Origin: Erythrobacter sp.
Lineage (GTDB): Bacteria > Pseudomonadota > Alphaproteobacteria > Sphingomonadales > Sphingomonadaceae
NCBI GenBank assembly: GCA_009993605.1
Contig: JAACTB010000008.1
Coordinates: 62,001-126,000, forward strand
Length of the DNA stretch: 64,000 nucleotides
Direction of reading: 5' to 3'
Shown here: positions 1 through 64,000 of the stretch, in pieces
How the letters are laid out: each line of letters opens with the position of its first letter
How positions within the stretch are numbered: position 1 is the stretch's first letter
Translations under genes and position numbers: made by a program
Notes under the pieces: model-generated
The model's input: the letters and a program-made list of their open reading frames with translations, nothing else
Database searches by the model: none
Told to the model about the DNA's origin: nothing

Positions 1-246
1 CTGGTGACGGCGGTGCCGCTATTGATGTTCGCGGTGGCGGCCCGGCGGATGCCCTATTCGACGCTTGGTTTCATCCAGTTCCTGGCGCCCAGCATCGTCT
101 TCGTGCTCGGCCTGACCGTGTTCGACGAGCCGCTGAAACCCGCCCAGATCGCCTGTTTCGGCTTCATCTGGGCGGCGGCGGCGATCTTCGCATGGGATCT
201 CGTGGCCAAGGCGCGGGCCGCGCGTATCGTCGCCCCGGCAGGCTAA
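1..246 (+). CDS. EamA/RarD-type DMT transporter, C-terminal fragment
   Basis: The reading frame is open from base 1, so the 5' part lies outside the window. The visible 81 residues hold two hydrophobic helices (PLLMFAVAARRMPYSTLGF..FLAPSIVFVLGL and IACFGFIWAAAAIFAWDL). The order polar loop, helix with FDEPL, helix is typical of the last part of EamA/RarD drug/metabolite transporters. The RarD-like phrase STLGFIQFLAPS supports RarD over a generic EamA protein. It would be an inner-membrane permease with about ten helices when complete; the substrate cannot be told. It ends 18 bp before the convergent pyrC stop. Confidence 0.75.
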   Translation: MVTAVPLLMFAVAARRMPYSTLGFIQFLAPSIVFVLGLTVFDEPLKPAQIACFGFIWAAAAIFAWDLVAKARAARIVAPAG

Positions 247-264
247 GACCCGCCGGGTTGATCG

Positions 265-1308
265 TCAGCCGACCAGTCGCCAGCCGAGCGTTTCGCCTGC
301 ATGGAAGGGCACCACCGGTTCCCCGCCCCCGTCGACTTCACGCGGCACGAGCGTTTCCGCGCGTTCCAGAGTAATCGTCCCGTCATTGACGGGCAGGCGA
401 TAAAAACGCGGGCCGTTCAGCGAGGAGAAGCCCTCGAATCGGTCGAGCGCATTCTCCTCGTCGAAGACCGCGAGATAGCTTTCGAGCGCGAAGGGTGCGT
501 TGAAGATGCCTGCACATCCGCAATCGCTTTCCTTCGCATGGCGGTGATGCGGAGCGCTGTCGGTGCCGAGGAAATATTTCGGACTGCCGGAGGTCGCCGC
601 CTTGCGCAGAGCCAGCCGGTGCTCCTCGCGCTTTGCCACAGGCAAGCAGTACATATGCGGCCTGATCCCGCCGACCAGGATCGCGTTGCGGTTGATGTGG
701 AGATGCTGAGGCGTGATCGTGGCAGCAATATTATCACCGCCACGGTCCACGAAATCGACGGCTTGTTTTGTAGTGATATGTTCGAAAATCACGCGCAACT
801 CGGGCAGGCGCTCGGTCAAAGGCTGGAGCACGCGCTCAATGAATACCGCTTCGCGATCGAAGATGTCGATATCCGCGCTGGTCACCTCGCCGTGGACGCA
901 AAGCGGCATACCGATATGGGCTATGCGTTCGAGGACGCGGTCGATTTTGCGGACATCCGTGACGCCGCTCGCCGAATTGGTGGTGGCCCCCGCTGGATAG
1001 AGCTTGGCTGCCGTCAGAACGCCCGATTCGAAACCGCGCGCCAGATCGTCAGGATCGGTATCGTCGGTGAGATAGGCGGTCATCAGCGGCGTGAAATCCA
1101 CGCCTTCCGGCACCGCAGCCACGATCCGCTCGCGATAGGCCGCCGCCATCGCGGTCGTGGTGACCGGGGGCGAAAGGTTCGGCATCACGATCGCGCGCGC
1201 GAACTGGCGCGCGGTGGGGGGGACGACCGCTTGCATGGTTTCCCCGTCGCGGAAATGCAGGTGCCAGTCGTCCGGGCGGCGGATAGTGATCGTGTCGCGG
1301 GTTGCCAT
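265..1308 (-). CDS. pyrC: Dihydroorotase (class II, PyrC type)
   Basis: Catalyses reversible ring closure of N-carbamoyl-aspartate to dihydroorotate in pyrimidine synthesis. The 347 residues match the roughly 348-residue PyrC class. Visible metal and substrate motifs are HLHFRDG near the N-terminus, [13 protein letters not shown] (the lysine expected to be carbamylated), CVHGE, FEHITT and GTDSAPH. A longer in-frame start exists 36 bp upstream, but [22 protein letters not shown] is the normal family N-terminus, so I start at 1308. The gene is divergent from ygfZ with only 38 bp between the starts. pyrE, the next pathway gene, lies far away at 21126, so pyrimidine genes are scattered. Confidence 0.95.
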
Positions 1309-1346
1309 GGGTTTGCCTATGGCGCGGTGCGCCCTATCTGTCACCC

Positions 1347-2087
1347 ATGCCGCAAATCCCCACCCGCCTTCACGACCGCGCGATCGTCCGTCTCACACCC
1401 GAAAGCCCGGACGAAAGCGTTTCCGCCTTTCTCCAGGGTCTCGTCACGAACGACCTCAACCAGCCGCTCCCGGTCTATGCCGGCCTCTTGAGCGCGCAGG
1501 GCAAGGCGATGTTCGATTTTCTGGTCTGGCCTTCGGGCGACGGCGAACTGCTTATCGATTGCGAAGCCGATCTGGCGGAGGACCTGGTCAGGCGCCTCTC
1601 GCTCTATCGCCTGCGCCGCAAAATCGCGATCGCCGTCGATCCCTCCGTCGCCGTCCACTGGCAGGCGCATCAGGGCGATGGCGGGGTCGTTGACCCGCGC
1701 CTCGGCAAACTCGGCCAGCGCTGGCTCGCGCCGGTCGAAGACGGGGAGCAAGGCGCGGACGATCTGTGGCGCGCGCATCGCCTCAATCTGGGCGTTGCGG
1801 AAGGGCGCGCCGAACTCGGCGACATCCTGTGGCTCGAAACCAATGCCGTCGACCTCAACGGGGTCAGCTTCTCGAAGGGCTGTTATATCGGCCAAGAAAA
1901 CACCGCGCGAATGAACTGGCGCCAGAAGGTCAATCGCCGCCTGGTCGTGGTCCCGCTCGACCGGTCGGAGGAAAAGCGCCGCAAAATGGCCTATCCCGAG
2001 CTCGGCTACGCAGTCGACCATCTGCGTGTGGCCGATATCGACCCCGCTTTCGCGCCGCCCTGGATGAGCCACGAACCGGAGGACTGA
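1347..2087 (+). CDS. ygfZ: Folate-binding protein YgfZ/GcvT-like (Fe-S repair)
   Basis: A 246-residue member of the YgfZ family, tetrahydrofolate-binding relatives of GcvT that support synthesis or repair of iron-sulfur enzymes. The family signature KGCYIGQE is present, with the conserved cysteine, in the phrase [18 protein letters not shown]. The start used is ATG 1347 ([10 protein letters not shown]); an upstream in-frame start would overlap the pyrC promoter region. It lies divergent to pyrC and ends 31 bp before the convergent TetR gene. The C-terminal beta-barrel region appears short compared with E. coli YgfZ (326 residues), as is usual in alphaproteobacterial forms. Confidence 0.9.
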
Positions 2088-2118
2088 TTCGCGCCGGAGT
2101 TTACAACCAGACCGCCAA

Positions 2119-2727
2119 TCAAGCTGACGCGATATCGACGCCGATCGATGCGATCGAATTGACCAGCATCCGCTCGGCCCGGTCGCGCGCGGCGGTGTCG
2201 GGCAGGCCGAGCGAGCGGGTCAGCGCATTGCCGATCAGCGCATCGCCCATCGCCATCAGGACCAGCGCCAGTGTCGCTTCGTGGAGGCGCATCAGACCCG
2301 CCTGATCCGTGCATTCGCCGGGCGCGATTTCGTCGATCAATTCGTGGATCGTCTCCACGATCGGGGCCAGCGCATCCTCGTTCCCGGTGAGGATCATCCA
2401 GCTGGCGAGCTGGCCCGCCCCCTCCTTGTCGAAGGCGTCGAAGGCAAGATCCACGACTTCGCGCGGGGATCCGAGGCCTGCGCGACTGGCGCGCACCGCA
2501 TCGGCGATCGCATCGCAGACCGTCGCGGCGAGATGGCCGGCCAGCGCTTTCTGAAGCCCGGCGGCGGATCCGAAATGGTGGAGGAGATTGGCATGGGTGC
2601 GGTCAATCCGCCCCGCGACCGCCTTCAGCGTTACCGATTGCGGGCCTGTCTCGATCAGCAGCCCCCGCGCCGCTTCGAGCGCGGCGAGACGCGATTCTTC
2701 GGGACTGAGACGTTTGCGCGTGGCCAT
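2119..2727 (-). CDS. TetR/AcrR-family transcriptional regulator
   Basis: A 202-residue regulator. The N-terminal 60 residues form the TetR helix-turn-helix region (ARGLLIETGPQSVTLKAVAGR, then HANLLHHFGSAAGLQKAL). A longer alternative start exists 75 bp upstream, but MATRKRLSPEESR is the natural beginning. The C-terminal domain is alpha-helical and would hold the ligand pocket and dimer interface; the ligand is unknown. It faces the hydrolase gene at 2943 across 215 bp containing two near-identical palindromic boxes at 2883-2925. It therefore probably represses that gene and perhaps itself. Lipid or hydrophobic ligands are common for such pairs, but that is inference. Confidence 0.9.
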   Translation of the reverse strand: MATRKRLSPEESRLAALEAARGLLIETGPQSVTLKAVAGRIDRTHANLLHHFGSAAGLQKALAGHLAATVCDAIADAVRASRAGLGSPREVVDLAFDAFDKEGAGQLASWMILTGNEDALAPIVETIHELIDEIAPGECTDQAGLMRLHEATLALVLMAMGDALIGNALTRSLGLPDTAARDRAERMLVNSIASIGVDIASA

Positions 2728-2881
2728 GGGAACCGCAGGAACTCCTAACCGGCCGGAAAAAAGACCGCTCTCGACGGTAGATCGCCGCGCGCAAGGTCGC
2801 AAGTCGGTCGCCCTGAAATGCGGTGTTCAGCGACGATCGGCAAGGTGTGTTCTCGCTCGGACGAACAGGGCGCTGCTCTTA

Positions 2882-2925
2882 TTGACACTCATGTCAGTAA
2901 TCACTACTTACACTCCTGTCAGTAA
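2882..2925 (+). promoter_or_regulatory. Promoter with two TetR-type operator boxes
   Basis: Two copies of a 16-bp box, ACACTCATGTCAGTAA at 2885-2900 and ACACTCCTGTCAGTAA at 2910-2925, differ at one base and lie 25 bp apart. The first sits in the dyad TGACA-CTCA-TGTCA (2883-2896). A consensus -35 TTGACA (2882-2887) lies inside box 1, and TACTTA (2905-2910) follows after 17 bp as a possible -10. A bound TetR dimer would block the promoter of the hydrolase at 2943, whose divergent neighbour is a TetR gene. Confidence 0.7.
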
Positions 2926-2942
2926 CGTTTTAGAGACTTATC

Positions 2943-3833
2943 ATGAACGCACAGACTGGTTTCAATGCCGCCAAGCCGATCGCAGCACCGACCCCCGGCG
3001 ATCTCACCATCACCGTGCGCGACGAGCGCTTCAATCGCGCTGCCACTCCCAAGCGGTGGTGGGCGGGCGAGCCCTTCGGGACCGCCTGGCACAATGCGCT
3101 GTCCGCGACCTTTCCGCGTGGCGAGGCCTTCTTCATCGAAGCGGTCAAGGCGCACCGCCCCACCGAAGGCGACGGCGCCGATCCCAAGCTGACGGCGGAA
3201 ATCCGCGCCTTCGTGAAGCAGGAAATCAACCACACCCGCGAACACATCGCCTTCAACCGTCTGGCCGAAGATCATGGCTACGATATCAAGGCGATCGACA
3301 AGCGGGTCGAGGAATTGCTCGCGCTGACGAAGGGCCGCCCCGCGGTCGCCAATCTCGCGGTGACCATGGCGCTCGAGCATTTCACCGCCATGATCGCGGC
3401 GGAATTTCTCGCCAATCCGAAGCATTTCGAGATCTCCGATCCCGAGGTCGCCGCCATGTGGCGCTGGCACGCGGTCGAAGAGATCGAACACAAGGGCGTC
3501 GCCTACGACACTTGGAACCACGCGACTCGTGACTGGAGCGCCTGGCGCCGGTGGCGGGTTCGCAATCTCGTGATGCTGATCGTGACCGCGCGTTTCCTGA
3601 AGAATCGCTGGATCGACACGCTCATGCTGCTCGAACAGGATGGGATTACCGGATGGAAGGCGCGCTGGGGCCTGTTCAAATATCTGGCCGTCACGCCCGG
3701 CGTCATTCGCCGACTGGCTTTGCCCTGGCTGTCCTACTTCAAGCCGGGATTCCATCCCTGGGATCACGACGACCGCGCGCTGATCGGCAAATATGATGGG
3801 GATTTCGCAGATGCCCTGATGCCAGCGGAGTAA
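2943..3833 (+). CDS. Metal-dependent hydrolase, PF10118/COG3687-like
   Basis: A 296-residue protein resembling the predicted metal-dependent hydrolases of COG3687 (PF10118). It is His- and Glu-rich in a helical core: FVKQEINHTREHIAFNR, ALEHFTAMIAAEFL and WRWHAVEEIEHKGVAYD. The repeated E..H patterns suggest a di-metal site of ferritin-like type. The C-terminal third is hydrophobic (VRNLVMLIVTARFLKNRW), suggesting membrane association. The substrate is unknown. The promoter at 2882-2925 carries two TetR-type operators, so expression is probably induced by a small molecule sensed by the divergent regulator. A strong hairpin follows the stop. Confidence 0.75.
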   Translation: MNAQTGFNAAKPIAAPTPGDLTITVRDERFNRAATPKRWWAGEPFGTAWHNALSATFPRGEAFFIEAVKAHRPTEGDGADPKLTAEIRAFVKQEINHTREHIAFNRLAEDHGYDIKAIDKRVEELLALTKGRPAVANLAVTMALEHFTAMIAAEFLANPKHFEISDPEVAAMWRWHAVEEIEHKGVAYDTWNHATRDWSAWRRWRVRNLVMLIVTARFLKNRWIDTLMLLEQDGITGWKARWGLFKYLAVTPGVIRRLALPWLSYFKPGFHPWDHDDRALIGKYDGDFADALMPAE

Positions 3834-3852
3834 GCACCGCACGGCGAAACGG

Positions 3853-3884
3853 AAAAGGCTCCGCAAGCGATTGCGGAGCCTTTT
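3853..3884. terminator. Bidirectional intrinsic terminator
   Basis: A perfect 14-bp stem, AAAAGGCTCCGCAA, loop GCGA, then TTGCGGAGCCTTTT. It sits between the convergent hydrolase (ends 3833) and GNAT gene (ends 3915). The A and T ends give a U-tract in both directions. Confidence 0.9.
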
Positions 3885-3914
3885 GCTTGGGTTCGCTGGG
3901 GAATCAGGCGGCGA

Positions 3915-4451
3915 TCAGGCCGCGATCGGCATTTGCGGCTGGTCTGCGAGATCGAGGCTGAACAGCACGCAGTCCGCCGCCTCGCCCCTTCCACAGCTGT
4001 GCCGCCGTGCGGTCTGGCCGGTCGGGCGGAAGCCGACCTTCCTCAGCACGCGGCCCGAGGCGGGATTGTCGGCGAAATGACCTGCCGAAAGGCGCGTATG
4101 CCCGATCAGGCGAGCGATCTCGATCATGCCCCGCGCCGCCTCGGTGGCATAGCCCCGCCCCCAATAGGGACGCGCGATCCAGTAACCGAGTTCGACCGCG
4201 CCATCGTTCGGTTCGCCGACCGGGTCGATTCCGATGCACCCGATCAGGCGCGATTTCTCGGTGATGAGAAAGCGGGGATAGGCCGCGACCTGGTCGCGCA
4301 GAACGAAATTCCGCGCATCTTCCCGGCGATACGGCCACGGCGCGCTCGCAAGATTGCGGACCACGCCTTCATCCGAAATGCCGCCGAAGATCGCTTCGGC
4401 ATCTTCCGGCCAGGCGGGCCGCAGCAGCAGCCTCTCGGTCACATGGAACAT
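3915..4451 (-). CDS. GNAT acetyltransferase, RimJ/RimL-like
   Basis: A 178-residue GCN5-related acetyltransferase. The opening VTERLLLRPAWPEDAEAIF is typical of the RimJ/RimL ribosomal-protein acetyltransferase group. The later phrases VELGYWIARPYWGRGYATEAARGMIEIA (acetyl-CoA loop, Q/RxxGxG/A-like) and NPASGRVLRKVGF complete the fold. The acceptor substrate is not predictable. The start chosen is ATG 4451, which has GGAG seven bases upstream; an ATG at 4469 is possible. It is transcribed alone from the 222-bp gap shared with the end of rpmA. Confidence 0.85.
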   Translation of the reverse strand: MFHVTERLLLRPAWPEDAEAIFGGISDEGVVRNLASAPWPYRREDARNFVLRDQVAAYPRFLITEKSRLIGCIGIDPVGEPNDGAVELGYWIARPYWGRGYATEAARGMIEIARLIGHTRLSAGHFADNPASGRVLRKVGFRPTGQTARRHSCGRGEAADCVLFSLDLADQPQMPIAA

Positions 4452-4555
4452 CGTCTGTCTCCCCTTCAAACCACGCGCCGATCTCCTAGTCCGGCCACGT
4501 GACGATTGCGTGATGACGAAACAAAGTTTCGCCGATTCGGTTGCAGAGGGAGAAA

Positions 4556-4578
4556 CGAAAAAGGGAGCGGAACCTCCC
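4556..4578 (-). terminator. Probable terminator of rplU-rpmA
   Basis: On the minus strand, about 100 bases after the rpmA stop, GGGAG pairs with CTCCC around the loop GTTCCG and is followed by TTTTTCGTTTC. The stem is only five base pairs, so strength is uncertain. A longer imperfect dyad (CGGGCTGGTCCCA near 4586 with TGGGACCGTCCCG near 4645) lies just before it. Confidence 0.5.
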
Positions 4579-4673
4579 GAAAAATCGGGCTGGTCCCATC
4601 TCCCTCTACGAATGCCGGTGGTAAGCCCGGCTGGGACCGTCCCGATGGACGATCCCCTTATCGAATCGTCCGG

Positions 4674-4943
4674 TTATTCCGCGGCTTGCGCCTGCATGTC
4701 GACCGATACGTATTTGCGGCCGAGCTTGCCCGCATGGAATCGGACGATCCCGTCGGTAAGCGCGAACAGCGTGTGGTCCTTGCCCATGCCGACATTGCTG
4801 CCCGGGTAGAACTTGGTGCCGCGCTGGCGCACGATAATGTTGCCGGCGACCACACCCTGGCTGCCGAACTTCTTCACGCCGAGACGACGACCGGCCGAAT
4901 CACGGCCGTTGCGGGATGAACCACCTGCTTTTTTATGTGCCAT
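4674..4943 (-). CDS. rpmA: 50S ribosomal protein L27
   Basis: An 89-residue bL27. The N-terminus [16 protein letters not shown] and the phrase [22 protein letters not shown] are hallmark L27 sequences. The N-terminal tail reaches the peptidyl-transferase centre in the ribosome. It follows rplU with 12 bp between stop and start, the usual rplU-rpmA operon. In many bacteria obgE follows; here no obgE is seen downstream, and an unrelated GNAT gene lies there instead. Confidence 0.98.
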
Positions 4944-4955
4944 GGTTAGCGGTCC

Positions 4956-5480
4956 TTACTTCTTGTCTTCGGTCTTGGCGGCGGCCTTCTTGGGCGCTGC
5001 CTTCTTTGCGGGAGCCTTCTTGCCAGTCTCGGTCTCGTGCGTACCGGACTTGGCGGGCGCGGCCTCCTTCTTCGGCGCGGCCTTCTTGGCGGCGGGCTTG
5101 CTCGCGGGAGCGGCCTTGTCAGCCGAATCGTCAGCCTTCGGAGCCGCTTCCTTCTTGGGCGCAGCCTTCGTCTCGGCCTTCGAATCGCCCACCGCGACGA
5201 TGCGCAGCAGCGTCATCTGCTGGCGATGGCCGTTCTTTCGGCGGTAATTGTGCCGACGGCGCTTCTTGAAGACGGTGACCTTCTCGCTCTTGGCCTGAGC
5301 GATGATCTCGGCGGAGACGGTGACCTTGCCAGCGTCTTCCATCTTTTCGCCTTCACCGGCGAGCAGAACGTCGCCCAGCGTGATCGTGTCACCGGCATCG
5401 CCTGCCAGCTTCTCGACCGCGATCTTGTCTCCGGCGGCAACCCGGTACTGCTTGCCGCCCGTACGCACGACTGCGAACAT
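4956..5480 (-). CDS. rplU: 50S ribosomal protein L21 with long Lys/Ala-rich tail
   Basis: The first 100 or so residues are a normal bL21 ([14 protein letters not shown] start; [17 protein letters not shown] rRNA-binding segment; LRIVAVG end). About 70 further residues form a low-complexity tail rich in Lys, Ala and Pro with repeats such as AAPKKEAAP and KKAAPKKAA. The total of 174 residues compares with about 103 for most L21 proteins. The tail should be disordered, very basic and surface exposed; similar extensions occur in related alphaproteobacteria. First gene of the rplU-rpmA operon. Confidence 0.97.
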
Positions 5481-5590
5481 GGTGCTTATCTCTCAATCAG
5501 TTTGTTTTGCCGCGTTCCCCCTCGACGAATTCGAGTGAAAGCGCGGCGCGCCCGTCAGGCCGCCGAAGGCAGCCCCGGAAAGAACGGTGC

Positions 5591-5618
5591 CGTTAAGGTA
5601 TGGTGGTGGCGAAGTCAA
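5591..5618 (-). promoter_or_regulatory. Candidate promoter of rplU-rpmA
   Basis: On the minus strand TTGACT (5613-5618) is followed after 16 bases by TTAACG (5591-5596), about 110 bases before the rplU start. The -35 is close to consensus and the -10 is weak. The position fits the only upstream gap of this operon. Confidence 0.4.
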
Positions 5619-5706
5619 CGCCGGAATCGCGCCCGAAGGGCTGATGACGGCAGTCTGGCGATCCGCGGCTGGCGATCCTGATGCGCCGTGCTATCAGATC
5701 GCCACC

Positions 5707-6222
5707 ATGCGTCCAGCCCTCCTCGCCGCTATCGCCCTCGTCCCTGCCCTTGCCGCGTGCCAGACCGCGCCGGACGGGGCCTATCCCTCGCTCGCGATCC
5801 GCGATGTCGAGCGGGCGCAGGGGCAGCTCGAGCCGGTTCCGGGCGACCCGATCGACGTGCCGCCGGTCGAAGTGCCGCTCGACGGACCGCTCGACCAGCG
5901 TCTTGCCGCTCTGGTCGAACAGGGTCGCAGCGCCCATGCCCGCTTTACCGAAGCCGCCCCGCGCGCCTCGCGCCTCGCTTCCGCCGCCAGCAATTCGGGG
6001 GTCGGCAGCGATGCATGGGCGTCCGCACAAGTCGCCCTCGCCGATCTCGATTCGATCCGTAGCGAAGCGGCCATCGCGCTGGCGGATTTGGACCTGCTTT
6101 TCATCGCCGCGAACGTGGAGGCGAACGGCACGCCCGCAATCGCCAATGCGCGGCAAACTCTGCTGGCTCTCATCCAGGAAGAGGACCGCACGCTCGCGGA
6201 TTTGCGCGCGCGGGTTCGCTAA
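5707..6222 (+). CDS. Putative lipoprotein of unknown function
   Basis: A 171-residue protein opening with a lipoprotein signal: MRPALLAAIALVPALAAC, a short hydrophobic stretch ending in a LAAC lipobox. The mature part is acidic and helical, with Pro-rich linkers (DVPPVEVPLDGPLDQ) and heptad-like stretches (ALADLDSIRSEAAIALADLDLL, ALIQEEDRTLADLRARV). It resembles small periplasmic coiled-coil lipoproteins, but I do not recognise a named family. ATG 5707 is used because it begins the signal peptide; an in-frame ATG at 5587 would bury it. Its stop overlaps the convergent moaE stop by four bases. Confidence 0.75.
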   Translation: MRPALLAAIALVPALAACQTAPDGAYPSLAIRDVERAQGQLEPVPGDPIDVPPVEVPLDGPLDQRLAALVEQGRSAHARFTEAAPRASRLASAASNSGVGSDAWASAQVALADLDSIRSEAAIALADLDLLFIAANVEANGTPAIANARQTLLALIQEEDRTLADLRARVR

Positions 6223-6710
6223 GTTTCGTCGCCAGTCCAGCGAGCGAGCGCGGCGTGATCGTCGTCGCGCGGTTCGATCCAGTGCCAGCCCCCGTCGGAG
6301 TGATTTCCCCGCCGCTCGCGCTTCCAGAACCACGCCGCCGATTTCAAATGATCCATCAGGAAATCGACCGCGTCGAAAGCGGCACGGCGATGGCGTGCAG
6401 CGGCTGCGACGAGCACGATCCCCTCACCCGGCTGCATCGTGCCGACCCGATGCCAGGCGAGCACGCCATCGAGCGCGAATCGCTCCAGCGCCTGTTCGGC
6501 CAGCGCTTCCATTCCGGGCAGGGTCAGCGGCTCGTAATGCGTCAGTTCGAGCGCCTTCACATCCTCGCCCGGCCTGACCTTGCCGAGGAAGCTGGCGATC
6601 GCGCCCGCGCGTTCGTGCGCGGCGTTGAAGGCCGCCAAAGCCTCACCGACCGACAGCCCCTTTTCGAGTAGGCGGACATCGGCCGGACGTTCGAGAACCA
6701 GCCTAGCCAC
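6219..6710 (-). CDS. moaE: Molybdopterin synthase catalytic subunit MoaE
   Basis: A 163-residue large subunit of molybdopterin synthase, which transfers sulfur from MoaD thiocarboxylate to cyclic pyranopterin phosphate. Family phrases are AGAIASFLGKVR, LELTHYEPLTLPGMEALAEQAL, VLAWHRVGTMQPGEGIVLVAAAARHR and FLMDHLKSAAWFWKRE. The start is a GTG at 6710 overlapping the last eight bases of moaD (AGCGGTGGCTAG). It is the last gene of the moaA-moaD-moaE set. Confidence 0.93.
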   Translation of the reverse strand: MARLVLERPADVRLLEKGLSVGEALAAFNAAHERAGAIASFLGKVRPGEDVKALELTHYEPLTLPGMEALAEQALERFALDGVLAWHRVGTMQPGEGIVLVAAAARHRRAAFDAVDFLMDHLKSAAWFWKRERRGNHSDGGWHWIEPRDDDHAALARWTGDET

Positions 6711-6945
6711 CGCTGACCGGAGGGAGCAGCGCGACCTCGTCGCCATCGCGCGCTTCGAGCGCTGTCTTGTCAGCCAGCACTTCGCCCGCACAGGCGACAT
6801 GCACCCGTGCCGATTCCAATTGCTCGGCCAGATCGGGTGCGACCGCAGCAAGCAGCCCCTCCCAGTCGAGCGGCGCCGGGACTTCGAGAGAGTCTGTCCC
6901 CGCCGCATCGCGCAAAGGGCCGAGAAAGACGATTTTGACGGCCAT
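6703..6945 (-). CDS. moaD: Molybdopterin synthase sulfur carrier subunit MoaD
   Basis: An 80-residue ubiquitin-fold carrier ending in the essential Gly-Gly (LPPVSGG), which is thiocarboxylated and inserted into MoaE. The start [16 protein letters not shown] is typical. Its ATG shares bases with the moaA stop (TGATG) and its end overlaps moaE, so all three are translationally coupled. Confidence 0.93.
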   Translation of the reverse strand: MAVKIVFLGPLRDAAGTDSLEVPAPLDWEGLLAAVAPDLAEQLESARVHVACAGEVLADKTALEARDGDEVALLPPVSGG

Positions 6946-7934
6946 CAGCCGCCCGTCACAGACATGTGGCGCGGCTGGGCCGGGGCCTGGCCAGGCGCGT
7001 CGATCGCGAAGGAATGGCGCAGCGGCTTGATCGCCATCGCGCGGTCCATCGCCTCCTGCAAGGCCGCCTCGCCCCCTCCATCGCGCAAGGCAGCGCGCAG
7101 ATCGACGCGCTCTCCGCCGCCGAGGCAGGGATAGAGCTGGCCGGTGGTGGTGACGCGCACACGGTTGCACCCTTCGCAGAAATTCTGAGTCAGCGGCGTG
7201 ATCAGACCGAGCCTGCCGCCGGTCTCCGCGACATCGAAATAGCGTGCCGGCCCGCCCGTGCGGTGGCCGGACGGGGTCAGGGTCCAGCATTTCTCCAGCT
7301 GCGCGCGGACGGTTTCGAGCGAGAGGAACTGGTCGAACCGATCCTCGTCCACCTCGCCCAGCGGCATGGCCTCGATCAGCGTGATCGAATGCCCTTGGCC
7401 GTGCGCCCAGGCGATAAGGTCGGGCAGTTCATCTTCGTTGCGCCCCTTGAGGCCCACCGTGTTGAGCTTGACCTCGAGCCCCGCTTGCCTTGCCGCTGCG
7501 ATCCCTTCGAGAACCCGGTCCAGCATGTCGCGCCGGGTGAGCTCCTTGAACAAAATTGGATCGCGGGTGTCGAGCGAGACGTTGACGCGCCTGACGCCTG
7601 CTTCGCGCAAGGCTTCCGCGTTCTGCGCCAATTGCGTGCCGTTGGTGGTCAGCGTGACCTCGTCTAGGCCCTCGCCGATCTGCCGCCCCAGGGCGCGGAC
7701 CAGATCGAGCATATCGCGCCGCACCAGCGGCTCGCCCCCGGTCAGCCGAATACGCCGCACGCCGCGCGCGATGAAGGCCAGCGCCAGCCGGTGCAGCTCC
7801 TCCAGCGTCAACACCTCTGCCCTGGGCAGGAAGCGCATCTTTTCGGGCATACAATAAGTGCAGCGCAAATCGCACCGGTCGGTGACCGAAAGACGCAGAT
7901 AGGTGATGCGGCGCTGGAAGCTGTCGACGAGCAT
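6945..7934 (-). CDS. moaA: GTP 3',8-cyclase MoaA (radical SAM)
   Basis: First enzyme of molybdenum cofactor synthesis. The radical-SAM cluster motif is CDLRCTYC, followed by [10 protein letters not shown]. The C-terminal second cluster motif is [18 protein letters not shown], and the protein ends in Gly-Gly as MoaA does. The start is uncertain: [17 protein letters not shown] at 7934 matches the family N-terminus, giving 329 residues. An in-frame ATG at 7973 has a purine-rich sequence right next to it but would overlap the upstream gene by 32 bases. Confidence 0.93.
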
Positions 7935-7941
7935 GAACGGG

Positions 7942-8271
7942 CTATTGTGCCGGATCGCCCGCGCCCTGGCCATCCCCTTCTAGATATTGACCCGTTATTC
8001 CGGGCGCTTCGGCGAGATACGCCTCGAAGGCGTCCAGCACTTCGCCCTCACCCGCGACCACATTCGAGCGCGCGGGTGCGCCTGCACGCGCCAGTCCGGC
8101 GGCAAGCGCCAGGCGCCATTCGCGGTGGGTGTGATCGGCGGGCGGCAGCGCGATCATCACATCTTCGCCCGTCGCCATGATACGCTCGATTTCGGGAAGG
8201 TGATCGCGGTGAATCGCACTCGACGCGGCCAAGGGCGCATCGGGCAGGTCGGCGACGGTCACGCGCCGCAT
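7942..8271 (-). CDS. Conserved hypothetical protein between folB and moaA
   Basis: A 109-residue soluble protein I cannot assign. The visible sequence alternates strand- and helix-like segments ([67 protein letters not shown]). This could be a small Rossmann-like or SDR-derived domain without a clear nucleotide motif. It begins with ATG in TGATG overlap with the folB stop and ends eight bases before the preferred moaA start. It is therefore co-translated with a pterin enzyme on each side, which suggests, without proof, a link to pterin or cofactor metabolism. Confidence 0.7.
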
Positions 8272-8642
8272 CAGCGCCGCTCGCGATGGAGCGTGATGCC
8301 GATCTTCTCGCCCGCTTCCGCGATGGCGAGCTTGACGATCTTCACCGTCACCGCCTCGATCCGCCTGTCCTGCAGGAACAGCGTTTCGCAGACATGATCG
8401 GCGACCGCCTCGATCAGCTTGAAGTGCACGCCCTCGGGCAAGGCGTCCGACGCGGCGAATTTCAGGTCCATATAATTCTTGGAATGATCGAGCGCGGTGT
8501 CGGGATCGTAATGATCGAGCGGCTTCATCCGCACCTGGATGGTGAAACGCAGCGGCTGGGGCTTGCCGGTCTCTTCGGAATAGATCCCGGTAAGGACGTC
8601 GTGTTCGAAATCGGCGACTTCGAGGATCAGCGAATCGGTCAT
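8271..8642 (-). CDS. folB: Dihydroneopterin aldolase-like protein (FolB family)
   Basis: A 123-residue member of the FolB/FolX T-fold family: LEVADFEHDVLTGIYSEETGKPQPLRFTIQVR, DHSKNYMDLKFAASDAL, HFKLIEAVADHVCETLF and a C-terminal VTVKIVKLAIAEAGEKIGITLHRE. In folate synthesis FolB cleaves dihydroneopterin to 6-hydroxymethyl-dihydropterin. The spacing of conserved residues is slightly unlike classical FolB, so another pterin aldolase or epimerase role is possible. Downstream genes are coupled by a TGATG overlap. Confidence 0.8.
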   Translation of the reverse strand: MTDSLILEVADFEHDVLTGIYSEETGKPQPLRFTIQVRMKPLDHYDPDTALDHSKNYMDLKFAASDALPEGVHFKLIEAVADHVCETLFLQDRRIEAVTVKIVKLAIAEAGEKIGITLHRERR

Positions 8643-8651
8643 CGCCCCGCC

Positions 8652-9551
8652 CTAGCCCGGATTCGACCAGCGCGCGAAGATCGCGGTGGGGAGGAGGCGC
8701 GGATCATCGCCCTGTTCCGCAACCGCCAAGTCGCCGTGCTCGATCGTGCCGGGCAAGTCGGCGAACACTTCTGCCAGCAATCCGCCGAGCGCAAGGCTGC
8801 TCATGCGGACGGCATAGACGGTGAGAAACAGGAAGCGGCTGTCCGCATCGAGCAGCTGGCGGCAATCGCCCACGAGCGGCGCCAGACCTTCCTCTATCCG
8901 CCAGGTCTCGTTCTTCGGCCCGCGTCCGAATTTGGGCGGGTCGAGGATAACGCCGTCATAGACATTGCCCCGCCGCACTTCGCGGCTCGCGAATTTCATC
9001 GCGTCGTCGACCAGCCAGCGGATCGGGCGGTCGCCCATATCCGACAGCGCCGCATTCTCACGCGCCTGGGCAACCGATTTCTTGCTGGCGTCGACATGGG
9101 TGACCGGCCCGTGCCCACTCAAAGCGAGGCTGCCGACGCCTGTATAGCCGAACAGGTTGAGCGTCGGACGCGGCTCGCCCGCGCGACCGGACAAGCGTTC
9201 GCCCATCCAGTCCCAGACCGGCGCCATGTCCGGGAAGAAACCGAGATGGCGGAACGGGGTGCATTGCGCGGTGAAGCGCACGTCCTCGCCCCAGCTCAGG
9301 TCCCAGCCATGCTCGGGCACCTCGCTCGAAAGCTGCCAGCGTCCGCCGCCATCCTCGTCGCTGCCGGGGACGAATTCGCCATGCGCATCCCACTCGGCCA
9401 GCCGAGGTGTCCACAAAGCCTGCGCCTCGGGACGGATGAAGCGATAGGGGCCGTAGCTCTCGAACTTGCGCCCATGCCCGCTGTCGAGCAGGCGATAAGC
9501 GTCCCAGCCCTCGCCCACCATCAGAGTGGGGTTGCGGATCAGATCGGCCAT
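8652..9551 (-). CDS. Class I SAM methyltransferase, RlmI/RlmK-like
   Basis: A 299-residue SAM-dependent methyltransferase. The core motifs are LNLFGYTGVGSLALSGHG (motif I), HVDASKKSVAQARENAALS (motif II), and DGVILDPPKFGRGPKNETW, whose DPPKF motif resembles bacterial 23S rRNA methyltransferases of the RlmI/RlmK group. The N-terminal part (YRLLDSGHGRKFESYGPYRFIRPE) is a substrate-recognition region common in alphaproteobacterial members. The likely role is rRNA modification. ATG 9551 overlaps the thrC stop (TGATG). No cysteine catalytic pair is obvious, so the modified position cannot be named. Confidence 0.85.
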   Translation of the reverse strand: MADLIRNPTLMVGEGWDAYRLLDSGHGRKFESYGPYRFIRPEAQALWTPRLAEWDAHGEFVPGSDEDGGGRWQLSSEVPEHGWDLSWGEDVRFTAQCTPFRHLGFFPDMAPVWDWMGERLSGRAGEPRPTLNLFGYTGVGSLALSGHGPVTHVDASKKSVAQARENAALSDMGDRPIRWLVDDAMKFASREVRRGNVYDGVILDPPKFGRGPKNETWRIEEGLAPLVGDCRQLLDADSRFLFLTVYAVRMSSLALGGLLAEVFADLPGTIEHGDLAVAEQGDDPRLLPTAIFARWSNPG

Positions 9552-10939
9552 CAGGCGGCGTTTTCCAGGATATGCGCCTTCACCGCATCGTAGTCGCCCG
9601 GCAATTCGACGAAGCGTTCCTCGCGCGCGAACAGGTCGCCGACGCGGGTGGGCAGCGGCGGGCGCGTGCCCGTCGCCCGCTCGACCGCGTCGCGGAATTT
9701 CGCCGGATGGGCGGTCGCCAGCGTCACCATCGGTACACCGGGCGCCAATTCCTGCTGTCGCGCGGCATGGAGGCCGATCGCGGTGTGCGGGTCGATCACC
9801 TCGCCCGCCTCCTCGCACGCCCAACGCATCGCCCGCGCCATATCGTCCGCATCGGCACGCGCGCTCGTGAACAAGTCCGCACCGGCGCGCTGCGCCTGGG
9901 TCAGCAGCATTGCGCGCGATCCTTCGAAGCCGCGCATCTGCTCGGCCATCGCCACGCCGTCGCGCCCGCCCACATCGAACAGCAGGCGCTCGAAATTGGA
10001 ACTGACCTGGATATCCATGCTCGGCGCGGCGGTCGGCGTGACGTCTCCTGCCGAATAATCCCCTTCGGACAGGGCGCGATGGAGGATGTCGTTGACATTG
10101 GTGGCGACGACCAGCCGCTCGACGGGCAGGCCCATGCGCGCAGCGACATGGCCTGCGAACACATCGCCGAAATTGCCGGTCGGTACGCTGAAGGCGACTT
10201 TGCGATCGGGCGCGCCCAGCTGGAGCGCGGCGGCGAAATAATAGACGACCTGCGCCATCAGCCGCGCCCAGTTGATCGAATTGACCGCACCGATGCGATG
10301 CCGCCCCGTCACCTCCCCATCGGCGAAGATGCGCTTCACCATCGCCTGCGCATCGTCGAAACTGCCGTCGATGGCGATGTTGTGGACATTGGGCGCCAGC
10401 ACCGTGGTCATCTGGCGGCGCTGCACGTCACTGACGCGGCCCGATGGGTGGAGCATGAAAATCTCGACATTGTCGCGCCCCGCCACCGCATCGATCGCGG
10501 CGCTGCCCGTGTCGCCGCTGGTCGCGCCAACGATGGTGAGACGGCTGTCGTCGCGCGCGAGAAACTCCTCGAACAGCAGGCCGAGCAATTGCAGCGCCAC
10601 ATCCTTGAAAGCGAGCGTCGGGCCGTGGAACAATTCGAGGAGCCACTGGCTCTCGTCGAGCTGTTTGAGGGGCGTCACCGCGCAATGGGCGAAGCGGCCA
10701 TACGCCTGTTCGCACAATTCGCGCAGGCGAGCGGGCGTTAGGCATTCCCCGACGAAGGGCTGCATGACCCGCGCCGCCAGTTCGGCATAGGGCAGGCCGC
10801 GCATCGCTGCTATCTCGGCGGAGGTGAACTGGGGCCAGTGTTCCGGCACATAGAGACCGCCATCGCTGGCGAGACCCGCCAGCGTGACCTCGGCGAAATC
10901 GAGCGTGGGGGCGGTGCCGCGTGTCGAGATATAGCGCAT
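9551..10939 (-). CDS. thrC: Threonine synthase
   Basis: A PLP enzyme converting O-phosphohomoserine to threonine. The 462 residues are the long ThrC class. Key motifs are the N-terminal MRYISTRGTAPTLDFAEVTLAGLASDGGLYVP, the PLP lysine in PTLAFKDVALQLLG, and the phosphate-binding GATSGDTGSAAI. The C-terminus has the NFGDVFAGHVAARMG and HPAKF elements of the family. It lies 70 bp downstream of the SURF1 gene and is the head of the overlapping block thrC, methyltransferase, folB, unknown, moaADE, though a nine-base gap separates methyltransferase and folB. Confidence 0.97.
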   Translation of the reverse strand: MRYISTRGTAPTLDFAEVTLAGLASDGGLYVPEHWPQFTSAEIAAMRGLPYAELAARVMQPFVGECLTPARLRELCEQAYGRFAHCAVTPLKQLDESQWLLELFHGPTLAFKDVALQLLGLLFEEFLARDDSRLTIVGATSGDTGSAAIDAVAGRDNVEIFMLHPSGRVSDVQRRQMTTVLAPNVHNIAIDGSFDDAQAMVKRIFADGEVTGRHRIGAVNSINWARLMAQVVYYFAAALQLGAPDRKVAFSVPTGNFGDVFAGHVAARMGLPVERLVVATNVNDILHRALSEGDYSAGDVTPTAAPSMDIQVSSNFERLLFDVGGRDGVAMAEQMRGFEGSRAMLLTQAQRAGADLFTSARADADDMARAMRWACEEAGEVIDPHTAIGLHAARQQELAPGVPMVTLATAHPAKFRDAVERATGTRPPLPTRVGDLFAREERFVELPGDYDAVKAHILENAA

Positions 10940-11009
10940 GGTGGCTGGCGGTTAGACGCGCCGGGCCGGACGGGCAAGGCAGGCGCGCTTTACGCCCGCG
11001 AAGTTCGGC

Positions 11010-11579
11010 TCAGGGCTTTGCGCGCCGCCGTTTCAGCGCAAGCCAATAGATAACCAGCGCAGTGAGCGCGAAGAAGAACCACTGGCCCGCATAGGCGAGA
11101 TGGTTGTTCGGAATGGCCGAGGGATCGGGCCTTGCGAGTGGCTGGAGCCCTGCGACCGGCGGCGTGCTGGCGACGAGGCGCGGACCGGGCGCGATCACGC
11201 CGGAAACCGCGCCTCCGCTCCACTGGGCGGCCGCTGGCTCGCGCGACCAGCCGAGATCGATCGCGACCGGCGCGCTCGCTCCATCGATCACACAGGACGC
11301 ACGCTGTGCCCAGCCGCTCTGGCCATCCGCACTGCGGCCGGCGGTCGGCTGGATCGAAAGCACGCGCTGGCAATCGAGCGTGCTGGTGCGGAACCAGTCC
11401 TGCTCCCCTTCGCCCGTGGTCGGAAAGGCTACCGGCGCGGCGAGACCTTCCGCAGCAGCATAGCGCGCCAGCAAAGCTTCCTTCTGGTCCAGCCGCTTCA
11501 GCTGCCAGACGCCCAAAGCCACCATTACGGCAGCGGCGGTGAGGACGACGATCGTGGCGAGGATGGGCACGCGTCTCAT
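11010..11579 (-). CDS. SURF1 family cytochrome oxidase assembly protein
   Basis: A 189-residue inner-membrane protein of the SURF1/Shy1 family, which helps heme a insertion into subunit I of aa3 oxidases. It has an N-terminal helix (ILATIVVLTAAAVMVALGVWQL), the family phrase GVWQLKRLDQKEALL, a periplasmic domain, and a C-terminal helix after NNHLAYAGQWFFFALTALVIYWLALKRRR. It is shorter than most SURF1 proteins (about 230 residues) because the central domain is compact. Its ATG overlaps the DUF983 stop (ATGA), placing it in the oxidase operon. Confidence 0.9.
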   Translation of the reverse strand: MRRVPILATIVVLTAAAVMVALGVWQLKRLDQKEALLARYAAAEGLAAPVAFPTTGEGEQDWFRTSTLDCQRVLSIQPTAGRSADGQSGWAQRASCVIDGASAPVAIDLGWSREPAAAQWSGGAVSGVIAPGPRLVASTPPVAGLQPLARPDPSAIPNNHLAYAGQWFFFALTALVIYWLALKRRRAKP

Positions 11580-11959
11580 CGATCGTCGCTTCCCGCTTCA
11601 CCGGCCTTGTTGCGGTATTCCGCGATCAAAAGCAGCGCCTTGGTCACGCGCAGACCCGCCAGCACCGACAGGGCCGTCACCGGCACCCAGATCAGGATAT
11701 GGACCCAGAAGGGCGGCGTCACCGTCAGGTCGAGCCAGATAGCGAGGCCCGTTATCACCGCACCGATGATCAGCGTCAGGAAACCGGCCGGCCCATCGCC
11801 GACATTGAAACGCGTCAGGTCGAGCCCGCAGGCGCGGCAGCAGTCCGCGAACTTGACCGGCCCCACGAACAGCGTGCGCGCGTCGCAGCGCGGGCAGCAA
11901 CCGAAAAGGGCGGCCTCCATCATGGAAGGCCGCCCTTTCGTATCGTCCGGCGTCGTCAT
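11576..11959 (-). CDS. DUF983 family membrane protein
   Basis: A 127-residue DUF983 protein, a family found next to aa3 oxidase genes in alphaproteobacteria. Four cysteines form two zinc-ribbon-like pairs (CCPRCDARTLF and CCRACGLDLTRFNVGDGP). Two helices follow (GFLTLIIGAVITGLAIWL and VHILIWVPVTALSVLAGL). The role is unknown; an assembly function is inferred from position. ATG 11959 is the first plausible start, but a strong hairpin at 11905-11938 covers codons 7-18, and ATGs at 11920 and 11923 could be the real start. The end overlaps the SURF1 start. Confidence 0.85.
   Translation of the reverse strand: MTTPDDTKGRPSMMEAALFGCCPRCDARTLFVGPVKFADCCRACGLDLTRFNVGDGPAGFLTLIIGAVITGLAIWLDLTVTPPFWVHILIWVPVTALSVLAGLRVTKALLLIAEYRNKAGEAGSDDR
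11905..11938 (-). terminator. Terminator-like hairpin inside the start of DUF983
   Basis: A 12-bp perfect stem, AAAGGGCGGCCT with AGGCCGCCCTTT, around a 10-base loop that is itself nearly palindromic. On the minus strand it is followed by TCGG after the T-run, 40 bases after the ctaE stop. It could end part of the ctaB-ctaG-ctaE transcripts or act as an attenuator before DUF983-SURF1. It lies inside coding sequence if translation starts at 11959. Confidence 0.5.
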
Positions 11960-11978
11960 GTTCGACCGGATCCGTCCA

Positions 11979-12800
11979 TCAATGCATTTCGGCGCCCCAG
12001 CCGCCCCAGACATAGACCACGACGAACAGGAACAGCCACACCACGTCGACGAAGTGCCAGTACCACGCCGCCGCTTCGAACCCGAAATGCTGGCGCGGGG
12101 TGAAGTGGCCCAGATAGGTACGGCGCAGGCAGACGATCAGGAAGATCGTGCCGATCAGGACGTGGAAACCGTGGAAGCCGGTCGCCATGTAGAAGGCGCT
12201 GGAATAGGTGTTGCCGCCGAAGGCGAACGGCGCCGCCGCATATTCGTAGACCTGGATGCAGGTGAACACCGCGCCGAGGATGATCGTCAGCCAGAGGCCT
12301 TTCTTCAGTCCGTCGCGGTCCCCATGGATCAGCGAATGGTGCGCCCAGGTCACCGTGGTGCCCGAACACAGCAGGATCATCGTGTTGAGCAGGGGAAGGC
12401 TGAAGGGATTGATCACCGCCTCAATCGCCTCGGGCGGCCAGACGCCGCCGACGACTTCGGACAAAACGCTGGGGAAGAGCGAGAAATCGAACCACGCCCA
12501 GAACCAGCCGACGAAGAACATCACTTCCGATGCGATGAACAGGATCATCCCGTAGCGCATATGCAGCTGCACCACCGGCGTGTGATCGCCGCGCTGGGCT
12601 TCCTTCACGATGTTGGAGAACCAGCTGAAGAAGGTCGCGATCAGGCCGGCGATGCCGAGGCCCAGGATCAGGTGCCCGCCAGCCATGTCGTGCATGAAGA
12701 AGACCATGCCGGTGGTGAAGACGAGCGCCGAAATCGAGCCGGCGATCGGCCAGATATCGGGTTCGAGAATATGATAGTCGTGGTTTACGGTGCCGGCCAT
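11979..12800 (-). CDS. ctaE: Cytochrome c oxidase subunit III
   Basis: A 273-residue subunit III of the aa3-type oxidase with seven hydrophobic helices. Family phrases are ASEVMFFVGWFWAWFDFSLFP (the conserved Glu-containing helix), WAHHSLIHGDRDG, GFHGFHVLIGTIFL and the C-terminal HFGFEAAAWYWHFVDVVWLFLFVVVYVWG. ATG 12800 (MAGTVNHDYHIL) fits the family; the longer frame upstream has no family match. It lies 94 bp after ctaG and 19 bp before DUF983. Confidence 0.97.
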   Translation of the reverse strand: MAGTVNHDYHILEPDIWPIAGSISALVFTTGMVFFMHDMAGGHLILGLGIAGLIATFFSWFSNIVKEAQRGDHTPVVQLHMRYGMILFIASEVMFFVGWFWAWFDFSLFPSVLSEVVGGVWPPEAIEAVINPFSLPLLNTMILLCSGTTVTWAHHSLIHGDRDGLKKGLWLTIILGAVFTCIQVYEYAAAPFAFGGNTYSSAFYMATGFHGFHVLIGTIFLIVCLRRTYLGHFTPRQHFGFEAAAWYWHFVDVVWLFLFVVVYVWGGWGAEMH

Positions 12801-12894
12801 GGTCTCGTATCGTCCTGTTGGTCTGTCGCCTGCCCTTATCGCGCACATGGCCGATGGTCTAGGGGGCTAGTGCTGGGTTTCCCGCCTTTGCGCG

Positions 12895-13476
12895 TCAGCT
12901 TCCCGCTTCCGGCGTATCCTTCGCCTTGTGGAAGGTGTAGCTCAGCGTGATCTGTTCGACATTCTTGGCGTTCTCGTCCTGGAGGATCGCCGGGTCGATG
13001 TAATACAGCACCGGCATCCGCACCTCCTGCCCCGGTTGGAGGGTCTGTTCGGTGAAGCAGAAGCACTGGATCTTGTTGAAATATTTGCCGGTCTGTTCGG
13101 GCTCGACATTGAAGGTCGCGGTGCCGGTGATCGGCACGTCGCTATTGTTGCGCGCGGTGTAGAACGCCATGTCGCGCTGGCCGATCTGGACCGTGTCGGT
13201 CGATTGCACGGGTTCGAACCGCCAGGGAACGTCGCGCGCAGTACTGGCGTCGAAGCGGACGGAGATGGTCTTCGCCCCCGCGCTCAGCGCAGCCTGCGCG
13301 GCGATATCCGCATCGCTTTCGCTGGCCCGCTGCGTGGTCCCGCCGAAGCCAGTGACGCGGCAGAACAGATCGTAGAGCGGCACGGCCGCATAGCCCATGC
13401 CCAGCATGAACAGCGCGCCAAGCAAGGCATACAGCGCGGTGCGGGAATTGCGATTGTCGAGAGTTGCACTCGTCAC
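12895..13476 (-). CDS. ctaG: Cytochrome c oxidase assembly protein CtaG/Cox11
   Basis: The copper chaperone that delivers Cu to the CuB site of subunit I. It has 193 residues from a GTG start: one N-terminal helix (TALYALLGALFMLGMGYAAVPLYDLFCRVTGFGGTT) and a periplasmic domain with the copper motif IQCFCFTEQTL and MPVLYYIDP. GTG 13476 has GGGAG seven bases upstream and follows the stop of the 41-residue gene by two bases. The ATG version seen by extending the frame has no family match. Confidence 0.95.
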   Translation of the reverse strand: MTSATLDNRNSRTALYALLGALFMLGMGYAAVPLYDLFCRVTGFGGTTQRASESDADIAAQAALSAGAKTISVRFDASTARDVPWRFEPVQSTDTVQIGQRDMAFYTARNNSDVPITGTATFNVEPEQTGKYFNKIQCFCFTEQTLQPGQEVRMPVLYYIDPAILQDENAKNVEQITLSYTFHKAKDTPEAGS

Positions 13477-13478
13477 GG

Positions 13479-13604
13479 TCAGTCTCCCATCCTGACAATG
13501 GTGATCGCGTAGAACAGCACGACCAGGAACAGCAGAACCCCTGCCAGCACCAGATTGCGCGTCTTCTGGCGGCGCTTCAATTCGGTCTCTTCCTCGGGCG
13601 TCAT
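13479..13604 (-). CDS. Small single-span membrane protein in the oxidase operon
   Basis: A 41-residue gene between ctaB and ctaG. It begins with the charged stretch [17 protein letters not shown], continues as a hydrophobic helix ([20 protein letters not shown]) and ends RMGD. The ATG overlaps the ctaB stop (ATGA) and the TGA lies two bases before the ctaG GTG, so its translation is coupled on both sides. Short one-helix proteins at this position (CoxF-like) are known in alphaproteobacterial oxidase loci; the function is not established. Confidence 0.85.
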
Positions 13605-14521
13605 GCGATAACTCCGGCATCGATCAGCAGGCGGTCGGCGACGAGCGCCGCGAACAGCGCGAACAGGTAGAATACGCTGAACGCGAACAGGCGTTTCTCC
13701 GGGCGCATCCCGTCACCCGGAACGGCCTGCCGCATTCCGACGGGCAGGGAAAGCGCAAGGAAGGCAAGCGTCAGTGCGAGCGCCGCAATCCCGTAGACCG
13801 GCCCGGTCCCGCCGATCGCCCACGGCGCCACCGCGACCGGGACCAGCGCCACGCAATAGGCGACGATCTGGCGCCGGGTCGATTTCTCGCCCCGCACTAC
13901 CGGCATCATCGGAATGCCGACCTTGGCGTAATCCGACTGGACGAACAGGGCGAGCGCCCAGAAATGCGGCGGGGTCCATACGAAGATGATCGCGAACAGG
14001 AGGATCGGCATCGCCGTGATGTCTCCTGTCACCGCGATCCAGCCGATCAGCGGAGGGAAGGCGCCCGCCCCTCCTCCGATCACGATATTCTGCGGCGTGC
14101 GCGGTTTCAGCCAGATCGTGTAGACGACCGCGTAGTAGACGATCGAGACAGCTAAAATAGCGGCGGCGAGCCAGCCGATCGCCAGGCCCATCACCATGAC
14201 CGATCCGGCGGACAGCAGAATGCCGAAATCGCGCGCATCCTCGCGCCGCATCCGCCCGGTGGGCAGCGGGCGATTGGACGTGCGCTTCATGCCCGCGTCG
14301 ATATCGGCTTCCCACCACTGGTTGAGCGTGGCCGCCCCGCCCGCGCCCAGCGCGATGCACAGGATCGCGGTGAAGCCCAGGACCGGATTGATCGATCCCG
14401 GCGCGGCGAGCAGGCCGCACAGGCCGGTAAAGACGACCAGCGTCATCACCCGCGGCTTGGTAAGCGCGAAGAAATCCCGCCAGTCGGCAGGCATGGTGAT
14501 CGGGGCGGCGGATTGGGTCAT
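13601..14521 (-). CDS. ctaB: Protoheme IX farnesyltransferase (heme o synthase)
   Basis: A 306-residue UbiA-type prenyltransferase that farnesylates heme b to heme o for the oxidase. It has an N-terminal [21 protein letters not shown], the prenyl-diphosphate motif [21 protein letters not shown], and the second Asp region ([28 protein letters not shown]). About nine hydrophobic helices. ATG 14521 is chosen because the residues before it ([11 protein letters not shown]) do not fit. It starts 124 bp after the end of the GGDEF-EAL gene and heads the ctaB, small protein, ctaG, ctaE run. Confidence 0.97.
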
Positions 14522-14645
14522 CGAATATCGGTCATCGGGGGTTGGCCGCGACCTATACCGGGCGAAAGGCGAAAGGGAAAGCGGCTGCGATACGGGACTT
14601 CGCGCTTTCATTGGGTGGGCCTATCAGGCCCGCCGAGATCCCGTC

Positions 14646-16724
14646 TCAGCCTGCAATGCGCACCGCCGGCCTGTTCCCGCCGTCATGCGGAGCGACAGTC
14701 GGGGCCCGCCGATCGCTGCCCGAACGGCGCTCGAGCGCCTCGATAGCGCGCTGGCGCGTCTCCGCGAGAATGGCGGTGACCTGCGTGTCGGACATCGGTT
14801 TCCCGAGGAAATAGCCCTGCCCGAATTCCGCACCCAGCAGGAGAGCCGTTTTATGATCCTCTTCGGTCGCGATATACTCGGCGACGCTTTCCAGCTGCAT
14901 CGCCGACAGCATCTTGATGACCCCGTTCAGCATGGCCCGGCCGGCCGTGTCGCGCGCGCTTCGGATCAGCGAGCCGTCGATCTTCACCTTGTCGAACTTG
15001 ATCTCGCGCAGATAGACGAGCGAGGCGAAACCGGCACCGAAATCGTCGAGCGCGATACGGCATCCCGCCTCACGCAGAATCTCGATATTACGGCGCGCGA
15101 CGTCGAAATTGATCAGCATCGCCGTTTCCGTGATTTCGAACTGGAGGCGGTCGGGCTGAATGCCGCTGGATTCGACCAGTGCGATGATCTCGCCCGCGGC
15201 ATTGTCCCCGCAGATATGCGCGGCGCTGAGATTGAAGGAGAGGCGACAGGGCGGCTCCCACTCCTTGGCGAAATTCAGCGCCTTGCCGAGCAGCGCAATC
15301 GTGATTTCCCTGATCCGTCCATTACGCTCCGCTATCGCGATGAACTGGCTGGGATAGATTTCACCGAGCCGGGGATGGTGCCACCGCGCCAGAGCCTCGA
15401 AGGAGGAAATCTCACCCGTCCTGAGATTGACGATCGGCTGATAGGCGAGCGAGAAATGGTCGAGCGCCTCGCGCTTCGACATCTCGGTCTCGATGGCGGC
15501 GAGACGCGTCGCCTCGTCGCGAATGCGATCGTCGAACAGCTTGAGAGTTTCCAGCCCCTCCCGCTTCGCGACATAGAGCGCCGAATCGGCATCCTGAAGG
15601 GCCTGCGCCACGCCGATCTCGGTGGCTTCCACGATCCGGCCCCCGGCACTGCCACCGATGCTGACATCGGCATTCGACAATCTGATCGGACGACGCAGAC
15701 GCGCCAGCGCCCGATCGCAGCTCGCGACCAGTTCGCACGGATCGCTCGCCAGCGGCTTTCCCGCGACGAACACTGCGAACTCGTCGCCGCCGAGCCGTCC
15801 GACGATCGCATTCTTGGGGAGCGCCCGTTGCAGACGCCGCGCGACGAAGCGCAAGACGAGGTCGCCGGCGTAATGGCCGTAGTGGTCGTTGATCGGCTTG
15901 AAGCGATCGAGGTCGATCACCGCCAATACGCCGCTGCCGCCCCGGTCCAGCTGGGCTTCGATATCGCGTATGAAGGCGTAGCGATTGCGTACCCCCGTCA
16001 GGCCGTCATATTCGGCGCGATACTGCGCGCTGCGCCGCGCCTCGATCAACTCGCCGTTCGCCCTTTCGGTGCGCGCCAGCGCCTCGTCGGCGTCGTATTG
16101 CGCCCGGAAGAGACCGAGTTGAGCCTTGTGGCTGAGCAGTGCGAGATAATACCCGATCGCCACGATGCCCGCCAGGGACAGGGGCATGAAGACATTGCCG
16201 GCGGAAAACAGGAACAGCGCCGCTGCGACGAGCGGGAACAGGAGACAGAAGAAAATCGCCCGCGAGGCAAACAGCACGCTCGTCAACGCGGCCCCTTGGA
16301 TAAGGCCGGTCAGCAAGCCAAGCCCGAAGATCTGCGACCACTCGAAGCTGTCCGGGTTTCGCGCCGCCAAAGTGAGCGGAAGAGCGATGTAGAAATAGGC
16401 CTGGGCCAGCGAGAGAATGAGCACCATCATGGCGGTCAGCCGGGCGGCGCCTGGGCTCATATCCTCGCTCTTCTCCGGCGGGGGCTGCCGTGCCCAGTGG
16501 TTGAACCGCAAAACGACCGCCAGGAACAGGATCGCGCCCACAATCCTGGTCGGGCGTTCTGAAGGAAAGTTCGCCGCGGCGGCAGCGAATGGAAGGAGGA
16601 TCGCAAGATAGTAGACGAAGATCGTCTGGCGTACGGATCGAAGGCGCTCGCGGCTGAATTTCGCCGTGAACGGATCGTCATCGAAAAATCCGATGATCGC
16701 GTCGATACGCTTCAGTAAGGTCAC
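14646..16724 (-). CDS. Membrane GGDEF-EAL protein (c-di-GMP turnover)
   Basis: A 692-residue protein from GTG 16724 (GGA six bases upstream; an in-frame ATG at 16769 lacks a ribosome site). About six hydrophobic helices cover roughly residues 30-225. A GGDEF domain has an intact RLGGDEFAVF, but the usual inhibitory RxxD five residues before it reads RALP, so no I-site. The EAL domain keeps SSFEALARWHHP, NLSAAHI, EITETAML, ALDDFGAGFASL, KVKIDGSLI and GYFLGKP; the usual AEGVET is AEYIATEE. Both activities look possible. It sits between ctaD and ctaB, where oxidase clusters normally run on, so it is probably an insertion. Confidence 0.9.
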   Translation of the reverse strand: MTLLKRIDAIIGFFDDDPFTAKFSRERLRSVRQTIFVYYLAILLPFAAAAANFPSERPTRIVGAILFLAVVLRFNHWARQPPPEKSEDMSPGAARLTAMMVLILSLAQAYFYIALPLTLAARNPDSFEWSQIFGLGLLTGLIQGAALTSVLFASRAIFFCLLFPLVAAALFLFSAGNVFMPLSLAGIVAIGYYLALLSHKAQLGLFRAQYDADEALARTERANGELIEARRSAQYRAEYDGLTGVRNRYAFIRDIEAQLDRGGSGVLAVIDLDRFKPINDHYGHYAGDLVLRFVARRLQRALPKNAIVGRLGGDEFAVFVAGKPLASDPCELVASCDRALARLRRPIRLSNADVSIGGSAGGRIVEATEIGVAQALQDADSALYVAKREGLETLKLFDDRIRDEATRLAAIETEMSKREALDHFSLAYQPIVNLRTGEISSFEALARWHHPRLGEIYPSQFIAIAERNGRIREITIALLGKALNFAKEWEPPCRLSFNLSAAHICGDNAAGEIIALVESSGIQPDRLQFEITETAMLINFDVARRNIEILREAGCRIALDDFGAGFASLVYLREIKFDKVKIDGSLIRSARDTAGRAMLNGVIKMLSAMQLESVAEYIATEEDHKTALLLGAEFGQGYFLGKPMSDTQVTAILAETRQRAIEALERRSGSDRRAPTVAPHDGGNRPAVRIAG

Positions 16725-16785
16725 ACGGATTCCACCATGGAACCGGGTGATAGCGCCCGAGGCTCTCATTCGTATTTATCGTAGA

Positions 16786-16803
16786 ATAGGTATATGTACC
16801 TAT
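16786..16803. promoter_or_regulatory. AT-rich dyad upstream of the GGDEF-EAL gene
   Basis: ATAGGTA, spacer TATG, TACCTAT: a perfect 7-bp dyad in an otherwise GC-rich area, 62-79 bases upstream of the GTG start. It may be an operator or part of the promoter; no T-run follows on the minus strand, so termination of the upstream hydrolase is less likely. Confidence 0.35.
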
Positions 16804-16845
16804 CTTTTGGCAGGTCGAAATGGGCTCCGGGCGGAGGCCTCATTC

Positions 16846-17820
16846 TTAGCCGAGTCCCTTAAGCCAGTCCAAGAGAAGCCGGTTCACCTCCTCGGGCCGT
16901 TCCTGCTGGGTCCAGTGTCCGACTCCGTCGAGAATGTGACCTTCGACCTTTGGTGCGAACATGCGCATCAACGCGACCGGGTCGGTAACCGCGCCGAACA
17001 GGAATGTCGCGGGATCGCGCGTGCCACCGATGAAGAGGCTCGGCTGCTCGATGCGGCGATCCTTGTACCCTTGCAGCCATTCGAAATCGCGCTCGTGATT
17101 GCGATAGCGGTTGAGGGGGCCGCGAAAGCCCGAGGCGCGAAATTCCGCCTCGTAGAAATCGAGATCGTCCTCGGTCAGCCAGGATACCGGCGCGGGATCG
17201 GGGAGACCTTCGAGGAAGGTCGCGCCATAGGGCTTGTCCCAATACTTGCCGGGGGGCACATCGCCGCTGATCGAATACATCATGCGCTGAACGAAATCGC
17301 GCGGGTCCTTCTCCGCTTCCGCCTCGGCGACGCCAGGTTCCTGAAAATACTCCTGGTAGAAGAATTTGCCCTGGCTGGTGAAGTGCTGGTGGAACACCTC
17401 GGTAAAGGGGCGCTGCGGCACGCCCGCGAAGGGCACGGAGAGACCGGCCACGGCGCGGAAATGATCGGGATTGGTCAGCGCCGTGTTCCAGACGATAGGC
17501 GCGCCCCAGTCATGCCCGATCAGGATCGCCGGGCGGTCCGGGCTTAGGGCGGTTTTCAGGCCGACCAGATCGCCGACGATCTTTTCGAGCGCATAATCCT
17601 CGATAGCTTCGGGTTTGTCCGAACCGCCATAGCCGCGCACATCGATCGCACAGGCGGTGTATCCCGCTTGCGCCAAGGGCGTAAGCTGGTGGCGCCAGCT
17701 ATACCAGCTTTCGGGGAAACCGTGAACGAGGATGACGAGCGGCGCGTCCGACGCCGGATCGCCCTCGATCGCACAGCGCAGGCTGATCTCACCGACGTCG
17801 ATGGTTCGCATTTGGGGCAT
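16846..17820 (-). CDS. Alpha/beta hydrolase, epoxide hydrolase-like
   Basis: A 324-residue alpha/beta hydrolase. The oxyanion motif HGFPESWYSWRHQ and nucleophile elbow GHDWGAPIVWN (Asp nucleophile) are those of epoxide hydrolases and related dehalogenases. The catalytic His is in LDGVGHWTQQERPEEVN and the acid is probably Asp in GGTRDPATF. A lid region with YSISGDVPPGKYWDKPYGATFLEG follows the core. The substrate is unknown. The start is ATG 17820; a longer frame adds ten residues. It is transcribed separately from ctaD, which has its own terminator at 17916-17950. Confidence 0.88.
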   Translation of the reverse strand: MPQMRTIDVGEISLRCAIEGDPASDAPLVILVHGFPESWYSWRHQLTPLAQAGYTACAIDVRGYGGSDKPEAIEDYALEKIVGDLVGLKTALSPDRPAILIGHDWGAPIVWNTALTNPDHFRAVAGLSVPFAGVPQRPFTEVFHQHFTSQGKFFYQEYFQEPGVAEAEAEKDPRDFVQRMMYSISGDVPPGKYWDKPYGATFLEGLPDPAPVSWLTEDDLDFYEAEFRASGFRGPLNRYRNHERDFEWLQGYKDRRIEQPSLFIGGTRDPATFLFGAVTDPVALMRMFAPKVEGHILDGVGHWTQQERPEEVNRLLLDWLKGLG

Positions 17821-17915
17821 GGCGCATCCTCTTATCTGACCGGCCTCCACCTTACGCTTGCGTCAAGCGCTATGTCGAGCCGGGAAAGGCCAGTCATTCG
17901 CGAAGCATGTAGCCG

Positions 17916-17950
17916 ATCAAAACAAAACGGCCGGTCCATGGGACCGGCCG
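17916..17950 (-). terminator. Intrinsic terminator of ctaC-ctaD
   Basis: A perfect 10-bp stem CGGCCGGTCC / GGACCGGCCG with a 3-base loop (17928-17950). On the minus strand it is followed by TTTTGTTTTGATC. It lies 37 bases after the ctaD stop and isolates ctaC-ctaD from the genes downstream. Confidence 0.92.
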
Positions 17951-17986
17951 CTAAGTGATGTCTGGAGGCCGAGAGGCCGATCCGGA

Positions 17987-19708
17987 TCAGGCAGGCTCGC
18001 GCTGATCGGCCGGACGGTGATCGTGATAGTCGTGATGCTCTTCGATCACCGGCAAGGTCTCGAACTGGTGGAACGGTGGCGGGCTGGACAGCGTCCATTC
18101 CAGCGTCGTCGCACCCGGACCCCACGGATTGTTGCCCGCCTTCTTGCCCGCCACGAAGGCGTAGACGAGATTGGCGAAGAACAGCAGCATGCTGGCAGCC
18201 ATGATGACATAGCCCCACGAGCTGATCGCGTTCCAGTATTCGTAGGCGGGGGTGTAGTCCGGATAGCGGCGCGGCATCCCCTGCAGGCCGAGGAAGTGCT
18301 GCGGGAAGAAGATCACGTTCACGCCGATGAAGAAGCCCCAGAAATGCGCGTGAGCGAGAAATTCGCTGTGCATCCGGCCGCTCATCTTCGGGAACCAGTA
18401 GTAGAACGCCGCGAACAGCGAGAACACCGCACCCATCGACAGCACGTAGTGGAAGTGGGCGACGACGAAATAAGTGTCGTGGACCACATCGTCGATACCG
18501 CCATTGGCCAGATACACGCCGGTCACACCGCCCACGGTGAACAGGAAGATGAAGCCCATCGCCCAGACCATCGGCGATTTGAACTCGATCGATCCGCCCC
18601 ACATGGTAGCGATCCAGCTGAAGATCTTCACGCCCGTCGGCACCGCGATCACCATGGTCGCCGCGGTGAAATACATCTTCGTGTTCACGTCGAGGCCGAC
18701 CGTATACATGTGGTGCGCCCACACGATGAAGCCGACCACGCCGATCGCGACCATGGCGTAGGCCATGCCGAGATAGCCGAACACCGGCTTGCGGCTGAAG
18801 GTCGCCACGATCTGGCTGACCATGCCGAAGCCCGGCAGGATCATGATGTAGACTTCCGGGTGGCCGAAGAACCAGAACAGGTGCTGGTAGAGCACCGGAT
18901 CGCCGCCGCCCGCCGGATCGAAGAAGGTCGTTCCGAAGTTACGGTCGGTCAGAAGCATGGTGATGGCGGCCGCAAGCACCGGGAGTGCCAGCAGCAGCAG
19001 GAAGGCGGTGACCAGGACCGACCATACGAACAGCGGCATCTTGTGCAGGGTCATGCCCGGCGCGCGCATGTTGAAGATGGTGGTGATGAAATTGGTCGCG
19101 CCCAGGATCGAGCCCGCACCGGCAAGGTGCAGCGCGAAGATCGCGAAATCGACCGCCGGTCCTTGGCTACCCGTCGTGGACAGAGGCGCGTAGACGGTCC
19201 AGCCCGTGCCCGCACCGGGTCCGGTGCCGCCGGGGACAAACATCGAAAACATGAGGCTGAAGAAGCCCACCACGGTCAGCCAGAACGACACGTTGTTCAT
19301 GCGCGGGAAGGCCATGTCCGGTGCGCCGATCATCAGCGGCACGAACCAGTTGCCGAATCCGCCGATCATCGCGGGCATGACCATGAAGAACACCATGATC
19401 AGGCCGTGCGCGGTGATGAACACGTTCCACATATGCAGCGAGGTGTCGAAATCCGACGTCCCGCCCATCAACTGCGCCCAATAGGTCAGATACTGGATAC
19501 CCGGCTCGTGCAGCTCGGCGCGCATGATGCCCGAGATCGCACCGCCGACGATCCCCGCGATGATCGCGAAGATCAGATAGAGCGTGCCGATGTCCTTGTG
19601 GTTGGTGGACATGAACCAGCGCGCGAAGAAACCGGGCGTATGATGCGCGTCATGATCGTGCGCATGATCCTCGGTATGGGCCTGGAAGTGGTCGGCGGTG
19701 GTAGCCAT
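17987..19708 (-). CDS. ctaD: Cytochrome c oxidase subunit I (aa3 type)
   Basis: A 573-residue catalytic subunit with twelve helices. Heme and copper ligands are visible in [22 protein letters not shown] (low-spin heme His), [20 protein letters not shown] (CuB His with the cross-linked Tyr), [13 protein letters not shown] (two CuB histidines), and [17 protein letters not shown] (heme a and a3 histidines). The D-channel entry NNVSFWL and K-channel residues appear intact. It follows ctaC by 64 bp and ends in a strong terminator. The usual downstream genes (ctaB, ctaG, ctaE) are displaced by about 3.3 kb. Confidence 0.98.
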
Positions 19709-19772
19709 GGTCTGCTGTTCCTAGCGCTCGATAAGTCGTCTGTTTCGTTCGTTCGGTATCGGGCCGACTATA

Positions 19773-20894
19773 TCACGTCGTCGGCGACGTGTCTTCGGTC
19801 GGCGGAGCACCTGCGCCTGGCGCACCGGGCACCGCGCTCTCGGGGCCCTGGAGCGGCGCCAGTTCCGGCTCCGCTTCCTCGGCGTCGCCGAACGTGCCGC
19901 CCTGCGCGAGCACCCAGGCGCGCCACTGTTCGACCGGCAATGCTTCGATCGCGATCGGCATATAGGCATGGCGCGCACCGCACAATTCGGAACACTGGCC
20001 GTAATAGACGCCCGGCTCGTCGATCGTCAGCAGGCGCTCGTTCAGGCGCCCCGGAATCGCGTCGATCTTGAACCACAGGCTGGGCACCGCGAAGCTGTGG
20101 ATCACGTCCGCGCCGGTGGTCTGCAAGCGGATCGGCACGCCAACCGGGAGCACGAGGCGATTGTCGACCGCCAGCTGCGCCGGCTCGCCATCGGCCACGG
20201 CCTGCGCCTCGTCCTTCATGTTCGAGATGATTTCGAACCCGCCATTGTCGGGATAGGTGTAACCCCAATACCACTGATATCCGGTCGCCTTGACGGTGAC
20301 GGCATCTTCCGGCGGCGTTTCGTACTGACGCGCCAGCAGCGAGATCGAGGGAATCGCGATCCCGACCAGGATCAGCACGGGGATCAGGGTCCATGCGACT
20401 TCAAGGCCGGTATTGTGCGTCGTCTTCGAGGGAGTCGGATTGGCGCGGCGATTGAACCGCACGGCCACCCAGACGAGCAAAGCGAGCACGAACACGCTGA
20501 TCGCGACCATCACCCAGAACAGGCCGAAATGGAGATTGCGCGCGAACTTGCCGATTTCCGAATGCTGGTCCTGCACGTCGTAGCCGCCATTGACCGGCAT
20601 GCCCTTGCCCGCGGTCGGCGCCATGGGCGTATAGCTGCTGGAGGGATCGACCACCGCATCGGGATCGGCCACATCGGCGGCCTCGTCGGCGGGAACCTGC
20701 TCCAGCGCGGCGGACGGCGTGACGGCGGGTGCCGGCGCGACCAGATCATCGGGCTGCAACGTCGTTTCCGATTGCGCCTGCGCCGGACCCGCCGCGAGGA
20801 GGGCCGCCGCGAATGCGAGCGCCAGCAGAACGGCAAGGCCCGCGATGATGCGGGTGAGGCCGTGACGGGGTGCGGTAGAATTAAGGATCGACAT
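19773..20894 (-). CDS. ctaC: Cytochrome c oxidase subunit II
   Basis: A 373-residue subunit II. It has an N-terminal signal sequence (GLAVLLALAFAAALLAAGPAQAQ), an acidic Pro/Ala linker, two helices (FGLFWVMVAISVFVLALLVWVAV and AWTLIPVLILVGIAIPSISLL), then the CuA domain with HSFAVPSLWFK and CSELCGARHAYM, which carries all CuA ligands. Trp-rich YQWYWGYTYPD is the electron entry region. A Pro/Ala-rich C-terminal tail of about 30 residues is added. ATG 20894 (MSILNSTAPRHG) is chosen; the upstream frame has no signal. First gene of ctaC-ctaD. Confidence 0.97.
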   Translation of the reverse strand: MSILNSTAPRHGLTRIIAGLAVLLALAFAAALLAAGPAQAQSETTLQPDDLVAPAPAVTPSAALEQVPADEAADVADPDAVVDPSSSYTPMAPTAGKGMPVNGGYDVQDQHSEIGKFARNLHFGLFWVMVAISVFVLALLVWVAVRFNRRANPTPSKTTHNTGLEVAWTLIPVLILVGIAIPSISLLARQYETPPEDAVTVKATGYQWYWGYTYPDNGGFEIISNMKDEAQAVADGEPAQLAVDNRLVLPVGVPIRLQTTGADVIHSFAVPSLWFKIDAIPGRLNERLLTIDEPGVYYGQCSELCGARHAYMPIAIEALPVEQWRAWVLAQGGTFGDAEEAEPELAPLQGPESAVPGAPGAGAPPTEDTSPTT

Positions 20895-21008
20895 GCTGTT
20901 CCGCTTCGCTGGGCGGGCGCCCCGTGCGCGACAGGCGGGCTCCCGTGATCGAAAAACGTCCCGGGCAGCGCAGTGACGCCCTGCATCCACGGGTCGGTTC
21001 GAACCGGC

Positions 21009-21036
21009 CTATAAGCGCGCTTTTCGCCAGCCTCAA
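21009..21036 (-). promoter_or_regulatory. Candidate sigma-70-type promoter of ctaC
   Basis: On the minus strand TTGAGG (21031-21036) and TTATAG (21009-21014) are separated by 16 bases, about 115 bases before the ctaC start. Both hexamers are close to consensus in a GC-rich context. Confidence 0.5.
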
Positions 21037-21125
21037 GCGCGCGGGGAAAAAAATCCGTCTTACATGACAACCAATCCCAGAGGGCTCTTGCAGAAGCGGG
21101 CGCGACAGGCTTTGAACGCGCGCCT

Positions 21126-21716
21126 ATGAACGAACCGATGACCGACGAAACCCTGCTCGCCGAATTTCGCGCCAGCGAAGCCCTGCTCGAAGGGCATTTC
21201 CTGCTCTCCTCGGGGCGGCATTCCGCGCATTACCTCCAATGCGCGCGCGTCCTCATGGATGCGGAACGTGCCGGAAGGCTGGCCCGCGCCTTGGTCCAGC
21301 GCCTGCCGCGCGACCTGCGCAGCCGGATCGATATCGTCGTCAGCCCGGCGATGGGCGGGCTGATCATCGGGCACGAGGTCGGCCGGGCGCTGCAAAAGGA
21401 TGCAATCTTTCTCGAACGACCGGATGGCGTCTTCCATCTGCGGCGCGGCTTTCGCCTGGAAGAGGGTCAGAAGGTCCTGATGGTCGAGGATGTCGTGACG
21501 ACCGGCCTCTCCAGCCGCGAGGCGATCGCAGCGGTGGCACGCGAGGGCGGCGAGGTGATCGCGGAAGCGGCGCTGGTCGACCGCAGCAACGGCTCCGTCG
21601 ATCTGGGCGTGCCCTTCTATCCGCTTCTCGACATCAACTTCCCGACCTACGCAGAGGACGAAGTGCCCCCCGAACTCGCCGCCATTCCCGTGACCAAGCC
21701 CGGCAGCCGCGCCTGA
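21126..21716 (+). CDS. pyrE: Orotate phosphoribosyltransferase
   Basis: A 196-residue enzyme making orotidine monophosphate from orotate and PRPP. The PRPP motif is VLMVEDVVTTGLSSREA, with SSGRHSAHYLQCARVLMD near the N-terminus, typical of alphaproteobacterial PyrE. It begins the long plus-strand operon, one base before the pdxJ ATG. An ATG four codons further in is also possible. Confidence 0.95.
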   Translation: MNEPMTDETLLAEFRASEALLEGHFLLSSGRHSAHYLQCARVLMDAERAGRLARALVQRLPRDLRSRIDIVVSPAMGGLIIGHEVGRALQKDAIFLERPDGVFHLRRGFRLEEGQKVLMVEDVVTTGLSSREAIAAVAREGGEVIAEAALVDRSNGSVDLGVPFYPLLDINFPTYAEDEVPPELAAIPVTKPGSRA

Positions 21717-21717
21717 T

Positions 21718-22470
21718 ATGGACGCAGCGCATCGCTCCCCCCTGCGTCTGGGCGTCAACATCGACCACGTCGCCACCATCCGCAATGCGCGCGGGGGGGA
21801 CCATCCCGATCCCGTGCGCGCGGCGGAGATCGTGGCGCGGGTCGGGGGTGACGGGATCACCGCCCATCTGCGCGAGGATCGGCGCCACATCCGCGATGCG
21901 GATCTGAAACGTATTCAGGACGCGACCGACCTCCCCCTCAATCTCGAAATGGCCGCCACCGACGAGATGCTGGCGATCGCCCTCGCCCATTCCCCTCACG
22001 CCGCCTGCATCGTCCCCGAAAAACGCGAGGAGCGCACCACCGAGGGCGGGCTGGACGCGGCGGGCCTGCACAACACCCTCGCCCCCATCGTCGATCGCCT
22101 GCGCGAAGCCGACATCCGCGTCTCGCTGTTCATCGAGGCGCAGGAGCGCCAGCTGGATGCCGCTTTGCGTCTCGGCGTGCCGGTCGTCGAATTCCACACC
22201 GGCGAATACGCCCACGCGTTCGAATCCGGTGATCAGGAGCGCACTTCGCACGAGTTGAAGCGGATCGCGGACATGGCCGCGCTCGCCGCCAAGAACGGGA
22301 TCGAGCCCCATGCCGGGCACGGCCTGACTTACGAGAACGTCCAGCCGATCGCCGCCATCCCGCAACTGGCGGAGCTGAATATCGGGCATTATCTGGTCGG
22401 CGAGGCGGTCTTCGTCGGGCTGGAGCAGGCGGTCCGCCATATGCGCGAACTGATGGACGAGGCGCGGTGA
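21718..22470 (+). CDS. pdxJ: Pyridoxine 5'-phosphate synthase
   Basis: A 250-residue TIM-barrel enzyme that condenses 3-amino-1-phosphohydroxyacetone with deoxyxylulose phosphate in vitamin B6 synthesis. Family phrases are [54 protein letters not shown] and [15 protein letters not shown]. Together they cover the known active-site His and Glu residues. It starts one base after the pyrE stop and shares a base with the next gene. Confidence 0.97.
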
Positions 22471-22739
22471 TGGCGGCGCACCCATCCTCGCGCGACAACC
22501 TTCTGGCGCTGGCCGCGGCGGTGCCCTTCCTGCTGAGCCTTGCGCTGCTCGGCTTCGCGATAAGTCGCCAGACCTTCCTCGCCTTCGCGATCGGCTGGCC
22601 GCTGTTCCAGATCTTCGGTTACGGCGGTTCGCTCAGCCTCGCGAAGGGCGCAATCGACCATCCGCTCGTCAAGACGCAGATCGTCCTGCACTGGATGATG
22701 CTGGCGCTCGTCATCGCCATTCTGGTGGGTGCCGCATGA
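22470..22739 (+). CDS. Small membrane protein between pdxJ and acpS
   Basis: An 89-residue protein with two or three hydrophobic helices ([62 protein letters not shown]). No family is recognised. The ATG lies in TGATG overlap with pdxJ and its last four bases overlap the acpS ATG, so it is translated with both. Small membrane proteins at this position are seen in related genomes, but I know of no function. Confidence 0.75.
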
Positions 22740-23137
22740 TCATCGGCCTCGGCTCCGACCTCTGCAATATCGAGCGAATCCAAGCCTCTCTCGATCGTTT
22801 CGGCGAACGCTTCGAAAACCGCGTCTTCACCGATGTCGAACGCGCCAAGGCGAAGAAGCGCCCCTTCACCATCGCCGGCACCTACGCCAAGCGGTTCGCC
22901 GCCAAGGAAGCGTTTTCGAAGGCAGTCGGCACGGGTTTCCGGCGCGGCGTGTTCATGAAGGATATCGGCGTCGTCAACGCCCCCTCGGGCGCGCCGACGC
23001 TCGCGCTGACAGGCGGCGCGGCGAAGCGGCTTGCGGAAATGGTTCCTCCCGGCCATGAGGCGCATATTCATCTCACCCTCACCGACGATCACCCATGGGC
23101 CCAGGCCTTCGTGATCATCGAGGCTTCCCCAGCATGA
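22736..23137 (+). CDS. acpS: Holo-[acyl-carrier-protein] synthase
   Basis: A 133-residue phosphopantetheinyl transferase that activates acyl carrier protein. The conserved motifs [12 protein letters not shown] and [14 protein letters not shown], with metal-binding Asp and Glu, are intact. It overlaps its upstream neighbour by four bases (ATGA) and lepB by four. Confidence 0.96.
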
Positions 23138-24024
23138 GTAGCTCCCCCGCCGTGACCAAACGCGCTCCCAAGACATCCGAGGCCGGCAAAGACGACGTCA
23201 ACTGGCTCGCGGAACTGCGCGGCCTCTTCTTCATGCTGCTGGCCGTTTTCACCTTCCACAGCCTGGTGGCGAAGCCGTTCTACATCCCGTCCGAATCGAT
23301 GATGCCGAACCTATTGGTCGGCGACCGTCTGATCGTCAGCAAATACCCCTATGGCTGGAACTGGTCCTCGATCAGCTTCCACCTCGCCCCGCGCGGCGAC
23401 TGGCGCATCTTCGGCTCCACCCCGGAATATGGCGACATCGTGATCCCCGTCCACCCCGAGCGGGACGAGGATTACATCAAGCGCGTGGTCGCGCGCCCGG
23501 GCGATCGGTTCGAGGTGAGGAACGGGCAGATCATCCTCAACGGCAAGCCCGTCCCGCAGGTCGTCGAACCGCCGGTCGATATCCCGATCGATCTCAATTC
23601 GACCTGCAACGACTATCCCGAGATGAAGACCACACTGCCTTCGGGCAAGCGGGTGTGCGAAATGCCGATCCTGCGCGAGACTTTGCCGAACGGGGCGACC
23701 TATCGCATCATCGACCATCTCGATCAGGGGCTCGACAACTATCCCGAGATCACGATCCCCGAAGGCCATGTCTTCGTGATGGGCGACAATCGCGACCATT
23801 CGGCGGACAGCCGGGCGAGCATCGACGCGCTGGGTCTTGGCGGGCCGATCCCGCTGGAGAATATCGGCGGGCGCGCGGAATTCATCACCTTCTCGCTCGA
23901 CGGGACGACGAACTGGAATCCGATCAGTTGGTTCACCTCGCTGCGCGAAGGCCGTGCCTTCACGACCCTGCGCCCTCCCCTGGTCGCTGCGCCTGCGGGC
24001 CAAAGCGCGCCCCCGCGCGACTGA
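23134..24024 (+). CDS. lepB: Signal peptidase I
   Basis: A 296-residue leader peptidase. One membrane helix ([22 protein letters not shown]) precedes the catalytic Ser in [16 protein letters not shown]; the general-base Lys is in [14 protein letters not shown]. The later box is [14 protein letters not shown]. It cleaves signal peptides at the outer face of the inner membrane. The pdxJ-acpS-lepB order is common in alphaproteobacteria, often followed by rnc and era; here an AI-2E permease follows instead. Confidence 0.97.
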
Positions 24025-24027
24025 TCC

Positions 24028-25161
24028 GTGAGCGATAGCGACGCCTCGGGTCGGGATGGAACCCAAGACGGTTCCGACGCCATCGGCACCAGCCCGTCAC
24101 GCATCAGCGATCCGCGCATCCGCGAAGAGGTGACTCGCGCCTTCGTCTGGGTCGGCGTGATCGGCCTCGTCGTCCTTGCGCTCTATATCTCGCGATCGCT
24201 TCTCGTCGTGTTCGGAGCGCTCGTCTTCGCCGCGATGATCGACGGCGGTGCGCGGCTGCTGGGCCGCATCCTGCCGATCGCGCGCGGCTGGCGCGTGGCG
24301 CTGGTGCTGGTGTCCCTGACGCTCTTCTTCATCTGGCTGGCCTATTTCGCGGGCGCCACGATTTCCGAAGAGGCCGCCATGTTCCCCGAGCTGATCCAGC
24401 GACAGATCGCGGATCTGCTGGAATGGGCGCAGGCGCAGGGCATCCAGATCGACCAGAGCCAGCTGCAGAACTATGCCGGCAGCATCAGTAGCGGCATCGG
24501 TACGCTGACCAGCGCGCTGAGCGGCATTCTCGGCGGCGTGACGACGGTGGTGCTGATCCTCATCATCGGCATCTACGTGGCGGTGGAGCCCAAGCTCTAC
24601 GAACGCGGGGTCGCCTGGATGCTTCCGCGCGAACATCGCGAATCCTTCCAGATCACGGTGGCACGCATGGCCCATACGCTGCGCCGCCTGATGGCAGGAC
24701 GGTTGCTCGGCATGTTCGTCGAAGGGTTGTTCACCTACATCATGCTGGCCTGGGTCGCGCCCTTGGTCGGGATCGGGGCGGTGCCGATGGCATCCCTGCT
24801 CGCCATCCTGACCGGCCTACTCGCCTTCGTCCCCAATCTCGGCGCGATCGTGTCGGGTGTGCTGATGGCCCTGGTCGGCTTTTCCGGCGGGATGGAGATG
24901 GGGATCTACACCATCGCGGTCTATTTCTTCATTCAGAATTTCGACGGTTATGTCGTCATCCCGATGATCGCGAAGAAGACCGTTGATCTTGCACCTGCAC
25001 TGGTGCTCGCCTCGCAATTGGTCATGGGCGTGCTGTTCGGCATCATCGGCATCTTCCTCGCCGATCCGCTGCTTGCCATGGTGAAGGTTGCGCTGGAGCG
25101 GAGGGCGGAAGAAAACGAGGCCCGCGCGGGCTCAACAGAGGTTTCCAAGAGTGGCGCGTAA
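24028..25161 (+). CDS. AI-2E/PerM family permease
   Basis: A 377-residue inner-membrane protein of the AI-2E transporter family. It has about eight helices arranged as two at the N-terminus (VGVIGLVVLALYI, VVFGALVFAAMIDGG), one after, and a block near the C-terminus. The family phrase LTGLLAFVPNLGAIVSGVLMALVGF and the final FGIIGIFLADPLLAMVKVAL are clear. Transported molecule unknown; family members export signals, Na+ or small molecules. The start is GTG 24028, three bases after the lepB stop. Confidence 0.9.
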   Translation: MSDSDASGRDGTQDGSDAIGTSPSRISDPRIREEVTRAFVWVGVIGLVVLALYISRSLLVVFGALVFAAMIDGGARLLGRILPIARGWRVALVLVSLTLFFIWLAYFAGATISEEAAMFPELIQRQIADLLEWAQAQGIQIDQSQLQNYAGSISSGIGTLTSALSGILGGVTTVVLILIIGIYVAVEPKLYERGVAWMLPREHRESFQITVARMAHTLRRLMAGRLLGMFVEGLFTYIMLAWVAPLVGIGAVPMASLLAILTGLLAFVPNLGAIVSGVLMALVGFSGGMEMGIYTIAVYFFIQNFDGYVVIPMIAKKTVDLAPALVLASQLVMGVLFGIIGIFLADPLLAMVKVALERRAEENEARAGSTEVSKSGA

Positions 25162-26389
25162 GTTCCTGTATGTCATCGCCGTCCTGATTGTGCTGGTGAT
25201 CCTCGGCGCGATCGCGCTCTCGATATGGTCGCGGCAGGCGACCGAAATCGCCTTCGTCCCGCGCGGCGAGTTCGTGGAGCAGGAACCGCTCGCCGAAAAC
25301 GCCTATCAGGACCCGGCGATGTGGTATTCGCGCCCCGGTCTCGGCACGGACGATCCCGCGCGCTATCAACCCGCCCTCGCGCCGGAGCCGGAAAATTCGG
25401 CGAGCGAAACGCCTTCTCCGCAGGCGCCCGCCGCCGAACGCGGCCTCGGCACGTCAGCTCCGGTGCTGGAGCCCGAGACCAGCCGCCGGGCCAATCCGGT
25501 CGAGGCGGAGGACATCCCCGATTTCGCAGTCTTCTTCGTTCCGCCCACCAGCTATATCCAGGCCGGGGGCGATTGGAACGCCTCGCTCGACGACGGGCTG
25601 ACCGACACCCGCGCGCGCCTGTTCCTGCGCGGCATGGCGAGCGCGTTCAATCGCGCCGACGAGATCTGGGCGCCGCGCTATCGCCAGGCAGCGGTCGGCG
25701 CGTTCCTGACCGACCGGCCCGAAGCGGTGCTGGCGATCGACGCGGCCTATGCCGATGTGCGCGATGCCTTTCGCTATTTCCTCGACAGCGTCGATCCCGA
25801 AAAGCCCATCGTCCTTGCAGGGCACAGCCAGGGTTCGCTCCACGTCCTGCGCCTGCTGATGGACGAAGTGCGCGGCACGCCCGCCGCCGACCGGATCGCC
25901 GCCGTCTATGCGCCCGGATGGCCGATCTCGGTCGATCACGATCTGCCCGAACTGCCCTTTCCCGCCTGCGCCGCCTCGGGCCAGATGCAATGCATCCTGT
26001 CGTGGTCGAGCTTTGCCGATGGGGGCGATCCCGATTTCATCATGCGCCGCTATTCGACGACGCCCGGTTTCGACGGCCAGCCGCGCGGCGAAGGCCCGAT
26101 CCTGTGCGTCAATCCGTTGACGGGCGGCACGGGCGGATCGGCCCCCGCATCGCGCAATCTCGGCACGCTGGTGCCGGACGAGACGATGACGCGCGCCGAT
26201 CTGGTCCCCGCGGCCGTACCGGCGCGCTGCGACGAGCGCGGCCTGCTCCTGATCGGCGATCCGCCGCGCATGGGCGAAGGCGTGCTGCCGGGCGACAATT
26301 ACCACGTCTACGACATCCCGCTGTTTTGGGCGAATGTGCAGCAGGACGTGGTGGAACGGGTGCGAGCATGGACCGGCCAGCGCTCGTAA
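25151..26389 (+). CDS. DUF3089 family protein (alpha/beta hydrolase-like)
   Basis: A 412-residue protein with an N-terminal membrane anchor (KFLYVIAVLIVLVILGAIALSI), a Pro/Ala-rich stretch and a DUF3089 domain. The domain has the nucleophile-elbow sequence VLAGHSQGSLHVLRLL and a late DNYHVYDIPLFWANVQQDVVERV, like many lipase-type folds. The substrate is unknown; a periplasmic esterase-like role is inferred. The start is GTG 25151, overlapping the permease stop; in-frame sequence upstream does not look like protein. Its end overlaps ruvX by 22 bases. Confidence 0.8.
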   Translation: MARKFLYVIAVLIVLVILGAIALSIWSRQATEIAFVPRGEFVEQEPLAENAYQDPAMWYSRPGLGTDDPARYQPALAPEPENSASETPSPQAPAAERGLGTSAPVLEPETSRRANPVEAEDIPDFAVFFVPPTSYIQAGGDWNASLDDGLTDTRARLFLRGMASAFNRADEIWAPRYRQAAVGAFLTDRPEAVLAIDAAYADVRDAFRYFLDSVDPEKPIVLAGHSQGSLHVLRLLMDEVRGTPAADRIAAVYAPGWPISVDHDLPELPFPACAASGQMQCILSWSSFADGGDPDFIMRRYSTTPGFDGQPRGEGPILCVNPLTGGTGGSAPASRNLGTLVPDETMTRADLVPAAVPARCDERGLLLIGDPPRMGEGVLPGDNYHVYDIPLFWANVQQDVVERVRAWTGQRS

Positions 26390-26853
26390 CCGATTTCGCG
26401 CGCGATTTCGGCAATGCGCTGCCCGATGGCGGCACTTTGCTGGGCCTCGATCTCGGGACCAAGACCGTCGGGATCGCCACCTGCGATGCGGGCTGGCGCT
26501 ATGCGACGCCGGGCAAGACCCTCCCCCGCGGCAAGTTCACCAAGGATTGCGGCAAGCTGCGCGAGATCGTCGCCGAGCGTTCCGTGACCGGTATCGTGAT
26601 CGGATTGCCGCGCAATATGGACGGCAGCGAAGGCCCCCGCGCCCAGGCGAGCCGCGCCTATGCGAAGAATCTGGCGGCGGCGCTCGAACTACCGGTGCTG
26701 CTGTGGGACGAACGCTGGTCCACCGCCAGCGCCGAAGCCGCCCTGATCGGTCAGGATATGAGCCGCGCCAAGCGCGCGACGCGGATCGACAGCCATGCAG
26801 CGGCGGTCATCCTGCAAGGCGCGATCGATAGCCTGGCGGGCAGCGCGTTCTGA
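26368..26853 (+). CDS. ruvX: Holliday junction resolvase-like RuvX/YqgF
   Basis: A 161-residue RNase H-fold protein. LLGLDLGTKTVGIATCD contains the first catalytic Asp, VTGIVIGLPRNMDGSEG the Glu region and DSHAAAVILQGAID the final Asp. The family processes the 5' end of 16S rRNA precursor. The ATG is inside the end of the DUF3089 gene and is the last gene of the pyrE operon. Three bases separate its stop from the convergent stop at 26857. Confidence 0.93.
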   Translation: MDRPALVTDFARDFGNALPDGGTLLGLDLGTKTVGIATCDAGWRYATPGKTLPRGKFTKDCGKLREIVAERSVTGIVIGLPRNMDGSEGPRAQASRAYAKNLAAALELPVLLWDERWSTASAEAALIGQDMSRAKRATRIDSHAAAVILQGAIDSLAGSAF

Positions 26854-26856
26854 CGC

Positions 26857-27762
26857 TTAACGGTGGCGCTGTGCCGCCTCGATCTCTGCGCGGCGAAGGC
26901 TCGCTTCTCGTGCAACCAGCCGGTTGCCCGACTTCTCCGCTTCACGCCACAGCGCGTCGGCACCCGCCGCATCGGCGAGCATCGCCCGCGCCTCGAAGCT
27001 TGCCAGTCGCATCCGGTCGCTCGGGTGGTGGCGTCCGAAATGGTCGGCGAGACCGCATGCCTCCTCCCCGCCAAGCCCCACTGCGCAGCGCAGGAAGGTC
27101 TCGCTCGATGTCGGGTTGAGCACGTGACTTACGGTCCCGTGCTCCAGATCGAATCCGTATTGGTCGCACCATGCCTGCGCCGGATCGATCTTCAGGATGT
27201 TGAGGGAAACCGACATCGTTTCAGGCGGCAATTGCGAATGCACGTCGCGATGGGCGCGATAGAGCAGCGTCTTTCCCTCCGACAGTGCACTGCGCTCGAC
27301 GAAGCGAAGTCCTGCCTGTTCTCCACGCCAGCCGGTGACCGCCTCGTAATCGTATTCGTAATAGTCGCTTACATAGCCAGGGCCGAAATAACCCACGGTG
27401 AGGAAATCGAAATTGTGGTCGTGCGGCGCGCCATAGACGAAATGTGCCGCGCCGCTGCTCTTTAGGCAGGTGTCGCGCTCGCTCGGCCAGATATTGGCGC
27501 GCAGGAACCAGTCTCCGCGCGGCGGAGACAGGACGATCGCCTGCGGACCGTAGCCGCTCTGCGGGGAAGCCGCCCTGCCCGCCAGCATATCGAGCAGCAG
27601 ATCGCCCAGAAATCGGTGATCATTGGCGAGCCTCTGCAACGCGCGGGCGGCGCGGTCGACGCTGTCCTCGTCATGCGGATCGAAGCCGATGCGGTGCAGT
27701 TCGCCGATCGTTTCCTCGAGCGAGGCGGACCGTGTCTCGTCGCTGGCGATCAGGCGGGGCAC
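26857..27762 (-). CDS. Cupin-like protein of the peptide cassette (301 residues)
   Basis: I do not recognise a named family. Residues 35-65 are helical (ALQRLANDHRFLGDLLLDML). Residues about 80-195 look like a cupin/jelly-roll: PHDHNFDFLTVGYFGPG with His114 and His116, a Glu at 156, and YRAHRDVHSQLPPETMSVSLNIL with His171 and His175, enough for a metal site. The last 90 residues are helical and HEAT-like (SDRMRLASFEARAMLADAAG). The GTG at 27762 overlaps the end of the upstream gene by 13 bases. The C-terminal helices resemble those of the upstream 328-residue protein, so the two may be distant paralogues. It may act on the small peptide encoded at the head of the unit. Confidence 0.7.
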   Translation of the reverse strand: MPRLIASDETRSASLEETIGELHRIGFDPHDEDSVDRAARALQRLANDHRFLGDLLLDMLAGRAASPQSGYGPQAIVLSPPRGDWFLRANIWPSERDTCLKSSGAAHFVYGAPHDHNFDFLTVGYFGPGYVSDYYEYDYEAVTGWRGEQAGLRFVERSALSEGKTLLYRAHRDVHSQLPPETMSVSLNILKIDPAQAWCDQYGFDLEHGTVSHVLNPTSSETFLRCAVGLGGEEACGLADHFGRHHPSDRMRLASFEARAMLADAAGADALWREAEKSGNRLVAREASLRRAEIEAAQRHR

Positions 27763-28736
27763 GGTTCGGGCCCCAGTCGCGCGAGCTGTTCGTGGCGGGC
27801 GAGCAGGTGATCCTGCAATTGCCGAGCGGGTTCTTGAAGAGCATCGCTCCCGTCTTCCGCAATCGCACAAAGCTGCGCAAATCCGCAGGCCGTGTCGAGA
27901 GCGAGCGTGGCTCGAAGCGCCTGCCAGCGTAGATGGTCGCTACGTTCCGACCGCGTGATTGTGGTCAGCACCGTCGCGGCATCCCTCCTTCCCATGCGCG
28001 CCAAGAGGGCGATGGCGATCTCCTCGCGGCTCTCCTCCCGGTCGCCGCTGGCGCGGTGGATCAGAGCGCCATCGGCGATCCGGTATTCGTGCGATGGCGC
28101 AGGTTTTACGGCCTCCCTCGTAAGGCGCAGGATGACCACCCGGCCTGCGATCGTATCGAGCCGCTTGGTGCGATCCCCGCCCAGCCTCAGGGCCACGCCG
28201 CGTCGCAGATAGAGAGGTTCCGAAGCGATCCGCGCCGCTCCGTCAGCCAGCTCGTTCAGCGCAAACAGGCGCCCGCTCGCCGCGCCCGCAAGACACAGTT
28301 CGTACCGCTCCCCATCCGCAAAGGCGATGGTGCCCGCCTGATCCGTCGCCGACGCCGCTTCGTAGAGGACCAGCGACAGGGAAGCGCCCCCGCTGGCTGC
28401 CAATTGCACCAATCCGCTGCCATGCGAATAGTGATGGCGAAACGGTATCTGGCCGAGCGGGCGCTCCAATTGGCACTCGACCATCGCGGAAACGAGCGGC
28501 GCGATCAGCGCGTCGCCGGTGCAGGCGCAGTGCAGTGCCCTTGCAAGGGCATTGCATCGGTCCAGCTCCTCGCCCGCGCCAAAGCGGTCGAGATCTGCGA
28601 GCAGCGGGCGCGCCGCCCCGTCCCGCCAATGCTGCCGCGCGCATTCGAGATCGCGCTGCGCGGATCGCTGGGCCGCGCTGTCGCGCCGCCATTCGGCGAT
28701 AGCGGGATCGATCCGCACCGCGCTGCCTCGTTTCAA
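27750..28736 (-). CDS. Second cupin/HEAT-like protein of the cassette (328 residues)
   Basis: An unassigned 328-residue protein. An acidic and basic helical N-terminus (residues 15-90) is followed by an all-beta-like region (about 95-210: HHYSHGSGLVQLAASGG, RVVILRLTR) and a C-terminal HEAT-like region (245-315: ARMGRRDAATVLTT, SDHLRWQALRATLALD). Compared with its neighbour it lacks a clear HxH cupin site; the only His group is FRHHYSHG. This could be a partner or scaffold rather than a catalyst. The start is a TTG whose bases overlap the peptide gene stop (TTGA). The C-terminal segment SD..R..A..A..AL(D) is shared with the 301-residue protein. Confidence 0.65.
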   Translation of the reverse strand: MKRGSAVRIDPAIAEWRRDSAAQRSAQRDLECARQHWRDGAARPLLADLDRFGAGEELDRCNALARALHCACTGDALIAPLVSAMVECQLERPLGQIPFRHHYSHGSGLVQLAASGGASLSLVLYEAASATDQAGTIAFADGERYELCLAGAASGRLFALNELADGAARIASEPLYLRRGVALRLGGDRTKRLDTIAGRVVILRLTREAVKPAPSHEYRIADGALIHRASGDREESREEIAIALLARMGRRDAATVLTTITRSERSDHLRWQALRATLALDTACGFAQLCAIAEDGSDALQEPARQLQDHLLARHEQLARLGPEPCPA

Positions 28737-28894
28737 AAGAACGTATCGGGCGGGATCATCTCGTAGACGTAGATCATGATGACGACCGCGCGATCGTCGG
28801 TGCTGGCGCTGGCGAGGTCGGAAAGGCTGCCGAAAAGCCCGGTCACGGTGTCGAGATCGGGCAGCAGGTCGAGATCGAGAATCGGAAGTGTCAT
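28733..28894 (-). CDS. 53-residue peptide at the head of the cassette
   Basis: A small gene encoding a peptide with three parts: an acidic leader-like segment (MTLPILDLDLLPDLDTVTG), a Ser/Ala/Asp-rich middle (SLSDLASASTDD), and a hydrophobic C-terminus (RAVVIMIYVYEMIPPDTFF). It has no cysteines. It overlaps the TTG start of the 328-residue gene (TTGA) and is probably co-expressed. A purine-rich AAGGAGGGG lies about 12 bases before this ATG, longer than usual; an in-frame ATG at 28927 is an alternative that would include that site. The layout resembles a precursor peptide with two dedicated proteins, but this is inference. Confidence 0.6.
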   Translation of the reverse strand: MTLPILDLDLLPDLDTVTGLFGSLSDLASASTDDRAVVIMIYVYEMIPPDTFF

Positions 28895-29026
28895 GGCGAA
28901 AATTATCCCCTCCTTCGCGGTGCGCAAACCCTTCGCACTCCCGCTCGATCCACGCTGACCCCCACTGCGGCGCGAAGGAAATTAAACCGTTGTAATCCCC
29001 CCGTCCGCGGGGCAGATGCCCCCGCC

Positions 29027-29509
29027 ATGTCCGACCCCACTCCTCGTTTCGACCCCTCGGTCGCCGCCGATTTCCTCGTCTCGCGCGCGCATAACGGCTG
29101 GCTGGGTATGCGCTTTTCCGATCATGGCGAGGATTGGGTCGAGATGGAGCTGCCCTGGCGCGAGGATTTGCTGGGCGAAGAAGGGCGCGACGTGCTCGCC
29201 TCCGGCCCTATCGTCAGCCTGCTCGACATGGCGGGCGGGCTCTCGATCTGGACCCGGACCGGTGAGTTTCGCGGTATCGCCACACTCGACCTGCGCGTCG
29301 ATTACACCCGCCCCGCGCGCGAACGCAAATCCGTTTTCGGGCGCGTCCAGTGCTATCGCACGACCCGCTCCGCCGCCTTCGTGCGGGGGATTGCGCATGA
29401 TGGGGACCCGGACGATCCGGTGGCGCATATGCAAGCGGTCTTCATGACGATCGACAAGCGCACGGTCGATCTCCCCGCCGACAGGAAAGCGGAGCAAGCC
29501 AATGGCTGA
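29027..29509 (+). CDS. PaaI-type hotdog thioesterase, first of a pair
   Basis: A 160-residue hotdog-fold protein. The helix-forming segment GPIVSLLDMAGGLSIWTRTG replaces the common HGG...D helix, and the strand ATLDLRVDYTRPARERKSVFGRVQCYR is typical of acyl-CoA thioesterases. Usually such enzymes release CoA from aromatic or short acyl groups. The asparagine or histidine in the HGG loop of active members is absent, so activity might depend on the partner downstream. Its stop overlaps the next gene by eight bases. Confidence 0.82.
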   Translation: MSDPTPRFDPSVAADFLVSRAHNGWLGMRFSDHGEDWVEMELPWREDLLGEEGRDVLASGPIVSLLDMAGGLSIWTRTGEFRGIATLDLRVDYTRPARERKSVFGRVQCYRTTRSAAFVRGIAHDGDPDDPVAHMQAVFMTIDKRTVDLPADRKAEQANG

Positions 29510-29912
29510 TGCGCCCGATATCGCCCTGCTGACGCCCTATGCCCGCTCGCTCGGCATCGCGCTCGACCGGTGGGAGGACAATGCGCCCGTCCTGCATGTC
29601 GACTTCTCCGAAGCGGTGCTGGGCCGCCCAGGGGCGCTGCATGGCGGGGCGATCAGCGGATTGCTGGAGACGGCGGGATACGGCGCGTTGCGCGCGGCGC
29701 TTGCCGAAACCGGACGCGAGGCCAGCTTCGTGCCGATCAACATCACGGTCCAGTTCCTGCGCGCGGGCGATGAGAAGCGCAGCTATGCCAGCGCGCGCAT
29801 CGTCAAGCTTGGGCGGCGGACGGCGAACCTTTCGGTCGAGGCTTGGCAGGAGGACCCCGCGAAGCCGATCGCCAGTGCGGTGATGAACGTGATGATCCGC
29901 GACGTGACTTAG
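29502..29912 (+). CDS. PaaI-type hotdog thioesterase, second of a pair
   Basis: A 136-residue hotdog protein with the classical loop LGRPGALHGGAISGLLETAGYGALRAAL (the HGG motif) and beta-sheet phrases INITVQFLRAGDEKRSYASARIVKLGRRTANLSVEAW. Likely thioesterase of the PaaI/YbgC group. It is coupled to the previous hotdog gene by an 8-base overlap; the pair could form a heteromer, with this subunit carrying the conserved active-site loop. Its stop is eight bases before the PBP1A stop. Confidence 0.85.
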   Translation: MADAPDIALLTPYARSLGIALDRWEDNAPVLHVDFSEAVLGRPGALHGGAISGLLETAGYGALRAALAETGREASFVPINITVQFLRAGDEKRSYASARIVKLGRRTANLSVEAWQEDPAKPIASAVMNVMIRDVT

Positions 29913-29920
29913 AACGCGGG

Positions 29921-32167
29921 CTAAAACCCCTCGATTTCGCGCGCTCTTTCGTCGGCTTCGCGGCGTATCTCGTCGGCGCGCCGCCGCGCTTCCTCGATCC
30001 TCTCGGAATCGACTCTGACGCCCTCTTCGCCGAGGCGGATATCGAACGGTTCGCCGTTGAGATCGCTCGAATAGATCACCTCGCCCTCGCGGATCTGCAG
30101 GCGCGAGCCGTCCTCCATCGGAATGTCGGCGGCATCGGGCACGTCGAGCGGTTCGACCGGGCCGCCCGGATCGGCCTGCTGCGTAGGATTGGCGCGTGGG
30201 GCGGATGCCGCACCGCTCGCCCGGCGCATGAAATCCTTCCAGATTCGCGCAGGCACGGTCCCGCCGCTGACCTTGCCGAGGGGGGAATTGTCGTCGTTCC
30301 CGACCCACACGCCGACGACCAAGCGATCCTCGCCCTCGCCCGCATAGCCCACGAACAGCGCGTCACGATTGTTCTGGGTGGTGCCAGTCTTGCCGTAATT
30401 CGGAACGGCCAGCATCGCAGCGCGCCCGGTGCCCGCATTGACTGCCTGGCGCAGCATGGCCTCCATCCCCTCGTGCTTGCGACCGGAGAGGCTGTCCGGC
30501 CCGTCGATCAGTTTCTGCCACCAGCTTTGTTCGGGCCGCACGAAGGCATGGGGTTCGACGGGAAAGGCATTGCCTGCAATCCCCGCATAGGCGGCGGTCA
30601 GTTCCAGCAGCGTCATGGTGTTGGTGCCGAGTGCCAGGCTCGGATCGCCCTCCGTCAGCGGCGAACTTACGCCCAGATCGCGCGCCGCCTGTATCACCGC
30701 CTCGCTCCCCACCTCGCCATAGAGGCGCACCGCCGCGACATTGCTGGATTGCGCAAAGGCTTCGCGCAGCAGCAGGCTATCGGAATAGCGCCCGAGCGCG
30801 TTCTTGGGGCGATAGCTCCCTTCGGTGATCTCGGTATTGGCGATCGAATCGTCGGGATCCCAGCCCGCTTGGAGCGCCGCAAGATAGACGAACAGCTTGA
30901 AGGTCGATCCCGGCTGTCGCTTCGCCTGCGTGGCCCGGTTGAAGGGCGATTTGGCGTAATCGGTCCCGCCGATCATCGCGACCACCTCGCCGTTAGGCCG
31001 CATCGCCACCAAAGCGACCTGCGCCCCGCCAAGCGCGGCGCGGCCTGTCACATCGCGCGCGATGGCCTGCAAGCGGCTGTCGAGCGTGGTGGTCAGCGTC
31101 TGCCGTGCATAACCGCTTTCGGCCAGTTCGCGCGCCTGGGGAAGCGCCCAGTCCGCGAAATAGGTGCCGGTGGGAAGATCGCTCTTGGTCCTGACGTCGA
31201 GCGCGGGCGGGCGAATGCGCGCAGCCTCGGCCTCGGTCAGATAGCCCGCCGCCACCATGGTGCCGATCACCGTCTGCATCCGCCGCTCCGCCCGGTCGTA
31301 ATGCTTGACCGGATTGTAGCGCGACGGGGCCTGCACCAGCCCGGCCAGCATCGCCGCCTGACTGTCGGTCAGGTTTTCCGGCTTGCGATAGAAGAAATGC
31401 ATGCTCGCCGCGCGCAGGCCGTAGACGTTGTCGCCGAAATACGCGTTCGAGAGATAGCGTTCGAGAATCTCGTCCTTGGTCAGCCAGCTTTCCAGCCAGA
31501 ACGCGATCAGCATTTCGCGCGCCTTGCGAGTCAGCGTCTGTTCCGATGTCAGGAAGGTGAATTTGGCGAGCTGCTGGGTGATCGTCGATCCGCCGCCATA
31601 ACCGGTCCAGGCGGCACGCGCGATGCCGCGCGGATCGATCCCCCAGTGAGAATAAAAGCGCCGGTCCTCGACCGCCAGAAACGCCTCCACGACGTGCGGA
31701 GGCAGCGTCGCGATCTTCACCGGATCGTCCACGATCGCGCCATTGCGGGCGATCGGCGTTCCGTCTGCGGCGAGCAATGTGATCTGCGGCGGAACGACGG
31801 GTTCCAGCGATTTGTTCAGCGGCGCGGTGATCGCCAGCCAGGCCACCAGCACGATAAAAAGTCCGATCGCGGCGGCGACGATCCGCACCGCCCACCAGCG
31901 CTTGCGGCGATCGCGCCAATAAGCGGGCCGCCACCACGGCAGCCGTCGCCGCTCTTCGCTCTCGACTGCTTCGTCGAGATGGCCGAGGCGGGCGTCCCAT
32001 TCGGAATAGGCAGGCGCGCGGGGATCGGGACGATAGGCGCCAAGATCGTCGCCATCCTCGTCGTCGGTGTCCGGGCCCAGCCCGTCATGCAGCGCGTAAT
32101 AGCCGCGATGAGGCGCGGGCTCCGCATCCCGGCCCCGCTTGCGCCCAAAGGAATCGAAAAGCCCCAT
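29921..32167 (-). CDS. Bifunctional penicillin-binding protein 1A-like
   Basis: A 748-residue class A PBP that polymerises and cross-links peptidoglycan. An acidic cytoplasmic segment of about 95 residues precedes a helix (VRIVAAAIGLFIVLVAWLAIT). The GT51 domain shows AVEDRRFYSHWGIDPRGIARA and GGSTITQQLAK. The transpeptidase domain has the SxxK of QPGSTFKLFVYL, the SSN of AQSSNVAAVRL and the KTGTT of NYGKTGTTQNNRDALFVGY. A C-terminal acidic and helical extension ends the protein. It is monocistronic between the thioesterases and cobS. Confidence 0.95.
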   Translation of the reverse strand: MGLFDSFGRKRGRDAEPAPHRGYYALHDGLGPDTDDEDGDDLGAYRPDPRAPAYSEWDARLGHLDEAVESEERRRLPWWRPAYWRDRRKRWWAVRIVAAAIGLFIVLVAWLAITAPLNKSLEPVVPPQITLLAADGTPIARNGAIVDDPVKIATLPPHVVEAFLAVEDRRFYSHWGIDPRGIARAAWTGYGGGSTITQQLAKFTFLTSEQTLTRKAREMLIAFWLESWLTKDEILERYLSNAYFGDNVYGLRAASMHFFYRKPENLTDSQAAMLAGLVQAPSRYNPVKHYDRAERRMQTVIGTMVAAGYLTEAEAARIRPPALDVRTKSDLPTGTYFADWALPQARELAESGYARQTLTTTLDSRLQAIARDVTGRAALGGAQVALVAMRPNGEVVAMIGGTDYAKSPFNRATQAKRQPGSTFKLFVYLAALQAGWDPDDSIANTEITEGSYRPKNALGRYSDSLLLREAFAQSSNVAAVRLYGEVGSEAVIQAARDLGVSSPLTEGDPSLALGTNTMTLLELTAAYAGIAGNAFPVEPHAFVRPEQSWWQKLIDGPDSLSGRKHEGMEAMLRQAVNAGTGRAAMLAVPNYGKTGTTQNNRDALFVGYAGEGEDRLVVGVWVGNDDNSPLGKVSGGTVPARIWKDFMRRASGAASAPRANPTQQADPGGPVEPLDVPDAADIPMEDGSRLQIREGEVIYSSDLNGEPFDIRLGEEGVRVDSERIEEARRRADEIRREADERAREIEGF

Positions 32168-32216
32168 AGCCTACTGTGCTAGTTCAACAACACAGTCATT
32201 TCTAGGGGGTACAGGC

Positions 32217-33209
32217 TTAACCTTTCCCGACCACGCTTTCGGGCAGATCTTCGCCGAACACGCGCTGGTAGTATTCGGCCACCAGCATCCGCTCTTCCTC
32301 ATCGCATTTGTTGAGGAAGCTGAGGCGGAAGGCGAAGCCGACATCCTTGAAGATCGCATAGTTCTGCGCCCAGGTGATGACCGTGCGCGGGCTCATCACG
32401 GTCGAGATGTCGCCGTTGATAAAGCCCTGGCGCGACAGGTCGGCGACCTTGATCATGTCGGCCAACATCTTCGGATCGAGATCGGGGTTCTTCGCCGCGA
32501 CGATGGCCTGTTCGGTCTCGGCGGGGAGATAGTTGAGGCCGACCACGATGTTCCAGCGGTCCATCTGTCCCTGATTGATCGCCTGCGTCCCGTGATAGAG
32601 GCCGCTCGTATCGCCGAGCCCGACCGTGTTCGACGTCGCGAACAGGCGGAAATTCGGATCGGGTCGGATCACGCGGTTCTGGTCGAGCAGGGTCAGCTTG
32701 CCTTGCTGTTCCAGCACGCGCTGGATCACGAACATCACGTCCGGGCGCCCCGCATCGTATTCGTCGAACACGAGCGCGACCGGGTGCTGCAACGCCCAGG
32801 GAAGCAGGCCTTCGCGGAATTCGGTCACCTGCAACCCATCGCGCAGCACGATCGCATCGCGCCCGATCAGGTCGATACGGCTGATATGCGCATCGAGATT
32901 GATGCGAATGCACGGCCAGTTGAGGCGCGCTGCGACCTGTTCGATATGCGTCGACTTGCCCGTGCCGTGATAGCCCTGCACCATCACGCGCCGATCATGC
33001 GCGAAGCCGGCGAGGATCGCCATCGTGGTGTCGGCTTCGAACACGTAGCTGTCGTCCCGATCGGGCGTCCGCTCGTCCGGCTGCGAAAAAGCCGGCACCT
33101 GCCAGTCGATATCGATGCCGAAGGTTTCGCGCACGTCCACCGTCGTATCGGGGGCGCTCAGCACGGTTTTTGCGGAAGGTTCGAAGCTTTTGTCGGTCGT
33201 GTCGTTCAT
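32217..33209 (-). CDS. cobS: CobS-type AAA+ cobaltochelatase subunit homologue
   Basis: A 330-residue AAA+ ATPase. Walker A is [15 protein letters not shown], Walker B is [11 protein letters not shown], and [21 protein letters not shown] is the sensor region; all fit CobS, the ATPase subunit that works with CobT and CobN to insert cobalt in aerobic cobalamin synthesis. No CobT gene follows: the next gene is PBP1A 49 bp away, although cobT normally sits directly after cobS. Nearby J-domain and bolA genes match the alphaproteobacterial neighbourhood, with the MpaB-type gene placed between. Whether CobT lies elsewhere cannot be seen. Confidence 0.92.
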
Positions 33210-33263
33210 CGCTGGCGGACCTAGGCATTTATCCTGCGAGCGCCAACCCTATATTGGCTGGCG

Positions 33264-34109
33264 ATGCCGACAGATCCCCTTTCCGAACGCCTTCGCCTCG
33301 CCCTCGTCGGCAGGGTGCGCGCGGTGTTCAACGATGCGCAGAGCGGAGAACAGCCGGTCCCGCCTTCGGGGGAGGCCCTGTTCGAGAAGGACAGCCCGAT
33401 CCGCATGGTCCATGCCGATGTCGTCGGCATGATGGTGGGCGGGATACGCGGCCTCTTGTTGCAGATGCTGCACCCCCATGCACTCCAGGGCGTGCTCGAC
33501 CATTCGAACTTCCGCGCGGACATGCATGGGCGACTGCGCCGCACCGCGCGCTTCATCGCCACGACGACGTTCGGCCATCGCGACGCGGCGATGCAGGCGA
33601 TCGAGCGGGTCAATCGCATTCACGCCCAGGTCGGCGGGACGCTGCCGGACGGGACGCCCTATGCCGCCACCGATCCGCGCACTCTCGCCTGGGTGCATGT
33701 GGCGGAGGCGACCAGCTTCCTCGCCGCCTATCTGCGCCACGTGCGTCCGGGGATGCCGGGGCACGAACAGGACGAATATTACCGCCAATTCGCCATTATC
33801 GCCCGCGCGCTGGGCGCCGATCCGGTGCCGACCGACCGGAACGAGGCCGAAGCGATCTTCCGCGATCTGCGCGGCGATCTGACGACGAGCCCCGAAGCGC
33901 GCGAGATCGCCGACCTCGTGCTCAACCAGCGGCCCGAAGGTGCGCCGCGTGCCGTCCAGGCCATGCTGGGAAGCGAGGCGGTGGCGCTTCTGCCGCCCTT
34001 CGCCCGCTCGATGCTGGGGCTGGAGCGCCCCGGCCTCGCCGCCTTGCCTGCCCGGGCTGCCACCTGGGGCGCGGGCAAGACGCTGCGTTGGGCATTCCGC
34101 CAGAGCTGA
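33264..34109 (+). CDS. Oxygenase MpaB/DUF2236 family protein
   Basis: A 281-residue member of the DUF2236/MpaB family, heme-binding proteins acting on hydrophobic substrates such as polymers or fungal metabolites. The key stretch LQMLHPHALQGVLDHSNFRADMHGRLRRTARFIATTTFG matches the family heme-binding region with the conserved HPxALxGVxxHS motif. The remainder is helical with a mid-region WVHVAEATSFLAAYLRHV. The substrate is unknown. It is the only plus-strand gene between two minus-strand genes of the CobS/J-domain neighbourhood, so it looks inserted. Confidence 0.85.
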   Translation: MPTDPLSERLRLALVGRVRAVFNDAQSGEQPVPPSGEALFEKDSPIRMVHADVVGMMVGGIRGLLLQMLHPHALQGVLDHSNFRADMHGRLRRTARFIATTTFGHRDAAMQAIERVNRIHAQVGGTLPDGTPYAATDPRTLAWVHVAEATSFLAAYLRHVRPGMPGHEQDEYYRQFAIIARALGADPVPTDRNEAEAIFRDLRGDLTTSPEAREIADLVLNQRPEGAPRAVQAMLGSEAVALLPPFARSMLGLERPGLAALPARAATWGAGKTLRWAFRQS

Positions 34110-34117
34110 CAACGCGC

Positions 34118-34708
34118 TCAGGCGAAGGCTCTGCTCTTCCTGAGCAGTTGGTAGGCTTCGACCACGCGGCCCAGTCTCGCTTCGTATTTCCGATCACCGC
34201 CGTTGCGGTCCGGGTGGTAGCGGCGCACGAGTTCGGAATAGCGCCGCCTCAGCCGCCGCCGGTCCGCGTCGAGGCCCAGCCCCATCGTCTCCAGCGCCAT
34301 GGCCTCGTCCTTCGAGAAGCGACCATCCATCGCCATTTCCGCCTGTCGCCGCGCGCGGCTTTTTATCCCAGCGGCGCGTGCCGCGATCGCCTCGAGCGGG
34401 TCGTCGTAATCGGTCCAGCGCGGCATGCCGTCGACGCCGGCAGTGGCGCGGAAGGTAGGACTTTCGGTCCGCCATCCGCTGGTCGGCGCCTGCGCGTGGA
34501 GAATTTCTTCCGCGCTCATCCCTTCGAACCAGTCGTAGCCCGCGTTGAATTCGCGCACGTGATCGAGGCACATCCAGCGCCAGCCGCCCGGCCCGTCGAA
34601 CCCGTGGCCGTGGCCCGGCGCGCGGAATTCCCCCGGTTCGGAGCAGGCCGGATGTTCGCACACTCGCCCGTCCGCTTCGTATCGCCCATGAAACTTTGTC
34701 TGCCGCAT
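34118..34708 (-). CDS. J-domain protein (DnaJ-like, C-terminal J domain)
   Basis: A 196-residue protein with the J domain at the C-terminus (residues about 135-196): ALETMGLGLDADRRRLRRRYSELVRRYHPDRNGGDR, including the HPD triad. The N-terminal part has CEHPACSEPGEFRAPG and a Trp-rich segment (PGGWRWMCLDHVREFNAGYDWFEGM), a known alphaproteobacterial domain arrangement. It would stimulate a DnaK-type chaperone. ATG 34708 is selected; the reading frame continues upstream without family match. It is divergent from bolA with 70 bp between starts. Confidence 0.87.
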   Translation of the reverse strand: MRQTKFHGRYEADGRVCEHPACSEPGEFRAPGHGHGFDGPGGWRWMCLDHVREFNAGYDWFEGMSAEEILHAQAPTSGWRTESPTFRATAGVDGMPRWTDYDDPLEAIAARAAGIKSRARRQAEMAMDGRFSKDEAMALETMGLGLDADRRRLRRRYSELVRRYHPDRNGGDRKYEARLGRVVEAYQLLRKSRAFA

Positions 34709-34778
34709 TCGGTTAAGGATGGGGATTGGGCGCGCAGTTGCAAAGCCCATACAACGGCAATGCAAGGAGATCGAACGC

Positions 34779-35051
34779 ATGGCGGAAACCGTCCAGCAGG
34801 AAATGGAGCGCCTGCTCATCGAAGCTTTCAACCCGACGCGGCTGGAAGTCGTCAACGACAGCGCGAAGCATAGCGGCCATATCGGCGACGACGGCAGCGG
34901 GGAATCGCATTTCACCGTCGCCATCGAAGCGCCCGCCTTTGCGGACAAAAGCAGGGTCGAGCGCCAGCGCATGGTCAACAAGGCGCTGGGCGACATCCCG
35001 GGCGAGCGGGTCCATGCTCTCGCGATCCAGGCTTCGGCCCCGACGCCATGA
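34779..35051 (+). CDS. bolA: BolA family protein
   Basis: A 90-residue BolA-like protein. LIEAFNPTRLEVVNDSAKHSGHIGDDGSGESHFTVAIEAPAFADKSRVERQRMVNKALGD has the conserved His of KHSGH and the second His of ESHFTV that bind a shared Fe-S cluster with a monothiol glutaredoxin. An AAGGAG sequence lies nine bases before ATG 34779. Its last four bases overlap the GST start, so the two are co-translated. Confidence 0.93.
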   Translation: MAETVQQEMERLLIEAFNPTRLEVVNDSAKHSGHIGDDGSGESHFTVAIEAPAFADKSRVERQRMVNKALGDIPGERVHALAIQASAPTP

Positions 35052-35788
35052 GCGCTTCGGAAACCGCGCCGCCCTACGATCTGTGGTACTGGCCCTCGAT
35101 CCAGGGGCGTGGCGAATTCGTCCGCCTGTTCCTTGCCGCCGCCGATCTCGATTGGCGGGACCGGACGCGCGAGGGCGATGCGCAGGCTCTGGTCGAGGAT
35201 ATGGAGGAGCGCGCGAAAAACGGCTTCGCGCCCTACGCTCCGCCCTATCTGGTCGAGCGCGAGACCGATTTCGCCATCGCGCAAGTCGCGCATATCGTCA
35301 CCTGGCTCACCGAGAAACATGGCCGCGCGACCGGCGATGCCGCGACCGATCTGCATCTCATCCAGCTGCAGCTGACCATCACCGACATCGTCGCCGAAGT
35401 GCACGACGTCCACCACCCGATCGCCGGCAGCCTCTATTACGACGATCAGAAGGACGCCGCTAAAATCGCCGCTGAGAAATTCCGCGAAGAGCGAATTCCG
35501 AAATATTTCGACCATTTCGAACAGGCGCTCGGAGTCAAGGAAGGCCCCTTCATGGCGGGCCGAAGCTCGAGCCATGTCGACACTTCGCTTTTCCAGCTGG
35601 TCGAAGGGCTGCGCTACGCGTTCCCCCAGCGCATGGCTGCGATCGAGTCAGACTATCCGCGCCTCGTCGCCTGCCGCGATGCGGTGGCCGGGATCGAAGG
35701 CGTCGCCCGCTATATGGACAGCGAACGCCGGATCACCTTCAACGAGGACGGCATCTTCCGCCATTATCCCGAACTGGACGCGGCATGA
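35048..35788 (+). CDS. Glutathione S-transferase family protein
   Basis: A 246-residue GST. The N-terminal thioredoxin-like part begins YDLWYWPSIQGRGEFVRLFLAAADLDWRD, with the catalytic tyrosine position as in sigma or related classes, and APPYLVERETDFAIAQVAHIVTWL supplies the Glu/Ser glutathione-binding turn. The helical C-terminal half ends in HYPELDAA. The substrate is unknown. ATGA overlap with bolA. Confidence 0.88.
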   Translation: MSASETAPPYDLWYWPSIQGRGEFVRLFLAAADLDWRDRTREGDAQALVEDMEERAKNGFAPYAPPYLVERETDFAIAQVAHIVTWLTEKHGRATGDAATDLHLIQLQLTITDIVAEVHDVHHPIAGSLYYDDQKDAAKIAAEKFREERIPKYFDHFEQALGVKEGPFMAGRSSSHVDTSLFQLVEGLRYAFPQRMAAIESDYPRLVACRDAVAGIEGVARYMDSERRITFNEDGIFRHYPELDAA

Positions 35789-35801
35789 GCCTGTATTCCG
35801 T

Positions 35802-36407
35802 CTAACGGTTAAGCGTGAAGAACATCACGTAGATCAGGCGTCCATCGGCGACACTCGACCCAAAGCCGGGACCGGAAGAATGGAAAAGCCAAGGGCGGAG
35901 CAGGATCAGTCGGTTGAACCGCATCGGAATGGACATTGTTTTTTCCCAAGCCGAACGCTTTTTGCCATCGGCAAACACAGTCTGATCCATCACGGCCTTG
36001 CTGCTCGCATATCCCAGCCGCCCCGCTTCCCGGTCGTTTATGGGTATCTGATCAAGCCCCGTTTTCTTGTGTCTGAAAAAATCCGTGCCGCCGCGCGCAT
36101 CCTGGTCGCGAGAAAGATAAAGGATGCCTGACCATTGCGCACTATCGACGTGGACGGCGCCCAATCGCGGATCACTCGCCAGCGTCAGTCTGCAGTGGCC
36201 ATGCGATTCCATAGGATCGATCGGCCTTAGATTCTCTCCCACGAGACTGGATACGTGTTGGGAAAGCCCGGGAAGGTCGATCCGCTGCGCGCTGTTGCGC
36301 CCCGGAAACTCGCCTTTGAGATCGGGGTAATTCAAGCCGAGCGCCGTTTGACGGAAAGCGTCCGGTTTTTCGAGGAAGTCGTCGATGATCATGAGGGACA
36401 AGGGCAT
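35802..36407 (-). CDS. DUF6445-like protein (possible Fe(II)/2OG oxygenase fold)
   Basis: A 201-residue protein resembling the DUF6445 family. It opens MIIDDFLEKPDAFRQTALGLNYPDLKGEFPGRNS, carries the HxD pair VHVDSAQWSGILYLSRDQDARGGTDFFRHKK and a late LRPWLFHSSGPGFG. That order (HxD then distal His) is the metal triad of 2-oxoglutarate dioxygenases, so hydroxylase activity is plausible. The DNA is visibly less GC-rich than neighbours (runs such as TTTTCTTGTGTCTGAAAAAA), suggesting recent acquisition. In related bacteria DUF6445 genes usually sit with TonB receptors; here none is adjacent. Confidence 0.75.
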   Translation of the reverse strand: MPLSLMIIDDFLEKPDAFRQTALGLNYPDLKGEFPGRNSAQRIDLPGLSQHVSSLVGENLRPIDPMESHGHCRLTLASDPRLGAVHVDSAQWSGILYLSRDQDARGGTDFFRHKKTGLDQIPINDREAGRLGYASSKAVMDQTVFADGKKRSAWEKTMSIPMRFNRLILLRPWLFHSSGPGFGSSVADGRLIYVMFFTLNR

Positions 36408-36472
36408 GACCTGCGCCTAATCCCGCTTCGAAGTGGTGGCAACTGGTGCCAACGCCAGATAAGGTTCTGGAG

Positions 36473-37357
36473 ATGATCACGCAAACCCTAACCCCCACCA
36501 CCCACGATCTCGGCCAGTTCGAGGTACGCCGCGTATTGCCTTCGAAGGCCTTGAGCATGGTCGGCCCGTTCATCTTCGTCGACCAGTTCGGCCCGGCCCA
36601 GCTCGACCTCGGGACCGGCATGGACGTGCGCCCGCATCCGCATATCGATCTTGCCACGGTCACCTGGCTGTTCGAAGGCGCGATCGATCACCGCGACAGT
36701 CTGGGGAGTTTTTCCACCATCCGGCCCGGCCAGGTCAATCTGATGACCGCAGGGCGCGGGATCGTGCATTCGGAACGCTCCCCCCAGGAAGAGCGCGATA
36801 CGGGTTCGCGGCTGTACGGAATGCAGACATGGCTGGCCCTCCCCGACGGGCGCGAGGAGATCGACCCCGCTTTCGAAGCGATCGGCGATCTTCCGATGAT
36901 CGAGGACGGGCGCAGCAAGGCGATCGTCATCATGGGTGAATTGTGGGGCGAACGCGCCGCGACAACCACCCATGCCGATACGATCTACGCCGAGATTGTC
37001 CTGCAACCGGGCGGCGCGATCCCGATCGAGGACGAGGCGGACGAGCGCGCGGTGATGCTGGTGGGCGGCGAGGCGCGGATCGACGGGATTGCGCTGAAGC
37101 TCTACGAATTGTCGGTGCTGAAGCCGGGGCGCGAGATGACGCTCGAAAGCGGCGCGGGCGGGCGCGTCATGCTGCTCGGCGGCGAAGCCTTTTCGACCCG
37201 CCGCCATGCCTGGTGGAATTTCGTCAGCTCCAGCCGCGAACGGATCGAACAGGCTAAACAGGATTGGCGCGAAGGTCGCTTCCCGAAAGTCCCGGGCGAT
37301 GCGGAAGAGTTCATCCCCCTGCCCGACGGCGCGCCCAAGACCGTAACCTATCCATGA
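36473..37357 (+). CDS. Pirin family protein
   Basis: A 294-residue bicupin of the pirin family. Family signatures are FIFVDQFGPAQLDLGTGMDVRPHPHIDLATVTWLFEG with the metal-binding HPH and TVTWL, and MTAGRGIVHSERSP. Bacterial pirins can act as quercetin dioxygenases or regulators; the biological role here is unknown. ATG 36473 is used (AAGG eight bases upstream); an in-frame ATG at 36446 is less likely. It shares a divergent 65-bp gap with DUF6445. Confidence 0.92.
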   Translation: MITQTLTPTTHDLGQFEVRRVLPSKALSMVGPFIFVDQFGPAQLDLGTGMDVRPHPHIDLATVTWLFEGAIDHRDSLGSFSTIRPGQVNLMTAGRGIVHSERSPQEERDTGSRLYGMQTWLALPDGREEIDPAFEAIGDLPMIEDGRSKAIVIMGELWGERAATTTHADTIYAEIVLQPGGAIPIEDEADERAVMLVGGEARIDGIALKLYELSVLKPGREMTLESGAGGRVMLLGGEAFSTRRHAWWNFVSSSRERIEQAKQDWREGRFPKVPGDAEEFIPLPDGAPKTVTYP

Positions 37358-37367
37358 GGACGAGAAC

Positions 37368-38177
37368 ATGAGCTTCGAAGGCAAGACCATCTGGATCACC
37401 GGGGCGAGCAGCGGGATCGGCGCGGCGCTGGCCCGCGAATGGTCCGGGCGCGGGGCCGCGATAATCCTGTCGGGCCGCGATCGGGAACGGCTCGACGCGG
37501 TTGCCGGATCGCTCGACACCGAAACGCTCGTCCTTCCCTTCGACGTGCGCGACGAGGATAATATGCGGCAGGCGACGCAGGAGGCGGTGGCGTGGCGCGG
37601 CGTCGATGTCTTCGTCGCCAATGCCGGCGTCTCGCAGCGCAGCCCCGCGACGCAGACCGCCATGCAGGTCTATCGCGACATCGTCGAAATCGATCTCCTC
37701 GCGCAGATCGCCGCGACGCAGGCCTTGCTCCCCCATCTGACCGATCGGCAGTCGGGCAAGCTCGTCTTCATCTCCAGCATCGCGGGCAAGGTCGGCGTGC
37801 CGCTGCGCACCGCCTATTGCGCCGCCAAATTCGGCCTGATCGGCTATGCCGACGCCCTGCGGGCCGAATTGTCGCAGAGCGGAGTGGACGTGCATGTCGT
37901 CTGCCCCGGATCGGTCGCCACCGATGTCAGCCGCAATGCGCTGACCGGAGACGGCGAGAAGCGTGGCAAGAGCGACCGGGCGATCGACAACGGCATTCCG
38001 CCCGCAGAGGCCGCAAAACGCATCGTCGATGCGATTGCGGAGGGCCAGCGCGAGATCATCGTCGCGCAGGGGATGGAGGAAGCGATGGGCGAACTGCGCC
38101 GCACGCCGGACGAATTGCTCGATCAGGTCGCGGCGATGGTGGCGGCCGGATATATGGAGAAGATGCAGGCCGAGTAA
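37368..38177 (+). CDS. Short-chain dehydrogenase/reductase
   Basis: A 269-residue classical SDR. TGASSGIGAALARE is the NAD(P) motif, NAGVSQRSP the stabilising NAG, and SSIAGKVGVPLRTAYCAAK carries the Ser and YxxxK catalytic residues. The substrate is unknown; the C-terminal ends EELDQVAAMVAAGYMEKMQAE-like and has no membrane segment. It follows the pirin gene by ten bp and probably forms an operon with it. Confidence 0.92.
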   Translation: MSFEGKTIWITGASSGIGAALAREWSGRGAAIILSGRDRERLDAVAGSLDTETLVLPFDVRDEDNMRQATQEAVAWRGVDVFVANAGVSQRSPATQTAMQVYRDIVEIDLLAQIAATQALLPHLTDRQSGKLVFISSIAGKVGVPLRTAYCAAKFGLIGYADALRAELSQSGVDVHVVCPGSVATDVSRNALTGDGEKRGKSDRAIDNGIPPAEAAKRIVDAIAEGQREIIVAQGMEEAMGELRRTPDELLDQVAAMVAAGYMEKMQAE

Positions 38178-38184
38178 TTTCGCC

Positions 38185-39291
38185 CTAGGCGACCCACTCT
38201 ACCCATTCCCCGTGCGGATGCGCGGTGGCGAGCAGGACCGGCCCCTCCCCGCCCGGCCAGTATCTGACCCGCAATTCGTGGGCAAAGGTTTCGCGATTGG
38301 TTTCGAGCGCCAGCCAGGCCAGCGGCTTGGTCTCGCTCGCCATCGAGCCGGCCTCGTCCATTGCAGCGGTGACAGCATCCTGCGCCGCATCGGGTAGGTA
38401 TTGCCAGACGATCGAATGCGTGAGCGTGCGCGTGACGCCCTCTTCCTGCGGCGCATCCAGCGCGTCTGCCACGAAGCTCGCCGCATCCTGCCGCGCGATA
38501 TCGGGCGGGAAGCGGCTCGCCATCGCGATCGCGATATCGATCCGTGCCATGCGCTGGCTCGCTTCGGGCCAGACATAGCTCTTGAGGCGGAGCGCCTGGG
38601 CTTCGTCGGTCAGATCGACCGGCTTGAGATCGCAGCCTCGCGCCGACACGATCTGCGGATCGGTGTCGGGCGGAGAGGCCCTGCGCCATTCCGGCGCGAT
38701 CACCATGCGGCTGCCGGACGGTCCAATATCGATGCCGCCCAATTCGTAGCGATATCGGCCCATCATCGTGTTGATGCCCGCGCTCGCCCCGATCTCGACC
38801 AGTTCGAAGCGCGGCGCCACTCGGTCGGCCAGCCACAACAGCCCCGCCATCAGCGCAGCCGATCGGCCCGCCTCGTTGGTCTGGGGCGGATGGTCGAGCC
38901 AGGGGAGCAGCGCGTGATCGTGCTTCTCCACCACCTCGCGGATCAGGTCGTCGACCTGGCCCTGATCGACGGTCCGGCCTTCGTAAACATCCGCCAGGCG
39001 AGGTTCCGCGCCGGTCAGCAACAGATTGTGGATACCGCCCGCGATCCGCAACGGCATCGCATCGCGCAGGCTCAGCCCCTGCCACAAGAAGATGCGCCGC
39101 GCGGTCGCCGCCTGGCTGTCCTCCAGCGCCAGCAGAGCGCGCACCACCCGGCCCGTACCCTGTGCGCCCGCCCGCTCGGCGTGCTCGGCCTGCCACGCGA
39201 TCGCCTGCGGCACGGATACGATATCCATCACTGCGCCGGTTTGCCCCGCGCCGCGTTCCTTCGCGTCGTCCGTCTGCCCGTTTGCCGCCAT
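38185..39291 (-). CDS. DUF2332 family protein
   Basis: A 368-residue DUF2332 protein. The sequence has helical and beta stretches with a conserved [22 protein letters not shown] near the middle, a glycine-rich phrase suggesting a nucleotide- or SAM-binding loop, and a C-terminal [21 protein letters not shown]. No catalytic function is known for the family. The start is either ATG 39291 or ATG 39228 (MDIVSVPQ); the first 21 residues are low complexity, so the shorter form could be real. It is divergent from hisG across 42 bp. Confidence 0.8.
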
Positions 39292-39333
39292 GCGTGTTGC
39301 CCTTTGTCCTGCCGCTGCCTATCTGCCCGCACC

Positions 39334-39990
39334 ATGCCGCAAACACTCACCTTCGCCGTGCCCAAGGGCCGTATCCTCGACGAGGCGCTGCCGGTGATGG
39401 CGCGCGCGGGCGTGGTGCCGGAAGACGCCTTCCACGACAAGGCGAACCGCTCGCTGACCTTTGCGACCACGCGCGAGGATATGCGCCTGATCCGGGTGCG
39501 CGCCTTCGATGTGGCGACCTTCGTCGCGCATGGCGCGGCGCAATTGGGCATCGTGGGATCGGATGTGATCGAGGAATTCGATTATGCCGAGCTCTACGCG
39601 CCCGTCGATCTCGATTTCGGCCATTGCCACCTCGCCGTCGCCGAACCCAAGGACGCTGCGCGCGATATCGCGGGCGCCAGCCATTTGCGGGTGGCGACCA
39701 AATATCCCAATCTGACCCGCCGGCATTTCGAGGCCATGGGCATTCAGGCCGAATGCGTGAAATTGAACGGCGCGATGGAGATCGCTCCGGAACTGGGCCT
39801 CGCCGGGCGGATCGTGGATCTCGTCTCGACGGGCACCACCTTGCGCGAAAACGGCCTTGTCGAAACCAGCCGCATCCTCGACATCTCCGCCCGCCTGATC
39901 GTCAATCGCGCCGCACTCAAAACGGACAGCCGCGTCGGCGCGCTGGTCGAGGCGTTCCGCGCCGATGCCGCGAAAAGGAAAGCCGCCTGA
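39334..39990 (+). CDS. hisG: ATP phosphoribosyltransferase, short form
   Basis: First committed enzyme of histidine synthesis. At 218 residues it is the short HisG form, which needs the regulatory HisZ subunit; no hisZ is in the window. [46 protein letters not shown] and [20 protein letters not shown] are family phrases. Its TGA shares bases with the hisD ATG. Confidence 0.95.
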
Positions 39991-41279
39991 TGCAATTCCT
40001 CACCCATGGCGAAGACGGCTTCGAGCGCGCGTTCGAGCGCGTGGTGCGCGACCGGCGCGAGAGCGATGCCGATGTGGCGCGCGATGTCGCCCGCATCCTC
40101 AGCGAAGTGCGCGAGCGGGGCGACCGGGCGTTGGTGGAATACACCATGCGCTTCGACGACCATCGCCTGACCGAGGATTCCGACTGGCGCATCACGGCGG
40201 AGGAATGCGCCGCCGCCCACGCCTCGCTCGATCCCGAGCTGCGCGATGCGCTCCAGCTCGCCGCCGACCGCATCCGCGCCTATCACGAAGGCCAGCTGCC
40301 CGAAAATCGCGACTATACCGACGCGGTCGGAATGCGGATCGGCGCGCGCTGGAACGCGGTCGAGGCGGCGGGGCTTTACGTGCCCGGAGGCCGCGCGGCC
40401 TATCCGTCGTCGCTGCTGATGAACGCCATTCCCGCCAAGGTCGCGGGCGTCGATCGGCTCGTCGTGACGACCCCGACGCCCAAAGGCGAGAGCAATCCGC
40501 TGGTCCTCGCCGCCGCGCATATCGCGGGCGTGGACGAGATCTGGCGCGTCGGCGGGGCGCAGGCCGTGGCCGCGCTCGCCTACGGGACGGACAGGATCGC
40601 GCGCGTCGATGTCGTGACCGGACCGGGCAATGCCTGGGTCGCGGAAGCCAAGCGCCAGCTTTACGGCGTGGTCGGCATCGATATGGTCGCGGGCCCAAGC
40701 GAAATTCTCGTCATCGCCGACAAGGACAACGACCCCGACTGGATCGCCGCCGACCTTTTAAGCCAGGCCGAGCACGATCCCACCAGCCAGTCCATCCTCA
40801 TCACCGACGATCGCGGCTTCGCCAAGCTGGTCGAAGATGCGGTGGACCTGCAATTGATGAGCTTACCGACTGCAAAGACCGCGCGCACCAGTTGGGAAGC
40901 GAACGGGTTGATCGTGGTGGTCGATACGCTCGACGATGCGATCCCGCTCGCCGATCGCCTCGCTGCCGAACACGTCCAGCTCGCGGTCGACGATCCTGAA
41001 CCGCTGTTCGCGAAGCTTCGCCATGCGGGCAGCGTGTTCCTCGGTCGCACCACGCCGGAAGCCGTCGGCGATTATGTCGCCGGGCCGAACCACGTCCTTC
41101 CCACCGGGCGCCGCGCGCGCTTTGCCAGCGGACTGTCGGTGCTCGACTTCATGAAGCGCACCAGCTTCATCGACGCGAAGCCCGAGGCGCTCGCCGCAAT
41201 CGGACCCGCAGCCGTCGCGCTCGCCCATGCCGAGGGCCTGCCCGCCCATGCCAAATCCATCGAATTGAGACTGAAATGA
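39990..41279 (+). CDS. hisD: Histidinol dehydrogenase
   Basis: A 429-residue zinc enzyme oxidising histidinol to histidine. Signatures are AGLYVPGGRAAYPSSLLMN, VVTGPGNAWVAEAKRQLYG, MVAGPSEILVIAD, LLSQAEHDPTSQS and AGPNHVLPTGRRARFASGLSV. Starts within the hisG stop (TGATG) and overlaps nusB by four bases, so hisG-hisD-nusB are coupled. Two histidine genes stand alone here, without the hisBHAFIE block. Confidence 0.97.
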   Translation: MQFLTHGEDGFERAFERVVRDRRESDADVARDVARILSEVRERGDRALVEYTMRFDDHRLTEDSDWRITAEECAAAHASLDPELRDALQLAADRIRAYHEGQLPENRDYTDAVGMRIGARWNAVEAAGLYVPGGRAAYPSSLLMNAIPAKVAGVDRLVVTTPTPKGESNPLVLAAAHIAGVDEIWRVGGAQAVAALAYGTDRIARVDVVTGPGNAWVAEAKRQLYGVVGIDMVAGPSEILVIADKDNDPDWIAADLLSQAEHDPTSQSILITDDRGFAKLVEDAVDLQLMSLPTAKTARTSWEANGLIVVVDTLDDAIPLADRLAAEHVQLAVDDPEPLFAKLRHAGSVFLGRTTPEAVGDYVAGPNHVLPTGRRARFASGLSVLDFMKRTSFIDAKPEALAAIGPAAVALAHAEGLPAHAKSIELRLK

Positions 41280-41728
41280 GCCGCAACTCCCGCTCTCAGG
41301 CCCGCAGCGCCGCGCGCCTCGCCGCCGTCCAGGCGCTGTATCAGCGCCAGATGGAAAAGACCCCCCTCCCCCGCCTGCTCGACGAATTTCACCAGCATCG
41401 CCTGGGGCGCGAGATCGAGGGCGACGAATATGCCGATGCCGAAGTCGCCTTCTTCGACGATGTCGTCAGCGGCGTCGATGCGCGCCGCGAGGAGATCGAC
41501 GACAAGCTGACCGCGCGGCTGGCGCAAGGCTGGACGCTCGCCCGGCTCGACAAGACCATGCTCCAGATCCTGCGCGCGGGCACATACGAACTGATCGCGC
41601 GCCCCGACATCAGCAAGGCCACCGCGATCAGCGAATATGTCGATGTAGCGAAGGCCTTCTTCGACGACCGCGAGGCGAAATTCGTCAACGGCGTGCTGGA
41701 TGCGGTCGCCAAGGATGCCGGGCGCTGA
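41276..41728 (+). CDS. nusB: Transcription antitermination factor NusB
   Basis: A 150-residue NusB: SRSQARSAARLAAVQALYQRQMEK at the N-terminus, ILRAGTYELIARPDISKATAISEYVDVAKAFFDDREAKFVNGVLDAVAKDA at the C-terminus. With NusE it binds boxA RNA in rRNA antitermination. The ATG overlaps the hisD stop; its TGA overlaps the thiL start (CTGA). Confidence 0.96.
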   Translation: MSRNSRSQARSAARLAAVQALYQRQMEKTPLPRLLDEFHQHRLGREIEGDEYADAEVAFFDDVVSGVDARREEIDDKLTARLAQGWTLARLDKTMLQILRAGTYELIARPDISKATAISEYVDVAKAFFDDREAKFVNGVLDAVAKDAGR

Positions 41729-42579
41729 AGGAAGCGGATTTCATCGCCGCGCTGTCCGGGCTGGCCGGTGATCCCGCCGCGCGGGGGCTTCGCGACGATG
41801 CCGCGGTCGTCCAGTTCGGTGGCGAGCGGCTGATCCTGACGCACGATACGCTCGTCCAGGGGGTTCATGTGCGCGAGGACGAGGATCCGGCGGACATCGC
41901 CTGGAAACTCGTGGCGGTGAATTTGTCCGATCTCGCGGCGAAGGGAGCCGAGCCGGTGGGCGTGCTGATCGGGCATATGCTGGGGAGTCGCGACGAGCGG
42001 TTCCTGGACGGCCTGCGGGCTGTCCTCGGCGAATACGGAGTGCCCCTGCTCGGCGGCGACACGGTTCGCGCCGAAGGAAGACGCGTCTGGGGCTGCACCG
42101 CGATCGGGCGCGCCACATCGGACCCGGTGCCGGACCGGCGCGGAGCGAAGGCGGGCGATGCGGTCTATGTCACCGGCACGCTCGGCCGCGCGATGCTCGG
42201 TTTCGAGGCGCCCGAGGGCGAGCACGGGCCCGCCTATCGCCGTCCCGTCCCCCGCCTTTCGGAAGGGCGCGCGCTCGCACCGATCGTTTCGGCGATGATG
42301 GATATATCGGACGGGTTGTTGCTCGATTGCTGGCGCTTGGCCGAGGCGAGCGGGACGCGGATCGAACTCGACAGCTCAACAATCCCCGTCGCCGACCCGG
42401 CGCGCCGCGACGAATGCCTGCGCTGGGGCGACGATTACGAATTGCTGTTCACGGCGCCCGCCGAAGCCGAAATGCCGATCGCCGCGAGCCGGATCGGCAC
42501 GGTCGTGGCGGACGGACCGGCCCTGATCCTCGACGGACAGGCGCTCTCTCGCTCCGACGGGCTCGGCTACAGCCATTAG
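41725..42579 (+). CDS. thiL: Thiamine-monophosphate kinase, apparent CTG start
   Basis: Phosphorylates thiamine phosphate to thiamine diphosphate. Family motifs are RGLRDDAAVV, GERLILTHDTLVQGVHV, AVNLSDLAAKGAEPVG, MMDISDGLLLDC and WGDDYELLFTAP. No ATG, GTG or TTG lies in frame before GTG 41869, which would cut off the first metal site (DDAAV). The family N-terminus aligns at CTG 41725 (LKEADFIAALSGLA), which has AAGGA about nine bases upstream and overlaps the nusB stop as CTGA. I therefore call CTG as the start; length 284 residues is normal only with it. Confidence 0.85.
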   Translation: MKEADFIAALSGLAGDPAARGLRDDAAVVQFGGERLILTHDTLVQGVHVREDEDPADIAWKLVAVNLSDLAAKGAEPVGVLIGHMLGSRDERFLDGLRAVLGEYGVPLLGGDTVRAEGRRVWGCTAIGRATSDPVPDRRGAKAGDAVYVTGTLGRAMLGFEAPEGEHGPAYRRPVPRLSEGRALAPIVSAMMDISDGLLLDCWRLAEASGTRIELDSSTIPVADPARRDECLRWGDDYELLFTAPAEAEMPIAASRIGTVVADGPALILDGQALSRSDGLGYSH

Positions 42580-42723
42580 GGAAATTGCGCGGCGCGAGCC
42601 GAAGACGCATCGAAACCACACGCGATTGCGCCTTGCCACGCAATCCTGCCCGCTTATACCCTGACCCCATGTGCACTGGCGTTCCACGCCGGGAGACACG
42701 ATAAGAATAAATGGGAGGGGAAT

Positions 42724-44877
<2,154 letters not shown>

Positions 44878-44904
44878 TCTAAAATTTGTTTGGGGGACAA
44901 AGGA

Positions 44905-44934
44905 CCCGCCCGGAGCGATCCGGGCGGGTTTTTT
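44905..44934 (+). terminator. Intrinsic terminator of hppA
   Basis: CCCGCCCGGA, loop GCGA, TCCGGGCGGG, then TTTTTT: a perfect 10-bp stem and six Ts, 27 bases after the hppA stop. Confidence 0.95.
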
Positions 44935-45032
44935 AATGCCAAGGCCCGTTTTAAGTAAGTTTAAGCGCTTGCCCTCCTATAGACACCTTGTCTTCCGAAA
45001 GGGGAGGCGCGCATGGGGCGGCGACAACGCGG

Positions 45033-46208
45033 ATGAATGCAATTTCTGCCAGGAAATGGCGAAGCGACAAGCGCGGCTCGCCCCCGCGCACTCTCGCGCT
45101 GCGCTTGCAGGAAGGCTTCTCGGCCCCCGATTGGCCGGATTGCGACAGCCCCGCCTTTCTCGACCAATGGAGCGACCTTGCCCGCACGGCGGTATCTCCA
45201 AACCCGTTCAACGAGCCCTGGTTCGCCCTTCCCGGCCTGCGCGCCTTCGACCCCGCGCGTGACGTCAGGATCGCGTCATTGGTCAAGGACGGCAGGCTGG
45301 TGGGCCTGCTGCCCGTCACCGCATCGCGCCGTTATCATGGCCGGCCTCTGCCTCACCTTGCCGGGTGGAGCCATGCCAACTGCTTTTGCGGCGAACCGCT
45401 GATACTCCCCGGCTTCGAACAGGATTTCTGGCGCGGACTGCTCGAATGGGCGGATCGCGAGAGCGGGTTCGCCCCCTTCTTCCATCTGAGCGGCATTCCC
45501 GCCGACAGCCCCACGCTCGCGGCGCTCAACGTAGTGTGCCAGGATCAAGGCCGCGCCCCTGCGATCGTCCATCGCGAAGAGCGGGCCGTCCTCAATCACG
45601 GCCTCTCGCCCGAAGCGCATCTTGCGGCGGCTGCCAGCAAGAAACGCCGCAAGGACTGGTCGCGGCGGCTTCGGCGGCTCGAGGAAGAGGGCGATCTTCG
45701 CTTCACCCGGCACGACGATGCGGCGGGTCTCGAGACTTGGATCGACGAATTTCTCGCCTTGGAACGTATCGGGTGGAAGGGAGCGGAAAACTCTGCGCTC
45801 GCTTGCGATCCGCGCACCGAAGCCCTGTTTCGCGAAAGCCTGACCGGCGCGGCCGAGGCCGGTCGCCTCCAACGTATCGCCTATCACCTCGATGGGAGGC
45901 CGGTGGTCATGCTGGCGACCTTCGTCGCACCTCCCCATGCCTTCAGCTTCAAGACCGCCTATGACGAGGACCTCGCCCGCTTTTCCCCCGGCGTCCTCCT
46001 CCAGCTCGAAAATCTCGCTTTGCTCGAACGCGGGGATATTACGCTCACCGACAGTTGCGCCGCGCCCGATCATCCGATGATCGATCATATCTGGCGCGAC
46101 CGGCGCGAAATCGTCAAAGTCTCGATCCCGATCGGCGGCCGTCTCGGGCGATGGGTGGGTACTGCCCTGACCTCATTCGAAGCGCGCCGCCTGGAGAACC
46201 GCTCATGA
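45033..46208 (+). CDS. CelD/BcsL-type GNAT acetyltransferase
   Basis: A 391-residue protein of the CelD/BcsL double-GNAT type. Visible segments include SPNPFNEPWFALPGLRAFDP, LVKDGRLVGLLPVTASRRYHGRPLPHLAGWSHANCFCGEPLI, KKRRKDWSRRLRRLEEEGDLRF and VVMLATFVAPPHAFSFKTAYDEDLARFSPGVLLQLE, the usual acetyl-CoA and substrate region. These proteins acetylate amino-group acceptors of polysaccharides or small molecules; the target is unknown. ATG 45033 is chosen; an in-frame TTG at 44988 has no ribosome site. It overlaps the downstream cupin-like gene by four bases. Confidence 0.83.
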   Translation: MNAISARKWRSDKRGSPPRTLALRLQEGFSAPDWPDCDSPAFLDQWSDLARTAVSPNPFNEPWFALPGLRAFDPARDVRIASLVKDGRLVGLLPVTASRRYHGRPLPHLAGWSHANCFCGEPLILPGFEQDFWRGLLEWADRESGFAPFFHLSGIPADSPTLAALNVVCQDQGRAPAIVHREERAVLNHGLSPEAHLAAAASKKRRKDWSRRLRRLEEEGDLRFTRHDDAAGLETWIDEFLALERIGWKGAENSALACDPRTEALFRESLTGAAEAGRLQRIAYHLDGRPVVMLATFVAPPHAFSFKTAYDEDLARFSPGVLLQLENLALLERGDITLTDSCAAPDHPMIDHIWRDRREIVKVSIPIGGRLGRWVGTALTSFEARRLENRS

Positions 46209-47068
46209 CAGTCCACGACACCTCGCTCGCCCCGACATTCCCTGCAGCCGCGCGAGACATCTTCGCCGCGAACTACCCCGAAATTCCGCATAAGCTGAAT
46301 CATCGCCTGTCGTCCGACGCGCGGCTGTCCCTCGAAGGGCTGGCCGCTCTTGCGGAGAAGCTGCCGGAAAAGGCGATCGAATTTAATCGCGGCGATCTGC
46401 CTGTGGGAGTCGACGGCAAGCCGGGCGGCACGGGCCTCTCGATCGGCGAGACGATCCGCCACATCGCCACCAGCAACAGCTGGGCGGTGCTGAAGAATAT
46501 CGAGCAGGTGCCGGAATATCGCGCGCTGTTGATGGGCTTGCTCGAGGAGTTGCGTCCGCAAATCGAGGCGGCGACCGGCCAATTGCTGACGCCGCAGGCC
46601 TTCGTCTTCATTTCCAGCCCGAACGCGGTCACGCCGTATCACTTCGATCCCGAGCACAACATCCTGCTGCAACTGACCGGGAGCAAGTCTATGACGCAGT
46701 TTCCGGCGGGCGACGCGCGCTATGCCCCCGATCGCGTGCACGAGAGTTACCACCTCGGCGGGCCGCGCGAATTGCCGTGGAGCGAGGATCTGCTGACCGG
46801 CGGGACCGAATTTCCGCTCGCGCCTGGCGAGGCGCTCTACGTGCCGGTCATGGCGCCGCATTTCGTGCGCAACGGCGCGGAAAGCTCGATATCGCTGTCG
46901 GTGACCTGGCGTTCGGAATGGAGCTACGGCGAATCGGATGCGCGCTGTTTCAACGGGGTGGCGCGGCGTTACGGGCTGTCGCCCCGCCCGCCCCGGCGCT
47001 GGCCGCACGCGAACCGGGCGAAGTCGTTGTCCTATCGCGCCTATCGCAGGCTGTTCGGCGCGGGTTGA
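46205..47068 (+). CDS. JmjC/cupin-like protein coupled to the acetyltransferase
   Basis: A 287-residue cupin-like protein. The metal site is probably SSPNAVTPYHFDPEHNILLQLTGSKS (HxD) with a distal His in VPVMAPHFVRNGAESSISLSVTWRSEWS. This order is that of JmjC-type Fe(II)/2OG hydroxylases. The first 120 residues are helical. The ATG overlaps the stop of the acetyltransferase (ATGA), making a two-gene unit. A hydroxylation or modification step on a shared substrate is possible, but no substrate is known. Confidence 0.8.
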   Translation: MTVHDTSLAPTFPAAARDIFAANYPEIPHKLNHRLSSDARLSLEGLAALAEKLPEKAIEFNRGDLPVGVDGKPGGTGLSIGETIRHIATSNSWAVLKNIEQVPEYRALLMGLLEELRPQIEAATGQLLTPQAFVFISSPNAVTPYHFDPEHNILLQLTGSKSMTQFPAGDARYAPDRVHESYHLGGPRELPWSEDLLTGGTEFPLAPGEALYVPVMAPHFVRNGAESSISLSVTWRSEWSYGESDARCFNGVARRYGLSPRPPRRWPHANRAKSLSYRAYRRLFGAG

Positions 47069-47100
47069 CCGCAGCGAATCAGCGCGGTTAGGCCCGTCCT

Positions 47101-48030
47101 GTGTCTGACAGCTCCCCCGAACGCTCGCCCCAATCCCTGACCGACGGTCTCGTTCGGTTGCTCACGGTCGAGCGGTCGGAGGATGGCGGCGGCTTTGTCG
47201 GACGATCGCAGCCCGGCGGGGTCGGCCGCGTGTTCGGAGGGCAGGTCGTCGCCCAGGCCCTGCAGGCGGCTCAGGCCTGCGCGCCGGACGGCTTCGAAGC
47301 CCATTCGCTGCACGCCTATTTCCTACGCGGCGGAGTCGAAGGAAGTCCGATCGGCTACGATGTCTCGGGCGATTTCACCGGTCGCAGCTTCGCCAACCGC
47401 CGGGTGATTGCCAGCCAGCAGCATGACAACGCTGCGAAACCGATCCTGAATCTCTCGGCCAGCTTTCAGCGCCCGCAGGACGGGCTGGAGCATCAGGATG
47501 CCGCGATGCCCGATGTCGCGCCGCCCGAGGATCTGCGGCCCGACATGGAAATGCGGGCGGAAATGGCGGAAAAGCTGGGCGACCGCCTGAGCGAGGTTCA
47601 GCGCGCTGTGATGCTGCGCCCGCGTCCGATCGAAATGCGCACCACGGATCGCCTCCACTGGATGAACAGCGAACCGCGCGAACCGCACAACCATAGCTGG
47701 TTTCGGACGACCGGGGCCCTTCCGTCGCTCGCTGAAAACCCCGCATTGCACCGCGCGGTGATCGCCTATGCCAGCGATTTCACCCTGCTAGGCACCTGTG
47801 TTTTGCCGCATGGGTTGAGCTGGATGCGCAACGAACTGGTGGGCGCCAGCCTCGACCATGCGATCTGGTTCCATCGCCCCGCACGCGCCGACGAATGGCT
47901 GCTCTACGCCACCGATAGCCCGTGGAGCGGCGGCAGTCGCGGTTTCAATCGGGGCCGCGTGTTCAATCGCGAAGGACACTTGGTGGCAAGCGTCGCGCAG
48001 GAAGGCATGGTCCGCAGGCGGGCGGATTAA
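47101..48030 (+). CDS. tesB: Acyl-CoA thioesterase II (TesB family)
   Basis: A 309-residue double-hotdog thioesterase that hydrolyses medium- and long-chain acyl-CoA. RVFGGQVVAQALQAAQACAPDGFEAHSLHAYFLRGG and GRSFANRRVIASQQ are the N-terminal hotdog; ASDFTLLGTCVLPHGLSWMRNELVGASLDHAIWFHRPARADEWLLYATDSPWSGGSRGFNRGRVFNREGHLVASVAQEGMVRR, with the catalytic Asp, Thr and Gln positions, is the second. The start is GTG 47101. It follows the cupin-like gene by 32 bp and may share its transcript. Confidence 0.93.
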   Translation: MSDSSPERSPQSLTDGLVRLLTVERSEDGGGFVGRSQPGGVGRVFGGQVVAQALQAAQACAPDGFEAHSLHAYFLRGGVEGSPIGYDVSGDFTGRSFANRRVIASQQHDNAAKPILNLSASFQRPQDGLEHQDAAMPDVAPPEDLRPDMEMRAEMAEKLGDRLSEVQRAVMLRPRPIEMRTTDRLHWMNSEPREPHNHSWFRTTGALPSLAENPALHRAVIAYASDFTLLGTCVLPHGLSWMRNELVGASLDHAIWFHRPARADEWLLYATDSPWSGGSRGFNRGRVFNREGHLVASVAQEGMVRRRAD

Positions 48031-48074
48031 GCCGACGTCTGAGCTGCGCTGGCTGATTTCCAGCGCCACCGGCA

Positions 48075-48105
48075 AACGAAAAAGGGCCCCCGAAAAGGGG
48101 CCCTT
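48075..48105 (-). terminator. Intrinsic terminator after the Trp-rich micro-ORF
   Basis: AAGGGCCCC, loop TTTTCG, GGGGCCCTT (9-bp stem, 48082-48105) followed on the minus strand by TTTCGTTTG, 21 bases after the micro-ORF. In the plus direction the hairpin lies 52 bases after the tesB stop but lacks a good T-run. Confidence 0.75.
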
Positions 48106-48125
48106 CGATTGGCTAGACGAATTTA

Positions 48126-48164
48126 CTACTTTCCGCCGAGAAGCCAGTCCCAGAAACTCCACAT
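48126..48164 (-). CDS. Twelve-residue Trp-rich micro-ORF
   Basis: ATG at 48164 opens a 13-codon frame encoding MWSFWDWLLGGK, ended by TAG followed directly by TAA. AGAAGGGG lies seven bases before the ATG, an excellent ribosome site. A TTGACA-containing promoter candidate precedes it and an intrinsic terminator follows, so it looks like an independent transcription unit of about 120 bases. Three of twelve residues are Trp and the sequence is amphipathic with a short basic end. No known family; it could be a membrane micropeptide, or a leader sequence for a non-coding RNA. Confidence 0.55.
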   Translation of the reverse strand: MWSFWDWLLGGK

Positions 48165-48193
48165 GATAAATCCCCTTCTGCGTTAGCAACAGA

Positions 48194-48234
48194 AGAATGC
48201 GTTAACCATGTTTGTTTGTCAATCGTTAACCATG
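48194..48234 (-). promoter_or_regulatory. Promoter-like region with two TTAACCAT boxes
   Basis: On the minus strand a perfect TTGACA (48217-48222) is followed after 17 bases by CATTCT (48194-48199), a weak -10. CGTTAACCATG occurs twice (48200-48210 and 48224-48234), 24 bp apart. The core TTAACCAT is the half-site known for the cell-cycle regulator CtrA in alphaproteobacteria; one lies between -35 and -10 and one just upstream, overlapping the last codons of the EAL gene. Confidence 0.5.
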
Positions 48235-50547
48235 ATAGCGGCGCCCATCGGACCCCTTCGTTCGTGATTCAAGCAGTTTACTCAGATCCTTGGGGGGAAT
48301 TGGCCGCGACAGGAAATAGCCCTGTGCGCGCTCGCATCCCAGTCCTTTCAACACTTCCAGGGTGGCATTGTCCTCGATTCCTTCCGCCACGGAAACCATT
48401 CCCGAATCGCGGGCCAGACCGATCAGGCTGCTGGTGATCGCGCGCGCCTTGGTCGATTGGCGCAAGTTTCCGATGAACAGGCGATCGATCTTGATCTCGT
48501 CGAATGGCAATTCGTAGATCGTCTCGAGATTGGCGGTCTGGATGCCGAAATCATCGATCGAAAACCGCATGCCGAGCTGCTTGATCCGCTCGATCGTACG
48601 CCGGGCGAGGGCAAAATTCTCGATCCTCGCCGTCTCGGTCAGCTCGATCGTTACACCCTTTGGATCGACCGCTCGCCCGACGATCTGCCGCTCGATGAGA
48701 TCGGCGATCCCCTCATCGGCAAACTGGATCGCGGAGATATTGAGCGAGACGGTGGGGGCCCAACCATTCGCCGACATGGCTTCGATCGAATCGAGTGTCT
48801 TGGACAGAACGCGTTCGGTCAATTCGTCGAGACGGCCGACGCGTTCGCATTGCCCGATGAAACGCTCTGGGGGGATTTGCCCCTGCTCCTCGTCGAACCA
48901 GCGCGCCAGTGCTTCTGCGCCGACGATGTCGCCGCTCACGAGATCGAATTGCGGTTGCAGCGCGATATCGATGCGGTCGTGCGATAGCGCATGTTCGAGA
49001 CGCGTCTGGAGGGAATAGTCCCAGTCCTCTCGATCGGACTGGAAATCGGTGATCATGAAGACGGGGCGATACGCCTCGCGCGCGCGATCCGCAGCGGCGA
49101 TCGCCGAACTCAGACGATTGGAGACGGTCCGGTAGGCGTCCTGATCGACGCCGATGGTCATCGAGACGTCGAACAAGCGCGCGCCGACTTCGACCGACTG
49201 GGTCGCGATCGCCCGCAGACCACGCAAATGCGCTTCGAGATCCTCGAACTGTGCGGTCTTCAACGCGAATGCGAAATATTTGCCGCCATCGTAATAGATC
49301 GTGCTGCCGCCCTGGCCGATCGCGAGCCGGTCGGCGATCTGACGGAGATACCGTTCTTGCTCGCCCGGAGTGAGCGTGGTGAAGACGGAATCGAGTCGCG
49401 CCACCTTCGCCACCACAATGGCGAGGTTGGGCGCGATTTCGTCGCCCCCCAGATCCCGGTGCAGGGCCACGAAATTAGGCAATCTGCTGCGCGGTTCGAG
49501 CAGAAGATGGCGGCGTTTATACCGAGCCAAAGCCCGGAAACCGCCATAGATCGCTAACAGAGCGATGGAATCGGAAAATTCCGTGCGGACACCGAACGCG
49601 CCAGCAAGAAAAATACCGATCACAATCGCCGTAACAAGGCTTCCATAGGCCTGCTTGCGTTTACTCTTTGAAAGACGACTGACGGCACAGGCGAGCAGGG
49701 CCGCGAAAACCCCAATGAGCAGGACATTCCAATAGACGAGTGTACCGTGTCCCTGGTCGTTGGTTGCGGCTGCGATTATGTGGATGAAGCCCGAAGGTTG
49801 CTGACCTTGGTTCGATATGCGCAATTCCTCGGGCGATCCGATGACGACCTTGCTGCCACCCGGTACTCTCGGCTCCACCGCGCCTTGTGCCATCAATTGC
49901 GCACTATCGAAGCGCGGAATTCCTTCGATAAGTATGGAATAATCCGGGCCGATCTCTGCACTTGCCGGTCTACCCGTTCGGGTAAGTCGCGTCCATAAGG
50001 ACGGAATACGTTTTCCATCTTCCTCGGCGAAGGCTTCAACCGACCAGACGTGATCGAGAAAATCTTTTGGAAGATGGTTATCAACCACCTGCATCCCGGC
50101 CTCAAAATACGGATCGCTCCGGGTCCTTCCAGCAAGGTCACCTTGCAGACCATGATCATCTCGCGTGAGCAGTACGCGGTTGCGATTGCTGATCAACTCG
50201 TTGCGCAGGTCCCGGTCGACGCTTGGCGAATTGCTTTTGCGAAGGGCAACGTTGATGGCGATCACTTCCGCATCCGCTCGCCGAAAAGCGCGGATGCTGG
50301 CGAGAACCTGTCGATTTAGCGAGGCCGCGGATTCAGCCGCCGTATCTCCCTGCGGACTAAGATCGACATAAGCGATGTCGACCGGACTCACTCGTTCGAA
50401 CAGCTTGGCCTGAAAAGCCCAGATGGTAAAATCGACAGGCGCTAGGAATCGCATGCTCGCCAAAAGCAGCACCACAACCATCGCGATGGCCGCGTGCCGG
50501 AGCCTTTCGGAGGCGAAGAGAGGATGGGCTCGGATTTTCAAGGGCAC
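48226..50547 (-). CDS. CHASE2-type membrane EAL protein with degenerate GGDEF
   Basis: A 773-residue signalling protein. It has one helix (AAIAMVVVLLLASMRFLA), a periplasmic CHASE2-like sensor (about residues 40-265: VDIAYVDLSPQ, ADAEVIAINVAL), three helices (YWNVLLIGVFAALLACAV, LVTAIVIGIFLAGAFG, SIALLAIYGGFRAL), a GGDEF domain in which the signature reads YDGGKYFAFAL and so is probably inactive, and an intact EAL domain (GAEALARWF, ELTETARIE, SIDDFGIQTANLETIYE, EIKIDRLFI, GYFLSRPI). It is likely a c-di-GMP phosphodiesterase. The GTG start at 50547 lies in a dyad, and GC looks below that of flanking genes. Confidence 0.9.
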   Translation of the reverse strand: MPLKIRAHPLFASERLRHAAIAMVVVLLLASMRFLAPVDFTIWAFQAKLFERVSPVDIAYVDLSPQGDTAAESAASLNRQVLASIRAFRRADAEVIAINVALRKSNSPSVDRDLRNELISNRNRVLLTRDDHGLQGDLAGRTRSDPYFEAGMQVVDNHLPKDFLDHVWSVEAFAEEDGKRIPSLWTRLTRTGRPASAEIGPDYSILIEGIPRFDSAQLMAQGAVEPRVPGGSKVVIGSPEELRISNQGQQPSGFIHIIAAATNDQGHGTLVYWNVLLIGVFAALLACAVSRLSKSKRKQAYGSLVTAIVIGIFLAGAFGVRTEFSDSIALLAIYGGFRALARYKRRHLLLEPRSRLPNFVALHRDLGGDEIAPNLAIVVAKVARLDSVFTTLTPGEQERYLRQIADRLAIGQGGSTIYYDGGKYFAFALKTAQFEDLEAHLRGLRAIATQSVEVGARLFDVSMTIGVDQDAYRTVSNRLSSAIAAADRAREAYRPVFMITDFQSDREDWDYSLQTRLEHALSHDRIDIALQPQFDLVSGDIVGAEALARWFDEEQGQIPPERFIGQCERVGRLDELTERVLSKTLDSIEAMSANGWAPTVSLNISAIQFADEGIADLIERQIVGRAVDPKGVTIELTETARIENFALARRTIERIKQLGMRFSIDDFGIQTANLETIYELPFDEIKIDRLFIGNLRQSTKARAITSSLIGLARDSGMVSVAEGIEDNATLEVLKGLGCERAQGYFLSRPIPPKDLSKLLESRTKGSDGRRYHG

Positions 50548-50643
50548 GGTCCTGTGCCCCTGGCGATAACCGAACGTCGTAAATAACCCGTTTAAGCCGG
50601 AATGGATGTATCCTCGCGACCACCTGTGGCTGCGGCGAGTCCG

Positions 50644-52602
50644 CTATCCCCCGGTATGGTAAAAATCGTAGATCTGGCGGGCCACCCCTTCGCTGATTCC
50701 AGGGGCGCGTTGCAGGTCTTCCAAAGCTGCCGCGCGGACCTTCCCCGCTGTGCCGAAATGCAGCAAAAGCGCACGCTTACGAGCCGGACCGATGCCGGGG
50801 ATCTCGTCCAGCGGGCTGGCCGTGATCGCCCGGCTCCGCTTGGCGCGATGGGCGCCGATGGCGTAGCGGTGCACTTCGTCGCGCAGGGTCTGAAGGTAGA
50901 AAAGCAGTGGTGAATTGACCGGTAAGGTTTTTTCGCGACCGTCGGGAAAATGGAACACTTCGCGGCCCTCGCGCCCGTGATGCGGACCCTTGGCGATCGC
51001 GATCAGGGGTACGCGTTCGATCCCCATCTCCTCCAGCGTATCGCGTACGCTCGACATCTGGCCCTTGCCGCCGTCGATCAGCACGAGATCAGGCCAGATC
51101 GTTTCGTGGCTGCTCTTTTTCCCCTCCTCGCCTTCGGGATGTTCGGACAGGTTGCGGAAGCGGCGCCCCATCACTTCGCGCATCATCCCGAAATCGTCGT
51201 TCCCCTGCGCGCTCTTGATGTTGAACTTGCGATACTGGCCTTTCTCGAACCCCTCGGGCGAAGCGACCACCATCGCGCCGACCGCCTTCGAACCCTGGAT
51301 ATGGCTGTTGTCGTAGACTTCGATCCGCTGGGGCACCTCGTCGAGTTCGAGAAATTCCGCCAGCTCGCGCAGGATTTTCGCCTTGGTCCCGCTCTCCGCC
51401 AGCCGCCTTTCGAGCGATTCGACCGCGTTGCGGGTCGCCTGCTGCATCAGCTTGCGCCGGTCGCCGCGTTGGGGGATCGAGATCGCGACGACATGGCCCG
51501 CCTTTTCGGCCAGTGCCTCGGCGATCAGCTCCTGCTCGGGCAATTCCCGATCGACGAGGATCGTGCGCGGCGGTGGCACCTCTTCGTAGAATTGCAACAG
51601 CACGTCGGCCATCACCTCGGCCTCTTCGACATCGCCGGTATTCTTGGGAAAGATCGCGCGGTGCCCCCAATTCTGGCCGCCCCGGATGAAAAAGGCCTGG
51701 ACGCCCATCTGCCCGCCCTTCGACGCCAGCGCGAACACGTCCGCATCGCCGAGGCCGCTGGCATTGATCGCCTGCGAACCCTGGATGAAGGTCGCCGCCC
51801 TCAACCGGTCGCGCAGGATCGTCGCGGTCTCGAAGTCGAGATTTTCGGCGGCTTTCGCCATCTGCTTTTCCATGCTCGCCTGCACCGCGCCGGATTTCCC
51901 GCCGAGAAAATCCTTCGCCTCGCGCACCAGGCTCGCATACCCCTCCGCGTCGATCCTGCCGACGCAGGGGGCCGAACAGCGCTTGATCTGATACAGCAGG
52001 CAGGGCCGATCGCGATTGGCGAAGAAACTGTCGGTGCAACTGCGCAGCAGGAACAGCTTCTGCAACGCGTTCAAGGTCTTGTTGACCGATCCGGCGCTGG
52101 CGAAGGGGCCGTAATATTCCCCCTTCGCCCGCCGCGCCCCGCGATGCTTCTGAATGCGTGGAAAGGCGTGATCGGCGCGCAGGAGGATGAAGGGGAAGCT
52201 CTTGTCGTCGCGCAGCAGCACGTTGAAGGGGGGGCGATAGCGCTTGATCAGCTGCGCTTCCAACAGCAGCGCCTCGGCCTCCGAATTGGTGACCACGATC
52301 TCCATCGCGCGGCACTGGCTGACCATGCGCTTGAGGCGGTTGGAAAGCCCCTTCACCTGCGCATAATTCGCGACCCGCGCCTTGAGACTGCGCGCCTTGC
52401 CGACATAAAGGACGTCGCCGCGCGTATCGAGCATGCGGTAGACGCCGGGGCGCGGCTTCAGAGTGCGCACGGTATCGCGGATCACGCCCACCCCGGTCTC
52501 GAGATCGGGCTGCGCGCTGGCGACGGTATAGGTCGCGCGTTCCTCGTTGAAACGCTCGCTGCCTCGGGGATCGTGGGGGGAACCGGCCTTCGTTCGCGAC
52601 AT
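50644..52602 (-). CDS. uvrC: UvrABC system protein C
   Basis: The dual-incision nuclease of nucleotide excision repair, 652 residues. The N-terminal GIY-YIG domain contains KPRPGVYRMLDTRGDVLYVGKARSLKARVANY; a UVR-like motif follows (KQMAKAAENLDFETATILRDRL); the C-terminal nuclease domain has EVYDNSHIQGSKAVGAMVV and WPDLVLIDGGKGQ; tandem helix-hairpin-helix elements close the protein (LDEIPGIGPARKRALLLHFG, APGISEGVARQIYDFYH). ATG 52602 is chosen; a basic in-frame extension upstream is likely not translated. It is divergent from the APC permease with 75 bp between. Confidence 0.97.
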   Translation of the reverse strand: MSRTKAGSPHDPRGSERFNEERATYTVASAQPDLETGVGVIRDTVRTLKPRPGVYRMLDTRGDVLYVGKARSLKARVANYAQVKGLSNRLKRMVSQCRAMEIVVTNSEAEALLLEAQLIKRYRPPFNVLLRDDKSFPFILLRADHAFPRIQKHRGARRAKGEYYGPFASAGSVNKTLNALQKLFLLRSCTDSFFANRDRPCLLYQIKRCSAPCVGRIDAEGYASLVREAKDFLGGKSGAVQASMEKQMAKAAENLDFETATILRDRLRAATFIQGSQAINASGLGDADVFALASKGGQMGVQAFFIRGGQNWGHRAIFPKNTGDVEEAEVMADVLLQFYEEVPPPRTILVDRELPEQELIAEALAEKAGHVVAISIPQRGDRRKLMQQATRNAVESLERRLAESGTKAKILRELAEFLELDEVPQRIEVYDNSHIQGSKAVGAMVVASPEGFEKGQYRKFNIKSAQGNDDFGMMREVMGRRFRNLSEHPEGEEGKKSSHETIWPDLVLIDGGKGQMSSVRDTLEEMGIERVPLIAIAKGPHHGREGREVFHFPDGREKTLPVNSPLLFYLQTLRDEVHRYAIGAHRAKRSRAITASPLDEIPGIGPARKRALLLHFGTAGKVRAAALEDLQRAPGISEGVARQIYDFYHTGG

Positions 52603-52677
52603 GGTGCGGGAGATAGTGCGCCCGCTCGCTTTTCTCAAACGCTTGTGCGGGGCCGCGTTTCGCGCCATCCGGCGCAG

Positions 52678-53973
52678 ATGGACCTGCTCTCGACCTCGAA
52701 GGACCCCGCTCCGCCGCGCACGATCGGCTTTTGGGGCACGGCCCTGTTTCCCATCAACGGCATGATAGGCGCGGGCATCTTCGCTCTGCCGGCCGTGTTG
52801 GCGGCAGGTGTCGGCAGCTTCGCGCCGTGGCTGATGCTGCTGGGCGGGCTCGCCTTCATGCCGCTGGCGCTGTGCTATGCTTGGCTGGCGGCGAAGTTCG
52901 AGAACAGCGGCGGGCCGGTGCTGTATGGCGAGGCGGCGTTCGGGCGCTTCGTCGGCTTCCAGTCCGGCTGGGCGCGCTATGCCAGCGCGATCGTGACGGC
53001 GGCGGCGAATACCAGCGTCATGGTCGCCTATATGGCGGCGCTGTGGCCCGCCATGGCCGATCCGGTGGTCGAGATGGGCGCGATTGCCACGATCCTCGCG
53101 ATCATCACCGCGGTCAATCTAGTGGGCATGAGCCGGGCGGTCGGCGCGCTGGGCGTGATGACGGTGATCAAGGTCGTCCCGCTCGTCGCCCTCGTCGTCT
53201 CGGCCCTGTTCGCGGGCAATCCGGCGATCGGTTTCGCCCTGCCCGAATTCAGCGCAGTGGAAACGGTCGTGCTGCTGACCTTCTATGCCTTCATGGGCTT
53301 CGAGGCGGTGGTGGAACCGGCGGGCGAGATGCGCGAACCACGCCGGGACATTCCGCGCGCGATCGTGACCATGGTGGCGGGCGTCACCGCCCTCTACATG
53401 GCAGTAATCTGGGCCTATCTCGCAATCGGGCCTTCGATCGCGAACGAGGAAAATGCGCTCGCCGCCGCCGCGCTCGACACGATGGGGCAGATCGGATCGC
53501 TCGCCATCGTCATCGCCGCAGCGTTCAGCATCGGGGCGAACAATTTCAACAGCGCCACCACCCAGCCGCGCATACTCTACGGTATGGCACAGCGGGGCAT
53601 GCTGCCGCGCTGGTTCATGGGCGTATCGAAGCGATACGGGACCCCCGCCAACGCAATCCTGTTCACCGGGGGCGCCTCGATCGCATTCGGAATGTGGGAA
53701 GGGTTCGCCGTGTTGGCAGTGGCAGGCACGCTGATCCGGCTGGTGACCTATACGATCTGCGCTGCCGCCTTGCCGGTGATCGAACACCGCGAAGGACGGA
53801 TAAACCCCGTGCACGCCGTCTGCGCCCTGCTGGCGATCCTGGTCAGCCTGTTCGTCGCGCTTCAGGTCGATACGCAGGCGGTGCTGGTCTTCCTCGGCCT
53901 GCTGGTGCTCGGAACGGTCTTCTATTTCGTCGCCGGACGACAGGACGCCAAGACGACGCTCCCGGTCGGGTGA
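52678..53973 (+). CDS. APC-superfamily amino acid permease
   Basis: A 431-residue permease with about twelve helices. The N-terminal substrate-binding helix GTALFPINGMIGAGIFALPAVLAAG has the unwound GxxxGxGIF, and FYAFMGFEAVVEPAGEMREPRRDIPRAI is the sixth-helix signature of APC transporters. Specificity cannot be deduced. The DNA is codon-typical for the window. Its TGA overlaps the next ATG (TGATG), so it is co-translated with the flavoprotein. Confidence 0.9.
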   Translation: MDLLSTSKDPAPPRTIGFWGTALFPINGMIGAGIFALPAVLAAGVGSFAPWLMLLGGLAFMPLALCYAWLAAKFENSGGPVLYGEAAFGRFVGFQSGWARYASAIVTAAANTSVMVAYMAALWPAMADPVVEMGAIATILAIITAVNLVGMSRAVGALGVMTVIKVVPLVALVVSALFAGNPAIGFALPEFSAVETVVLLTFYAFMGFEAVVEPAGEMREPRRDIPRAIVTMVAGVTALYMAVIWAYLAIGPSIANEENALAAAALDTMGQIGSLAIVIAAAFSIGANNFNSATTQPRILYGMAQRGMLPRWFMGVSKRYGTPANAILFTGGASIAFGMWEGFAVLAVAGTLIRLVTYTICAAALPVIEHREGRINPVHAVCALLAILVSLFVALQVDTQAVLVFLGLLVLGTVFYFVAGRQDAKTTLPVG

Positions 53974-55175
53974 TGGATGAGCGGACGCAGCGATACGATG
54001 CGATAATCCTGGGTGCGGGCGCCGCCGGGTTGATGGCGGCCGCGCGCGCCGGACAACGGGGCCGCCGCGTGCTCGTGATCGAGCGGGCGGACCGTGTCGG
54101 CAAGAAGATCCTGATCTCGGGCGGCGGGCGCTGCAATTTCACCAATCTCGGCGCCGGCCCTGCCAATTATCTGTCGTCCAACCCGCATTTCGCCAAATCC
54201 GCGCTGGCGCGATACACGGCGCGCGATTTTCTTGAGATGGTCGAACGGCACGGGATCGCCTGGCACGAAAAGACTCTGGGCCAGCTGTTCTGCGACAGAT
54301 CGGCGCAGCAGATCGTCGACATGCTGCTGGAAGAATGCGCGCGGGCGCGGGATTTCGGGGGCGAGGTGGCGATCCGTTGTGGCGAGCAGATCGAATCCGT
54401 CGAGCCTGGCTTCGCGGTGACGACCCAATCGGGTCGCCATACCGCCCCGGCGCTGGTCATCGCGACCGGCGGCCCCTCGATCCCCAAGATGGGCGCGACC
54501 GGCTTCGCCTATGATCTGGCACGGCAATTCGGCCTCAAGATCGTGGAGCCGCGCCCCGCCCTCGTCCCGCTGACGCTGGGCGGCGAAGAGGTGCTGTTCC
54601 GCGAAATTTCGGGCGTATCCGCGCCGGTCGTCGCCAGCGCCGGGCCCAAGGGCAAACAGGCCAGCTTTCCCGAAGCGGCGCTGTTCACCCACCGCGGCCT
54701 GTCCGGCCCTGCGATCCTTCAAGCGAGTTCCTACTGGCGGCCGGGCGAAACGGTGACGGTGAACTTCCTTCCCGGCGAAGCGCCCGACTGGCTGCTTGGG
54801 CTCAAGCGCGCCAACCCACGCCTGACCCTGCGCGCCGTCTTGCGCGAGCGCCTGCCCCAGCGTCTCGCCGATATTCTTGCCGACCGGATCGGCCTGACGA
54901 GCGAACTGGGCAACTTGCCCGACAAGGCGCTGGCCGAAGCCGAGAAGCGTCTCGCGGCATGGCAATTCACGCCCAATGGCAGCGAAGGCTATGCCAAGGC
55001 GGAGGTTACGGTCGGCGGCATCGCCACGAGCGAGCTGTCCTCGAAAACCATGGAGTCGCGCCGCGTTCCGGGTCTCTACGCCATCGGCGAAGCGGTGGAC
55101 GTGACCGGTTGGCTCGGCGGATACAATTTCCAATGGGCCTGGGCGAGCGGCGTCGCGGCGGGCGACGCTCTCTAA
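53973..55175 (+). CDS. HI0933/YhiN-type NAD(P)/FAD flavoprotein
   Basis: A 400-residue flavoprotein. The N-terminal Rossmann motif is IILGAGAAGLMAAARAGQRGRRVLVIERADRVGKKILISGGGRCNFTN, whose KKILISGGGRCN phrase is characteristic of the HI0933/YhiN (BaiN) family. The C-terminus GLYAIGEAVDVTGWLGGYNFQWAWASG completes the FAD site. Physiological substrate is unknown. It is coupled to the upstream permease and ends six bases before the convergent receptor gene. Confidence 0.93.
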   Translation: MDERTQRYDAIILGAGAAGLMAAARAGQRGRRVLVIERADRVGKKILISGGGRCNFTNLGAGPANYLSSNPHFAKSALARYTARDFLEMVERHGIAWHEKTLGQLFCDRSAQQIVDMLLEECARARDFGGEVAIRCGEQIESVEPGFAVTTQSGRHTAPALVIATGGPSIPKMGATGFAYDLARQFGLKIVEPRPALVPLTLGGEEVLFREISGVSAPVVASAGPKGKQASFPEAALFTHRGLSGPAILQASSYWRPGETVTVNFLPGEAPDWLLGLKRANPRLTLRAVLRERLPQRLADILADRIGLTSELGNLPDKALAEAEKRLAAWQFTPNGSEGYAKAEVTVGGIATSELSSKTMESRRVPGLYAIGEAVDVTGWLGGYNFQWAWASGVAAGDAL

Positions 55176-55181
55176 ATTCGC

Positions 55182-57962
55182 TCAGAACGCCTTGCGCAGG
55201 TCCACCCCGATATAGCGGCCGGTCGGATCGATGCGGAACGGCTGGAAGGCATCGGGCACCACGCCGTCCTCGTCCTCCACCCTGCGCCGCGCATCGAAGA
55301 CGTTGTCGACACTCAGAGAAACGCGCAGACCGTCGAGCCAGCCATCGTCCTTCTTCAGCACCTGGCCGAGATCGGCGAAGAGGCGGATGTCGAAGGTCGC
55401 CAGATCGCCGTAGAACAGGTCGCTCGATCCCGGCAGGCCCGAACCGTTGAGGCGGGCTTCGCCGATGTAATTGCCCGACAGGCGCATCCCATACCCTTGT
55501 TTGAAGATGCCGCCTTCCAGTCGCGCAGTGTGCCGGGGGATCGCGCCGCCCGACAGGACATCGCCGTCGAGCTGATCAAAGAGTGGACCGTTCTGCGACA
55601 GCAGGACTTCGTTTTCGAGCGTGATATTGTGATTGAGGCTGAGGAAATAGCGCGCGCGGGTGTCTTCGGGATTGCCGCCGAACATCCCGCGCCTGCCGCC
55701 TCCGCGACCCGCGGGCTGACCCGACGCGCGACCGGCATTCTGACCCGCACCTTGCGCACCGTCCGCCGAACACATGCGCGCCCGCAGAGCCGCCAACTTC
55801 TCGGGATCGATCTCGCCCGCTTCGTTCTTGAGGCGCGCGAGCATCGCTTCGGGCAGGCCTTCGAGATTGGGCGGATCGGCGCAGATCGCGGTGCGCATCG
55901 CCGCGAAGCGCTCGCTATCCTGGTTCGCCTGCTCGCCGCAGAAGCGCGCACGCGCTTGCGCGATCTTCTCGGGATCGGGATTGCCGTCCGCATCGAGCAG
56001 ACGGGCGCGGAACTGCTCGGGGATTTGCGACAGGTCCGGCATTTCGCCTTCGGGCGCATTGCAGAACGCCGCGCGGATGGCTTCCATCCGGGCCGGGTCC
56101 ATCATCATGCCACCACCTTGTCCTCTGGCCTGTCCGCCGCCCTGCCCCCCGGCAGCACCGGCAGCAGTGGGCGGACCACCGCGCTCTTCACGCGGTTCGG
56201 GCGCCTTGCCGATCTCGCCCCGCGTGTTGATCCCGAAGGAGAGGACCCGGCTGCGCGTTTCGAACAGGGTCAGCGGTCGTCTGTCGATCGCCAGCAGCGT
56301 TCCGGTGGCATCGCGCTGGACCCGGTCGGGAAAGGCCTGTTCGAACGCCGCGCCGAAGCCCGGCGTCGCGGTCACGTCGTCCGAGCGGTTGATACCGTAA
56401 TCCACGTTGAAGCGGGTGTTCTCCCAGAAGGGCAGCCCGTAATTGGCGCTGAATTTCCAGTCCGCCTGCGTTTCCGCGCGCAGATCGGGATTGCCGCCCG
56501 TGATCAAAGTCACGAATTCGGTGTCGCCGCGCGCATAATCGAAGACCGGCACGTTGAATTCGTCGATCCGCGGGCTGCCTAGTTCGGTGAGGCTTGGCGC
56601 GACCTCGCGATAGATGCGCGTGGCGCTCAGGGTGAGATTGTCGAACGGAGCCCAGGTCAGCCCCGCACTCCAATTGGTCAGCGCGCCGAAATCGGAGAGG
56701 TCCTCGATCCCGGCGGTCAGATTTGCGCTGAGCCCCCCGATCGCGCCCAGGAACCCGCCGCGCTCGGCGATCGGGACCGAGAGGTTGACGCCGCCATTGA
56801 GGCGCCTGCGCGTCAGTTCGAGGTCGCTGTCGGCACGCGTGTCGCTGCTTTCGATCCGCCGCCAGTCGAAGCCGAAATCGAGCGTCGTCGTCACCTCGCC
56901 CGCAGGCAGTTCAAGCGGATTTCCGATGAAGGTCGCCTTGTTCACGAAGGACCAGGTGCGGCTGTCGGCTATGTCGAAACCCGTTCCGTCGCGCCGATCG
57001 ATCTCGGTTCTGCCATCGGAGAAGACCGCATCGCCGGTATAGGTCGATCGCCAATCGCCGAGCACCCCGCTGAGCGTCGTCGCGAAAGAGGCGGTATCGG
57101 TGTAGTTGCGCCGCTCGATCGGGTCGATCGTGCCCGGAACCAGACCGGACAGGCTCAGGCTTTCGCTGTGATTGTACGATCCGTTGAGGCTCAAGGATGC
57201 GCCGCTGTCCATGAAGGCGCGGACGTAATTGGCGGTCGCCTCCGCGCTCATGCTGTCGGCGATCAGACTGCGGAAGAAGGCTTCGTCCTCGCTCCCCGCG
57301 ATCGTCAGGCCCCGCTCGCCTTCGGTCAGCAGGCTGGTATCCTCGACCTCCACATTGAAGTTCAGCCGTCCGTTCTCGCCGATCCGCAGATAGGTCGCCT
57401 CCTGCTCGTTGCGCGAGAAGCCACCCCGGTCGGGTTGCGCGTATTCGACCTCGGCGGTGACGGCCTGGAAGTTGTTCTTGAGTACGATGTTGACGACGCG
57501 CTGGTCCGCCGAATAGCCGAAGCGCTGGGCGACCTCTTCGGGGAAGACCTCGACCTTCTCGATCGCTTCGGGGGGATAGTTCGAGAATTCACGCGGGCTC
57601 GATACGCGGATACCGTTGACGAGGAATACCGGACGCCCGCCGCCCCGCCCGCCCCGTGCCCCGCTCTGGGTGGCGGGGGCGATCGCCTCCAGGACATCGG
57701 CGATGGACCCCGCCCCGAAGGCCGCGATATCCTCGGCATTGAACTCGGCGATGGGAGGCTGTTCGACATCGAGCTGCCCGCGCAGGCGCGGAGCAGTCAC
57801 GACGATCAGATTCTCGGGATCGATATCAATCTGCTCTTCGGCCCGATCCGTCTCCTCGTTCTCGGGCGGAGCGGCATCCTGCGCCACCAGGGGCTCTGGG
57901 CCGATCGCGGCCATGAAGGCGGCTGCCAGTGCGAGGGTCGAGGCGTAAGTGCTGGATTGCAA
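55182..57962 (-). CDS. TonB-dependent outer-membrane receptor with cysteine-repeat insert
   Basis: A 926-residue receptor from a TTG start at 57962 (AAGG eight bases upstream; the open frame before it has no signal). A signal peptide is followed by a plug domain (NAEDIAAFGAGSIADVLEAIAPATQSGARGG, VFLVNGIRVSS, VVNIVLKNNFQAVTAEVEY) and a barrel ending with aromatic Phe. Around residues 590-768 a barrel loop holds Gly/Ala/Gln-rich linkers flanking two related units (about 56102-55934 and 55921-55758), each with two Cys and LDADGNPDPEKIAQARARFCG-like or NEAGEIDPEKLAALRARMCS-like ends. Substrate unknown. Confidence 0.9.
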   Translation of the reverse strand: MQSSTYASTLALAAAFMAAIGPEPLVAQDAAPPENEETDRAEEQIDIDPENLIVVTAPRLRGQLDVEQPPIAEFNAEDIAAFGAGSIADVLEAIAPATQSGARGGRGGGRPVFLVNGIRVSSPREFSNYPPEAIEKVEVFPEEVAQRFGYSADQRVVNIVLKNNFQAVTAEVEYAQPDRGGFSRNEQEATYLRIGENGRLNFNVEVEDTSLLTEGERGLTIAGSEDEAFFRSLIADSMSAEATANYVRAFMDSGASLSLNGSYNHSESLSLSGLVPGTIDPIERRNYTDTASFATTLSGVLGDWRSTYTGDAVFSDGRTEIDRRDGTGFDIADSRTWSFVNKATFIGNPLELPAGEVTTTLDFGFDWRRIESSDTRADSDLELTRRRLNGGVNLSVPIAERGGFLGAIGGLSANLTAGIEDLSDFGALTNWSAGLTWAPFDNLTLSATRIYREVAPSLTELGSPRIDEFNVPVFDYARGDTEFVTLITGGNPDLRAETQADWKFSANYGLPFWENTRFNVDYGINRSDDVTATPGFGAAFEQAFPDRVQRDATGTLLAIDRRPLTLFETRSRVLSFGINTRGEIGKAPEPREERGGPPTAAGAAGGQGGGQARGQGGGMMMDPARMEAIRAAFCNAPEGEMPDLSQIPEQFRARLLDADGNPDPEKIAQARARFCGEQANQDSERFAAMRTAICADPPNLEGLPEAMLARLKNEAGEIDPEKLAALRARMCSADGAQGAGQNAGRASGQPAGRGGGRRGMFGGNPEDTRARYFLSLNHNITLENEVLLSQNGPLFDQLDGDVLSGGAIPRHTARLEGGIFKQGYGMRLSGNYIGEARLNGSGLPGSSDLFYGDLATFDIRLFADLGQVLKKDDGWLDGLRVSLSVDNVFDARRRVEDEDGVVPDAFQPFRIDPTGRYIGVDLRKAF

Positions 57963-58214
57963 TGTCTGAACCTTGATAAACGTCTGTCCGCCCCCCGTGG
58001 CGAGCGAGCATGTGCAGCATGGCGCGTGAACCGACCATAACGAAAACGCCTTGCACTCTACGCCCGTCGAACCATATCGGGCGTTGGTCGGACCCGCGTC
58101 GACCCTCTTCCCTTTTTCGCCGCGCGCGGTTAAAGCGCGCGCCCTGACGGGCATATGCGCCCGGCACCCGATTCCTCGGCCTCGCCCGAGATATTTCCCG
58201 AGACAAGGATACAC

Positions 58215-58460
58215 ATGGCCAAAGAAGAACTCCTCGAAATGCGCGGCCGGGTTGTGGAGTTGCTCCCGAACGCGATGTTCCGGGTAGAGCTCGAAAACGG
58301 TCACGAAGTGCTGGGCCACACCGCCGGCAAGATGCGCAAGAACCGCATCCGCGTTCTGGTGGGCGACGAAGTGCTGTGCGAATTGACGCCTTACGACCTG
58401 ACGAAGGCGCGCATCACCTATCGCTTCATGCCGGGCCGTGGCGGTCCGGGGCCGCAATAA
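58215..58460 (+). CDS. infA: Translation initiation factor IF-1
   Basis: An 81-residue OB-fold protein: [53 protein letters not shown] is IF-1, and the C-terminal [20 protein letters not shown] adds about nine residues beyond the usual 72. ATG 58215 is the family start; the open frame upstream is not. It begins the infA-maf-RNase-yacG run on the plus strand. Confidence 0.97.
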
Positions 58461-58479
58461 TCTTGTGACATCCCGCGCG

Positions 58480-59055
58480 ATGACCGCGCCGCGCCTGATC
58501 CTCGCTTCCGCCAGCCCGCGCCGCCGCGAATTGCTCGCACGGCTGGGCGTGACACCCGACGCGATCGCTCCCGCCGATATCGACGAGACGCCATTCGAGG
58601 CGGAATTGCCGCGCGACTACGCCAAACGCATGGCGCGCGAAAAGGCGCTGGCTGCGGCGAGCGACGAGGCGCACATCCTTGCCGGTGACACGGTGGTCGC
58701 CGCCGGTCGCCGCATCCTCCCCAAGGCCGAAGACGAGGCGACCGCGCGTCGCTGCCTCGAATTGCTGTCTGGCCGGCGCCATACGGTCCTTTCCGCCATC
58801 GCCCTGCGCAGGCCGGACGGGACGCTGCGCGAGAAATTGAGCGAGACGGCGGTCAAGTTCAAGCGCCTCTCCACCGAGGAGATCGACGCCTATATCGCGA
58901 GCGGGGAATGGGACGGCAAGGCTGGCGGCTACGCCATTCAGGGCGCTGCTGAAGGGCTCGTCTCGTGGTTGCAGGGCAGCCATTCGGGGGTCGTCGGCCT
59001 GCCGCTCTATGAAACGCGCATTCTTCTGAAATCGGCGGGCTTTCCGCTTGGCTGA
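58480..59055 (+). CDS. maf: Maf-family nucleoside triphosphate pyrophosphatase
   Basis: A 191-residue Maf protein: LILASASPRRRELLARLG at the N-terminus, ILAGDTVVAAGRRILPKAEDEATARRCLELLSGRRHTVLSAI in the core and GKAGGYAIQGAAEGLVSWLQGSHSGVVGLPLYET at the C-terminus. It hydrolyses non-canonical nucleotides. ATG 58480 is preferred; a GTG at 58465 is possible. Its end overlaps the RNase gene by eight bases. Confidence 0.93.
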   Translation: MTAPRLILASASPRRRELLARLGVTPDAIAPADIDETPFEAELPRDYAKRMAREKALAAASDEAHILAGDTVVAAGRRILPKAEDEATARRCLELLSGRRHTVLSAIALRRPDGTLREKLSETAVKFKRLSTEEIDAYIASGEWDGKAGGYAIQGAAEGLVSWLQGSHSGVVGLPLYETRILLKSAGFPLG

Positions 59056-60025
59056 GTGGCTGGTCGAAGAAGGGATTGGCGAAGAACGCGCGATCCTGGT
59101 CGACGATGGCGCAATACGGGCCGCGCGCCTTTACTGGCCCGGACGCCTCGCCGCCGGACAGGTGGAAGACGCCGTGCTCGCCTCGCGTCACAAAGGCAGC
59201 GCGCGCGGCACGGTGCGGTTTGCGAGCGGAGAAGAGGCCCTGGTCGACCGCCTGCCGCGCGAGACAAGAGAAGGCGCTCCGCTACGTGTCGAGATCACCC
59301 GCGAGGCGATCCGCGAGCGCGATCGCTTGAAGCTCGCCCACGCCCGACCCACCCATGCGGACCCCCGCCCCGCACCCGGACTGGTCGAGCAATTGCGCGG
59401 CGAGGGGTTTGAAGCCAGGAGCGTGCGCCGCTTCGACAGGGGTGATTGGGACGAACTCTGGCTCGAAGCGTGGCAGGGTTCGGTCGCTTTCGATTTGGGT
59501 GAGCTCGCCTTCTTCGACACCAGCGCGATGACGCTGATCGATGTGGATGGGCCGGACGATCCGCGCGCGCTGGCGCTCGCGGCGGTCCCGGCGATCGCCA
59601 GTGCCTTGCGGCGCTTCGACATGGGCGGATCGATCGGGATCGACTTTCCGACTCTCACCACGAAGAGCGACCGCAAGGCTGTGGACATCGCGCTGGGCGA
59701 GATGCTCGCGGATTGGCCGCATGAGCGCACCGCGATGAACGGTTTCGGCTTCGTGCAGCTCGTGGCCCGCTTCGCCCGATTGTCGCTGCTCCAGCGTATC
59801 CAGCGCGATCGCACCGGGGCCGCCGCTCGGCTGGCGCTGCGCCGCGCGGACCGGGTCGAAGGACCGGGCGTCACGCTGCTCACAGTCCACCCTGCGCTCG
59901 AGGCCAAATTGCGGCCGGAGTGGCTGGCGGAACTGGAGCGGCGGACCGGACGCTCCACAAGGATCGCCGTCGAACCCGGACTTGCGCTGGAGGCCGCCGC
60001 CGCCCAGATCGTGCCGCATGACTAA
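59048..60025 (+). CDS. Short RNase E/G-type protein
   Basis: A 325-residue protein resembling the catalytic region of RNase E/G: the metal-site stretches FFDTSAMTLIDVDGPDDPRALALAAVPAIASALRRFDMGGSIGIDFPTL correspond to the family core around the two Asp residues. An S1-like region precedes it in shortened form (VEDAVLASRHKGSARGTVRF). It is much smaller than RNase E and lacks the Zn-link cysteines that tether dimers, so activity may be limited. The start is TTG 59048 inside maf; the stop overlaps yacG. Confidence 0.85.
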   Translation: MAEWLVEEGIGEERAILVDDGAIRAARLYWPGRLAAGQVEDAVLASRHKGSARGTVRFASGEEALVDRLPRETREGAPLRVEITREAIRERDRLKLAHARPTHADPRPAPGLVEQLRGEGFEARSVRRFDRGDWDELWLEAWQGSVAFDLGELAFFDTSAMTLIDVDGPDDPRALALAAVPAIASALRRFDMGGSIGIDFPTLTTKSDRKAVDIALGEMLADWPHERTAMNGFGFVQLVARFARLSLLQRIQRDRTGAAARLALRRADRVEGPGVTLLTVHPALEAKLRPEWLAELERRTGRSTRIAVEPGLALEAAAAQIVPHD

Positions 60026-60218
60026 CGCTGCCAAACCCTGCCCGATCTGTCGCAAGCCGAGGACCTCCGAGCACGCGCCCTTTTGCTCCGAACGCTGCCG
60101 CGATCGCGATCTCTCGCAATGGTTCGGGGATGGCTATGCGGTCCCCGGCCGCCCCGCCATGCCCGAGGAAATCGCCGCCGAGGTGATTGCCGAGGGAAGA
60201 GGAGGCCAAGAGGACTGA
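60018..60218 (+). CDS. yacG: DNA gyrase inhibitor YacG
   Basis: A 66-residue zinc-finger protein. Its four cysteines (residues 8, 11, 23, 27) form CPICRKP and FCSERC, followed by RDRDLSQWFGDGYAVPG, the classic YacG sequence that blocks gyrase GyrB. The ATG overlaps the end of the RNase gene by eight bases, the usual maf-RNase-yacG arrangement. Confidence 0.95.
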   Translation: MTNAAKPCPICRKPRTSEHAPFCSERCRDRDLSQWFGDGYAVPGRPAMPEEIAAEVIAEGRGGQED

Positions 60219-60308
60219 AAACCCCTTGCCAAGCTTTCATGGCTTCGCCATAGGGCGGCGCTCCAACCGCTCGCCGGTTCCTCATCGAGGGCCGCCGCAA
60301 GAGTGCAA

Positions 60309-60384
60309 GCCTCGGTAGCTCAGTTGGTAGAGCACACGATTGAAAATCGTGGTGTCGGTGGTTCGAATCCGCCCCGAGGCACCA
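60309..60384 (+). tRNA. tRNA-Phe (GAA)
   Basis: A complete 76-base tRNA with encoded CCA. The anticodon loop TTGAAAA gives GAA. The acceptor stem GCCTCGG pairs with CCGAGGC, and the T loop is GGTTCGAATCC. It is the only RNA gene seen in the window. Confidence 0.97.
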
Positions 60385-60391
60385 TTATTTA

Positions 60392-60489
60392 TTATTTGCG
60401 CTACCGCAGGATATTATCTGCGCTACCGCGCTGCGCGCTGCTTGAGCGGGTTTTATCTGCGCTACCGCGCTGCGCGCTGCTTGAGCGGG
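60392..60489. repeat. 39-bp tandem repeat after tRNA-Phe
   Basis: Two identical 37-base copies (60414-60450 and 60453-60489), separated by two bases, each built around GCGCTACCGCGCTGCGCGCT. A degenerate part-copy, TTATTTGCGCTACCGC, lies at 60392-60407. They are directly after the tRNA. Internal GCGC-rich segments could fold. It is not a CRISPR: no spacers of defined length occur. Confidence 0.9.
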
Positions 60490-60595
60490 GGTTGGGCGGG
60501 CTATCGGCTTGCCCCCCATTCTTCGGAAACAAAGACGTCGTCTGATGGGTTGAGCGGGAGAACCTCTCCTTCCCAACAGACAGGACGATCTTCCC

Positions 60596-61198
60596 ATGAC
60601 CAAGATTCTGGTGCTCTATTACTCCTCCTATGGCCACACCGCACAAATGGCGGAAGCGGTGGCCGAGGGCATTCGCGAAGTCGGCGCGGAGGCGGTGATC
60701 CGCCATGTCCCCGAAACCGCGCCCGAAGAGGTGGTGAAGAGCGCCGGGTTCCAGAAGATGGAAGGCCACACCTGCATCGGCGGGCCGGACGAGCTTGCCG
60801 AATATGACGGCATCGTCGTCGGATCGCCCACCCGCTATGGCCGGATGACCAGCCAGATGGCCGCGTTCTGGGACCAGACCGGCGGGCTGTGGCAGAAAGG
60901 CGCGCTGATCGGCAAGGTCGGCGCCGCCTTCACCTCGACGGCGAGCCAGCATGGCGGGCAGGAGACGACCCTGTGGTCCATCCTCAACAACCTGCTCCAC
61001 ATGGGGATGACGGTGGTCGGCCTCGACTACGGTTTCGATGGGCTTGTCGGCGTGGACGAGGTCAAGGGCGGCACGCCCTACGGTGCCAGCACCATCGCCG
61101 ATGGCGACGGATCGCGCCAGCCGTCCGAAGTCGAACTGGGCGGCGCCCGCTATCTCGGCAAGCGTGTGGCGCAGACGGCAGCGAAGCTGGGCGGATAA
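60596..61198 (+). CDS. wrbA: NAD(P)H:quinone oxidoreductase WrbA type
   Basis: A 200-residue flavodoxin-like quinone reductase: [21 protein letters not shown] (FMN phosphate site), [25 protein letters not shown] and [26 protein letters not shown] are WrbA signatures. It protects against quinone redox cycling. Free-standing, with a leader of about 40 bases between the repeat tail and ATG. Confidence 0.95.
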
Positions 61199-61240
61199 AG
61201 CGATTGGTCATCGCCGCCATCCCCCGCTAGGCGCGAAAGC

Positions 61241-62569
61241 ATGCATGAAACCGCCACCGCATCGCTTTCCGCCTTCGACATGGCGGCGATCCTCGTGGTC
61301 GCTTCGGCCCTCCTCGGTTGGTTCAACCACCACTTCCTGAAACTGCCGCACGTCATCGGGTTGACGGTGATGGGGGCTCTGGGCGCGATCGGGTTGATGA
61401 TCGCGAATGCGGTCATTCCCGGCATCACGCTGGACGACACGGTCGCACGCCTGCTTCAGCAGCTGAACTTCACCGATACGCTGTTGCAGGGAATGCTGAG
61501 CTTCCTGCTGTTCGCAGGCGCGCTCCATGTCGATCTGGAGCGGCTGCGCAGTGCCTGGCTGCCGGTTCTGCTGCTTTCGACCGTGGGCGTGATCGTCTCG
61601 ACCGTCCTGGTCGGCCTGGCGACATGGGGCGTGGGATTGCTGCTCGGCCTGTCGATCGCGCCGATCTGGTATTTCGTGTTTGGCGCCCTCATCGCGCCGA
61701 CCGATCCCGTCTCCGTGCTCGGCGTCCTCAGGGAAGAGAATGTCCCGCTGTCCCTGCAAAGCGCGGTCGCGGGCGAGAGCCTGTTCAATGACGGCGTCGG
61801 CATCGTCGTCTTCACCATCCTGCTCGGCGCGGCGGTAACGGGGGCGGAGTTTTCCCTGTCGGAAGGCGCGCGCCTGTTCGCGATCGAAGCGGGCGGCGGG
61901 ATCCTGATCGGCCTCGTCGCGGGCTATATCGGCTATCGCGCGCTCGCGGGGATGGACGAATACGCAATCGAGGTGCTGATCACGCTCGCCGTGGTCATGG
62001 GCGGATATGCCCTGTGCAGCGCGCTGCATATCTCCGGTCCGCTGGCGATGGCGGTGGCAGGGCTGCTCATCGGCAATCACGGCGTCACCTATGCGATGAG
62101 CGACGTGACGCGCGATTACGTCATTAAGTTCTGGGAGCTTGTCGACGAATTGCTGAACTCGGTGCTGTTCCTCCTGATCGGCCTCGAACTGATCGCCATC
62201 GTGCCGGGCGTTACCGAGGTGACGATGGCTGTTGCAGCTATTCCGCTGACCTTGGCGGCGCGCGCGGCGGCAGTCGCGCTGTCGACCAAACTGATCCCCG
62301 CCGCCCGCCTCCAGCAGCAGGGCGCGGCGCGTGTGTTGTGGTGGGGCGGCCTGCGCGGCGGTATCTCGATTGCGCTCGCTTTGTCGCTGCCCCCCGGCCC
62401 GGTCCGCGACCTCGTGCTCGCGGCGACCTTCGGCGCGGTGCTGTTCAGCGTCCTTATCCAGCGCGCCACGCTCGGACGGTTGATCGAGCATCTGAAGGGG
62501 CAGCGTGCCGAAGCGGTCGAAGGGTCGGAAGACCTCTCCGACGAGGCCGCGCGCCCGCACGGGCGTTGA
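61241..62569 (+). CDS. CPA1-type Na+/H+ antiporter
   Basis: A 442-residue membrane antiporter with about twelve helices. Essential motifs are [22 protein letters not shown] and [18 protein letters not shown] (the ND pair), typical of the NhaP/CPA1 group. The C-terminus is short and acidic, so no regulatory domain is added. It starts 42 bp after the wrbA stop. Confidence 0.92.
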
Positions 62570-62609
62570 TTGCCTCTGCCGTCCGGCTGATGTAAGGCAG
62601 CCGCCAACC

Positions 62610-62640
62610 GCCCCGGCACGCGATTCCGCCGCGCCGGGGC
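62610..62640. terminator. Hairpin between the antiporter and purC
   Basis: GCCCCGGC and GCCGGGGC form an 8-bp stem with a 15-base loop, 41 bases after the antiporter stop. No clear T-run follows, so it may be an antiporter terminator of modest strength or a purC leader structure. Confidence 0.35.
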
Positions 62641-62672
62641 CATTCGTTTCCGATGTCCCGAGGATTCCGCTT

Positions 62673-63479
62673 ATGGCACGTCGCCGCCAGATCTACGAAG
62701 GCAAGGCCAAGATCCTGTATGAAGGGCCCGAACCGGGCACCATCATCCAGTATTTCAAGGACGATGCCACCGCCTTCAACGCCCAGAAGAAGGGCACGAT
62801 CAATGGCAAGGGCGTGATCAACAATCGGGTGAGCGAATATGTCTTCACCCGCCTGTCGCATATCGGTGTGCCGACGCATTTCATCCGCCGGTTGAACATG
62901 CGCGAACAGCTCGTCCGCCAGGTCGAGATCGTGCCGATCGAGGTCGTGGTCAGGAACGTCGCCGCCGGCTCGATCTGCAAGCGGTTGGGCCTGGAGGAAG
63001 GCGAGCCCCTGCCCCACACTCTGATCGAATATTACTACAAGGACGATGCGCTGGGCGATCCGCTGATCGCGGAAGAACACATCGCCTGCTTCAACTGGGC
63101 GTCGAACGAAGAGATGCAGGACATCTCCAGCATGGCGATCCGCATCAACGATTTCCTGTGCGGCATGTTCGCGGCGATCGACATCCGCCTCGTCGATTTC
63201 AAGCTCGAATTCGGGCGGCTCTGGGACCAGGATTACAGCCGCATAATCCTCGCCGATGAAATCTCGCCCGATGGCTGCCGCCTGTGGGACATCAATACCG
63301 GCGAAAAGCTCGACAAGGACCGCTTCCGCCGCGATCTCGGCGGCGAGGAAGAAGCCTATCGCGAAGTCGCCCGCCGCCTCGGCCTTCTCAAGGACGAGGA
63401 TAGCGGCCCGGGCGAAGTCTTCGATCTCTCCGCCCATCGCGGCCGCCTGCGCGGCGGGAAACCGACGAAAAAGGGCTGA
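62673..63479 (+). CDS. purC: SAICAR synthase
   Basis: Phosphoribosylaminoimidazole-succinocarboxamide synthase, 268 residues. [39 protein letters not shown] is the N-terminal ATP site, [20 protein letters not shown] and [16 protein letters not shown]-like phrases ([16 protein letters not shown]) are substrate sites, and FKLEFGRLW lies before the end. It catalyses a step of purine synthesis. ATG 62673 is the family start. Confidence 0.96.
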
Positions 63480-63550
63480 ACGCCTCTCGCTTATCTTGCG
63501 AATTTCCCGATTTGCGTCATGATGCGGCGTACATTCGGGGGGTCGAAAAT

Positions 63551-64000
63551 ATGGGTCGCGTCTTTGTTCTGAGCATTTCGGCCGCAATGATCGGGGCATC
63601 GCCCCTGGCTGCGCAAGATCAGGCGGATTTGATAGCGACGGGGCCTGCTCCGAATTGGGTGGAGGAAGCGGAACTGGCGGAGGTCCCTTCCGATGCCCAG
63701 GGGCTGGTGTTCGTCCGGCGGAACGACACGTTGATCCACCTGCGCGACGGTGGCCAAGACACCTTTGTCGGCCAGCATATCAAGCTGCTTAATTCGCAAG
63801 CCCTGCAGCTCGGCAATATCGGGGTAATGTGGAACCCTGCTGCAGGTGCTCCGACGATCCATACCCTGCGCATCCATCGCGATGGCGAGACGATCGACCT
63901 GCGGGACCGCGCCGACTTCGAAATCCTGCGGCGGGAAGAACAGCTCGAGGCGGCGACGCTCGACGGCATGCTTACCGCGATCTACCGGATTCCCGATCTG
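63551..64000 (+). CDS. DUF3857-type secreted protein, N-terminal part
   Basis: The frame is open to the end of the window (150 codons visible). It starts with a signal peptide (MGRVFVLSISAAMIGASPLAAQ), then APNWVEEAELAEVPSDAQGLVFVRRNDTLIHLRDGGQDTFVGQHIKLLNSQALQLGNIGVMWNP and TIHTLRIHRDGETIDL, which resembles the DUF3857 domain of transglutaminase-like periplasmic proteins. The catalytic part lies downstream, outside the window. ATG 63551 is preceded by a 70-bp gap after purC. Confidence 0.75.
   Translation, partial: MGRVFVLSISAAMIGASPLAAQDQADLIATGPAPNWVEEAELAEVPSDAQGLVFVRRNDTLIHLRDGGQDTFVGQHIKLLNSQALQLGNIGVMWNPAAGAPTIHTLRIHRDGETIDLRDRADFEILRREEQLEAATLDGMLTAIYRIPDL

Follow-up and report, generated by a model that had tools for sequence, protein, structure and literature searches.

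A three-gene unit, encoding a 53-residue peptide (A) and two larger cupin-fold proteins (B and C), has been revealed in a 64,000-nucleotide stretch of Erythrobacter sp. DNA (contig JAACTB010000008.1, positions 62,001 to 126,000, hereafter the window). The unit is real, and its best reading, toward which we lean with restraint, is that A is a RiPP-like precursor, C an iron-cupin oxygenase and B a ligand-free cupin partner. This reading draws on the kept N-terminus and changing C-termini of the peptides, the several peptides found per B-C pair, and the exporters found in distant loci. Several features stand against it: in the window the unit has no protease or exporter of its own beside it, the C-terminal block of A is conserved in the window's clade, the unit is patchy, and in six of 18 distant regions no hydrophobic peptide stands out beside B.

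The frames of A, B and C are all present on the minus strand between 28894 and 26857, in that order, and lie between housekeeping genes, in agreement with the sequence-only reading of this DNA. C (301 residues, GTG start, 26857..27762) is flanked by a convergent RuvX gene (26368..26853, plus strand; Pfam RuvX, 9e-41), which ends a plus-strand operon with PdxJ, ACPS, Peptidase_S26, AI-2E transporter and DUF3089 genes. Next to A (ATG start, 28733..28894), at the opposite end of the unit, are two 4HBT thioesterase genes on the plus strand, the divergent nearer one at 29027..29509 (Pfam 4HBT, 2.8e-8); it and RuvX serve as site markers outside the unit. The earlier statement that no protease or transporter is adjacent is correct for the immediate neighbours; the Peptidase_S26 (signal peptidase) and AI-2E transporter genes of the RuvX-side operon, however, lie 1.7-3.8 kb from C, and these are taken as housekeeping. 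Gene coupling had also been proposed. The 13-nucleotide overlap of B and C, with the GTG of C inside B, is supported, being exactly 13 nucleotides in 57 of the 72 loci scored, whereas the TTGA overlap of A and B exists in the window and is not conserved, a 1-4 nucleotide overlap being possible in only one of 69 loci scored. Because a start codon stands at the position aligned, ungapped, with window codon 7 of B (GTG 28718) in 65 of the 69 loci, B more probably starts there (27750..28718, 322 residues, 14 nucleotides after the A stop) than at the TTG (28736-27750, 328 residues).

The occurrence of the unit was followed through C. The locus set comprises the best 80 of 87 relatives in the genome collection, all found through C, whose titles name genera that we take to belong to Sphingomonadales or unspecific proteobacterial bins. 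An A-type peptide lies upstream in all 78 loci that extend far enough, L065 and L105 starting within C. Of these peptides, those of L108-L110 were identified visually, the tblastn matches of L103 and L107 are weak (E 4e-3 and 9e-3), and the L090 frame is without an ATG, GTG or TTG start. In a panel of 99 relatives, C was present in 39, all among 60 same-genus genomes including the window's own, and absent from all 39 genomes that represent other families of the order and from 21 of the 60, which makes the unit patchy. A profile of the peptide alone, the search in which A-without-C loci were sought, matched 40 of the 99 genomes, once each, namely the 39 with C and G002. The latter holds a decaying unit (L169, 6617-7442), in which A has an unbroken frame, residues 131-273 of B were not found, and only residues 269-296 of C were detected. 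Among the 17 C-less same-genus genomes examined (of 21; G012, G023, G028 and G041 were excluded as fragmented, incomplete or more contaminated), 13 have empty sites with RuvX and thioesterase at most about 300 nucleotides apart. The remaining four are G002 and three with the thioesterase outside the fetched stretch (G004, G046 and G057), in the last of which a stretch of 39 residues matches B weakly (E 0.008). The upstream peptides, the shared genomes with their single relic, and the empty sites indicate that A, B and C are mostly present or absent together. The check named in the sequence-only reading thus comes out positive, the peptide frame being kept in relatives with B and C, and the encoded precursor next to dedicated enzymes that a RiPP calls for is seen here as adjacency only.

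The gene on the RuvX side is kept in 65 of the 80 loci, and the opposite flank carries a thioesterase-like gene in 51 loci and a siroheme-synthase-like one in 29; a mobile cassette is therefore unsupported in the window's clade. The recognisable clusters among the 25 largest flanking these loci belong to two housekeeping neighbourhoods, which include the Peptidase_S26 and AI-2E transporter genes. In wider samples, C was found in 5 of 385 genomes of the class, four of them in the window's own family, and in 15 of 398 genomes of the phylum, 13 of them in that family. A distant profile matched two genomes among 369 from G590's class and six among 99 from G754's family, and three C queries retrieved the same two plasmid records, from Alteromonas and Vibrio. 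Two A-B-C units are carried by one genome, G835 (L131 and L132), with quite different peptides and unequally diverged copies of C.

Confident structure models were obtained for both large proteins. C is modelled as a cupin of the cysteine/thiol-dioxygenase fold with a helical, HEAT-like tail, consistent with the jelly roll predicted earlier, and its top fold neighbours are small-molecule thiol dioxygenases. Three histidines, H114 and H116 (in H114-D115-H116, 27415..27423, minus strand) and H175 (27238..27240, minus strand), are invariant in 83 of 83 C proteins, comprising the window's own, 72 from the 80 loci after filtering for full length (partial and broken copies excluded) and ten distant ones; they would form an iron ligand set. 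The sequence-only reading had drawn a cupin-like metal site from five residues, of which these three stood, whereas Glu156 (72 of 83) and His171 (71 of 83) did not. No Pfam family, DUF692 included, matched C at E values up to 10, and PDB sequence searches with C returned no cupin, with chance and helical-repeat matches only. The conserved Ser-His-Tyr active-site residues of cysteine/thiol dioxygenases are described in one report (PMC10966181). The corresponding Ser-x-His-x-Tyr pattern occurs in none of the 83 C proteins, the CDO family is not among the Pfam matches of 33 and of 15 C members up to E 1, and the genome of the window has no CDO_I match. A classic cysteine dioxygenase was rejected as the identity of C on the missing pattern and the missing CDO matches, although the predicted fold and the three-histidine set are those expected.

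B (322 residues) is also modelled as a cupin of the cysteine/thiol-dioxygenase fold with a helical, HEAT-like tail, and no invariant histidine was found in 33 aligned rows. The earlier view that B seems to lack the site is thereby retained, with the correction that B is a cupin as well. The kinship of the two proteins rests on fold comparison, because a profile comparison by sequence aligned the tail only (probability 8.4, E 0.004). The tail helices of B are predicted at residues 233-321 in TTG numbering (27774..28040, minus strand). Pfam HEAT_2 was matched by 17 of 33 B family members with E up to 1 (best 2.2e-10), by the B of L137 over its cut-off (5.2e-9), and by two of 33 relatives of C (best 0.0047); the window's own B and C have no HEAT match in Pfam. 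As a family, B thus appears to carry HEAT-repeat helices. A PDB sequence search with B gave no match, and a PADLOC match of B to the Cas11 small subunit (E 0.0086, 14 bits, residues 253-315 only) was taken as chance.

The conservation of A was analyzed in 74 unique peptides, with L107-L110 excluded. On average, the commonest residue at a position reaches a frequency of 0.74 over residues 1-23 (28826..28894, minus strand), 0.30 over 24-31, 0.62 over 32-45 (28760..28801, minus strand) and 0.33 over 46-53. The first block approximates the consensus M-x-L-P-K-I-D-x-x-x-L-P-x-L-D-T-x-T-G-x-F-G-S, and the second is acidic and then hydrophobic, with D-D-x, a run of beta-branched residues, Y44 and D/E45. 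Invariant or nearly so are P12 and G22 (74/74), D34 (72/74) and Y44 (71/74). Cysteine occurs in only six of the 74 peptides and never at the N-terminus; together with the absence of Ser-x-His-x-Tyr from C, this makes thiol oxidation unlikely. For 21 hand-chosen pairs, with the B of L102 represented by its larger piece alone, pooled pN/pS came to 0.22 (A), 0.32 (B) and 0.19 (C), and the value for A places the peptide under purifying selection. A chance or non-coding frame was ruled out by this ratio together with the co-occurrence; it is the peptide sequence that is conserved, and not just the frame. None of the window's A, B and C matched Pfam or NCBIfam, and none of ten peptides tested matches any family of either collection at its cut-off.

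In our reading, the two conserved blocks of A correspond to leader and core. The combination of a conserved leader and a divergent core is found between distant loci, and the window's clade conserves both blocks, so that the C-terminal block is not variable there, unlike many RiPP cores. In L107-L110 (Parasphingopyxis, Sphingosinicella and Sphingomonas), a similar N-terminal motif is followed by a different type of C-terminus that contains GG and Cys. The single copy of A in the window's clade and its strong conservation, C-terminal block included, would also be expected if A stayed with a B-C oxygenase as its small subunit or activator, the enzyme acting on a small molecule and A being neither matured nor exported. 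The mostly single, conserved genomic site on the RuvX side and the lack of an adjoining dedicated protease or exporter agree with such a role. We nevertheless regard it as unlikely, if the strongest of the alternatives, and it is the distant loci that speak against it.

In these loci, at most the N-terminal motif of A is retained, and the C-terminus has been replaced. On the Alteromonas stellipolaris plasmid CP013927 (L137, 9761-17929), a Yip1-domain gene, HlyD, an ABC ATPase and MacB are followed by two small hydrophobic peptides, B and C, and after C by an ABC ATPase and an ABC-2 permease; an HTH gene lies on the opposite strand. In L196, HlyD, an ABC ATPase and MacB accompany three peptides, B and C; the peptides are alike at the N-terminus and have two kinds of C-terminus, which by eye resemble those of the two Alteromonas peptides. 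A permanent subunit would hardly be present in three and two versions per B-C pair beside exporters, as in L196 and L137. HlyD, MacB and ABC genes also lie near B and C in L197, with no clear peptide, and an RND pump and an HlyD gene lie upstream in L130. Among 18 longer distant regions, where the best of up to five ORFs per locus was taken and the values are uncorrected for this choice, a V/I-rich small ORF lies beside B in 12 and is equalled by at most 2.5% of the background small ORFs of its region, that of L138 being doubtful. In the other six (L127 and L197-L201), no hydrophobic peptide stands out beside B.

Several further features of the distant loci were observed. L137 has two ABC-type exporter sets, and all but one of its annotated genes are called hypothetical. 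Shorter B-C pairs, doubled in L198, are found in L198 (6710-10900) and L200 (2601-4248), where they are preceded by a small acidic peptide without a hydrophobic end; this peptide is similar in the two genomes, which share a genus. The distant genome of L201 has a Cupin_8 gene (6573-7520, E 4.4e-41) roughly 0.5 kb upstream of its B and C. On a plasmid of Vibrio sp. ED002 (L138, 11282-12702), shortened B- and C-like genes lie between restriction-modification genes and have a recombinase gene and a transposase of the Tn3 family next to them, with no clear peptide.

The bacteriocin-like setting with exporters in L137 and L196, and the position of a short hydrophobic peptide next to two larger genes, could also be accommodated by a toxin-antitoxin or bacteriocin-immunity unit, in which the peptide is self-toxic and neutralised by B and C. 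This is improbable, since C has an invariant histidine set of catalytic type and in G002 the A frame has stayed whole beside broken copies of B and C, although the latter is thin evidence from a single relic genome. An oxygen or redox sensor, in which oxidation of A or a partner by C would serve as a signal, as with plant cysteine oxidases, is very improbable, given the lack of an N-terminal Cys in A and the scarcity of Cys at any position, the small-molecule thiol dioxygenases in the top rows for C, and the lack of any regulator recognised by eye among the 25 largest flanking clusters.

Herein, we propose that A is a ribosomally made precursor and that B and C are its dedicated partners. Residues 1-23 of A would be recognised by B or C, and the acidic-hydrophobic C-terminal block would be the part acted on. 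C might hold one iron through H114, H116 and H175 in its thiol-dioxygenase-type cupin and oxidise A, most likely by the addition of oxygen to a side chain in the hydrophobic block. B, of the same fold and without the ligands, may pair with C and hold or deliver the peptide. What is observed is that the parts are conserved, co-occur and are present or missing jointly, together with the folds as predicted and the three-histidine set invariant in C; from these we infer the iron, the pairing of B with C, peptide binding, oxidation, and any later trimming or release.

Several known systems resemble this arrangement. First, the thiol dioxygenases (CDO, the 3-mercaptopropionate and mercaptosuccinate dioxygenases, and PCO/ADO) share the predicted cupin fold and a three-histidine set with C. 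However, in comparison with these enzymes, C has a helical HEAT-like tail, no S-x-H-x-Y and no Pfam match to the family, and is encoded with a peptide that is mostly without Cys. Second, small hydrophobic peptides in loci with MacAB-type exporters are of a bacteriocin-like kind; L137, L196 and L197 likewise lie beside HlyD, MacB and ABC genes, whereas the units of the window's clade do not. Third, RiPP iron oxygenases, such as an MNIO with its partner or PbsQ, share a small precursor gene beside an enzyme of the non-heme-iron type and a partner protein. PbsQ, described as a cupin-like hydroxylase of the biphenomycin-like pbs RiPP cluster and related to a JmjC-domain protein (PMC12257519), is the closest peptide-modifying cupin that was found. 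The fold neighbours of C are of the CDO type, unlike the JmjC-related PbsQ, and C has no DUF692 match, unlike the MNIOs. The unit further differs from both in that the partner B is itself a ligand-free cupin and that no dedicated protease or exporter adjoins it in the window.

A precursor with dedicated enzymes is therefore a known arrangement, and for the B-C enzyme pair such a role was not found described; a description of the A-B-C unit was likewise not found in open-licence papers, which is a weak absence. Annotation based on Pfam and NCBIfam would leave A, B and C unnamed, since no model matched them in the window. It is possible, at somewhat less than an even chance, that an iron cupin of thiol-dioxygenase fold and HEAT-like tail and a cupin relative that has lost its site together oxidise the hydrophobic part of a short, mostly Cys-less peptide. 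This would mean new chemistry for this fold and an additional class of RiPPs, with its home in Erythrobacteraceae and related genomes and with exported, multi-peptide versions elsewhere in Proteobacteria, including an Alteromonas plasmid. If this is true, dozens of natural A-B-C units, sister species with empty sites and one relic would form a test set already at hand, peptide modification would gain a new enzyme fold, and one would have to ask which reaction a thiol-dioxygenase-like site performs on a peptide mostly free of Cys.
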